Positions 1 to 31,929 of a stretch of 31,929 bases of DNA are shown here, in pieces (the stretch's first letter is position 1; each line of letters begins with the position of its first letter). The stretch spans positions 1 to 31,929 of the IMG/VR virus record IMGVR_UViG_3300022818_000255; one strand, given 5' to 3'. The stretch comes from a virus. The position numbers and the translations under genes are program-made. The notes below the pieces were generated by a model. That model worked only from the letters and a program-made list of their open reading frames with translations. It was not told where the DNA came from and did not search any database.

Positions 1-264
1 ATGAATACGAAAGAGGCAATTGAGTATTTAGAGAATGATAGGAAGGGATATGAAGCTGAATATTATGAAATGGTAGGGGATATTATTAATCTTCTTTTAA
101 AAGGGGAGAAGCGGAAAACAATGTGGGAAGAATTAAAAGATTTAATGAAAAAAGAACCAGTTAATAAATATAAATGTGATTATTGTGTTTCTCTTACTTG
201 TAATTGGAGATTCCCGATGAAAGATTTAGAAAAAAGATATTTTCCAGAGGAGGCAAGTAAATGA
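1..264 (+). CDS. Small phage protein, paralogue of the gene at 4434
   Basis: 87 residues, function not recognised. The start lies at the first base of the window, so its ribosome site cannot be seen. The N-terminus (TKEAIEYLE), a central LLLKGEKRKTMWEELK-type stretch and the C-terminal LEKRYFP motif all recur in the 132-residue protein at 4434-4832, so the two are diverged paralogues; this copy lacks the other's C-terminal 50 residues but has a CDYCVSLTC cysteine cluster the other lacks. It looks soluble, charged and helical. Its last codons contain GAGGAGG, which serves as the ribosome site for the ORF starting at 261. Confidence 0.6.
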   Translation: MNTKEAIEYLENDRKGYEAEYYEMVGDIINLLLKGEKRKTMWEELKDLMKKEPVNKYKCDYCVSLTCNWRFPMKDLEKRYFPEEASK

Positions 265-380
265 ATAGACTCAAGTATCCTGATGAATGCACTCATTTCA
301 GAATGCCAATAATAGTAGAACACCTCAGTTGGGGTGAACGGCTTCTTAACTTTATTGAGCCTGGCTTTAAGCTTACATGA
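261..380 (+). CDS. Hypothetical 39-residue protein overlapping the previous stop
   Basis: The ATG overlaps the preceding TGA stop (ATGA), and GAGGAGG sits 7 bases upstream, so translation from here is likely. The peptide (MNRLKYPDECTHF at its start) matches nothing I recognise. Base composition from about 270 onward is richer in G+C than the neighbours and leads into a palindromic repeat region. The reading frame may therefore be the remnant of a gene interrupted by a short host-type element rather than a functional peptide. Confidence 0.35.
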   Translation: MNRLKYPDECTHFRMPIIVEHLSWGERLLNFIEPGFKLT

Positions 381-462
381 TTTATCAAGTAAGAATGTTG
401 GTAGTTTGGTTGCAAAGTCTTTAGTGTGCATCTCTTATAGGCAAATCGGGGATGCTAACGAG

Positions 463-539
463 AGGCAGGTCGATTAAATTACCGTAGTCGATGACGGTAA
501 GACGTTTTGCCTGCCTCCCTGCCTGACGGTAGGCAGGTC
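463..539. repeat. Palindromic repeat cluster (two hairpins, repeated AGGCAGGTC and TGACGGTA)
   Basis: This lies in the gene-free stretch 381-565. Two perfect 7-bp inverted repeats are visible: TTACCGT 479-485 with ACGGTAA 494-500 (8-base loop), and CCTGCCT 518-524 with AGGCAGG 531-537 (6-base loop GACGGT). AGGCAGGTC occurs at 463-471 and 531-539, and TGACGGTA at 492-499 and 524-531. Such CCTGCC/GGCAGG palindromes resemble short interspersed repeats of bacterial chromosomes; that resemblance is from memory. There is no T-run, so it is not an ordinary terminator. Confidence 0.55.
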
Positions 540-565
540 AAGAAAAATAACAGGAGGTTAAAGTT

Positions 566-643
566 ATGAATAGTTTTGTCTACGTTACTTTCGGCTGGCT
601 GGTCCTGATGATCATTAGAAATCTTATTAAAGGAGGTGACTGA
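566..643 (+). CDS. Tiny membrane peptide (25 residues)
   Basis: A strong AGGAGG site 7 bases before the ATG supports translation. Most of the 25 residues form one hydrophobic segment (FVYVTFGWLVLMII) followed by RNLIKGGD, so a single membrane span with a basic tail is likely. The codons for KGGD hold the AGGAGGTGA ribosome site of the next gene, whose ATG overlaps this stop (TGATG). Function unknown; small membrane peptides are common in early phage regions. Confidence 0.5.
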   Translation: MNSFVYVTFGWLVLMIIRNLIKGGD

Positions 644-807
644 TGTATAGATACGAATGTCCGCAATGTAATGAGCAGATGAACCTGGTGATGATCAACG
701 GACAGCTTGAAGGGGTCTGCAAGTACTGTGATTTAGAAGTTAGTATTGTTCGGGAAGACTGGGAAGAGTGGATGAAAGAAAATAAATTAAGTTTAGTTAG
801 GGGGTAA
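643..807 (+). CDS. Small zinc-ribbon protein
   Basis: 54 residues. Two CxxC knuckles, CPQC at residues 7-10 and CKYC at 26-29, predict a single bound zinc. The rest is an acidic tail with tryptophans (EDWEEWMKEN). The ATG overlaps the previous stop and has AGGAGGTGA upstream. Zinc-ribbon microproteins of this kind occur widely in phages and may bind nucleic acid or protein; no specific role can be given. Confidence 0.6.
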   Translation: MYRYECPQCNEQMNLVMINGQLEGVCKYCDLEVSIVREDWEEWMKENKLSLVRG

Positions 808-809
808 AA

Positions 810-1097
810 ATGGAAGAAAGAAGCACATCAAAGAAGTTTTTACAGAGTTACTTATTTACTGATGATTTTGGTAAGTTCTTTGTGTCTACTTGTTATAGGC
901 AAAGTTCAAATGACCCATTTGTTTGGTTTTACGAAACCTTTGCTTGGAAATTAGATAAAGATAATCACAGCACAGATTGGGTTGCGGATAATAGTGGAGC
1001 AGGAGAAGTAGAATGGGCTTTTGACCAACATATTGAGGTAGTAAGACAATTAGAAAGAACAGGTAAATTTGAGGAGGTGAATAAAAATGGTGAGTGA
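810..1097 (+). CDS. Hypothetical protein, 95 residues
   Basis: Not recognised. GGGGG lies just ahead of the ATG, inside the end of the previous gene. The product is soluble and rich in aromatic residues (YLFTDDFGKFFVSTCYR, FVWFYETFAWKL), probably a small alpha/beta fold. The 3' end contains GAGGAGGTGA, the ribosome site for the gene at 1087, which overlaps it by 11 bases, so the two are likely co-translated. Confidence 0.55.
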   Translation: MEERSTSKKFLQSYLFTDDFGKFFVSTCYRQSSNDPFVWFYETFAWKLDKDNHSTDWVADNSGAGEVEWAFDQHIEVVRQLERTGKFEEVNKNGE

Positions 1098-1269
1098 AAA
1101 TTTTCTGGTGGAAGATATTAAATTCAAGATAAACCATAACCTTTTTAGTGAGCAATATATGAGAGGTTTTCTATTTGCTTGTTATCAACTGGAAGCAATA
1201 AAAGAGGATACTCATACTGGATTAAAAAAATATTTAAGAGAAAGTTTAGGGGGTAAAGTAAATGGATAA
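1087..1269 (+). CDS. Hypothetical protein, 60 residues
   Basis: The start is well supported by GAGGAGGTGA upstream. No family is recognised. The product is mostly helical, with a hydrophobic middle (YMRGFLFACYQLEAI) too short and mixed to call a membrane span. It overlaps both neighbours by 8-11 bases and belongs to a run of small early genes. Confidence 0.5.
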   Translation: MVSENFLVEDIKFKINHNLFSEQYMRGFLFACYQLEAIKEDTHTGLKKYLRESLGGKVNG

Positions 1270-1459
1270 GTTGACTGCTGAGCAAGAAAGTATGATAGGC
1301 GATGATGCTTATCACGAGAAGAAGTTAAGGGAAGAAGAAGAAAAAGAAAATAAAAAACATAGCAAGATAGTAGGAAGGATACCAATTGACCCTGATAGAT
1401 TCGACCAGATATTAGAAAGAATAGGATGGAAAAAAGTTAATGGAGGTAAAAAAATATGA
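1262..1459 (+). CDS. Hypothetical charged protein, 65 residues
   Basis: Not recognised. Residues 18-36 are almost entirely charged (EKKLREEEEKENKKHSK) and should form a helix or coiled coil. The C-terminal half (IPIDPDRFDQILERIGWKKV) looks like a small helical motif. GGGGG precedes the ATG at 7-11 bases, and the gene overlaps the end of the one at 1087. The next start (1456) lies within its stop region. Confidence 0.5.
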   Translation: MDKLTAEQESMIGDDAYHEKKLREEEEKENKKHSKIVGRIPIDPDRFDQILERIGWKKVNGGKKI

Positions 1460-1614
1460 AACTTAAAGTATTAGCGAAAGCACTAGCACGTTCTAATGGC
1501 GGGGATGTAGAGAAGGCACGAGAAGTTTTAGAGCAGAGGAGAAGGGATATCGAGAGATTTAATTATGAGGTGGCGTTTAAAAAAGATAATAGGAGGGTAA
1601 AAGAAAATGAATAA
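1456..1614 (+). CDS. Hypothetical basic protein, 52 residues
   Basis: A small gene fitting exactly between its neighbours: the ATG overlaps the TGA ending at 1459, a GGAGG site lies upstream, and the stop overlaps the next ATG by the octamer ATGAATAA (1607-1614). The product starts MKLKVLAKALARSNGGDVEKA and is helical with a basic C-terminal half (EQRRRDIERF). The first helix, NGGD turn and second helix resemble a small helix-turn-helix, but this is only an impression. Confidence 0.5.
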   Translation: MKLKVLAKALARSNGGDVEKAREVLEQRRRDIERFNYEVAFKKDNRRVKENE

Positions 1615-2887
1615 CGAGAATGGTTTTAGGCAAAGGTTTACCAGAATAGACGGGTTGTCTTCAATTAGAAGGTTACCCAGATTAGGCAAGATTAGACTGG
1701 GTGTCAAGGTGGTTAACGAGAAAACTAATAAAGAATACCCGAAGGAAGTTGATTACTTTGTATGCCCTGCTGAAATTAAAAAGGTTTTAGGAGACCAACC
1801 GAAAGAATTGGATATAATGTTTCCACTTAATGATCCTGAATCACTATTCCCTCAGGCGTATAAATGGTATGGAAGCGGAGCAGGGTTAAAGTGCAGGGGT
1901 GACGGTATAGAGGCTTTAAGGCTAAATGAGGAAAAAGGGGAAATGGAAGAACGGAAGTGCCCTTGTGAACTATTAGATGAAGGCAAGTGTAAACAGAGGG
2001 CTTCACTGGTCTTTATGCTACCGAATATCAAGATTGGTGGGGTGTATCAGATAGATTTATCGAGTTACCATTCGATTGTTGATATTAATAGTTCCCTTGA
2101 TTATGCAATGGCTATGCTGGGTGGGCGGATTGCTATGGTGCCCTTTATACTTCGTAGAGTCCCGAAAGAAACCCACAACGACGGTAAGAAACAGGTTCAC
2201 TATACCTTAACACTGGAATTAGATATCCCGTTAAAAGAAGCCCAACGGATTAGAGAAGGTGAGAATATCTACATCAACCAGAAGCGTAGATACGAGATAG
2301 AAGAACCTAAACCGGGAGAAGATATTAACCCTGAATATGACAGCAAAGAAAAGGGAGCGGTAATTGAACCTGAAACAGAGGGAGAAAGGTTAGAAAGTGA
2401 AGCAGAAGAATTAAAAGCCCAAGAAAAGACCAAAGCCGATTATCACCAGTCAAAGGTAAACGAAGCTAAACTGAAAGTAGAACACGAGGAAGGTAAAGAT
2501 AAAATTAGACCCTACAGCGAATCAAAAGCTATTTATAAGAAGAAGCTGGAAGAAAAGATACAGATAGAAGCTGAGTTGGACCCGAAAGCTTTAGAAGAAG
2601 TGGTTGAGTTGTTAAAAAAAATGGGTATTATTAACTGGACTCAGGCTCTTTATTACGCAAGGCAGGCTAATTTAAAGGTTAATACCACGACAGAGCTAAA
2701 GAAGATGTTAGTTGATGATCAAGATAAAATACATAGTTTAGTTGATGCAAAGGAAGCTGAAAGTAAACCAAAAGGCACTATGGAGAAGCATTGGGATAAC
2801 GAAGCTAAGTTAAGGGATGATAAGCAGAAAATGGAAGATGATGTCAGTAATGATGACGAGGATTTAGGTGTTGGCGTTTCTTCATAG
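1607..2887 (+). CDS. phiC31 gp3-like protein (recombination directionality factor-like)
   Basis: 426 residues. The first ~200 match my knowledge of the phage family related to phiC31 gp3, often annotated as recombination directionality factor or 'hydrolase or metal-binding protein'. Features seen: IRRLPRLGKIRLG near residue 20, VDYFVCP at 48-54, LDIMFP at 68-73, GLKCRGDG at 93-100, a cysteine cluster at C96/C118/C120/C128, and YQIDLSSYHSIVDINSSLD at 147-165. The C-terminal ~200 residues are a charged helical extension. In phiC31, gp3 turns the serine integrase toward excision, but relatives also occur in phages where this role is untested. No integrase is in the window. Translation is coupled to the upstream gene through the ATGAATAA overlap. 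Confidence 0.7.
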   Translation: MNNENGFRQRFTRIDGLSSIRRLPRLGKIRLGVKVVNEKTNKEYPKEVDYFVCPAEIKKVLGDQPKELDIMFPLNDPESLFPQAYKWYGSGAGLKCRGDGIEALRLNEEKGEMEERKCPCELLDEGKCKQRASLVFMLPNIKIGGVYQIDLSSYHSIVDINSSLDYAMAMLGGRIAMVPFILRRVPKETHNDGKKQVHYTLTLELDIPLKEAQRIREGENIYINQKRRYEIEEPKPGEDINPEYDSKEKGAVIEPETEGERLESEAEELKAQEKTKADYHQSKVNEAKLKVEHEEGKDKIRPYSESKAIYKKKLEEKIQIEAELDPKALEEVVELLKKMGIINWTQALYYARQANLKVNTTTELKKMLVDDQDKIHSLVDAKEAESKPKGTMEKHWDNEAKLRDDKQKMEDDVSNDDEDLGVGVSS

Positions 2888-2896
2888 ATAACCTCC

Positions 2897-2926
2897 GGGG
2901 GGCGGGCTTACCGTCCCCTGCTTTTA
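2897..2926 (+). terminator. Probable intrinsic terminator after the gp3-like gene
   Basis: Stem GGGGGCGG (2898-2905) pairs with CCGTCCCC (2911-2918) over 8 bp with one G-U pair and a 5-base loop, followed by TGCTTTTATATTTATT. The T-run is short and interrupted, so termination may be partial. It sits between the gp3-like gene and the HNH gene and may mark the end of the first transcription unit. Confidence 0.6.
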
Positions 2927-2966
2927 TATTTATTATAAATATTATATTAAGAAGGAGTAATAATAA

Positions 2967-3509
2967 ATGAATAAAGAAGAAACTAAAGAGTATATGAAAA
3001 GATGGTTTAAGGATCATCCTGAAAATATCAAGAGAAGTCAGAAAATATATTATAAAAATAACCGAGAAAAAAGATTAAATAATTCTAAACAATGGGCAAT
3101 AAATAACTATGAAAGAGTAAAAGAATTGGCAAGAGATTGGCGCAGGGGGAAATGGGAAACAGACTTGAAATATAAATTAACACTTACAATATTTACGGGG
3201 ATAAATGTATCAACTAAAAAGAATATAAAGGGCAGATTATGGGAAAGTTTAGTTGGTTATACCTTAAACGATTTAATTAAAAGATTAAAATCTACAATCC
3301 CCGATGGCTACACTTGGGGTGATTATATAAATGGTAAATTACAGATTGATCATATTGTACCAGTATCATCTTTTAATTATACAAAGCCAGAACATTTAAA
3401 TTTTAAAGAATGCTGGGGTTTAGATAATTTAAGATTATTACCTGAACAAGATAATAAAATGAAGAGAACTTCATTAATTAAACCATTCCAATCAATTTTA
3501 GAACTATAA
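2967..3509 (+). CDS. HNH endonuclease (homing-type, freestanding)
   Basis: 180 residues. The N-terminal half is a basic, lysine/asparagine-rich helical region. The C-terminal half holds the HNH/beta-beta-alpha-metal core: LQIDHIVPV with D128-H129, then CWGLDNLRLLPEQDN with N154 and N163. This layout is typical of phage HNH nickases that spread as selfish genes. It has its own GGAG site and lies between a terminator and a gene-free gap (3510-3578), consistent with insertion as a unit. A role in packaging or DNA processing cannot be excluded. Confidence 0.8.
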   Translation: MNKEETKEYMKRWFKDHPENIKRSQKIYYKNNREKRLNNSKQWAINNYERVKELARDWRRGKWETDLKYKLTLTIFTGINVSTKKNIKGRLWESLVGYTLNDLIKRLKSTIPDGYTWGDYINGKLQIDHIVPVSSFNYTKPEHLNFKECWGLDNLRLLPEQDNKMKRTSLIKPFQSILEL

Positions 3510-3578
3510 AAATATTAAAAAGAAATACATAATAATATTAGAGCGACTATAAAAATGTACGGGAGGAGGTGATTTTAT

Positions 3579-4433
3579 ATGGATTTATACTGTGAGTATA
3601 TACAGGAATTAAAGAAAGCACAACTTAGGGTAAATAAAGTTAGAAGTCAAATGATAAAGAAAATGATAAATCAAAAGGAGGGTAAAAAGGTGAAATCATA
3701 TGAAGATACATATAATTCTATATGCAAACCAAATAGTAATATGGAGGAGAAAAAGGTGAAAAAGAGTATGTTTCCAGAAGGAGCGGTTTTTAGTGAATAC
3801 TCTACTGGTTATGGAGAATTTTTAAAGATATTAAAGGAGGAGAAACAGGTGAAAATAAACAGAATACATGGTTGTGGGGAATGTACTAATTGTATATGGA
3901 ATGTTTCTACTCAGTGTTATAGATGTTGTAAAGAGGGTAAAGCTATAGAGCATTTTAAATCTATCCCTACTTGGTGCAAATTAGAAGATGATTTAGATTA
4001 TCAAAAGGAGGATAAAAAGGTGAAAAAGGAAGTAGATTTTAGCAAGATTAAATACTTTGATGTGCAGGTGGTGAAAGTAAAGGTAGAGAAAAAACAGGAT
4101 GAATGTAAGGAATATGATAGAAAATGGTGTGGTAAATGCCCCAGAATACCTAAACGAAGCAAGGGCAACTTTGTCAACGGAGATAATCTGGACAAAATTA
4201 AGTTTCCGTGCTTCTGTAGTTTTATCCCTTATGAAGGTGAGCAAGAAATTTATGGGGAACTTGACCTTTGTAAAAACAGAGAAAATATTAGTCTAAAACA
4301 ATTAATCCAAGTTAGTAGATTTGAACAACGTTATTTTTCTGAATTCCCATTTTGTAATTTAGGTGAAATTATTAAAATGAAAAAGGTTAAAATCCTAAAA
4401 GGTCAAGTCAAAATATTTGAGGAGGAAAAGTAA
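3579..4433 (+). CDS. Cysteine-rich modular protein with four internal ribosome-site/GTG modules
   Basis: 284 residues, no family recognised. A strong GGAGGAGGTGAT precedes the ATG. Four times inside, in the same frame, the DNA carries GGAGG, then exactly 8 bases, then GTGAAA: GTG at 3690, 3756, 3849 and 4020 (V38, V60, V91, V148). The protein shows the matching repeat KEGKKVK, MEEKKVK, KEEKQVK, KEDKKVK. The parts between are unlike one another. Residues 91-147 are cysteine-rich (GCGECTNC, QCYRCC) and look like a complete small zinc protein; the last 137 residues hold more cysteines (WCGKCP, FPCFC). The ORF may be several small genes fused in frame, or one gene giving nested products. It ends with GAGGAGG serving the gene at 4434. 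Confidence 0.6.
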   Translation: MDLYCEYIQELKKAQLRVNKVRSQMIKKMINQKEGKKVKSYEDTYNSICKPNSNMEEKKVKKSMFPEGAVFSEYSTGYGEFLKILKEEKQVKINRIHGCGECTNCIWNVSTQCYRCCKEGKAIEHFKSIPTWCKLEDDLDYQKEDKKVKKEVDFSKIKYFDVQVVKVKVEKKQDECKEYDRKWCGKCPRIPKRSKGNFVNGDNLDKIKFPCFCSFIPYEGEQEIYGELDLCKNRENISLKQLIQVSRFEQRYFSEFPFCNLGEIIKMKKVKILKGQVKIFEEEK

Positions 4434-4832
4434 ATGGATACGAAAGAGGCGATTGAGTTTTTAGAGTATTTGAATATAACAATAAGTGCGAGCAAATATG
4501 GAGAATTTAATGATAATAGAAAGAATATTATCTCTCTCTTACAGCAAGGGGAGAAGTATAGGGAGTGCTGGGAGAAGTTAAAAAAATGGAATGGGGCAGA
4601 GATGATTAATTACAGGTTTGGGAATCCTGAATATATTTCTACAATAATGGATAAACTTGAGCAAAAATACTTCCCACCTGCCTCAGTTAAGAAGACTATC
4701 ACGATTGAGGTAGAGGGGGATTACAAAAATATATCGAATTTTGCAGATAAATTAAATCTATTAGTAGGACAGATAAATTGTGGGATACGAACATCTATTA
4801 ATTTTATTAAGGAGGATCCCGATGTTAACTAA
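4434..4832 (+). CDS. Phage protein, longer paralogue of the gene at 1
   Basis: 132 residues. Residues 1-85 align with the 87-residue protein at the start of the window (shared TKEAIEFLE, LLQQGEKYRECWEKLK, LEQKYFP). Residues 86-132 add a segment starting VKKTITIEVEGDYKN that looks like a small beta-alpha domain. Function unknown. GAGGAGG upstream overlaps the previous gene's last codons, so the two genes are probably translated together. The last codons carry the GGAGG of the winged-helix gene at 4822. Confidence 0.6.
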   Translation: MDTKEAIEFLEYLNITISASKYGEFNDNRKNIISLLQQGEKYRECWEKLKKWNGAEMINYRFGNPEYISTIMDKLEQKYFPPASVKKTITIEVEGDYKNISNFADKLNLLVGQINCGIRTSINFIKEDPDVN

Positions 4833-5178
4833 ATTAGAGCAAGATATTCTGGAGATTATAAAAGCACATAGAGGGGAAGAGAATAAGATTACTCAATATG
4901 AGATAACTAATAGACATAACCAAATTTATTCTTTATGTCAAAGTATGGATGTAGGTTGCCGTCAGGTCCGAAATGTTATCGAGGGTTTAATCAATCAAGG
5001 TTACCCAATAGTATCTACACCTTCTAATGGTGGCGGCTATTTTTGGCAAGAGAAGCCGGAAGAAGGGTTAGAGTGTAGTAAGAGGATAAGAAGGCAGGCG
5101 GTAAAGCTATTTTTGAAGGCGAGAAAGATCAGGAGTAATAGCAGGACTGGGCAATTAGAGTTAGATGTGAGGATTTAA
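4822..5178 (+). CDS. Winged-helix DNA-binding protein
   Basis: 118 residues from the ATG at 4822, chosen because AAGGAGG lies 6 bases upstream; an in-frame ATG at 4780 has no such site and would extend into the previous gene. The N-terminal ~75 residues have the pattern of a winged helix: helix LEQDILEIIKAH, ITQYEITNRHN, recognition region CRQVRNVIEGLINQGYPI, then a GGGYFW wing. The C-terminal part is helical and basic (SKRIRRQAVKLFLKARKI). Placed directly before the replisome-organiser-like gene, it may be a replication or transcription regulator. Confidence 0.7.
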   Translation: MLTKLEQDILEIIKAHRGEENKITQYEITNRHNQIYSLCQSMDVGCRQVRNVIEGLINQGYPIVSTPSNGGGYFWQEKPEEGLECSKRIRRQAVKLFLKARKIRSNSRTGQLELDVRI

Positions 5179-5179
5179 G

Positions 5180-5890
5180 ATGAGTAAAAAACGTTATATT
5201 GATACGAAGTTTTGGGATGATAACTACATTATAGACAAAGATCCGATTGAAAAGTTATTATTCCTTTATCTATTAACTAATACGCTTACTAATATTATAG
5301 GGATTTATGAAATATCTTTAAGGCGTATTGCTTTTGACACCGGGATAGATAGTGAAATGGTTAAGAAGATATTAGATAGGTTTACAGTTGATGACAAGAT
5401 TAAATATATAAATGGTTGGATAGTAATAAAGAATTTTATTAAGAATCAATTAAGTAATCCCAGTGTTAATAAAGGGATAGAACAATTATTAAAAGAAGTT
5501 CCAGAGGAATTTATTGAATGGGTGGATATAGACTGGGACAGACTGTCAGGCTCTGTCACCAATCTTATCTTATCTAATACTAATTTAAATACTAATCTAA
5601 ATCTAATTGCAGATAGCAAGGGTGATGAGTTTAAAAATACTTGGAAAAATTTTATAGAGATGAGAGTAAAAGTTAAAAAACCTATGACATTAAGAGCAGG
5701 TGAATTGTTAATGAAAGAACTAACCAAATTAAGCGATAACGAAGATACCCAGATAGCTATCCTGAACCAAAGCATTATGAATAGCTGGCAAGGGGTATTT
5801 CCGTTGAAAGATAAGTTAATCCGAGACAGCCCTAAAAAGATGATGGGGATAGATGAGGCGTTAAAGATAACTGGAGAAAAGGAGAGTTAA
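5180..5890 (+). CDS. Replication initiation / replisome organiser-like protein
   Basis: 236 residues. The N-terminus (YIDTKFWDDNYIIDKDPIEKLLFLYLLTN, residues 6-34) and the following IIGIYEISLRRIAFDTGI show the winged-helix pattern found at the start of many phage replication-organiser proteins of the DnaD/ORF-N type. The C-terminal part (from ~150) has the FKNTWKNFIEMR...MNSWQGVFP layout seen at the ends of such proteins. It probably binds the origin and recruits the helicase with the loader-like protein encoded at 6660. Family assignment is from motif pattern only. Confidence 0.65.
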   Translation: MSKKRYIDTKFWDDNYIIDKDPIEKLLFLYLLTNTLTNIIGIYEISLRRIAFDTGIDSEMVKKILDRFTVDDKIKYINGWIVIKNFIKNQLSNPSVNKGIEQLLKEVPEEFIEWVDIDWDRLSGSVTNLILSNTNLNTNLNLIADSKGDEFKNTWKNFIEMRVKVKKPMTLRAGELLMKELTKLSDNEDTQIAILNQSIMNSWQGVFPLKDKLIRDSPKKMMGIDEALKITGEKES

Positions 5891-6100
5891 ATGGATAAGT
5901 TAATTATAGATAACAGAACAGAATTATCAATGGAAGACATTATATCATGTGTTTTAAAAGTAATTAGTAGTGGTAAGATTTCTAAAACTTCCAAAGGTGA
6001 GCAATATTGTTTTTTAACAAAATTTTCTAATGGAATACAAATATCTGCAGATAAAAATAAAAATTCTGATAGATTGATAATTTCAGAAGATAGGAGATGA
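5891..6100 (+). CDS. Hypothetical protein, 69 residues
   Basis: Not recognised. The ATG directly follows the previous stop, with AGGAGAG upstream. The sequence is a mix of short helices and strands (SMEDIISCVLKVISSGKI, then YCFLTKFSNGIQISADKN), probably a small alpha/beta protein. It lies inside the replication block between the organiser-like gene and the methyltransferase. Confidence 0.5.
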   Translation: MDKLIIDNRTELSMEDIISCVLKVISSGKISKTSKGEQYCFLTKFSNGIQISADKNKNSDRLIISEDRR

Positions 6101-6103
6101 ATT

Positions 6104-6667
6104 ATGATACCATTCCCGAATAAAAAATATCAGATAATATATGCAGACCCACCGTGGAATATAAAAGCTGGGGCAGGGAATTTACATATTCCACATCAAA
6201 AAACAAGAAATTTAATTTATCCAATAATGAATATAGAAGATATTATAAAATTACCAGTAAAAGATATATTAGATGAAAATGCAGTTTTATTTCTTTGGAC
6301 AATAAACAAATATTTAGAACAATCTTATGAGGTAGCAAGAAAATGGGGATTTACTCCTTCTACGATGTTAGTATGGTGTAAAAAACCAAAAGGTAGAGGG
6401 TTAGGTGGAACATTTGGGATATCAACAGAATATTTATTATTTTCAAGGAAGGGAACTCTAAAATCAAAAAAAAGATATTGGTCAACTTGGTTTGAGCATA
6501 AAAGAGGGAAACATTCAGAAAAACCAAAAATAATAAGAGATTTAATTATAAATATAATGGGCGATCTTCCCCGTATAGAACTCTTTGCCCGACCACCAAA
6601 AGATAGATTATTTGAAGATGATAGTTATAAAGGTTGGGATTTATGGGGGGATGAAGTAAATGAATAA
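6104..6667 (+). CDS. MT-A70 family adenine-N6 DNA methyltransferase
   Basis: 187 residues, a normal size for phage MT-A70 enzymes. The catalytic motif DPPW is at residues 15-18 in YQIIYADPPWNIKAG. The family's C-terminal signature is present: RIELFARPP followed by GWDLWGDE. It transfers a methyl group from S-adenosylmethionine to adenine N6, and could protect phage DNA from host restriction or affect replication. No restriction partner is encoded nearby. AGGAG precedes the ATG; the stop overlaps the next ATG by ATGAATAA (6660-6667). Confidence 0.9.
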   Translation: MIPFPNKKYQIIYADPPWNIKAGAGNLHIPHQKTRNLIYPIMNIEDIIKLPVKDILDENAVLFLWTINKYLEQSYEVARKWGFTPSTMLVWCKKPKGRGLGGTFGISTEYLLFSRKGTLKSKKRYWSTWFEHKRGKHSEKPKIIRDLIINIMGDLPRIELFARPPKDRLFEDDSYKGWDLWGDEVNE

Positions 6668-7022
6668 AAAGAACTTCGACCTAATGATGAATAAGTTTTG
6701 TAAAGTATTTGAGAGAACTTTAGACGCAGAAGTATTGTCCATCTACTTCAATATGTTTAACGAAATACCGGATAGCCAGGTTAATACTATTATCCGTAAC
6801 TGTCTAAAGAAGTGTCACTACTTCCCCAGACCTGCCGATATATTTCAAAGTTATGATGAAACTGCAATGGAGAGCAGAAAAGTCGAGAAGATAGTGCTAA
6901 CAGAAGTAGAAAGGGAACAGAATTTACAGCGGATCAGGAGATTACAAGAGGACCTAAAGAAGGTAAAAGAGCCTCAAAAAATAGGAAGTGTGTTAAAAGA
7001 TTTAAAGATAGGAGGTGAATAA
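6660..7022 (+). CDS. Helicase loader-like protein (G39P/loader N-domain type)
   Basis: 120 residues. The N-terminal 65 residues are helical with the pattern FDLMMNKFCKVFERTL...YFNMFNEIPDSQVNTIIRNCL...CHYFPRPADIF, which matches the layout of the phage helicase loader/inhibitor N-domain (SPP1 G39P type). The rest is a charged helix (EVEREQNLQRIRRLQEDLKK). It probably delivers the host or phage replicative helicase to the organiser-bound origin. The start is coupled to the methyltransferase stop. The assignment rests on pattern and position and has not been confirmed by a profile search. Confidence 0.6.
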   Translation: MNKKNFDLMMNKFCKVFERTLDAEVLSIYFNMFNEIPDSQVNTIIRNCLKKCHYFPRPADIFQSYDETAMESRKVEKIVLTEVEREQNLQRIRRLQEDLKKVKEPQKIGSVLKDLKIGGE

Positions 7023-7023
7023 G

Positions 7024-7197
7024 TTGGATAAAGTAAGAGATTATATTGTAAATAATTTAGAAGTCATAAGAATAGAAAACAAGCCTAATTGTGACTTATG
7101 CGGAGTTGATGTGAAGATAAAAGATAAGTTAAGTTATGGTTTTATTGTAATTAGAATAAGTGAGTTTAATAAATATGTAAAGGAGGTTAAAGAATGA
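7024..7197 (+). CDS. Small protein with one CxxC motif, TTG start
   Basis: 57 residues from the TTG at 7024. AGGAGG (7010-7015) lies 8 bases ahead of this TTG, whereas the in-frame GTG at 7015 overlaps the ribosome site itself and is a poor start. One CDLCG motif (residues ~20-24) is visible; the second half is hydrophobic and mixed (YGFIVIRISEF). Function unknown; it may bind metal only as a dimer. Confidence 0.5.
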   Translation: MDKVRDYIVNNLEVIRIENKPNCDLCGVDVKIKDKLSYGFIVIRISEFNKYVKEVKE

Positions 7198-7580
7198 TAA
7201 CTGATAATTATATTAAACAATGCGAGAAAGCGGAGGAGATACAGAAGTTAAAAAAGGGGAAAAGTCAATTAAATAATCAAGATTTAGTAGCTTATAATTT
7301 TGGGTTAGGGCTTCAGTCTTATATATGTGCTGAAATAAGTAGATTTTGGACGATTCAAGATTTAATTTGGCTGCCTACCCAAGAGCAGTTACAAGAGATG
7401 ATTGGTGTTTATGATGTATTAATTAGCACAAAAGTTATTAATGATATCTTGATGATAAAAAATAATTTTAGATCTATATCAGAGTTATTATTGGCTTATG
7501 TAATGAAGTTTGAATATAACAAGTTTTGGACTGGCGATAATTGGGTGAAGGATAATAATTATAAGGAGGGTAACGAATAG
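7194..7580 (+). CDS. Conserved phage protein of unknown function (WLPTQEQLQEM type)
   Basis: 128 residues. The combination of IKQCEKAEEIQ near the start, WLPTQEQLQEMIG in the middle and a C-terminal LLLAYVMKFEYNKFW...DNWV motif matches a widespread phage protein that I know only as 'conserved hypothetical', usually among replication and early genes of phages of Gram-positive bacteria. No catalytic residues are evident. AGGAGG lies 8 bases before the ATG, which overlaps the previous stop. Confidence 0.6.
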   Translation: MITDNYIKQCEKAEEIQKLKKGKSQLNNQDLVAYNFGLGLQSYICAEISRFWTIQDLIWLPTQEQLQEMIGVYDVLISTKVINDILMIKNNFRSISELLLAYVMKFEYNKFWTGDNWVKDNNYKEGNE

Positions 7581-7901
7581 ATGTCAGTTTTTAACTTTGT
7601 CAAGCATCAAATAATATTAGAGCATAAAACCGAGATAATAAAGGATTATCTTAATTATGTTAAGGTCAAGGATATTGCTAAGAAATATGAGACATATACC
7701 GATATTATTTCTGATAATTTACGTAAATGGAATATACCTAAAAGAAGTAAATTAGATAAAGGGGTAGTTGAGGCTAAAGATAAACCAAGTCCTGAACTCT
7801 TAGCACAGCAGGCAGAAAATAGCCGGTGGAATAAGTTGTTGGTGAAGTTCTATCCCTATCCGCATGATGTATTCTTGGCAAGATATAGCGGGGTGAAGTA
7901 A
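7581..7901 (+). CDS. Helix-turn-helix protein
   Basis: 106 residues. Residues ~26-56 (YLNYVKVKDIAKKYETYTDIISDNLRKWNIPKRSK) have the spacing of a helix-turn-helix of the kind that senses position or sequence (IAKKYE, then DIISDNLRKW as recognition helix). The C-terminal half is basic and aromatic. It could be a small transcription regulator or an accessory recombination protein, since it directly precedes the RusA-like gene. The ATG directly follows the previous stop, with AAGGAGGG upstream. Confidence 0.5.
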   Translation: MSVFNFVKHQIILEHKTEIIKDYLNYVKVKDIAKKYETYTDIISDNLRKWNIPKRSKLDKGVVEAKDKPSPELLAQQAENSRWNKLLVKFYPYPHDVFLARYSGVK

Positions 7902-8258
7902 ATGAAAATAATAATTAATGAAGTCCCGTTGAGTAAAAACAAATACGTAAATTTGCACTGGGCGAAACGTAGGGCGTATAAAGACGAGATAGCATGGTTA
8001 ATTATAGCTGAAACAGCAAACAGAAAATACCCTCATAGAGCAAAGGCGACAGTAACTTTTGATATATATTTTAAGAGTAAAAGAAGGCGGGATGTGGCTA
8101 ATTACTTAGGAGGAGGACTTATCTCCTGGCTTGATATATTAGTAGAGAAGGGGCTTATATCTGATGACAGCTGGGATTGTATAGGACAGCCGATAGTAAC
8201 TTTTAATATTGATAAGGATCATCCGAGAACGGAAATAATAATAAAGGAGGGTAAATGA
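7902..8258 (+). CDS. rusA: RusA-type Holliday junction resolvase
   Basis: 118 residues, the usual RusA size. The signature acidic residues are present: RRRD at 61-64, N67, D78 in the helix WLDILVEKG, and the DD pair at 88-89 in LISDDSWD. RusA enzymes cut four-way DNA junctions as dimers and clear branched DNA before packaging. The ATG directly follows the previous stop. The 3' end carries the AGGAGGG site for the membrane-protein gene at 8255. Confidence 0.8.
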   Translation: MKIIINEVPLSKNKYVNLHWAKRRAYKDEIAWLIIAETANRKYPHRAKATVTFDIYFKSKRRRDVANYLGGGLISWLDILVEKGLISDDSWDCIGQPIVTFNIDKDHPRTEIIIKEGK

Positions 8259-8443
8259 GTTATTTAAAGTGTTTGGAAATATATGTATTAATATATTTTC
8301 TACTTAATGAAGTGTATTATTCATTGATTAGTTTACCTAGGAAGCACCATTTAGAGGATATTAGCAAAATTATACTATTTTTTATTAGTATGCTTTCTGG
8401 TGGATTATGGGTATATTTATTAATAAAACTAATTAAAGGTTAA
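8255..8443 (+). CDS. Small membrane protein, two predicted spans
   Basis: 62 residues. Two hydrophobic stretches are visible: LEIYVLIYFLLNEVYYSLI (about 7-25) and IILFFISMLSGGLWVYLLIKL (about 39-59), separated by a basic loop (LPRKHH). AGGAGGG upstream gives a good start overlapping the RusA stop by four bases. The position before the late regulator is not diagnostic; it could be a holin-like or exclusion protein, but there is no direct support. Confidence 0.55.
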   Translation: MSYLKCLEIYVLIYFLLNEVYYSLISLPRKHHLEDISKIILFFISMLSGGLWVYLLIKLIKG

Positions 8444-8457
8444 AGGAGGATCATTAA

Positions 8458-8688
8458 ATGTTATCAGTAAATCTTACTTACAACGAGGTGCAGAATATAC
8501 TTTATAGTTTGAGGGAGCAGATTAATAATAGTTGTAACCTAAAGCACATCGAGGAGTTTAAGAAGGCTTCTGATAAGGTAAAGAAAGCTATGCACAGGAA
8601 AGATAATTTTGACTGGGAGAAGGAAGAAGAAAATAAGGTGGAAGAATTTAGACTGGCTGATATGGTCGAAAGGGTAATGGTGGGGTAG
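8458..8688 (+). CDS. Hypothetical protein, 76 residues
   Basis: Not recognised. AAGGAGGATC precedes the ATG. The product is helical: N-terminal LTYNEVQNILYSLREQINN, a cysteine at ~28, and a highly charged C-terminal half (NFDWEKEEENKVEEFRLADMVERV). It may form a coiled coil. The 74 bases after its stop, before the sigma gene, hold only a doubtful 18-codon ORF. Confidence 0.5.
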   Translation: MLSVNLTYNEVQNILYSLREQINNSCNLKHIEEFKKASDKVKKAMHRKDNFDWEKEEENKVEEFRLADMVERVMVG

Positions 8689-8762
8689 TATGAAAATAAT
8701 TATTATTTACCCCTTGTTAAACTGCTTCCAGATTTTCTATATATAGTAGAGGGAGATTTATA

Positions 8763-9026
8763 TTGGAACCAATAAATCCGAATAAATTACTTGAAGAATA
8801 TAAAGACTATATTGAATTTCAAGCAGTCTTTTATTCTAAAAAAGGTTTAGATTACCACGATGTATATAATCAATGCTTCGTCTACCTATATGAAAATAAT
8901 CTGCAATATCCCTCAAAAATAGACCTCAAGAAATGTGTAAATAGTAAGTTAAGAACTTACTACAACCACGAAATAAAAGAAAGGCATTTAAGTTATGGAA
9001 CAAACCCAGAAGATATTTTTATATGA
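8763..9026 (+). CDS. Sigma-70-like region 2 protein, first part of a split late sigma factor
   Basis: 87 residues from a TTG start with AGGGAG 8 bases upstream. The sequence (LLEEYKDYIEFQAVFYSKKG, then YHDVYNQCFVYLYENN) resembles region 2 of small extracytoplasmic-type sigma factors, which binds core polymerase and the -10 element. The frame ends at TGA (9024-9026) just after PEDIF. The next frame continues the expected sigma sequence (IFLYDALATLERRE) and carries region 4, so a +1 shift or a two-subunit factor such as Bacillus RsoA/SigO is suggested. Immediately before the terminase genes, it is well placed to activate late transcription. Confidence 0.6.
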   Translation: MEPINPNKLLEEYKDYIEFQAVFYSKKGLDYHDVYNQCFVYLYENNLQYPSKIDLKKCVNSKLRTYYNHEIKERHLSYGTNPEDIFI

Positions 9027-9216
9027 CGCTTTAGCTACCCTTGAACGAAGGGAACAAAGTATCTTAAAACTATTCTATTTCGCTGGGTTTAGTGAAGATG
9101 AAATTGCCGACTCCTATCACATTACCCAACAGCGGGTAAATCAAATAAAAAGTAGAGCTTTAGAAAAATGCAAATTGCAATTAAACAAGAAGAAACTATG
9201 TGCGATTACTGTATGA
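8995..9216 (+). CDS. Sigma-70-like region 4 protein, second part of a split late sigma factor
   Basis: 73 residues if started at the ATG at 8995, which lacks a clear ribosome site (only AAAGG some ten bases upstream). Residues ~11-60 form a textbook sigma region 4: LATLERREQSILKLFYFAGFSEDEIA, then HITQQRVNQIKSRALEKC as the -35 recognition helix-turn-helix. It overlaps the region 2 frame by 32 bases and lies in the +1 frame. It may be made as a frameshift fusion of about 155 residues, as a separate subunit, or be split by a sequencing error. It overlaps the zinc-ribbon ORF at 9198. Confidence 0.7.
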   Translation: MEQTQKIFLYDALATLERREQSILKLFYFAGFSEDEIADSYHITQQRVNQIKSRALEKCKLQLNKKKLCAITV

Positions 9217-9281
9217 GCATATTACAAGAGAATGGAGTCTGCCCGTACTGCGGTAGACACTATGAGCGTGAAGATGAATAA
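9198..9281 (+). CDS. Zinc-ribbon micropeptide (27 residues)
   Basis: Read in a third frame between the sigma region 4 gene and the next gene. Two zinc knuckles, CDYC at residues 2-5 and CPYCG at 15-19, are spaced like the zinc-ribbon peptides common in phages (compare 643-807). The first 19 bases overlap the sigma gene and the stop overlaps the next ATG through the octamer ATGAATAA. No strong ribosome site is seen (AAGAAG only), so translation may depend on coupling. Confidence 0.5.
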   Translation: MCDYCMSILQENGVCPYCGRHYEREDE

Positions 9282-9459
9282 GATTGAATTTATAGCCTCA
9301 CTGCCGGATATTTTATCAGCTATTAACATATCAGGGCAAGGTAACGGGGCAAGGATAAAGTTAGATATACCTGCTTCTGAACTGAATAGAGTTATAGAAT
9401 TACAAGGGTATATTGGAATGAGTTTTAAAGTAACTATAGAGGAAAGTCTTGATGGCTAA
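9274..9459 (+). CDS. Hypothetical protein, 61 residues
   Basis: Not recognised. The ATG at 9274 is preferred over an in-frame upstream ATG at 9232 because codons 9232-9273 are the shadow of the zinc-ribbon frame and the ATGAATAA overlap is used at other junctions here. The product (MNKIEFIASLPDILSAIN, then ARIKLDIPASELNRVIEL) looks like a small alpha/beta protein of the type often found before small terminase genes. Confidence 0.5.
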   Translation: MNKIEFIASLPDILSAINISGQGNGARIKLDIPASELNRVIELQGYIGMSFKVTIEESLDG

Positions 9460-9823
9460 ACTTACAAAACTTACAAAAAAAAAGTTTTTAATTATCTATG
9501 ATAATAATGGTGGTAGTGTAACAAATGCTTGTGAAGTGGTTGGGACAAGTAGAGATACATACTACAGCGAACTCGATAAAGACCCAGGATTTAAACAAGC
9601 CATTGAATATATAAAAGATAAATTTAATGAGGAATTAGTTACATTAGCCAAGCAGGGGTTAAAACATAATTTAACTTTTAAAAAGCAAAGTGCTATTGAA
9701 TATACTCTTAATAATAAATGTAAAGATGAATATAGTAATACCAACAAGACTGAACTTACAGGTAAAGACGGAACACCTATTACCCTGCAACGAATAAAAT
9801 ATAGCGAGGAAGCGGAAGATTAG
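9452..9823 (+). CDS. terS: Terminase small subunit
   Basis: 123 residues from the ATG at 9452; a TTG three bases earlier is an equal alternative. The N-terminus carries a helix-turn-helix: LTKKKFLIIYDNNGGSVTNACEVVGTSRDTYYSEL, followed by DPGFKQAIEYIKD. This arrangement is the hallmark of small terminases of the phBC6A51-like group. The C-terminal half forms oligomerisation helices, ending in a linker (NKTELTGKDGTPITLQ) typical of these proteins. It selects phage DNA for packaging and works with the large subunit, whose likely start overlaps its last codons. Confidence 0.8.
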   Translation: MAKLTKLTKKKFLIIYDNNGGSVTNACEVVGTSRDTYYSELDKDPGFKQAIEYIKDKFNEELVTLAKQGLKHNLTFKKQSAIEYTLNNKCKDEYSNTNKTELTGKDGTPITLQRIKYSEEAED

Positions 9824-11195
9824 CCTCATAGTTAAATCTCAACTAAATTATACCCCATACGACTGGGAAATCCCCATGATAGTAGCCTTTGAGCATGGGA
9901 AGGAAGTTTGGAAGACCATACATCGTAGAGGCGGTAAAGACTTATTTGACCTGAAAGAGATACTATTACCAGAAGCATTTGAGAAGCCTGGATCATATCA
10001 ATACATTTGGCCATCACTAAAACAAGGTAGAGATAGCTTCTGGGAAGGTAAAGACGAAGAAGGCAGGGATATAATGGATTACTATATCCCTCATGAAATG
10101 ATATTACATCCTGATAACGCAGATATGAAACTGACAGTAAGGGCAATAGGCGGCACTTCAACCATACAAGTCTTTGGTACTAATGACGGACAATATATCG
10201 CACTACGTGGTAAACCTTCTAATGGGGCAGTATTTAGTGAGTTTGCCTTCCAGGATCCACGAGGCGATGAGATGATTTCCCCAATGATTAGAAAGACAGG
10301 CGGTTGGAGATCATATAACAGCACACCTAACGGGAATAACCACTACAAAAAGCGTTGGGAATTAGCTAAAGTTAATCCTAACTGCTTCCCCTTATTAGCT
10401 ACAGTAGAAGACACTTACGATCATAACCACAATAGATTAATAACTGAAGCAGATATAGAAAGAGAACGGGCAGACGGCAAGTCAGAAGACTTCATACAAC
10501 AGGAGTATTATTGCAGTTTTAACCAGGGTATTGAAGGCACTTACGTAGGCAGGCAAATCCAACAGGCCAGAAATGACGGTAGGATATTAGCAGTCCCTTA
10601 CGATTCATCTTTCTCTGTAGATACTTACTGGGATTTAGGCGTAGGCGACGCTATGTCAATATGGTTTGTCCAACAAGTAGGCAAAGAGATAAGGTTTATT
10701 GATTATAAAGAACAGACTGGGTCAACTTTCTCTTACTGGGCAAGGGTATTTAAAGACACTGGCTACTTGTTTGGAAGACACTTTGCACCATTTGATATAC
10801 AGAATAGAGAAATGGTAGGTAAAGAAGAAGCCGCTAAATCACGTTTAGAGTGGGCTAAAGAGGTAGGTATAAAGTTCTCTATTACACCTGATGCATCTTT
10901 TGAAAATAGTTGTGATGCTATAAGAGGTATTTTAGGCTTATGCTGTTTCGATGAAACAAAATGTGCAGTAGGTATAAAACATCTTGAGCAGTGGGGTCGT
11001 GTCTGGAATAAGTTAGAGCAGAGATATACCGACTTTGAGAAGAGGGATCCACACACCCACGCAGGAGCAGCAGCACGTTATATGGCTATCAACATAAGGC
11101 AAGCTCAAGGTTACGATGTCACTAAGAGCAGAGAAGAATTAAGGTTTAAGCAGAACTACCGGAGAGATTCAGGTGGTAGTGCGATGAGCGTATAG
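9819..11195 (+). CDS. terL: Terminase large subunit (packaging ATPase and nuclease)
   Basis: 439 residues from the first ATG (9876), but the frame is open back to 9798 and upstream codons encode NYTPYDWEIP, the expected adenine-binding Q-motif region, so a non-ATG start is likely. ATT at 9819 has GAGGAAGCGGAAG just ahead and gives 458 residues. Numbered from M at 9876: Walker A-like HRRGGKD (16-22), Walker B-like AVFSEFAF (118-125), and coupling motif YNSTPNG near 145. The RNase H-type nuclease begins around DTYWDLGVGD and ends with DPHTHAGAAARY. It pumps DNA into the procapsid at the portal and cuts the concatemer. Confidence 0.9.
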   Translation: MSLIVKSQLNYTPYDWEIPMIVAFEHGKEVWKTIHRRGGKDLFDLKEILLPEAFEKPGSYQYIWPSLKQGRDSFWEGKDEEGRDIMDYYIPHEMILHPDNADMKLTVRAIGGTSTIQVFGTNDGQYIALRGKPSNGAVFSEFAFQDPRGDEMISPMIRKTGGWRSYNSTPNGNNHYKKRWELAKVNPNCFPLLATVEDTYDHNHNRLITEADIERERADGKSEDFIQQEYYCSFNQGIEGTYVGRQIQQARNDGRILAVPYDSSFSVDTYWDLGVGDAMSIWFVQQVGKEIRFIDYKEQTGSTFSYWARVFKDTGYLFGRHFAPFDIQNREMVGKEEAAKSRLEWAKEVGIKFSITPDASFENSCDAIRGILGLCCFDETKCAVGIKHLEQWGRVWNKLEQRYTDFEKRDPHTHAGAAARYMAINIRQAQGYDVTKSREELRFKQNYRRDSGGSAMSV

Positions 11196-11203
11196 GAGGA
11201 TTA

Positions 11204-11395
11204 ATGCCAACATACCAATTAAAATGCCCTAAATGTGGTAAAGAATATGAGGAAATAATATGCAAGGTAGAAAATAGAAATACATTGCCTTGTGATTGTG
11301 GAGAAAAGATGAAGGTTAAAATAACTACTGCTAACTTTAGAGTAAGCAGATATACACCACGAGTCCAGCAGTGGGTAAAAGAAAAAGGATTATAA
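11204..11395 (+). CDS. FmdB-like zinc-ribbon protein
   Basis: 63 residues with the FmdB-type pattern: MPTYQLKCPKCGKEYEE, then LPCDCGEKM. The two knuckles (CPKC at 8-11 and CDC at ~30-32) would bind one zinc. The C-terminus is basic (RVSRYTPRVQQWVKEKG). Proteins of this family are common between terminase and portal genes, but their role in phages is unknown. AGGAGG lies 6 bases upstream. Confidence 0.7.
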   Translation: MPTYQLKCPKCGKEYEEIICKVENRNTLPCDCGEKMKVKITTANFRVSRYTPRVQQWVKEKGL

Positions 11396-11408
11396 GGAGG
11401 GGAAATAA

Positions 11409-11531
11409 ATGAGAACAAAAGAGAATAGATGGTTACGTGGTAAGAAATGGAGCAAAAAAGTTATAAAAATTCTCGATAAACAAAAAGCGGAACCTTATGA
11501 ATTAAACAAAATTAAAATACTTACGAAGTAA
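11409..11531 (+). CDS. Small highly basic protein (40 residues)
   Basis: AAGGAGGGG precedes the ATG, giving one of the better starts in this region. Of 40 residues about 14 are lysine or arginine (MRTKENRWLRGKKWSKKVIKI at the start, counted from the DNA). It lies between the zinc-ribbon and portal genes. A nucleic-acid-binding or head-associated peptide is possible, but no family is recognised. Confidence 0.5.
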   Translation: MRTKENRWLRGKKWSKKVIKILDKQKAEPYELNKIKILTK

Positions 11532-11552
11532 ACTCCTAAAGGAGCTGATTTA

Positions 11553-13358
11553 ATGAATGAAACACAAAGCACACGAATAGAGAAAATGAAAGATATGTGG
11601 AACGAGGCTCTTAAAGGGCAAGCCGAGTATATTCAAAGAGCTATAACTAATTATGGCTTTTATGAGGGTGGCGATAAGCAATGGGATGCACAAGACATTA
11701 CTATCCTCAACCAGAAGAAGCGTATGCACTTATCACTTAATATTATCTTCCCGATTATAAACCTACTTACTGGGTACGAACGCCAGAACCGTATGGACAT
11801 TAAATGCTATCCCAGAAAAGGCGGGATTGGTATAGTAGCAGACCTGATGACCGAATTAGCTAAGCATGTGGAAGATATGTCTAATGGCTTATATGTTCGT
11901 TCAAACACTTTTTATGACGGGATAATCAGCAGTAAAGGCTTTATTAGTTTAGATATTAAATACGATGAAGATCCTTTTAACGGCGAAATAACAGTAGATA
12001 GCGACGATCCCTTTGACATCTACGAAGACCCGAATAACAAGAAATATGACCTTAATAATGGCAAATATGTCATCCATTCCTACTGGGGAGATAAAGAGCA
12101 GATTAAACTTATCTACCCTAAAAGCGAAAAAGAACTGGATGAGTTAAAATATGACGATTTAGATAACCTTGATAGTGAGAGGCTTCCTGGAAGTGATAAG
12201 AGTCCGGATAAATTTAAGGCTCGTATTAGAGAAACATGGTGGAAGTCTTACGAGAAAGCTATCTATTTAATTAATACGCAAACTATGGACAACAAGCGAG
12301 TTCATAACACCAAGAAAGATTTATTAAAAGTCTTACTTGAGAAAGACCGCAGAATGTCCGAAGCAGAAGGTAGGCAACCAATGTTAGCAGTTAGGGAAAG
12401 TGTTATACCGGTCCTAAACTGCACTACCACTATAGGGAATATTGAATTAGAACACGTAGAAAGACCATTCGGCGAGATGTCCAAGTTCCCCATTATTAGA
12501 TTTGTTCCTTACTTTGTCAAAGGTAACTTCTTAGGGGTAGTGGATAACCTGATTGACGCACAGAAAGAAAAGAATAAAAGACGTTCGCAGGCTTTAAACC
12601 TTTTAAATAGTTCCGTTAATAGTGGATTCTTCAACAAGAAAGAAGGCGGAGCTAACCTTGATGATTTAGTAGAACAAGCTTCCAGCCCTGCACCAGTTAT
12701 AGAATACGATACTGTTAAACCAGAGAAGATAGAGCCTACCCAGTTATCAGTAGGACATATCACCCTTGAGAAGTTATCCGAAGAAGACGCTTCTAAAATA
12801 TCCTCCGTTAATCTCAATATGCAGGCACAGGGCCCGGCAAGTGAATCAGGTGTTAAAGATAGACAGAGGATTAATCAAGGTTTAATAGGCAGTGAAATAA
12901 TCTTTGACAATATGAAACTCACTCACAAGATATACTCCGAAACCATAATCGAGATGATTAGGTTTGGTAATACCTTCTCAACACAAGAGATAATGTCGAT
13001 AGCAAGTGAAGCTAAAATGGAACAAAATGTTGACCAACTGTTAGAAGCGATCAGAAGCAGGGGAATAGGTAAGTATGGGATACAAATATCCAGCTCACCT
13101 ACTAACCCAACCATAAGATTTGCTAACTTTGAAATGTTATTAGATATGGCCAAGATTTACGGAGAAATAATCCCCCCGGACATTGTGATAGAAGCCTCAG
13201 ACGTGAATAAGAAAGATGAGATTATAGAACGCTTACAACAGCAACAGCAAATGCAGGCACAAATGGCGCAGCAACAAATGCAACAGCAGGCTCAATCACA
13301 GGCACAGCAACCTCAAGCTAAACAACCTCAACAAAGAAAACAATTAGTTAAAAGATAA
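11553..13358 (+). CDS. Portal protein (P22 type)
   Basis: 601 residues. The N-terminal ~200 residues match the P22-type portal family: AEYIQRAITNYGFYEGGDKQWD, LNIIFPIINLLTGYERQNR, then DPFDIYEDPN and YVIHSYW. Twelve copies form the ring through which DNA enters and leaves the head, on which terminase and later the tail adaptor dock. The last ~40 residues are almost pure glutamine/alanine (from about 560), a disordered or helical-barrel-like tail. AGGAG lies upstream of the ATG. The family fits the P22-like tail genes further down. Confidence 0.85.
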   Translation: MNETQSTRIEKMKDMWNEALKGQAEYIQRAITNYGFYEGGDKQWDAQDITILNQKKRMHLSLNIIFPIINLLTGYERQNRMDIKCYPRKGGIGIVADLMTELAKHVEDMSNGLYVRSNTFYDGIISSKGFISLDIKYDEDPFNGEITVDSDDPFDIYEDPNNKKYDLNNGKYVIHSYWGDKEQIKLIYPKSEKELDELKYDDLDNLDSERLPGSDKSPDKFKARIRETWWKSYEKAIYLINTQTMDNKRVHNTKKDLLKVLLEKDRRMSEAEGRQPMLAVRESVIPVLNCTTTIGNIELEHVERPFGEMSKFPIIRFVPYFVKGNFLGVVDNLIDAQKEKNKRRSQALNLLNSSVNSGFFNKKEGGANLDDLVEQASSPAPVIEYDTVKPEKIEPTQLSVGHITLEKLSEEDASKISSVNLNMQAQGPASESGVKDRQRINQGLIGSEIIFDNMKLTHKIYSETIIEMIRFGNTFSTQEIMSIASEAKMEQNVDQLLEAIRSRGIGKYGIQISSSPTNPTIRFANFEMLLDMAKIYGEIIPPDIVIEASDVNKKDEIIERLQQQQQMQAQMAQQQMQQQAQSQAQQPQAKQPQQRKQLVKR

Positions 13359-13361
13359 AAC

Positions 13362-13480
13362 CACAATGGGGGATTATAGGAAACTATAATACCACAAGGA
13401 GACTGAATTCGCATTGTGATATATCAATGGATATTGAAAGCCTCCTTCCCCCAGCGTCCAATTGTTAAGAGATAGGAGGG
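13362..13480 (+). promoter_or_regulatory. Structured leader RNA able to mask the next ribosome site
   Basis: This gap between portal and next gene carries several perfect pairings. CACAATG (13362-13368) pairs with CATTGTG (13412-13418), enclosing ATTATAG/CTATAAT (13373-13379/13384-13390), capped by a GAAA tetraloop and extended by GG/CC past a bulged A. TCAAT/ATTGA (13424-13437) forms another small hairpin. TGGGGGA (13367-13373) can also pair with TCCCCCA (13447-13453), while CCTCCT (13441-13446) pairs with AGGAGG (13474-13479), the ribosome site of the gene at 13484. The last two helices together make a pseudoknot. No known RNA class is recognised; function as a translational switch is inferred. 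Confidence 0.55.
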
Positions 13481-13483
13481 AAT

Positions 13484-13762
13484 ATGAATATATTATCCGA
13501 AGTAATGCAAACTTATTGGACTAATAAATGGGCTGATACGTATGGGTTAGATAGAAAATATGCAGATAACGCTTTAAAGATGATTGGAGAATTAGAAACT
13601 GAAACAGATTTTGATGAAGATTTAATCCAAGCAGTTGTTTTATCTTCGTACCCATTAAATCCACCTGAATCTATATTTGATAAATTTGAAAAAGGAAAAG
13701 GTAGTAAAAATGCTGGTAAATCAGTTAAGTTTATAACCTACACTGCGGGTTTGAAGCAGTGA
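13484..13762 (+). CDS. Hypothetical protein between portal and scaffold genes
   Basis: 92 residues, family not recognised. AGGAGGG lies 5 bases before the ATG but can be masked by CCTCCT in the leader. The N-terminal 45 residues are helical (SEVMQTYWTNKWADTYGLDRKYADNALKMIGELE), followed by an acidic stretch and a lysine/glycine-rich linker (DKFEKGKGSKNAGKS). The position suggests a head-assembly accessory protein made in controlled amounts. Confidence 0.5.
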   Translation: MNILSEVMQTYWTNKWADTYGLDRKYADNALKMIGELETETDFDEDLIQAVVLSSYPLNPPESIFDKFEKGKGSKNAGKSVKFITYTAGLKQ

Positions 13763-13803
13763 TTAGCCTAACTTAGGGGCTTAAAACCAAAGGAGTTAAT
13801 TAA

Positions 13804-14523
13804 ATGGCAGACTTAGAAACAGTAGAAACGGTTATAGAAGAACCGAAAGAGAAATCATACACCGAGAAAGAGTTTAAAGGACTTTTAAGCGATAAGCAGA
13901 ACGAAACAAGGGCAAGGCAGGAAGCACAGGCTAAGGCGGCACAATACGAAGTAAAGTTAGCTGAACTACAAACACAGTTAGCGCAGAAAACCTCTACTAC
14001 CCAAGAAGGCGATCCAGAAGATGTAGCAACTGTCGCAGTATTAAATCAAAAGATAAGCAATTTAGAGAATAAACTAACCGGTATGTATACCAAGAATGAA
14101 ACTGATAAGACTACAACCGAGAAGAATAAGCTATTAGAGAAAAGTGTTAATGACGCTAAAGATAAATACACCGAAGCAAAGGCAGGCAAAGGATTATCTT
14201 TTGATGAGGTGAATGAAGGTACAGCACGTATGGTTAAGGAAAATCCTGTATGGGGACAACTGATAATGAATGACCCTAACCCTGCTGAAAGAGCCTATCA
14301 AGTAGGCTTACAAGACCCCATTATTGCTAAACGATACGCAATTTATAGTAAAACTTTACCGGCTGATAGAGTGACTTCGAAAGAAGGTTTACAGGGAACC
14401 ACTATCCCAGGCGGATTCTATACTCAAGAATATGTTAAGAAGATGTCAAGCACACCCGGATGGATCAAAGAACATTACGAAGACATAGCAAAAAGTCAAG
14501 AGAAATGGAATACCAAAAAATAG
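13804..14523 (+). CDS. Capsid scaffolding protein
   Basis: 239 residues. The composition is typical of scaffold proteins: acidic N-terminus (ETVETVIEEPKEKSYTEKEF), a long coiled coil rich in A/Q/E/K (about 28-115, including QAKAAQYEVKLAELQTQLAQ), and a C-terminal segment rich in lysine (WIKEHYEDIAKSQEKWNTKK) that could be the coat-binding end. It lies directly before the major capsid gene, as in many P22-like phages. No protease domain is visible, so it is probably released intact or cut by another enzyme. Confidence 0.75.
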   Translation: MADLETVETVIEEPKEKSYTEKEFKGLLSDKQNETRARQEAQAKAAQYEVKLAELQTQLAQKTSTTQEGDPEDVATVAVLNQKISNLENKLTGMYTKNETDKTTTEKNKLLEKSVNDAKDKYTEAKAGKGLSFDEVNEGTARMVKENPVWGQLIMNDPNPAERAYQVGLQDPIIAKRYAIYSKTLPADRVTSKEGLQGTTIPGGFYTQEYVKKMSSTPGWIKEHYEDIAKSQEKWNTKK

Positions 14524-14537
14524 TGGATAAATAACCA

Positions 14538-14557
14538 CCTCATTGGTTTAAGTGAGG
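14538..14557 (+). other. Hairpin in the leader of the major capsid gene
   Basis: CCTCATT (14538-14544) pairs with AGTGAGG (14551-14557) over 7 bp with one U-G pair and a 6-base loop. There is no T-run, so a role in mRNA processing or stability is likelier than termination. The remaining gap bases up to the AAAGGAG site of the capsid gene hold no ORF. Confidence 0.35.
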
Positions 14558-14634
14558 TTAATCATCTAACTCCAAAGATGTAAAAGAAAGAGGTAGAAAG
14601 TAAAACATAAATAATAAAGTAAAGGAGTTAGACA

Positions 14635-15450
14635 ATGAGTATTTTAAACAGCATTCCTGAATTATGGAATGTAGCAATGATGCACGAAATGGAAAGAACA
14701 CAAGTCTATGGCAAAATCGCACGATGTGTTATAGACGCACCTATAAAGAAAATGGGCGATACCGTTCATTTTAGCGGAATAGGTGATATTACCATAGGAA
14801 CTTACACTGGGGCAGATATAACCATGCAAGCTTTATCTGACGTCGGGTCAACTATGGTAATAGATAAAGGCGATTACTTTGACTTTATAGTAGATGATGT
14901 AGACGCACTACAATCTAATGCCGCACTAATGAAAGAAGCAACCCACAGAGCTGCTTATAAGATGAAAGACGCTGCTGATGACAATATCTACGACGCAATG
15001 GTAGCTGGAGCAGGTGTAACTGGTCCCACTGAAGGCACTGTTGATGTAACTGCTGTTATAAGTAACATAGCTGAAATGGATTTAAAACTTAAAGAAGCAG
15101 AAATCCCTGAAGAAGAAAGATGGATAGTATTTCCTCATTGGGTCGGAACTAAACTCTTACTCGCTGGGATTTATCAGGCTCAGGATTTAAAGGGTAATAT
15201 CAATGGTTTTATTGGTAGCCAATTAGGTATAGATATGTATGAGTCTGGTGTTAACGCTGCCACTGTAGTTTTAGCTGGTTCTTATGGTTGCACTGCTTTT
15301 GCAGAACAAATTGTAAACACTGTAGCCTTCTCACCTGAAAAGAGATTTGGTGATGGTTTAAAAGGACTTCACGTCTACGGAGTAAAAGTAGTTAAACCTA
15401 ACGAATTAGTATTAGGAAGCTTCACTGAAGCTGTAGAAACTTTAATATAA
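14635..15450 (+). CDS. Major capsid protein (probable HK97-fold)
   Basis: 271 residues. The N-terminal helix (SILNSIPELWNVAMMHEMERTQVYGKI), the beta-rich MGDTVHFSGIGDITIGTY, and the following IDKGDYFDFIVDDVDALQSNAALMKEATHRAAYKM pattern (about 80-115) match many phage coat proteins. The C-terminal part has VVLAGSYGCTAFAEQIV and a final GVKVVKPNELVLGSFTEA strand pair. Place in order (portal, scaffold, coat) supports the call. It is small for the family, so extra stabilisation by a decoration protein, perhaps the one encoded at 15546, is plausible. Confidence 0.8.
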   Translation: MSILNSIPELWNVAMMHEMERTQVYGKIARCVIDAPIKKMGDTVHFSGIGDITIGTYTGADITMQALSDVGSTMVIDKGDYFDFIVDDVDALQSNAALMKEATHRAAYKMKDAADDNIYDAMVAGAGVTGPTEGTVDVTAVISNIAEMDLKLKEAEIPEEERWIVFPHWVGTKLLLAGIYQAQDLKGNINGFIGSQLGIDMYESGVNAATVVLAGSYGCTAFAEQIVNTVAFSPEKRFGDGLKGLHVYGVKVVKPNELVLGSFTEAVETLI

Positions 15451-15458
15451 TTTAAATC

Positions 15459-15525
15459 ATGGGAAGTCTCTAAGATAAGGTGAGACCATAGGAGTTTTCA
15501 GGCAGGATTTGAACTCCTAATTTTA
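15459..15525 (+). terminator. Tandem hairpins after the capsid gene, second one terminator-like
   Basis: First hairpin: ATGG (15459-15462) and GTCTC (15466-15470) pair with GAGAC-CAT (15482-15489), with GAA bulged out. Second hairpin: TAGGAGTT (15489-15496) pairs perfectly with AACTCCTA (15512-15519), followed by ATTTTAATT. The T-run is short, so it may act as a leaky terminator or as a 3' stabiliser that keeps capsid mRNA in excess over the downstream genes. Confidence 0.5.
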
Positions 15526-15545
15526 ATTGAAAGGAGATTATTAAT

Positions 15546-15908
15546 ATGGCTGTTAATATAGCTGTTACCCCTACTACACTTGTTCAAAATACTGGAACCA
15601 TTTGCACCGCGGTCGCCATTGACGCAGATACCGCTACTCTAACCATTACTCCGGGAAAATCCTGTAGGAAATTGGTATTGATACTGACTAATGGTGGAGC
15701 TGGTTATGATGTTGGTTTAGCTGCTGGACATTACTGGGCTGCAAAAGCTATGACCGCAGTAACAATGGGTTCAGAAGCAAGAGCTTTTACCTTTGAGTCT
15801 GCAAGATACGCTGATTATGTAGGCGCTTCTACCCCTGACACCATTACCATTACTTTAGGTGCTGCTGCTACTACCACAACCACGTATATTTGCTTGGAAT
15901 TACCGTAA
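15546..15908 (+). CDS. Probable head decoration or minor virion protein
   Basis: 120 residues, rich in threonine, alanine and beta strands (VAIDADTATLTITPGKSCRKLVLILTNGG and a final TTTTTYICLELP). No signal peptide. Proteins of this size and composition directly after the coat gene are often decoration or fibre-anchor proteins; that assignment comes from position and composition only. GGAG lies 8 bases before the ATG. Alternatively it could be a small neck protein. Confidence 0.5.
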   Translation: MAVNIAVTPTTLVQNTGTICTAVAIDADTATLTITPGKSCRKLVLILTNGGAGYDVGLAAGHYWAAKAMTAVTMGSEARAFTFESARYADYVGASTPDTITITLGAAATTTTTYICLELP

Positions 15909-15919
15909 TTAATTAAACC

Positions 15920-15945
15920 AGAGGGGTGGAGAAATCCACTCCTCT
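15920..15945 (+). other. Strong GNRA-capped hairpin between head genes
   Basis: AGAGGGGTGGA (15920-15930) pairs with TCCACTCCTCT (15935-15945) over 11 bp with one G-U pair and a GAAA tetraloop. The bases after it (CCCAAAATG) contain no T-run, so this is not a standard terminator. It would be a stable block or processing element just upstream of the ribosome site AAAGGTGGG (15956-15964) for the next gene. Confidence 0.55.
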
Positions 15946-15969
15946 CCCAAAATGAAAGGTGGGTTATGT

Positions 15970-16347
15970 ATGAAATTTTATAGTAAGAGAAATACTAAAG
16001 GAAAACCAAATACAGTAGTGGAAGAAGTTAAGAATGGCTTGAATATTGTATCACAAAAGCAATTATGCGTATTCATCAATGGAGAGTGTGAAGTGGAGGA
16101 TCCTGGAGTAATCCAGAAATTACTGGCTAAACCTAACCAGTTTAGGGCTTCTCCCTGGACTATTGACACACACGGAACGGGGGATTGTATCTGTGAGGAA
16201 AAGATATGTGAGGAATGTAAGATTGATTATAGCTCATTAAAGTATAACGAATTATTAGCTAAAGCTAAAGAAGCTGGGATTAAGACCAAAAAGAAAGAAG
16301 AGATAATTAAATCTCTTCAGGAAAAGGAAGTGATGTTAAATGGGTAA
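15970..16347 (+). CDS. Head/neck protein with C-terminal HeH/SAP-like motif
   Basis: 125 residues from the ATG at 15970, chosen because AAAGGTGGG precedes it; an in-frame ATG at 15952 lacks a site. The first 60 residues are of unknown fold (FYSKRNTKGKPN, CVFINGECEVEDPGVI). A cysteine cluster follows (CICEEKICEEC, about 75-85). The C-terminal ~35 residues (YSSLKYNELLAKAKEAGIKTKKKEE) match the helix-extended-helix/SAP/Rho-N pattern often seen at the ends of phage head-completion proteins. Role probably at the head-tail junction; DNA binding is possible. Confidence 0.55.
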   Translation: MKFYSKRNTKGKPNTVVEEVKNGLNIVSQKQLCVFINGECEVEDPGVIQKLLAKPNQFRASPWTIDTHGTGDCICEEKICEECKIDYSSLKYNELLAKAKEAGIKTKKKEEIIKSLQEKEVMLNG

Positions 16348-16858
16348 CCAAGAAGTAGTTACTGCTGCTGCGCTTGCTAATAGAAATGCTGCCTTTGATT
16401 TATCGATGTATCCTGTAAGAGCACAAGGTTCAGCTGATGGAGTACAGTATAGTGCGGAAGTAGTTACAGTAGATTTAGATGTTGATTATACCGCATTCAC
16501 AATTGATACTTTTACTTATTTTCCCAGGATGATAGGTGTATTAGCTTGGGTCTATTACAATATCAGTTTTATGTTAAAGGCTGGGAGTGCTACTGCTGAT
16601 GTAATCTACAAATTACAAGCTCGTAATAAAGCTGGGACTTGGACTGATATGTGTGCTGCGGTAACGAACACTGATATTAATACTACTTATGTAGCAAAAA
16701 GAGTAGAAGGCTATTTAGATATTAAAACTAATATAACTAAAGTACCTTTTGAAATGAGGTTAATCGTTCAAAGTAATGAAGCAACTCCTGGGATCGCAAC
16801 CTGTAAAATTAAAAATGATACTGTCATAAGGGCAGTAGGAAGTGTAGGTGGTGTGTAA
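16340..16858 (+). CDS. Virion structural protein, beta-rich
   Basis: 172 residues, no family recognised. The sequence alternates short strands (YSAEVVTVDLDVDYTAFTIDTFTYFPRM, then YKLQARNKAGTWTDMCAAV), suggesting a beta-sandwich like those of neck or decoration proteins. It overlaps the previous gene by 8 bases and its stop overlaps the next ATG (TAATG). The place between coat and tail-adaptor genes supports a virion role. Confidence 0.5.
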   Translation: MGNQEVVTAAALANRNAAFDLSMYPVRAQGSADGVQYSAEVVTVDLDVDYTAFTIDTFTYFPRMIGVLAWVYYNISFMLKAGSATADVIYKLQARNKAGTWTDMCAAVTNTDINTTYVAKRVEGYLDIKTNITKVPFEMRLIVQSNEATPGIATCKIKNDTVIRAVGSVGGV

Positions 16859-17097
16859 TGGCTACATATAATATTAAATATAAATTAAATAATGTTTATG
16901 TAGAACAAACTCCCAATAAGTTTGACTGGAATAGAGTAGCTAATTTCTTTGTAGTAGAACTAAATTACTCCGATACTATTAGTTTGCCTGTTAAAACTTA
17001 TACTGCAGCATTAGCAAAAGCAGCAGTAAAAGCTAAAATTATTGCGTATCTGGCTAAACAAACTTATGACGCAGAATATACAGAAACTATTCCATAA
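16858..17097 (+). CDS. Small virion-region protein, 79 residues
   Basis: Not recognised. The start overlaps the previous stop. The N-terminal half is strand-forming (YNIKYKLNNVYVEQTP) and the second half contains an alanine/lysine-rich helix (YTAALAKAAVKAKIIAYLAKQ). No cysteines. Probably a minor structural or assembly protein, judged only by position. Confidence 0.45.
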   Translation: MATYNIKYKLNNVYVEQTPNKFDWNRVANFFVVELNYSDTISLPVKTYTAALAKAAVKAKIIAYLAKQTYDAEYTETIP

Positions 17098-17112
17098 TAA
17101 GTAGGTGATAGT

Positions 17113-17832
17113 ATGAGAAGTATTGGCGGACTTTCAGGGATAGGTGCTCCTATTTCTGAACAAATAGGCGGAGAAAGTTTTATCCGACATGTAGGTGCGG
17201 ATAAGGCTATATACCGATTCACAGATGGTTCAGGAAATACGGTTAGAGACGATTCCCACAATAATAATAATGGCACACTCGGGGCTTCTACCGCTACACC
17301 GACTTGGCGAAGGAATAGTTTATACTTTGATGGTGGGGATTATGTAGATTGTGGGAATAATGCAAATTTATTTACTGGTACAGGAGATGTGTCTGTTTCT
17401 ATAGGGTATAAAACTACTGAAATGGCATCTGGAACTTTTATAATCTTTCTTGGTGATGGAGATGTTGGACATAGTGTTTATTTATATGTTGAAAGTCCTA
17501 CTGTTTTGGTTTTTGGAATATGGGGTTACAATTCTGCCTCAGATACTTCTCCATCAATGTTATGGGAACCTCTAAATGATGGTATTTATCATAACATAAT
17601 AGGAACAAAAAAAGGTGACATCTTAAGTTTATATTGCGACGGTAAACTTCAAGACACACATACCTTTGCAGATCTTAATATTACTGCTGGACGTTTAATA
17701 CTTGGTGGTGATTTAAATGGGACAGCAACTAGTAAAGGTACATTTAATAATGCTCGAATATTCAATAAAGGGTTATTTCAATTAGAGTGCCAACAGATTT
17801 ATTTAACCAATAAATGGCGAGGTAATAATTGA
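17113..17832 (+). CDS. LamG/concanavalin-like domain protein
   Basis: 239 residues. After an N-terminal lead (SIGGLSGIGAPISEQ), residues ~75-235 show the laminin-G/concanavalin A-like lectin pattern: LYFDGGDYVDCGNN, a central strand series, IYHNIIGTKKGDILSLYCDGKLQDTH and LILGGDLNG, ending in ARIFNKGL. Such domains bind sugars. In phages they appear in neck appendages, fibres and decoration proteins, where they may hold the virion to polysaccharide. AGGTGAT precedes the ATG. Confidence 0.7.
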   Translation: MRSIGGLSGIGAPISEQIGGESFIRHVGADKAIYRFTDGSGNTVRDDSHNNNNGTLGASTATPTWRRNSLYFDGGDYVDCGNNANLFTGTGDVSVSIGYKTTEMASGTFIIFLGDGDVGHSVYLYVESPTVLVFGIWGYNSASDTSPSMLWEPLNDGIYHNIIGTKKGDILSLYCDGKLQDTHTFADLNITAGRLILGGDLNGTATSKGTFNNARIFNKGLFQLECQQIYLTNKWRGNN

Positions 17833-18143
17833 AGATACCAAACACTCTAAGGGTAGCTGGACACGACTACAAAGTATTCTTTGATGATAAATATCTTGCC
17901 AAAGAAGGTCTATTTGGACAATGCGACTTTGTATCCCAGAAAATAAGATTAGCCAAACATGCTTATAAAAAAGCAAGAACAAAATCAGACATTATGAGAA
18001 CATTATACCATGAAATTTTACACGCCATAGACGGTCATTATAATAGTTATTCATTAAGTGAAAAAGAAGTAGATAGAATATCTAACGGATTATATCAGGT
18101 ATTAGCAGATAATTTTACAGTTAAGTTAAAAAAAAGGAAGTGA
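17829..18143 (+). CDS. HExxH zinc metallopeptidase-like protein
   Basis: 104 residues from a TTG start (17829-17831) overlapping the previous stop, with GAGG about 8 bases upstream. HEILH at residues 61-65 with flanking TLYHEILHAIDGHY fits a compact zinc peptidase of the ImmA/IrrE or SprT-like type; a later glutamate (SLSEKEVDR) may be the third ligand. N-terminal strands (LRVAGHDYKVFFDD) complete the fold. Small peptidases of this kind are frequent in phages. Lying among virion genes, it might process a structural protein; its target is unknown. Confidence 0.7.
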   Translation: MKIPNTLRVAGHDYKVFFDDKYLAKEGLFGQCDFVSQKIRLAKHAYKKARTKSDIMRTLYHEILHAIDGHYNSYSLSEKEVDRISNGLYQVLADNFTVKLKKRK

Positions 18144-18149
18144 TATAGA

Positions 18150-18761
18150 TTGACAATTTTAAAAGCCGAGATTTTAACACATCTCAATTCAGAGTTATAC
18201 CGGAGCGAGACTGATATCGACGCTCATATCCTGCAAGCTATGAAAGATATATCACTTGCCGATGAGTTTATCTGGGTAGAAACGACTGTTCCTACTATAT
18301 CAGGGACAGCTTATTACTCCTTACCTACTGATTATAAGAAGCTAATGACGATAAAGATAGCTGATAATACTCCGCTAGGGAAGATTACCTGGCAATATTA
18401 TCAAGAATTAATAGCTGGCCAAGCTTCCTCTAACTATGGAGAACCTCGTTACTTTGCACTACACGGGGGCTTCTGGTATCCCTATCCTACCCCTGACGCT
18501 ATTTATACCGCTACACTTTTCTATAATGCTTTTATATTGGAAGCAGAGGGCGGAAATGACACAGTAGACAATATAGACGATTACTTTACCGACATTTACC
18601 GTAGTGCATTAAATACCTTAACAAAAGCATATTATTGCCTTTCTAAAGGTTTAAAAGATGAAGCCAGTAGTTATTTTGCAATCTATAAAAGTATAGATTT
18701 GCCTCCACTACAGGATTTAGTAGAAAGAGAAGTAAGGTCTATCGGAGTTCAGGATGTATAA
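18150..18761 (+). CDS. Tail adaptor / head-completion protein (P22 gp4 or T7 gp11-like)
   Basis: 203 residues from a TTG start with AAGGAAGTGAT upstream. The helical N-terminus (LTHLNSELYRSETDIDAHILQAMKDIS) and the strand motif ISGTAYYSLPTDYKKLMTIKI (about 51-72) match the adaptor/tubular A layout of short-tailed phages: paired helices, a small beta insertion (PRYFALHGGFWYPYPTP) and C-terminal helices. It likely forms the ring under the portal that joins the nozzle. The exact subfamily cannot be settled without a profile search. Confidence 0.65.
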   Translation: MTILKAEILTHLNSELYRSETDIDAHILQAMKDISLADEFIWVETTVPTISGTAYYSLPTDYKKLMTIKIADNTPLGKITWQYYQELIAGQASSNYGEPRYFALHGGFWYPYPTPDAIYTATLFYNAFILEAEGGNDTVDNIDDYFTDIYRSALNTLTKAYYCLSKGLKDEASSYFAIYKSIDLPPLQDLVEREVRSIGVQDV

Positions 18762-18770
18762 GGAGTAGTT

Positions 18771-20063
18771 ATGGCTAAACAAAAGTTCGGAATATTTAGT
18801 CCAATATTAGGTGAGAAAAAAGACTTTCCTATAATTTTACTTGATAAGACCATACAAACCGATAATTCCAACATTGAAATTAAATATGGTGAAGTTCATA
18901 GACGCAAAATGCGAGAACCAGACCTATTGAATACTGCGGTTAAAGTGCAGACTCCAGACGGCAATCCTATACTCCATTTTCACCGCTTCATTAAACGTTC
19001 TACTAGTGCAGAATATCTCCTGGCTTTTACTAAAGCACACATCTATCACTGGAATACCTCAACAAGTGCTTGGGATATAAAGTTTACCTGTTCGGCTGAC
19101 TGCACCGAATGGGATACGGTTAGCTATAACAATATGATCATTGCTACTAATAATGTAGATAGAGTTTTAAAGTGGGATACATCCGGGTATTTCTTACCTC
19201 TACAAAATACCACTCCTACAGCAATAACCGCAGTCACTAAAGCTAATCCTTGTCATGTAACCGCAGCAGGGCACGGGCTAACTACTGGCGGTAGAGTATG
19301 GATTACTTCAGTTGCAGGTATGACTCAAATAAACAATCTGCAATTTGTAGTTACGGTTGACTCTGTTGATATATTTTCTTTAGATGATATAGACTCAAGT
19401 GCTTATACTACTTATACCTCAGGGGGGACAGTTACAGAATTTCAAGGGGTAGAGTATACTACCGGATATTTCTTAACTAAAGCTAAATATGTTACTGCTT
19501 TTGAGAATTACCTGATATTAGGTTATGTTACTGAGGACGCAGTTTTACGACCTCAAAGAATCCGCTGGAGTGACATAGGTGATGAGACAAAATTTAAGAC
19601 AGGGGACGCAGGGAGTAAGGAAACAGAAGGGGAAGACTTTATCACTGGCTTTAAAGTTTATAGAGGGCAGTTATGTATTTTTAAAGAAAAAAGTAGAAGT
19701 ATGCAATGGCTGGTCGCAACTGCTGACGTTTGGAATTGGGTAGTATTACCTGGGAATATTGGCTGTCTTTCTAACCACTCTATTGTGGAAGATCCTGACG
19801 GCAGGGTTTATTATCTTGCTTCTGACTTGACTATTAGGGAAATGGAAGTAGGGGAAATATCTCATGACATAGACCCTATAATAAAACTCATCGAGCCTTC
19901 TTCTGCTCATTTAACACAAGGGGTTTATATTGAAGGAACTAAAGAAGTTTGGTGGGCAATACCGTATGCGAATACTTTAAATAATAAGGTTATTACTTTT
20001 AATGGGACTGGCTGGGGAGAATTGGATTTAAGGATACCAGCTTTCGGAGATTATAAAGCATGA
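18771..20063 (+). CDS. Tail nozzle / tubular B-like protein
   Basis: 430 residues. The pattern is that of the short-tail nozzle proteins (P22 gp10 / T7 gp12 type): strand-rich propeller segments such as YLLAFTKAHIYHWNTSTSAWD, WDTVSYNNMIIATNNVDRVLKWD and PQRIRWSDIGDETKF. An inserted module (about 150-230: ITAVTKANPCHVTAAGHGL...GGTVTEF) resembles the FCCH-type insertion often seen in nozzle proteins. It would extend the tail tube below the adaptor and carry the fibres. GGAG precedes the ATG. Confidence 0.7.
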   Translation: MAKQKFGIFSPILGEKKDFPIILLDKTIQTDNSNIEIKYGEVHRRKMREPDLLNTAVKVQTPDGNPILHFHRFIKRSTSAEYLLAFTKAHIYHWNTSTSAWDIKFTCSADCTEWDTVSYNNMIIATNNVDRVLKWDTSGYFLPLQNTTPTAITAVTKANPCHVTAAGHGLTTGGRVWITSVAGMTQINNLQFVVTVDSVDIFSLDDIDSSAYTTYTSGGTVTEFQGVEYTTGYFLTKAKYVTAFENYLILGYVTEDAVLRPQRIRWSDIGDETKFKTGDAGSKETEGEDFITGFKVYRGQLCIFKEKSRSMQWLVATADVWNWVVLPGNIGCLSNHSIVEDPDGRVYYLASDLTIREMEVGEISHDIDPIIKLIEPSSAHLTQGVYIEGTKEVWWAIPYANTLNNKVITFNGTGWGELDLRIPAFGDYKA

Positions 20064-20085
20064 TAAAAAGTAGAGGAAGGTAATA

Positions 20086-21579
20086 ATGGCTGATTTATTA
20101 TATTTATACCCTAATTCTGATGTAGTAAATGGCTTAAGAGGAACGTTTGCTGACATTGATGACCCAGCTGCTACCCCTGACGATGATACTACTTATGTGG
20201 AACAGTTATCCTGTCCTAATTTTACGGCAGCTGCTTTATACGGTTTGCCTAATAGCGTAGATTTGGGCCCGATAGATAAAATAACTGTCTATTATCGTTG
20301 GAGAAGTACAGGTACAAATACTGCTGGATGTTGGTGCCAAATAAAAACACACGGGGCTAATTATTATGTGGAGGAATCTGTAACCCTTTCACTCACTTAT
20401 CATGTTTTGTCTAAGCAATGGACGACTAATCCTTTTACAGGTGCGGCTTGGACTTGGGCAGAAATTAATGATTTACAATTATATATCATTAGCGCAGGAA
20501 ATCAATCAGACCCACACTCCGACGAGACTCAAAGCCGAGGCAGATGCACACAAACCTATGTTGTAGCAGAAGGCACTTGGTATGTTGTACCTACTGACCA
20601 TACTGACGCTGCTACAAGTATAGACCACGTATCCGGCATTTTAAATGGTAATCTAACTGCTACTGGTGGGATGAATTGCACGGTTAGAGGTTTTGAATGG
20701 AAAAAAGGTGTAGCTGGAGACGTAACTACCGTTCCCGAAACAGGAGATTTTGGAACGGGGGTATTCCATTATGATTTAATCGGGTTAGAAAATTATACCG
20801 AATATTACTTTAGGGCTTATGCGACCAATAGTATAGGAACTACTTATGGAGAATGGCTTACCTTTACCACTTTAAGGACTTATCCGACAGTAACTATTCA
20901 AGCTGCGACAGATTTAGCAACAACTACCATAACCACTAATGGAAATATCACTGCTTTAGGTGGGGAGAATGCAACTATTGAAGGCTTTGATTATGGTTTA
21001 ACTAAAATAGCCACTTGGAATCAGCACTCTCACGGCTCTTTTACAATAGGGGCTTTTCATGAACATCTAACAGGTTTATCTGCTAATACTGAGTATTGGA
21101 TTAGGGCTTATGCGACAAACTCAATAGGAACTAGGTATACCGATTATATACAATTTCAGACTGCGGCGGTAGGAGTTATACCGACTGGCACAAAGTTAGA
21201 TATATGTGGAGATTATTCGGGCTATACCTTCCAGCTAAATGCATCTTTAAATGACGATGGTATTGCCTATGAAGGTTATTTTGTTATTAATTCAGACTTG
21301 TCAGATAATCAAGGACTCTCTTATTACAAGAGACTTCTGGATATACATTTATACTTTAATAAAGAAACTTCGGGGTCAGCAAGTGTTTCTGTTAAGCGGG
21401 ATAATGAAACCACGTGGTTACTATTAGGTTCAGTAGTTTTAACTGGGGATGAGGATATTTTAGTGAAACATCTCGCAGTTGACGTGCGAGCTAAAACATT
21501 CCTTTTTAAAATATCAGCCACTAATCAATTTGAATTTTTGGGGATGATTTTAGAGTTTATTGTGAGTGGAGATAGATAA
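20086..21579 (+). CDS. Tail fibre / receptor-binding protein with fibronectin-like repeats
   Basis: 497 residues. An N-terminal ~170-residue beta domain (LYPNSDVVNGLRGTFADIDD; WRSTGTNTAGC) probably anchors the protein to the virion. Two fibronectin III-like repeats follow, with the near-identical cores YYFRAYATNSIGTTYGEW (about 245) and YWIRAYATNSIGTRYTDY (about 340). A C-terminal ~120-residue beta domain is the likely tip. Fibronectin repeats in phage structural proteins are thought to bind cell-surface sugars. GAGGAAGG precedes the ATG. Gene order after the nozzle supports a fibre role. Confidence 0.7.
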   Translation: MADLLYLYPNSDVVNGLRGTFADIDDPAATPDDDTTYVEQLSCPNFTAAALYGLPNSVDLGPIDKITVYYRWRSTGTNTAGCWCQIKTHGANYYVEESVTLSLTYHVLSKQWTTNPFTGAAWTWAEINDLQLYIISAGNQSDPHSDETQSRGRCTQTYVVAEGTWYVVPTDHTDAATSIDHVSGILNGNLTATGGMNCTVRGFEWKKGVAGDVTTVPETGDFGTGVFHYDLIGLENYTEYYFRAYATNSIGTTYGEWLTFTTLRTYPTVTIQAATDLATTTITTNGNITALGGENATIEGFDYGLTKIATWNQHSHGSFTIGAFHEHLTGLSANTEYWIRAYATNSIGTRYTDYIQFQTAAVGVIPTGTKLDICGDYSGYTFQLNASLNDDGIAYEGYFVINSDLSDNQGLSYYKRLLDIHLYFNKETSGSASVSVKRDNETTWLLLGSVVLTGDEDILVKHLAVDVRAKTFLFKISATNQFEFLGMILEFIVSGDR

Positions 21580-21580
21580 T

Positions 21581-22195
21581 ATGGCAATAAATAAAACCGT
21601 TTGGAATAAAGATAAAACAAATATTTATTCAGAAGAAGCATTAAAAAAAATGAGTATTGCTAATAAAGGGAAACACCTTTCAATAAAAACAGAATTTAAA
21701 AAAGGTATGATCCCGTGGAATAAGGATAAAACTTCTACAGAAGAAACAAGACAAAAAATGAGCAAAGCTCTTAAAGGGAAGAAATTACCTCCACGATCTG
21801 AAGAACATAGAAGAAAAATAAGCGAATATATGAAAGGTAAACATGCTTCGGAAAATACAAAGCAAAAAATAAGTGAATCTCTAAAAGGTAAATGTGGAGA
21901 AAAAAGCCGAAATTGGAAAGGTGGCCTTACTCCTTTAGCACTTACCATAAGACATTCATTCGAATATCGTCAATGGCGTTCAGATATTTTTACGAAAGAC
22001 AACTTCATCTGTCAAAAATGTGGTCAATTAGGTGGAAGACTAAATGCTCACCATATAAAACCATTTGCTTCTATCCTTCAATATTACGAAATTACCACTT
22101 TAGAAGAATCACTAGAATGTGATGAACTTTGGAATATAAACAACGGAATTACTTTATGTAAAGAATGTCATAGAACAATAGGGGGTGATCGTTAA
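21581..22195 (+). CDS. NUMOD3/HNH homing endonuclease, freestanding
   Basis: 204 residues from the ATG at 21581. Residues ~15-105 contain four NUMOD3-type DNA-binding motifs recurring every 20-28 residues (LKKMSIANKGKH, TRQKMSKALKGKK, HRRKISEYMKGKH, TKQKISESLKGKC). The C-terminus is an HNH nuclease: C144/C147 knuckle, NAHHIKPF with H157-H158, N187-N188 and C193/C196-H197. It sits between the fibre gene and a coiled-coil gene with tiny gaps, as typical selfish homing genes do. It probably nicks or cuts the same site in related phages lacking it. Confidence 0.9.
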   Translation: MAINKTVWNKDKTNIYSEEALKKMSIANKGKHLSIKTEFKKGMIPWNKDKTSTEETRQKMSKALKGKKLPPRSEEHRRKISEYMKGKHASENTKQKISESLKGKCGEKSRNWKGGLTPLALTIRHSFEYRQWRSDIFTKDNFICQKCGQLGGRLNAHHIKPFASILQYYEITTLEESLECDELWNINNGITLCKECHRTIGGDR

Positions 22196-22371
22196 TGGCA
22201 GGATTACGTGTGAGCAAGAACGTTATCTTACCCCGCACTGATAAAGTTAAAGACCCCGAAACTAAGAGGGTTATCGATGAGTTATTAAGGAAGTTACAGG
22301 AGATGAATCAAGTTTACCATAACGATATTACTTATTTAGAATCAAGAGTTTACAGCCTTGAACATCCATAG
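22195..22371 (+). CDS. Small coiled-coil virion protein (58 residues)
   Basis: The ATG overlaps the homing endonuclease stop (TAATG), with GGGGGTGAT upstream. The sequence begins MAGLRVSKNVILPRTDKV and then forms one long heptad-type helix (VIDELLRKLQEMNQVYHNDITYLESRVYSLE). This layout suits a trimeric or dimeric connector of fibre or tail parts. The family is not recognised. Confidence 0.5.
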   Translation: MAGLRVSKNVILPRTDKVKDPETKRVIDELLRKLQEMNQVYHNDITYLESRVYSLEHP

Positions 22372-22379
22372 GAGGGTTA

Positions 22380-22850
22380 ATGGAGAAAAAGGATATTATA
22401 CCTAATCAAATATATTACACTACTAATCTTGAGATTTTAGCAGAAGTAGTTGAAAAAAACGAGAGAATAAAGAATAGTGACTTTTTAAAAAGCGAGTTTT
22501 TAAAATCATTAATTTCATATGCTATTAATAAAAATGGCATAGTGTTGGTTAGTTTTAACGAAGAAAAAAAACTTAATGGATGTGTAGTGTTATCTCGTCA
22601 CTTAGATGAACAAGGAGAGTATATTTTTTTTGATTTCCGTTGGCTCGACCCTGCTAATTATAAAGAGTTAATGCACAAATACTATAACGAAGTAATTGGC
22701 ACAGCTAAAGTGAGAGGTATAAAACGAATACAAGGGACTGCTGGAAGATGTTTTAGGGTAGCAGAAAAATATTACCATGCTCACGAAATTAGTAGGAATT
22801 TTGAAATAAATGTAGAGGAGGCAGAAATGAAAGATGATAACGAAGCATAA
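22380..22850 (+). CDS. GNAT-like acyltransferase
   Basis: 156 residues. The pattern fits the GNAT acyltransferase fold: N-terminal helices, strand pair GIVLVSFNEEKKLNGCVVLS (about 52-72), strand YIFFDFRWLDP, helix YKELMHKYYNEVIGTAKVRGI, and final strands with KRIQGTAGR and EKYYHAHEISRNFEI. The usual glycine-rich pyrophosphate loop is not obvious, so the donor may not be ordinary acetyl-CoA. GNAT-like proteins often lie before internal virion genes in podoviruses. The direct overlap with an acyl carrier protein gene suggests acyl-ACP as donor. GGAGGG precedes the ATG. Confidence 0.6.
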   Translation: MEKKDIIPNQIYYTTNLEILAEVVEKNERIKNSDFLKSEFLKSLISYAINKNGIVLVSFNEEKKLNGCVVLSRHLDEQGEYIFFDFRWLDPANYKELMHKYYNEVIGTAKVRGIKRIQGTAGRCFRVAEKYYHAHEISRNFEINVEEAEMKDDNEA

Positions 22851-23052
22851 AATACTTAAAATTCTTGCTGACTATTCAAAGAAAGATATAAAAAACATTA
22901 ATGAAAAGTCTTCTCTTGCTGATGATTTAGGATTAGATTCATTAGATAAAGTTGAATTAACTATGATATTCGAGGAGGAACTTAACATAAAAATTGATGA
23001 CGGAGAGATAAATAATGTGGGGGATATATTTTCATATTTAGAAAAGAGGTAA
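22834..23052 (+). CDS. Acyl carrier protein
   Basis: 72 residues. The phosphopantetheine attachment motif is intact: LADDLGLDSLDKVELTMIFE with Ser36 at the same position as in E. coli AcpP, followed by EEELNIKIDD and a last helix GDIFSYLEK. Length, acidity and three-helix layout are those of a stand-alone carrier protein of fatty-acid type. The ATG overlaps the last 17 bases of the acyltransferase gene, with AGGAGG 13 bases upstream, so the two are translated together. It needs a host 4'-phosphopantetheinyl transferase, as none is visible here. Confidence 0.9.
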   Translation: MITKHKILKILADYSKKDIKNINEKSSLADDLGLDSLDKVELTMIFEEELNIKIDDGEINNVGDIFSYLEKR

Positions 23053-23060
23053 TACAAATT

Positions 23061-23969
23061 ATGTTAAAACGTGTATTGATTAATATTTTACTATTCCCTG
23101 TCTTTGGATCTTTTGCTGGATTATGCGAAGCACCAAAACCAACCCTCCTTGAAATACCAGGAACTGAATCAACGACAGAAGGCGGGACTAACCAAGCAAC
23201 ACAATTTTTAATGAACTTAATGAATGGAGCCGCACCATTACAGACTACTCCTGATGCTATGAAAGTCCCCTTACAACAAGTAGCAGGGATGGGTGCTAAT
23301 GAACAGACAGTACAGGGTTTATTAGCTAAATATCTTGGAACTAACGCAACAGACAGCGAAGCCTACAAATTAGGTATGGGTGAACTAACTAAAACTTTCG
23401 GTGATACTTATGATCCCCAGACATCAGACTTTTGGAAGGGTTATCGGGATACTTCACAAACCGAACAAGATGCAGGCGTATCAGATATCAGGCGTAGAGG
23501 ACAGTTAGGCGGCGGGTTATATGCTGAACCTAATCAAAGAGCTGAAGCTGATTATACCAAAGAAATGGGTTCTAACCGTTTAGGGATGTTAGGTAGTCTA
23601 TATGAGAACGAAAGAAATAGAAAATCTAATGCTGTAAATACGGCTTTAGGTTATGCAGGGTTTGAAGAAGCAGGGGCAACTAATAGAATAAATACCGGTG
23701 CAACAGTAGGAGCTATTCCTAGAACTATTCAAAACCAGAAATATGAAGCGGCTTTTAATCAAGCTTCAGGGCAGGCTCAATCTGATTATAATACCGCTCA
23801 ACAGACTTCGCAGAATGCTTATAATCAACAGCTCTTCCCGTACACTGCACAAGCTCCGATAGCACAGACACTTATGCCTCAGTGGAGCGTACCTGGGAAT
23901 GATAGTGGCGGAGGAATTATGGGAACAATAGGGTCGATAGCAACTGGTTTAATGGGTTGCAAATCCTAA
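23061..23969 (+). CDS. DNA-ejection (internal virion) protein with signal-like N-terminus
   Basis: 302 residues. The body resembles P22 gp7/T7 gp14-type ejection proteins: disordered, Q/N/A/G-rich, with DIRRRGQLGGGLYAEPNQRAE (about 140-160) and tail GGGIMGTIGSIATGLMGC. Unusually, it begins with a basic start and hydrophobic segment (LKRVLINILLFPVFGSFAG) followed by LCEAPKP, which resembles a lipoprotein signal with Cys at about 22; the lipobox AGLC is not standard. Ejection proteins enter the host envelope and form the channel for DNA. The gene follows the acyl carrier protein by 8 bases. Confidence 0.6.
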   Translation: MLKRVLINILLFPVFGSFAGLCEAPKPTLLEIPGTESTTEGGTNQATQFLMNLMNGAAPLQTTPDAMKVPLQQVAGMGANEQTVQGLLAKYLGTNATDSEAYKLGMGELTKTFGDTYDPQTSDFWKGYRDTSQTEQDAGVSDIRRRGQLGGGLYAEPNQRAEADYTKEMGSNRLGMLGSLYENERNRKSNAVNTALGYAGFEEAGATNRINTGATVGAIPRTIQNQKYEAAFNQASGQAQSDYNTAQQTSQNAYNQQLFPYTAQAPIAQTLMPQWSVPGNDSGGGIMGTIGSIATGLMGCKS

Positions 23970-23982
23970 AGGAGATAATGAT

Positions 23983-25653
23983 ATGAGTCCACTACAAGTT
24001 TTACAAATGCCCAACTACAATTCTACCTGGAGCCAATTAAGCGTCTTTACTGATAAGTTAGTAGGTGCTTATAAGCAGGCACAGCAGAATAAATGGGATA
24101 ACGAATTAAATGGTTTGATTATTTCTGCTATTGATAAAGCCGGTGATAAAAACGAATCAGATGACCTTATAACTAAATTAAATTCCCCTTCCCCTACAAT
24201 AGATATTGAAGGTGCAACAAAAGCCGCTAATAGTGTAATGGGTATGTTACAGAAAAAAGAAGTAATGACTGGTGGTATAACTAAACCTGCTCCAGAACCT
24301 AATTATGGTTCAGGTAATATTGATTTAAACAATAGACCTGTCTATAAAGTACCTGGCAAAGATGAAGTTAGAACAGTTAATTCAATGTCATTTGAAGAAA
24401 ATGGGAAAGAAATTTTAGTCTCTACTATTATTAATGGACAACAAGTATCTAATGAGGAAGCAATTAACCATTATCATCAAACAGGAGAATTTTTAGGTAA
24501 GTTTGATTCAATAGATGAAGCAAATAAGTATGCTGAACAATTACATTTAGACCAACAAAAACAATATGCTACACCACCAAAAACTGAACTTCTACCTGAC
24601 CAAAAAGAATGGAATGAAGTATATAAAATATTCTCTGGTATGTCCGGTGAAGTTACTAATTGGGATGAACCGATGAACTTTATTAAGCAGAGGTTAGACT
24701 CTGGCAGACAGATAGGTTCACAAGCACAAGCTTTTTTAAATATGATATTAGGGCAAAAACAAAAAGACCCAAGAGATGAAATAGCTAAGAATATTGATTT
24801 GACTAATGCATATATGAAGGCAATGAATCCTGAAACTAAAGAACCTACTGATTATGAAAAATATTTAATGGATAAAGAAGGGTTTTTACAATATAAAAAA
24901 GATGTAGCAGAAGCAGGGAGAGAACCAGAAAAACCAACCGAATGGGATAAGAAACTTGATATTATTATGCAACTTAATCCTTCAAATGATGAATTAAAGA
25001 AGTTATTAGGTATCTATATTGCACCAGAAAACCAATCTGATTTTGATAAGAAATACAATCTTATTATGAAAACTAATCCTACCCCTAACGAGTTAAAGAA
25101 GTTTTTAGGAACTTATATTGAACCAAAGACTGGCACTGGGGCTAAAACACCAACTTCCCCATTCCAAATGTGGCTTCTACAGCATCCTGATGGAACTTAT
25201 GATGAATGGATAAAAGATAGTAAGACAAGCACTACAAAAACACTTAATATTGATAAAATCCTTTTTGGTAATACTGGGATAATCCCTAAATATATACAAA
25301 CCGACATAGAAAGTTCAGGCACGATAGCAGAAGAATATAAAGAAACAGTTAGAAAGAATTTTAAGTTAAAAGAATCTTCTTTATCTGCTGATGAATTAAC
25401 AGACATTCTGGCTTATTTTCAACAGATAGAATTTGACCCCTACTATATAGAACCAGAACCTGCCCCTACCCCAGAACCAGTCAAAACGAATAAGGTAGGA
25501 GAATTTTGGAAGAAGTTGACTACCCCAATAACAGAAACCCCTATGTATTTAGGTAAAAAGGAAGACCAATATGGTTATGTTTTAGGCGAATTAAAAGATA
25601 TTGATGGTAAAAAATATAAGTATGCGGGGAATGATCAATGGCAACCACTTTAA
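23983..25653 (+). CDS. Internal virion / ejection protein
   Basis: 556 residues. The N-terminal helical region is followed by a domain at about 117-192 (NRPVYKVPGKDEVRTVNSMSF, then INHYHQTGEFLGKFDSIDEA) found repeatedly in phage internal virion proteins and large ejected polyproteins. Residues ~322-385 carry two copies of a 33-residue unit. The C-terminal part is proline-rich (EPEPAPTPEPVKTNK) and ends in a short strand pair. It probably leaves the head with DNA at infection. AAGGAGATAATGAT precedes the ATG. Confidence 0.65.
   Translation: MSPLQVLQMPNYNSTWSQLSVFTDKLVGAYKQAQQNKWDNELNGLIISAIDKAGDKNESDDLITKLNSPSPTIDIEGATKAANSVMGMLQKKEVMTGGITKPAPEPNYGSGNIDLNNRPVYKVPGKDEVRTVNSMSFEENGKEILVSTIINGQQVSNEEAINHYHQTGEFLGKFDSIDEANKYAEQLHLDQQKQYATPPKTELLPDQKEWNEVYKIFSGMSGEVTNWDEPMNFIKQRLDSGRQIGSQAQAFLNMILGQKQKDPRDEIAKNIDLTNAYMKAMNPETKEPTDYEKYLMDKEGFLQYKKDVAEAGREPEKPTEWDKKLDIIMQLNPSNDELKKLLGIYIAPENQSDFDKKYNLIMKTNPTPNELKKFLGTYIEPKTGTGAKTPTSPFQMWLLQHPDGTYDEWIKDSKTSTTKTLNIDKILFGNTGIIPKYIQTDIESSGTIAEEYKETVRKNFKLKESSLSADELTDILAYFQQIEFDPYYIEPEPAPTPEPVKTNKVGEFWKKLTTPITETPMYLGKKEDQYGYVLGELKDIDGKKYKYAGNDQWQPL
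24946..25122 (+). repeat. Two tandem 99-base units inside the ejection-protein gene
   Basis: Units starting at 24946 and 25045 encode DKKLDIIMQLNPSNDELKKL and DKKYNLIMKTNPTPNELKKF, each followed by LGIYI/LGTYI. The period is 99 bases (33 residues) and DNA identity is clear but imperfect, which indicates an old in-frame duplication. Both repeats are helical and charged. Confidence 0.7.
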
Positions 25654-28600
25654 TCACAAGTGAAGAATTGTTTGGTAAAAAGAAAAACGAAGGGTTAATA
25701 TCTTCTGCTGACTTATTTAAAACAAAACCTATAGTTAGCGAGACTATTGAAGAACCTGAACCTATTACTACTCCTACCCCAACTATACCTAAATTAGAAG
25801 ATATAACTCAAAAACAGACTGCTTTAACTAAAATAGAGGAAAATTTTAGCCAGTTGGATACTTCTATCGAAACCGATTATAAACTCTATCAGGATTACAG
25901 CAAGCAGTTAGACGATCTTGAAACACAGATACAGGAAGCACCGGAAGAATTGCAGTTTAAATTAACTAATGACTATAACAGGATACAAGGCTTACATAAT
26001 ACTTTAGTGCCTAAAATCAAGGCTAATACTGCTCAATATGAACAGACTAAAAAAGAATATGACTTAGTGAGAGATAGTTTTGAGAAGGATGTAAATATTT
26101 ATAACAAAGATATAGAAGCAAAAGAGGCAACAGCATATAACCGATACAAAAATCTATTTAAGGCGTATAAACAATTTGGTGGAGTATCCGGAGAAAGTGA
26201 AGTATCTACACAGAAATCATTTGATGTATCTGAAGGCATTCCGCAAGAGACTACCTTAAAACAATACACTCCCCCCAAAGAGAATTGGTGGGATAAAGTT
26301 AAAAATATATTTACTGCTAAACCAGATGAATTAAAAGCTAAAGCACAGGTTAGCTATAATATCGCCAGGCAGACAGGTGTTCCTATTAATGATGTTAACC
26401 AAAATCTTGATAAGATAACAAAAGAAATGGGGATTAGAGGAATACCCACTACTGAAGAAATGATTAGCGTTGCAATGATATTAAACCCCTTTACTGCTAC
26501 CTTAATTGGCACTCATCCTATCAGTCTTGTTACTGGAGCAGCTAAATATATGGGAATGGGTGAAGCAGTCAATGCTATTGTATCTAAAGCAAAAGGGATA
26601 GATTATAAGTTTGGAGCAGGTAAGAGTATTAAAGACCTTCTACCAGAAGATACTAACCAAATAGCTAAAGATACAGTAGATATATTAGAAATGATAGGTA
26701 AGGGTTGGGTTATTGCTAAAACTGATAAAAATGTATCTAAGTTATGGGATATGTTTACTAAAAAAACTACTACCGAATATAGCTTACCTGAAAAGATGTA
26801 TCTTAGTGCTGATAAGATAAGGGAGATATATAGAAAAGGTGGAATACCTGAATCCGAATACCCTCAATTTGAAGCTGATATATTAGCAAAAGTGCAAGGG
26901 AATAAAGCAGATATTGTTAGAACTGCATTTAGAGAAGGCGGAGTAGATATTGAGATCCCTGCTACCGAAATGACGACCTTTGCAGATAGACCTTGGTTTG
27001 CTAAGATTAAAGAAGCCTTTGGGATTAAACCTATCTCTAATACTATTATAAATTATGGTGGTAAACCAGTAGCCACTACTGCGGTTAAAGGTTTATTAGA
27101 GGGAGTAACTGGTATCCCTGAAACTCCAGTGGTAACACCTGAAATATCTACAATAAAACCTGAATTACCAAAAGTAACCTCTACGGAAATAAACATTGGT
27201 AAATTAGATGAAACCCTAAAAACGACATTAGAATCCCCTGTTACTGATGAACAAATATTAGAAAGGCAGGGAGAACTTGTTACTAAAGCCCCTACTACTA
27301 TTGAGGAAGCCAGAGAGATATTAAAGCAAGACCCGATAAAACCTGCTCAACCGAAAGAGATATTAGCTAAACAAATGGTAGAAAAGAAAGTATCTATTAG
27401 CGATATAGAAGCGGTAAAGGGTGAAAAGATAGATGTTAATAAGCCAAAGGATATTCTTATTGCTTTAAGAGATATTAAGAAGGTAGAAGTAGTTACAGAA
27501 GCCACTTCAAAGACTGCTATCCCCAAAGGACTTGAAGGGTTGGCAGAGGAAGCGAAGAAGGCTAAAGATGTAGATGATTTTGTAAAGGCGAATGTAAATG
27601 ATTATGGTATAAACAAAGAAGTCCCACTTATTAAAAATATAATGAATGGACAAAAGATAAAAGAAGGTTCTTATAGAATTGGGAAAGTATCTGATATTGT
27701 AAATGATACTGGTTTATTAAAAGCACTTAACAGTGAAGTTAAAAATATTGAAGTAGTATTAATTAATGACGAAAGAATTGATTTTGCTAATAAAGCAAGA
27801 TTTATAGGACAAAATGAGGATAAAGTATTTCCTATAGATATACCACCAACAAATAAAGGTGTTCAAATTACAACTACAGACCCTTTAAAACCTGTAATAG
27901 CAATTAATATTAATGGTTTTAATCAGAAAAACTTTTCCCAAGATTTATATAAAACTCTTACCCATGAATTAGGTCATGCAGAAAGAAATATTAAAAATAG
28001 ACCCATAGATGATGTATCAGAAAAAACAGCAGATAAGTTTATGGATTTTTATGCAAATAATAGAAAACAACAACTAACCGACTTCTACACCCAAGCCACA
28101 GGCAAGGCAGGGGCGACTACCGAGAAAACTAAAGAAGTGGAATATGTTTACCACGGAACAGATCCCTCTAATCTTGAATCAATTGCAAAGGATGGTTTAA
28201 AAACTCCTGCAGAAAGAGGAGTGTTTGATAGAGAAGATTATACACAATTTTCAAAAACAGAAAAGTATTCTAAGGATTTTATGGAAATTCAAGGTAAAAT
28301 TCCACTTATGTTAAGAGTTAAAAATGATGGTAGTAACCCTAATTTATATACTCCAGAAAATTATCCATTAAGTGTTTTATCATCAAAACGAGTACCACCA
28401 GAATCTATTGAGATGAAAATGCCAGATGGTTCATGGAAACCTATTACCGAAGTAGTTAAGGAAACTACCCCAGCTACCGAGAAACCTGCGGGGGTTGAAA
28501 CACCTGCAGAAGCGGAATTGACAAAATATATTAAAAAATATGGATACAAAGATAAAGATTACAAGATTGTTGATTACCTAATAGCAAAGATAAAAACAAT

Positions 28601-29423
28601 TACAGGTGGAGAAAAACCGGAATTAGTTAAAAAATATACAGAAATGGTTAAATCTGGAGTTAATTTTGCTCCTATTATGACGGAAGATGGTTATATACTT
28701 GATGGAGGACACCGATTACAAGCCTATAAAGCAGCAGGTAAAGAAACTATTCCTGCTTTAGTACCTATAGGTCAAGGATCTGGAAAAGTGGTTAATTTTT
28801 CCGAATTCTATAAGGTCACGACTGAACCAGAAGGGACGGGGGGGATAGGCAAGAGTGGGTTACCAGAAGCAGGTAAAGGCAAGGTAAGCGGAGTAGCACA
28901 GCGTATCAATGCCACTGCTATTGAAATGGACTTAACTAAAGGATTTGGACACTTAGCTGAGTTTACACCTGGAGTAATTAAAGAACAGGCTAAAATATTC
29001 TCTGACCTGATAAATAATGATATTGACCAGGTAAGAAGTATGGTTAGAGGCGAAACTGCTATACCTGCCAATACCAGAGGCTCAGTATTGGTAACTGCAA
29101 TGAATAATTATGCTGTAAAAACTGCTAATGGCGAAATATTAAATGAATTAGCCAGCTCACCCCTTACATCTGAATTATCAGCCGCAGGTTCAGAGTTGAG
29201 TTTATCAAGGGGTAATGAAGGCGAGATAAATGCGGTTAAAGTGATACAGGATATTAATAAAATAGCAGAGGGAAAAGCTACAAAAGGGGAACAGGGTAAA
29301 TCATATAACGATGTAAAAAACGAAGCGATTACTGAAACTAAGACCAAAGTTACTGAACAGGTTAATAAAGCAAATAACAAGTATTCCTGGACGGAATTTA
29401 TTCGATCCATTCAATGTAAGTAA
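25638..29423 (+). CDS. Polyvalent ejected protein: HExxH peptidase, ADP-ribosyltransferase-like and ParB-like domains
   Basis: 1261 residues. Order: disordered N-terminus, coiled coil (about 45-175), a weakly hydrophobic glycine-rich region (about 275-310), a long linker, a zinc peptidase motif HELGH (776-780, with E782), a region starting VYHGTDPSNLESIAKDGL (837 on) that resembles ADP-ribosyltransferase folds, and a ParB/sulfiredoxin-like motif GYILDGGHRLQAYKAAG (about 1018-1034). This is the pattern of phage 'polyvalent proteins', injected with DNA and thought to disarm host defences. GGGG lies ahead of the ATG, which overlaps the previous gene by 16 bases. The ADP-ribosyltransferase assignment is the least certain. 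Confidence 0.7.
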   Translation: MATTLITSEELFGKKKNEGLISSADLFKTKPIVSETIEEPEPITTPTPTIPKLEDITQKQTALTKIEENFSQLDTSIETDYKLYQDYSKQLDDLETQIQEAPEELQFKLTNDYNRIQGLHNTLVPKIKANTAQYEQTKKEYDLVRDSFEKDVNIYNKDIEAKEATAYNRYKNLFKAYKQFGGVSGESEVSTQKSFDVSEGIPQETTLKQYTPPKENWWDKVKNIFTAKPDELKAKAQVSYNIARQTGVPINDVNQNLDKITKEMGIRGIPTTEEMISVAMILNPFTATLIGTHPISLVTGAAKYMGMGEAVNAIVSKAKGIDYKFGAGKSIKDLLPEDTNQIAKDTVDILEMIGKGWVIAKTDKNVSKLWDMFTKKTTTEYSLPEKMYLSADKIREIYRKGGIPESEYPQFEADILAKVQGNKADIVRTAFREGGVDIEIPATEMTTFADRPWFAKIKEAFGIKPISNTIINYGGKPVATTAVKGLLEGVTGIPETPVVTPEISTIKPELPKVTSTEINIGKLDETLKTTLESPVTDEQILERQGELVTKAPTTIEEAREILKQDPIKPAQPKEILAKQMVEKKVSISDIEAVKGEKIDVNKPKDILIALRDIKKVEVVTEATSKTAIPKGLEGLAEEAKKAKDVDDFVKANVNDYGINKEVPLIKNIMNGQKIKEGSYRIGKVSDIVNDTGLLKALNSEVKNIEVVLINDERIDFANKARFIGQNEDKVFPIDIPPTNKGVQITTTDPLKPVIAININGFNQKNFSQDLYKTLTHELGHAERNIKNRPIDDVSEKTADKFMDFYANNRKQQLTDFYTQATGKAGATTEKTKEVEYVYHGTDPSNLESIAKDGLKTPAERGVFDREDYTQFSKTEKYSKDFMEIQGKIPLMLRVKNDGSNPNLYTPENYPLSVLSSKRVPPESIEMKMPDGSWKPITEVVKETTPATEKPAGVETPAEAELTKYIKKYGYKDKDYKIVDYLIAKIKTITGGEKPELVKKYTEMVKSGVNFAPIMTEDGYILDGGHRLQAYKAAGKETIPALVPIGQGSGKVVNFSEFYKVTTEPEGTGGIGKSGLPEAGKGKVSGVAQRINATAIEMDLTKGFGHLAEFTPGVIKEQAKIFSDLINNDIDQVRSMVRGETAIPANTRGSVLVTAMNNYAVKTANGEILNELASSPLTSELSAAGSELSLSRGNEGEINAVKVIQDINKIAEGKATKGEQGKSYNDVKNEAITETKTKVTEQVNKANNKYSWTEFIRSIQCK

Positions 29424-29433
29424 GGAGTAAAAA

Positions 29434-31371
29434 ATGGCTTATTGCCTTCCTAAAATATATGCAGATAAGTTTGTAAATGGGTTAAGAGACGGGACTATTG
29501 ATCCTGCTAAACTTGCCGTAATGACTTCACAAGAAAGAAGCGATTTCTTTCAGCAAAAGGTAGGATTAGGGGAAATTCATACTAAATATACCAATGCTTT
29601 GTTTGAAAGCAAGTTACTCTTAAAAAATCAACAGCGGGGTATGATTACTTGGGCTAGAACAGTATCAGGGATGAAACCCGAAGCTAAAATAGATTTTATA
29701 AACAGAGTTAATAAGATGACTAAAATATTAACCCCTGCCGATGAAAAAGCCTTTTATAGTGATTTAGCAGAAGTTAGGTTAGGTGTAGGTAAGGTAACTG
29801 TCAAACAAGCTAATGAGATAGCTAAACTGGCTAAGACTGCAGTAGATAATAAAGAAGCAATAAGTAAGGGTGGGGATAGGTTGGCATACGGAAGGGCAGT
29901 GGTAGCTTTTGGTAATTATACTAATGTACTTAAAGAGAATGCTAAAAAAATGACAATAGGGGAACAACTTAAGCCAAGTAATTGGGCAAAAGGCATCAGT
30001 AATATAGGTGGTATATCCAGGTCAATAGTCGCCTCAATGGATAATAGTGCATTATTTCGTCAAGGTTGGAAAACTCTTTGGACTAACCCAGGTATTTGGA
30101 CAAAAAACGCTATAAAATCATTTGCCGATATTGGTAGAACTATTGGGGGTAAGGCTACTTTAGATGAGGTAAGAGCAGATATTTTATCAAGACCTAATTA
30201 CGATAGAATGAAAAAGGCAAGGTTAGCAGTAGCAACCGTTGAAGAAGAGTTCCCAAGTGGACTACCCGAAAAGATACCTGTTATTGGTAGAGTATACAAG
30301 GCAACTCAAGACGCTTATACCGGATTTTTATATAAACAAAGGGCTGATATATTTGATAAATATATGGAAATAGCTGAAAAGTCTGGTATAGATATAGACG
30401 ATAAAGTCCAACTGGAAAGCATAGGTAAATTGGTTAATTCTTTAACAGGTAGGGGTAATTTAGGTGTAGTAGAACCTGCTGCAAATATTGTTAATAATAT
30501 ATTCTTTTCACCGAGATTACTTAAAAGTCATATTGACGTTTTAACTGCACACATGTTTGATAAAAATGTTAGTGGATTTGTTAAATGGGAAGCAGCTAAA
30601 AATTTAGTTAAAATAGTAAGTGGAACGGCTGCAGTATTAGTAATTGCTAATGCAGCAAACCCAGATAGTGTTGATAAAGACCCTCGCAGTGCAGATTTTG
30701 GAAAGATTAAAATAGGCAACACTCGTTTTGATGTTTCAGGTGGTATGGCTTCAGTAGTAACTTTAGCTATGAGACAGATAACTAATTCTACTAAAAGTAG
30801 TACCACAGGTTTAGTAAGTAAGTTAGGGACTGGTAAATTCGGATCATCTACAAGAGCTTCAGTTTTCTTTAATTTCTTTGAGAATAAATTAGCACCTTTA
30901 CCAGCAGCAATTAATAATTTTGCCAAAGCAGAAAACTTTGAAGGTAAAAAACCAACAATAAAAAGCACATTAACGGACTTATTTGTTCCTATTATAGCAA
31001 CTAATTATCAAACATTAAAAGATGATCCTGAATCAGCTGATATATTATTAACGATGATAGCCGAAGGATTAGGAATTAGCACTAATACTTATTCTGCAAA
31101 TGTAAGTTGGGAAGATAGCACAGGTGTAGTATTACAGCAATTTAAAAAAGTAATTGGTGATGTCAGGTTTAAGAAGGCGGAAGAGGACTTTAATAAGAGG
31201 TATAATTCGTGGTTTAAACTTAATCAAACTAATCCAAAATATACAGCTTTATCAGACGAGGATAAACAAAAGGTTATCACTAAGAAAAAGGGGACAATAA
31301 AAGACGCTATTTTTAGACAATATCATTATTATTATAAAGCACCGAAGGTTAAACCATTACCTAATTTTTAA
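29434..31371 (+). CDS. Large internal virion protein of the polyvalent-associated type
   Basis: 645 residues. The middle section has a pattern seen in the C-terminal part of many ejected polyvalent proteins: SMDNSALFRQGWKTLW (about 205), PEKIPVIGRVYKATQDAYTGF (about 284), VNSLTGRGNLGVVEP, NNIFFSPRLLKSHID (about 355), and DPRSADFGKIKIGNTRFDVSGG (about 416-437). A short hydrophobic segment GTAAVLVIANAAN lies near residue 395. The last 150 residues are helical and basic. It probably joins the other ejection proteins in the trans-envelope channel. AAGGAG precedes the ATG. Its end overlaps the convergent minus-strand gene by 11 bases. Confidence 0.65.
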   Translation: MAYCLPKIYADKFVNGLRDGTIDPAKLAVMTSQERSDFFQQKVGLGEIHTKYTNALFESKLLLKNQQRGMITWARTVSGMKPEAKIDFINRVNKMTKILTPADEKAFYSDLAEVRLGVGKVTVKQANEIAKLAKTAVDNKEAISKGGDRLAYGRAVVAFGNYTNVLKENAKKMTIGEQLKPSNWAKGISNIGGISRSIVASMDNSALFRQGWKTLWTNPGIWTKNAIKSFADIGRTIGGKATLDEVRADILSRPNYDRMKKARLAVATVEEEFPSGLPEKIPVIGRVYKATQDAYTGFLYKQRADIFDKYMEIAEKSGIDIDDKVQLESIGKLVNSLTGRGNLGVVEPAANIVNNIFFSPRLLKSHIDVLTAHMFDKNVSGFVKWEAAKNLVKIVSGTAAVLVIANAANPDSVDKDPRSADFGKIKIGNTRFDVSGGMASVVTLAMRQITNSTKSSTTGLVSKLGTGKFGSSTRASVFFNFFENKLAPLPAAINNFAKAENFEGKKPTIKSTLTDLFVPIIATNYQTLKDDPESADILLTMIAEGLGISTNTYSANVSWEDSTGVVLQQFKKVIGDVRFKKAEEDFNKRYNSWFKLNQTNPKYTALSDEDKQKVITKKKGTIKDAIFRQYHYYYKAPKVKPLPNF

Positions 31372-31513
31372 ATAATTTAGGATAAAGTATAATAATTATT
31401 ATACATATTAACATAAAGACCAAAAAACCCTCTTGTTGTAATATCCTAAATAAGATAAACAAAGTAAATAATATCCCGATACCTTTTAATGCTTCACTAA
31501 TAAAGGTTTTCAT
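31361..31513 (-). CDS. Small membrane protein (50 residues), minus strand
   Basis: Reading leftward from 31513: start MKTFISEALKGIGILFTLFI, then FRILQQEGFLVFMLICIII, ending LYPKLFKN. Two hydrophobic segments separated by QQEG predict a two-span membrane protein. AAGGGG lies 5 bases before the start, inside the last codons of the lipoprotein gene, and only 8 bases separate the genes, so they form an operon. The convergent end overlaps the ejection-protein gene. It could help an exclusion system or act like a holin; no family is recognised. Confidence 0.5.
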   Translation of the reverse strand: MKTFISEALKGIGILFTLFILFRILQQEGFLVFMLICIIIIILYPKLFKN

Positions 31514-31521
31514 ATTACCCC

Positions 31522-31929
31522 TTATCCTTTAACCATAACGGTATCGCCTGAGGAAGTAAAAATGTAACCACCTACGGTTGCAGTGTCAAGCCAAGTTCCA
31601 CTCCCATAGATACCACTGGAATCGATAGTTCCTTCAAAATAAATAACATTAGTAACTGTTTGACCGTAAATGTTTATGTAACTGCCATTTACAGTTGCGG
31701 TAATAGTTGAGCCGTTAAATGTTCCATAACCTGTGTTCCAGTTAATACTTCCATCAACAACATAAAAATTATTAATAGTAAGAGACCCTGAATTATCAAC
31801 AATATAGCATTTAGCAGTGGTGAACCCTGAACCATCGTAATTGGTCATTGTCCAATTACCAGTTATGCCGGTTGACGGAATTACACTACCACAACCTGAT
31901 AAAAATAGAACTAATAGCAAGAATGTAAT
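31522..31929 (-). CDS. Lipoprotein, cut by the window end
   Basis: 135 residues are visible. The frame is open to the window edge, so the start may lie beyond 31929; the first in-frame start codon seen is TTG at 31920. The visible N-terminus is FLLLVLFLSGCGS, a clear lipoprotein signal with lipobox LSGC. The mature part is beta-rich (GITGNWTMTNYDGSG, then VIYFEGTIDSSGIYGSGTW), similar in style to small bacterial lipocalin-like lipoproteins. It is probably expressed from the prophage and may block superinfection or alter the host surface. Confidence 0.65.
   Translation of the reverse strand: MTFLLLVLFLSGCGSVIPSTGITGNWTMTNYDGSGFTTAKCYIVDNSGSLTINNFYVVDGSINWNTGYGTFNGSTITATVNGSYINIYGQTVTNVIYFEGTIDSSGIYGSGTWLDTATVGGYIFTSSGDTVMVKG

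Follow-up and report, generated by a model that had tools for sequence, protein, structure and literature searches.

Pseudoknot-hairpin leaders before the scaffold-like and major head genes of a phage, and a plausible two-fold leader of an inserted neighbouring ORF

Leaders built from a pseudoknot and a hairpin were found before both the scaffold-like gene and the major head gene of the virus record analysed here (31,929 bases, referred to in full as the window) and of its relatives, and the existence of this family is well supported. A 125-base stretch further upstream in the same gene cluster had been flagged from its letters as a structured leader able to mask a ribosome site. The joint reading that we regard as probable on balance is that the flagged stretch is the private two-fold leader of an inserted gene, ORF92, and that the RNA control kept by evolution resides in the adjoining leaders. 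The main scientific value lies with this neighbouring leader family, over the flagged stretch itself.

Results

Gene cluster and setting

The cluster comprises, in order and on the plus strand (as are all features described below), the gene for a P22-like portal protein (11553-13358; PF16510), the flagged gap from the portal stop to the start of ORF92 (13359-13483), the accessory ORF92 (13484-13762), a scaffold-like protein gene (13804-14523) and the major head protein gene (14635-15450; phrog_267). The scaffold-like gene was assigned by position and composition, together with a match, over 26 columns at the C-terminus of the family, with the scaffold annotated in phage D6E (E 5e-4, one comparison); PHROGs gave no useful match for it. 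Codon usage of ORF92 fitted its own frame, with a score of 0.286 per codon versus -0.74 and -1.08. Relatives of ORF92 were absent from the viral contigs and phage records searched, and Pfam gave no match.

The flagged gap has the 125 bases given for it in the original prediction; the cluster, there called otherwise packed, contains further gaps of 157, 111, 95 and 184 bases. A single weak sigma-70 promoter site was present near the flagged gap, fewer than in shuffles. Two other gaps also carry potential structure. The gap immediately 5' of the gene at 2967 contains a G+C-rich stable fold (2888-2966; z -2.28), and the gap 3' of the major head gene (15451-15545) contains two hairpins, GTCTC/GAGAC and GGAGTT/AACTCC, with a stability not above that of shuffles.

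The scaffold leaders

The scaffold leader of the window spans 13735-13803. Its pseudoknot (13735-13761) consists of S1 (13735-13739/13747-13751) and S2 (CACTGC 13741-13746/GCAGTG 13756-13761) and is followed by the hairpin P3 (13765-13781), in which 13765-13769 pairs with 13777-13781. The scaffold leaders of the relatives have a common layout of an H-type pseudoknot, then a hairpin and then the Shine-Dalgarno (SD) sequence, with an S1 of 3-6 bp, an S2 of 4-7 bp and short loops. The scaffold leaders thereby have the H-type pseudoknot 5' of the ribosome site that marks operators of the gene 32 type.

In 30 of the 36 distinct scaffold leaders, the pseudoknot-hairpin scored better than 95% or more of the 60 shuffles made for each. 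Among the six below this level, L009, L010 and L015 were lost to the nine-base loop limit of the scanner, while L018, L019 and L169 stood at 7-8%. Five of the 36 (L008, L009, L010, L015 and L165) were placed by hand, having been missed through the loop limit or misplaced by the scanner. Applied genome-wide the scanner was unspecific, giving 8 matches per window strand versus 4-6 in shuffles.

A structure-blind MAFFT alignment (A3) was made from 35 of the 36 scaffold leaders, L175 being left out. S2 was paired in 86.1% of its cells, and four of its five pairs change on both sides. The corresponding values for S1 and P3 were 71.0% and 51.7%, the hairpins varying in length and being partly misaligned. 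The covariation score of 0.373 compared with 0.190 for shuffled alignments, none of 500 reaching the observed value, and with at most 0.239 for slid partners. The count of both-side changes and the count of pair types were not exceptional, with 40 of 500 shuffles in each case. In one comparison the helices were chosen to pair, and the "100% paired" obtained there holds by construction; the non-circular tests are the per-leader shuffles, the MAFFT covariation, the model search and the SD permutation.

A further pseudoknot-hairpin leader, ahead of the major head gene

In the window, the head-gene leader contains a pseudoknot (14533-14557) formed by S1 (AACC/GGTT) and S2 (CCTCAT 14538-14543/GTGAGG 14552-14557). 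This is followed by the P3 hairpin CATCT-AACTCCAA-AGATG (14563-14580), which contains the anti-SD TCTAACTCC (14565-14573). The SD region of the head gene, GGAGTTAGA (14624-14632), is the 9-bp complement of this anti-SD.

A model of S1 and P3 (R1) was trained on scaffold leaders alone, the head-gene leader being outside the training set. In the window it scored its own scaffold leader at 32.9 bits and the head-gene leader (14532-14598) at 32.4 bits (E 5.1e-5), with the next match at 16.1 bits (E 0.12). The head-gene leader (14532-14634) was found to belong to the pseudoknot-leader family. The same model found the head-gene leaders of L007, L378, L001 and L220 (E 2e-4 to 8e-3) and gave weaker matches elsewhere; no match below E 0.1 was obtained in 66 more distant loci or in three named-phage loci. 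A long gap with a head-gene leader was present in 13 of 33 genomes (the window counted; L013 and L014 are nearly identical). In the other 20 the leader was missing, with either a short gap or a broken gene (L183). The head-gene leader of L359 (2384-2473) contains two tandem pseudoknot-like units.

SD masking in the head-gene leaders

As judged from the paired sequences, SD masking of the kind first proposed for the flagged stretch is supported as a likely property of the major head gene instead. In 16 of the 17 head-gene leaders, L375 being the exception, the 5' strand and loop of P3 can form 8-11 pairs with the SD region. The window anti-SD TCTAACTCC pairs with GGAGTTAGA, in L009 and L012 TCTCCTTTT pairs with AAAAGGAGA, and in L359 TTCACTCC pairs with GGAGTGAA; the anti-SD and the SD region represented in the window by 14533-14634 were found to change together. 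The complementarity was first spotted by eye, and the leaders in which it was spotted also served for the test, all 17 of them placed by hand (18 minus L363). This gave a mean of -12.1 kcal/mol for own anti-SD/SD partners versus -8.7 kcal/mol for permuted ones, with none of 5000 permutations reaching the own value. When a single leader was kept per anti-SD sequence (n=10), 7 of 5000 permutations did so.

For the window head leader, a nested model that takes no account of the pseudoknot gave -21.2 kcal/mol for the masked fold versus -15.8 kcal/mol with P3, a preference for masking of 5.4 kcal/mol. A competing anti-anti-SD spotted by eye in the head leaders failed its permutation test (1238 of 5000), and a per-gene survey of SD masking was set aside, its fixed six-base frame being blind to the head-gene pairing. 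In the scaffold leaders, pairing with the own SD did not go beyond that of swapped partners (726 and 2032 of 5000 permutations), and SD masking is therefore supported for the head-gene leaders only.

Two folds of the flagged stretch

All of the pairings originally claimed for the flagged stretch are present in its letters. The hairpin ATTATAG-GAAA-CTATAAT (13373-13390; strands 13373-13379 and 13384-13390, loop 13380-13383) is common to both folds described here, with pair probabilities of 0.79-1.0, and a small hairpin joins ATATC (13421-13425) to GATAT (13430-13434). The segment CCTCCTTCCCCCA (13441-13453) combines the anti-SD CCTCCT (13441-13446), complementary to the AGGAGG that forms the SD of ORF92 (13474-13479), with the strand TCCCCCA (13447-13453). 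In fold A (-33.3 kcal/mol, 13350-13500), the latter pairs with TGGGGGA (13367-13373), and AAGGAG (13396-13401), overlooked in the first reading, acts as a competitor that holds the anti-SD as CTCCTT. TGGGGGA and AAGGAG together are the split partner of CTCCTTCCCCCA, keeping the anti-SD off the ribosome site. In fold B (-32.9 kcal/mol over the same stretch, with CCTCCT forced onto AGGAGG), the outer helix of CACAATG (13362-13368) and CATTGTG (13412-13418) returns with the inner hairpin as first drawn.

The expectation of two mutually exclusive folds, one of them covering the AGGAGG of ORF92, was thus borne out for 13359-13483, the masking alternative lying within 0.4 kcal/mol of the best fold. 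The two are near-equal in energy, and on these energies it is plausible that the flagged stretch is a two-state leader RNA. The nested ensemble favoured the unmasked fold, at about 0.76 versus 0.18 masked (13350-13500). The masking probability depended on the ends chosen, falling from 0.18 to 0.036 for the six-pair SD mask when 13359-13500 was folded alone; as 17 of 400 shuffles reached 0.036, masking here is not strongly above chance.

Stability was modestly beyond that of shuffles, with z from -1.4 to -3.4 across the stretches folded, the values near -3.4 belonging to stretches trimmed after the fold was seen. For 13355-13500 the z value was -1.44 (15 of 200 shuffles equally stable), for 13359-13483 it was -2.31 (2.2% of 500 shuffles) and for 13359-13459 it was -3.05. 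Among 2000 shuffles of the gap, CCTCCT occurred in 1.4%, and only 0.05% had both this word and a 7-bp helix rich in GC, both features having been picked after the fact. On the plus strand of the window, CCTCCT is found only at 13441 and 23144 and AGGAGG 24 times, as if anti-SD words were avoided.

No known RNA class had been recognised in the flagged stretch by eye, and the covariance models of Rfam 15 agreed: the window had no match at the gathering threshold, 13300-13900 gave chance matches only (best E 2.1), and the sole matches in 18 related loci were to tRNA and tmRNA, at a distance from the leaders. The tmRNA matches of two relatives lie 5' of structural genes (L012:1105-1180 and L152:543-645).

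A two-state leader dedicated to controlling the gene at 13484 and selected for it, whether riboswitch-like or protein-bound, would account for the close energies of folds A and B, and the head-gene leader in this genome shows covariation in favour of the same anti-SD/SD principle. Against such selection stand the minority share of the masked state in the nested ensemble, the want of an Rfam class and the failure, described below, to find relatives and hence covariation. Selection for this role is in our view unlikely, although far from negligible.

Searches for relatives of the flagged stretch

Searches with blastn against phage records found no relative of the flagged stretch, and a search of its own genome returned only itself. 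Searches of viral contigs with its exact 14-mers each hit more than 100 stretches, none of them related beyond the seed by blastn or nhmmer. A pattern with a free inner stem also gave no relative, and a two-gap pattern of fold A gave eight stretches, all coincidences, six being copies of one coding region. The structure model R2, which is the flagged stretch aligned with itself, matched the flagged stretch and then nothing better than E 0.15. As the stretch is without relatives, its structure may be chance.

The similar logic of the neighbouring leaders, in the same cluster and likewise with a pseudoknot-capable fold, an anti-SD and an SD, could suggest that their family includes the flagged stretch in degenerate form. 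Model R1 with filters off, however, gave nothing at 13359-13483 up to E 10, and the pseudoknot scanner gave no match there with a score of at least 29. Membership of the scaffold and head-gene leader family is accordingly disfavoured and very improbable.

Insertion at the portal-scaffold junction

The portal-scaffold junction was readable in 32 related contigs, some of which are near-duplicates. In 26 of these, the portal stop runs directly into the scaffold leader and gene, and in six (L007, L011, L160, L165, L177 and L179) a different gene is present at the junction. ORF92 or the flagged stretch was found in none of the 32. The flagged stretch together with ORF92 was inserted where the portal gene met the old scaffold leader, and the phage group has not carried the flagged element for long.

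The junction appears to be an insertion hot spot, with an extra ORF in 6 of 32 relatives, at least one of them HNH-like. The extra genes of L160 and L165 were HNH-like by eye; a Pfam HNH match (E 0.015, which misses the cut-off) was obtained for L165 only, the others having no useful match. At the other end of the insertion, the stop codon of ORF92 (13760-13762) coincides with the 3' strand of S2 (13756-13761) in the scaffold leader, and in L007 an unrelated 92-aa ORF likewise ends within the scaffold-leader pseudoknot.

At the right edge of the flagged stretch, AATTGTTAAGAGATA (13460-13474) reads IVKR-stop in one frame and is a possible, weak remnant of the portal 3' end. Because 13 of 500 shuffles gave as good a likeness, it was taken as no more than a hint. 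No relative with a different junction gene had a repeat of its portal end.

These observations bear on the possibility that the flagged stretch was simply left behind when recombination or homing introduced ORF92, with helices that are inert products of chance. The lack of relatives, the modest z of 13355-13500, the weak second portal end and the presence of other genes, at least one HNH-like, at the same junction are all in keeping with such an origin. It accounts less readily for an exact six-base anti-SD that changes partner between two equally stable folds, an uncommon arrangement given the 1.4% of shuffles with CCTCCT, and for the occurrence of this word just twice on the plus strand. Inert leftover DNA is a considerable possibility, short of an even chance.

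The likeness to the portal 3' end could be taken to mark the flagged stretch as a small insert of an intron-like or translational-bypassing kind, the removal of which would unite two portal ends, its right end reading ...PQRPIVKR-stop compared with ...QQRKQLVKR-stop in the portal. The portal, however, has its own LVKR-stop ahead of the insert, so that nothing needs joining; the repeat is weak, and Rfam gave no intron match. An insert of this type is most improbable. The reading that we prefer remains that of a private leader which came with ORF92.

Discussion

The two folds suggest how such a private leader might work. In fold A, TGGGGGA and AAGGAG would sequester CTCCTTCCCCCA and so leave the ribosome site of ORF92 free; in fold B the upstream helix would form and CCTCCT would cover the AGGAGG. 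The leader would most likely dampen ORF92 translation or fix its level, and might act as a switch. Because the final bases of ORF92 fall within the scaffold pseudoknot, ribosomes translating ORF92 would unfold that operator, and a leader that damps ORF92 could, speculatively, shield the scaffold operator from them.

At the head gene, the hairpin P3 and the anti-SD:SD helix would be mutually exclusive, and the pseudoknot upstream would be a natural ligand site. A ligand might stabilise P3 and so free the ribosome site, or do the reverse. As the pseudoknot precedes both the scaffold and the head genes, a structural protein common to both would be the simplest ligand, most simply the unassembled scaffold or coat protein. 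Bound to the pseudoknot, it could shift the hairpin between masking and exposure and thereby tune scaffold and coat synthesis. Translation control, the ligand and the links between the leaders are what we infer from these arrangements. In its most complete form, the proposal would be that one trans-acting protein, free scaffold or coat, reads the shared operator and sets the scaffold:head ratio, with the head copy acting as an anti-SD switch and the ORF92 leader protecting the operator; this is put forward tentatively, as somewhat doubtful.

The proportioning of scaffold and coat proteins in phages is a long-standing question. An RNA operator common to both genes, combined with a covarying anti-SD, would if true make it testable with reporters. 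A described equivalent of the leader family was not found among the openly accessible published papers searched, and the scaffold and head-gene leader family is apparently undescribed so far.

A close comparison is with the autogenous operator of gene 32 in T4, T2 and RB69, where a pseudoknot lies 5' of the ribosome site (PMC3014915). That T4 example also shows that a phage pseudoknot is able to serve autogenous control (PMC3014915). The leaders described here similarly place an H-type pseudoknot 5' of a phage ribosome site, and control by the own product is conceivable. Unlike the gene 32 operator, they precede scaffold-like and head genes, have a hairpin between the pseudoknot and the SD and, at the head gene, add an anti-SD; their operator role is putative. 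The hairpin operator of T4 gene 43 has a -UAAC- loop (PMC3014915), and many P3 loops here also carry UAAC. The genes concerned are, however, different, and the likeness is likely a coincidence.

As in translational riboswitches and r-protein operators, the anti-SD can alternatively pair with the Shine-Dalgarno sequence; for the leaders here, any ligand is putative and Rfam gave no match. In P22, the scaffold protein (gp8) limits its own synthesis, and we know of no RNA target for this autoregulation. The portal gene of the present cluster is P22-like, and a conserved scaffold leader would fit post-transcriptional self-control of the same kind.

Follow-up and report, generated by a model that had tools for sequence, protein, structure and literature searches.

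Acyl carrier proteins (ACPs) are already known from phages. PHROGs includes two families of phage ACPs, phrog_5934 and phrog_4154, which it places in the class 'moron, auxiliary metabolic gene and host takeover'. Published examples, described as auxiliary metabolic genes, come from Erythrobacter phage vB_EliS_R6L (gp32, whose 'function remains unclear'; PMC5463345), Alteromonas podovirus R22Y (gp30; PMC11705849), Vibrio phage R16F (PMC10152775), and Rhodobacteraceae prophages (PMC8224337). Our own searches extend this picture: 39 phage records matched E. coli AcpP by tblastn, some being questionable or cellular DNA, and one peptide pattern combined with tblastn yielded 416 IMG/VR contigs with an ACP, some of which will be cellular. 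Such ACPs turn up repeatedly in phages unrelated to one another, and the genes immediately beside them are mixed; the 25 commonest families among 87 neighbors at 55 loci include RusA, endolysins, epimerases, a helicase, and some fatty-acid genes. In R6L the neighbor is RusA and in phiXF1 it is gyrase genes. The idea of a common partner gene for phage ACPs was rejected because the neighbor families are heterogeneous. In Pseudomonas phage HRDY3, two ACP-containing genes lie in tandem (L082:3289-4258), and the product of the first is extended by roughly 150 residues at its N terminus.

The locus described here has such an ACP in a setting that resembles, in gene order, the internal virion cassette typified by T7 genes 13-14-15-16 and by the GNAT of roseophage SIO1 (PMC6775973). 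The window, i.e., the whole stretch of DNA that was analyzed, comprises the whole of an IMG/VR virus record, 31,929 bases long, that is possibly a fragment. Its head module is of the P22/podovirus type, with the terminase at 9876-11195, the portal at 11553-13358 (phrog_156), and the major head protein at 14635-15450 (phrog_267), followed by tail genes and then by large genes in a T7 internal-virion-like order. Within this late cluster, all on the plus strand, are a NUMOD3/HNH homing endonuclease gene (21566..22195), which is recognized by Pfam and PHROG and represents an accessory insertion that is missing at that place in the relatives L041-L044; a small conserved gene, as judged by comparison with relatives, between the tail gene and the GNAT-fold gene (22195..22371, 58 aa read from 22195); the gene for a predicted GNAT-fold protein, in the position of T7 gene 13 (22380..22850); the ACP gene (22834..23052); and candidates for gp14-like (23061..23969), gp15-like (23983..25653), and gp16-like (25638..29423, 1261 aa) proteins. 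The last three are assigned by position and gene order; the gp14-like gene is conserved in the relatives, the gp15-like gene in the nearer ones, and the large gp16-like protein partially matches proteins of 2200 aa from L041 and L044. In the latter two (L041:13305-20000 and L044:11645-18301), a single protein of about 2200 residues stands where the window has a 1261-residue ORF and then a 645-residue ORF. The order of tail, GNAT-fold/gp13-like, gp14-like, gp15-like, and gp16-like genes is shared with the T7-type cassettes, whereas the T7 cassette has no ACP. The initial annotation called the gene downstream of the ACP an ejection-protein gene. Its place in the slot of T7 gene 14 and the gene order agree with this, but Pfam and PHROG searches of the protein gave zero family matches, and the label is a purely positional one; the N terminus of the protein is hydrophobic.

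That 22834-23052 encodes an ACP is confirmed far beyond chance. The ORF translates into the 72 residues MITKHKILKILADYSKKDIKNINEKSSLADDLGLDSLDKVELTMIFEEELNIKIDDGEINNVGDIFSYLEKR, with Ser36 as originally described. This serine lies in the motif GLDSLD, a GxDSL-type motif at the start of helix II (residues 36-50 in the model), and from its sequence context is expected to be the 4'-phosphopantetheine site. The PF00550 profile matches at 35.3 bits (E 1.4e-8) against a curated cut-off of 20.8 bits, the phrog_5934 'acyl carrier protein' family at E 2.6e-12, and the top PDB sequence match is the Thermotoga ACP 6lvt (E 6e-12). An AF2 model built with an alignment of 41 ACPs from the loci has a pLDDT of 87.7, and its best Foldseek matches are all ACPs, with a TM of about 0.8-0.9 to the query and an rmsd of about 1-2 A; ACP-MukBEF and ACP-desulfurase structures are among the matches. 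Residues identical to E. coli AcpP comprise D35, S36, L37, D38, V40, E41, M44, E47, E48, I54, and D56. Relative to the ACPs of bacterial type II fatty acid synthesis (AcpP; nearest solved structures, Thermotoga maritima 6lvt/6lvu), the fold, Ser36, and the checked helix II contact residues are alike, whereas the phage protein differs in a 3-residue deletion that removes helix III, in its net charge, and in that fatty-acid genes are not adjacent.

These departures qualify the original description of the gene as encoding a complete carrier core with an acidic region. D56 to V62 spans 7 residues in the phage ACP versus 10 in all 40 of the compared ACPs, and the model has helices I, II, and IV with helix III absent. 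At a net charge of -5 it is also the least acidic of the set, the other 40 ranging from -7 to -23 (E. coli, -15). The word complete overstates the case. Helix III is a short, ordinary element that does not define the ACP fold. Because the PF00550 profile, the motif, and the overall fold all agree, family membership stands, and the protein is a diverged, shortened member of the family rather than a textbook ACP. The loss of helix III together with the lower acidity could impair recognition by AcpS or Fab proteins, and the product may not be a working host-type ACP. It resembles the described phage ACPs (phrog_5934/phrog_4154; R6L gp32, Olleya phage Harreka_1, HRDY3, R22Y gp30) in standing alone, in matching PF00550, and in the DSL serine, and an annotated phage PPTase beside the ACP is likewise lacking in the regions read. 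In contrast to the window ACP, with its shortened helix III and its place between gp13-like and gp14-like late genes, those ACPs lie, in the phages read, mostly beside DNA-metabolism or unknown genes. Thus, the view that such genes are rarely described may hold for this position but not for phage ACPs generally, given the two PHROG families, the several isolates, and the IMG/VR contigs mentioned above.

The expression context proposed at the outset also finds support. The start of the ACP gene shares 17 nt with the 3' end of the upstream GNAT ORF, and the gap from the ACP stop to the ATG of the gp14-like gene is 8 nt; scanning for promoters and terminators revealed no clear excess, nor any convincing promoter or terminator belonging to the ACP gene itself. 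The gene is therefore probably cotranscribed with the late genes, and its location within the late virion operon is supported. Its GC content of 26.9% is at the low end for structural genes (1.7% of 216-nt stretches are as low), the GNAT gene is GC-poor too (30.8%), and the GC3 of the ACP gene is similar to that of phage genes; the low GC fits acquisition but is weak evidence that proves little. Close relatives of this ACP were not found. The window ACP had no tblastn match at E 0.01 among 50,697 phage records, with partial ACP matches appearing only at E 10; the closest ACPs, from IMG/VR, share 46-47% identity, and a donor search in GTDB genomes produced no more than four generic ACPs or ACP domains at 31-45% identity. 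A 48-row tree, following up the suggestion of an ACP phylogeny, left the window gene unplaced on an isolated long branch.

The upstream neighbor (22380-22850), initially described as acyltransferase-like, deserves that description at the level of fold. A Pfam search of the protein gave no match and the PHROG matches were weak, but the AF2 model (16 homologues; pLDDT 86.5, pTM 0.79) has the GNAT order of strands and helices. The best PDB matches of the model are GNAT acetyltransferases (E from 6e-6), and a viral fold library returned phage GNATs together with T7-type 'host specificity protein A' entries. Comparison of the family profile with T7 gp13 by hhalign gave a probability of 0.1%, i.e., no sequence homology was found. 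We accordingly rejected the family as a sequence-level homologue of gp13, the T7-type proteins having come from the fold search only, and the link is one of fold and position. The protein sits at the place of T7 gp13, before the gp14-like gene, and on its modeled fold is a candidate member of the gp13 family. The CoA loop Q/RxxGxG/A after strand 4 was not seen when the alignment was read by eye against the strand 4/helix 3 boundary of the model (window WLDPANYKELMHK; relatives WTDGKDLKLGLK), which makes catalysis doubtful.

The relatives of the window are most informative about the place of the ACP. They were collected via the portal, the GNAT family alignment, and the gp14-like family; the GNAT protein alone had no match in viral contigs, whereas the alignment query did find homologues, and a DNA-level search for the cluster in phage records returned nothing. 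In 16 relative records, among which G002-G004 look near-identical, the GNAT-fold and gp14-like genes adjoin without an ACP, with an overlap of at most 17 nt or a gap of at most 58 nt. In a 17th, L048, an HNH endonuclease gene (L048:6437-7060), homologous to window 2967-3509, lies exactly between the GNAT-fold gene and the start of the gp14-like gene, which is the slot of the ACP in the window. In L071, an HNH insertion separates the gp14-like gene from the large gene next to it. Hence, none of these 17 related loci has an ACP at this place, and a PF00550 search of 41 relative records (27 portal relatives and 14 further ones, many of them fragments) found none. The ACP-less relatives keep the same tail, gp13-like, gp14-like, and gp15-like genes. 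Since these flanking virion genes occur without the ACP, it is not a general need of the virion module, and there is no support for the initial proposal that virion assembly or entry requires acyl chains. Nor does position prove a virion role, because HNH endonucleases have landed in the same operon region in both the window and its relatives. In this podovirus group, the gp13-like/gp14-like junction is open to foreign genes. The ACP lacks the conservation with the virion module that would mark a virion or ejection component, and its sporadic presence and phrog_5934 match are those of a phage ACP moron or auxiliary metabolic gene. We conclude that it is most likely a phage ACP moron at an unusual place, and the junction comparison warns against inferring function from position alone.

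As to its role, we consider it reasonably probable that this lone ACP is an acquired accessory gene in a podovirus-type late operon, presumably primed by the host AcpS and acting in the host acyl-ACP network. Its insertion would have separated the conserved gp13-like GNAT gene from the gp14-like gene, and translation of the ACP would presumably be coupled to that of the overlapped GNAT gene. Neither PPTase nor Fab/fatty-acid enzyme families were recognized among the window proteins scanned with Pfam, so, by established ACP biochemistry, the host AcpS would have to prime the apo-ACP on Ser36, and the host would also supply the acyl partners. As the window and many of the relative records are fragments, a PPTase may nevertheless be encoded elsewhere in the genome. 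The primed protein would then enter the host acyl-ACP network and either supplement or compete with host AcpP in late infection, with a possible effect on lipid synthesis in either direction. If the ACP is functional, it would be a further example of a phage interfering with the acyl-ACP metabolism of its host, here from a late operon.

The main functional rival to action within the host acyl-ACP network starts from the fact that bacterial ACP is a known protein-binding hub. In apo or holo form, the phage protein might bind host ACP partners, such as fatty-acid enzymes, SpoT, MukB, or IscS-type complexes, and alter host physiology without carrying acyl chains. The retention of the helix II recognition surface with the loss of helix III, as well as the ACP-MukBEF and ACP-desulfurase structures among the Foldseek matches, would suit such a decoy. 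However, a pure decoy would have no need of Ser36 and its surroundings, all of which are retained here, and we regard this role as rather unlikely. Ranked after it, and also unlikely, is the possibility that the gene is a recent passenger with little or no function, decaying in an insertion-prone slot. The HNH gene in the same slot of L048, the HNH insertions nearby in the window and L071, the unique deletion, and the isolated branch in the tree all fit this, but the ORF is open and in frame with an intact catalytic motif, and its GC3 is like that of phage genes, as expected after some residence under selection.

The overlap of the ACP and GNAT genes raises a further alternative to a role in the host network, namely, that acyl-ACP donates a chain which the GNAT-fold protein transfers to an internal virion protein, for example the gp14-like protein, aiding its insertion into the host membrane. 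Some GNAT-fold enzymes, of the LuxI and HlyC/ApxC types, do use acyl-ACP donors, and both the predicted fold of the neighbor and the hydrophobic N terminus of the gp14-like protein are in keeping with this. Against it, the GNAT and gp14-like genes are kept in the 16 junctions without an ACP, though host ACP could serve there; homologues of neither neighbor were found within the fetched flanks of the best 80 of the 416 ACP-bearing viral loci; with the CoA loop not seen in the sequence, catalysis is doubtful; and the T7 gp13 counterpart has been treated as a morphogenesis protein (PMC6775973). We therefore judge this partnership quite improbable, and give still less credence to its stronger form, in which the two proteins are an acyl-ACP-dependent pair that lipidates an internal virion protein and membrane penetration during DNA ejection is itself acyl dependent. 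Should the ACP indeed act for the GNAT-fold protein, it would provide a means to probe the unsettled role of T7 gp13-type GNAT folds. An assembly chimera or misjoined host DNA is hardly credible: the ACP is unique to this record, and searching for exact DNA matches to its core turned up neither a second copy nor another contig with the same sequence, but the genes to the left and right of the 219-nt ORF are complete and keep the conserved order, other host genes are absent, and two clean joins about 200 bases apart would be required.

Elsewhere in the window, a Gp3-like recombination directionality factor-like protein is encoded at 1607-2887 (PF18897, E 9.5e-48), with no integrase recognized in the window. 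At 8763-9216, two overlapping ORFs resemble one small sigma-like factor in two pieces, the second of which (8995-9216) matches Sigma70 region 4; this is possibly a frameshift or a two-gene arrangement. At the end of the record, a minus-strand ORF (31522-31920) without a Pfam match has a lipoprotein-like signal at its start (LFLSGCGS) and is a possible moron.
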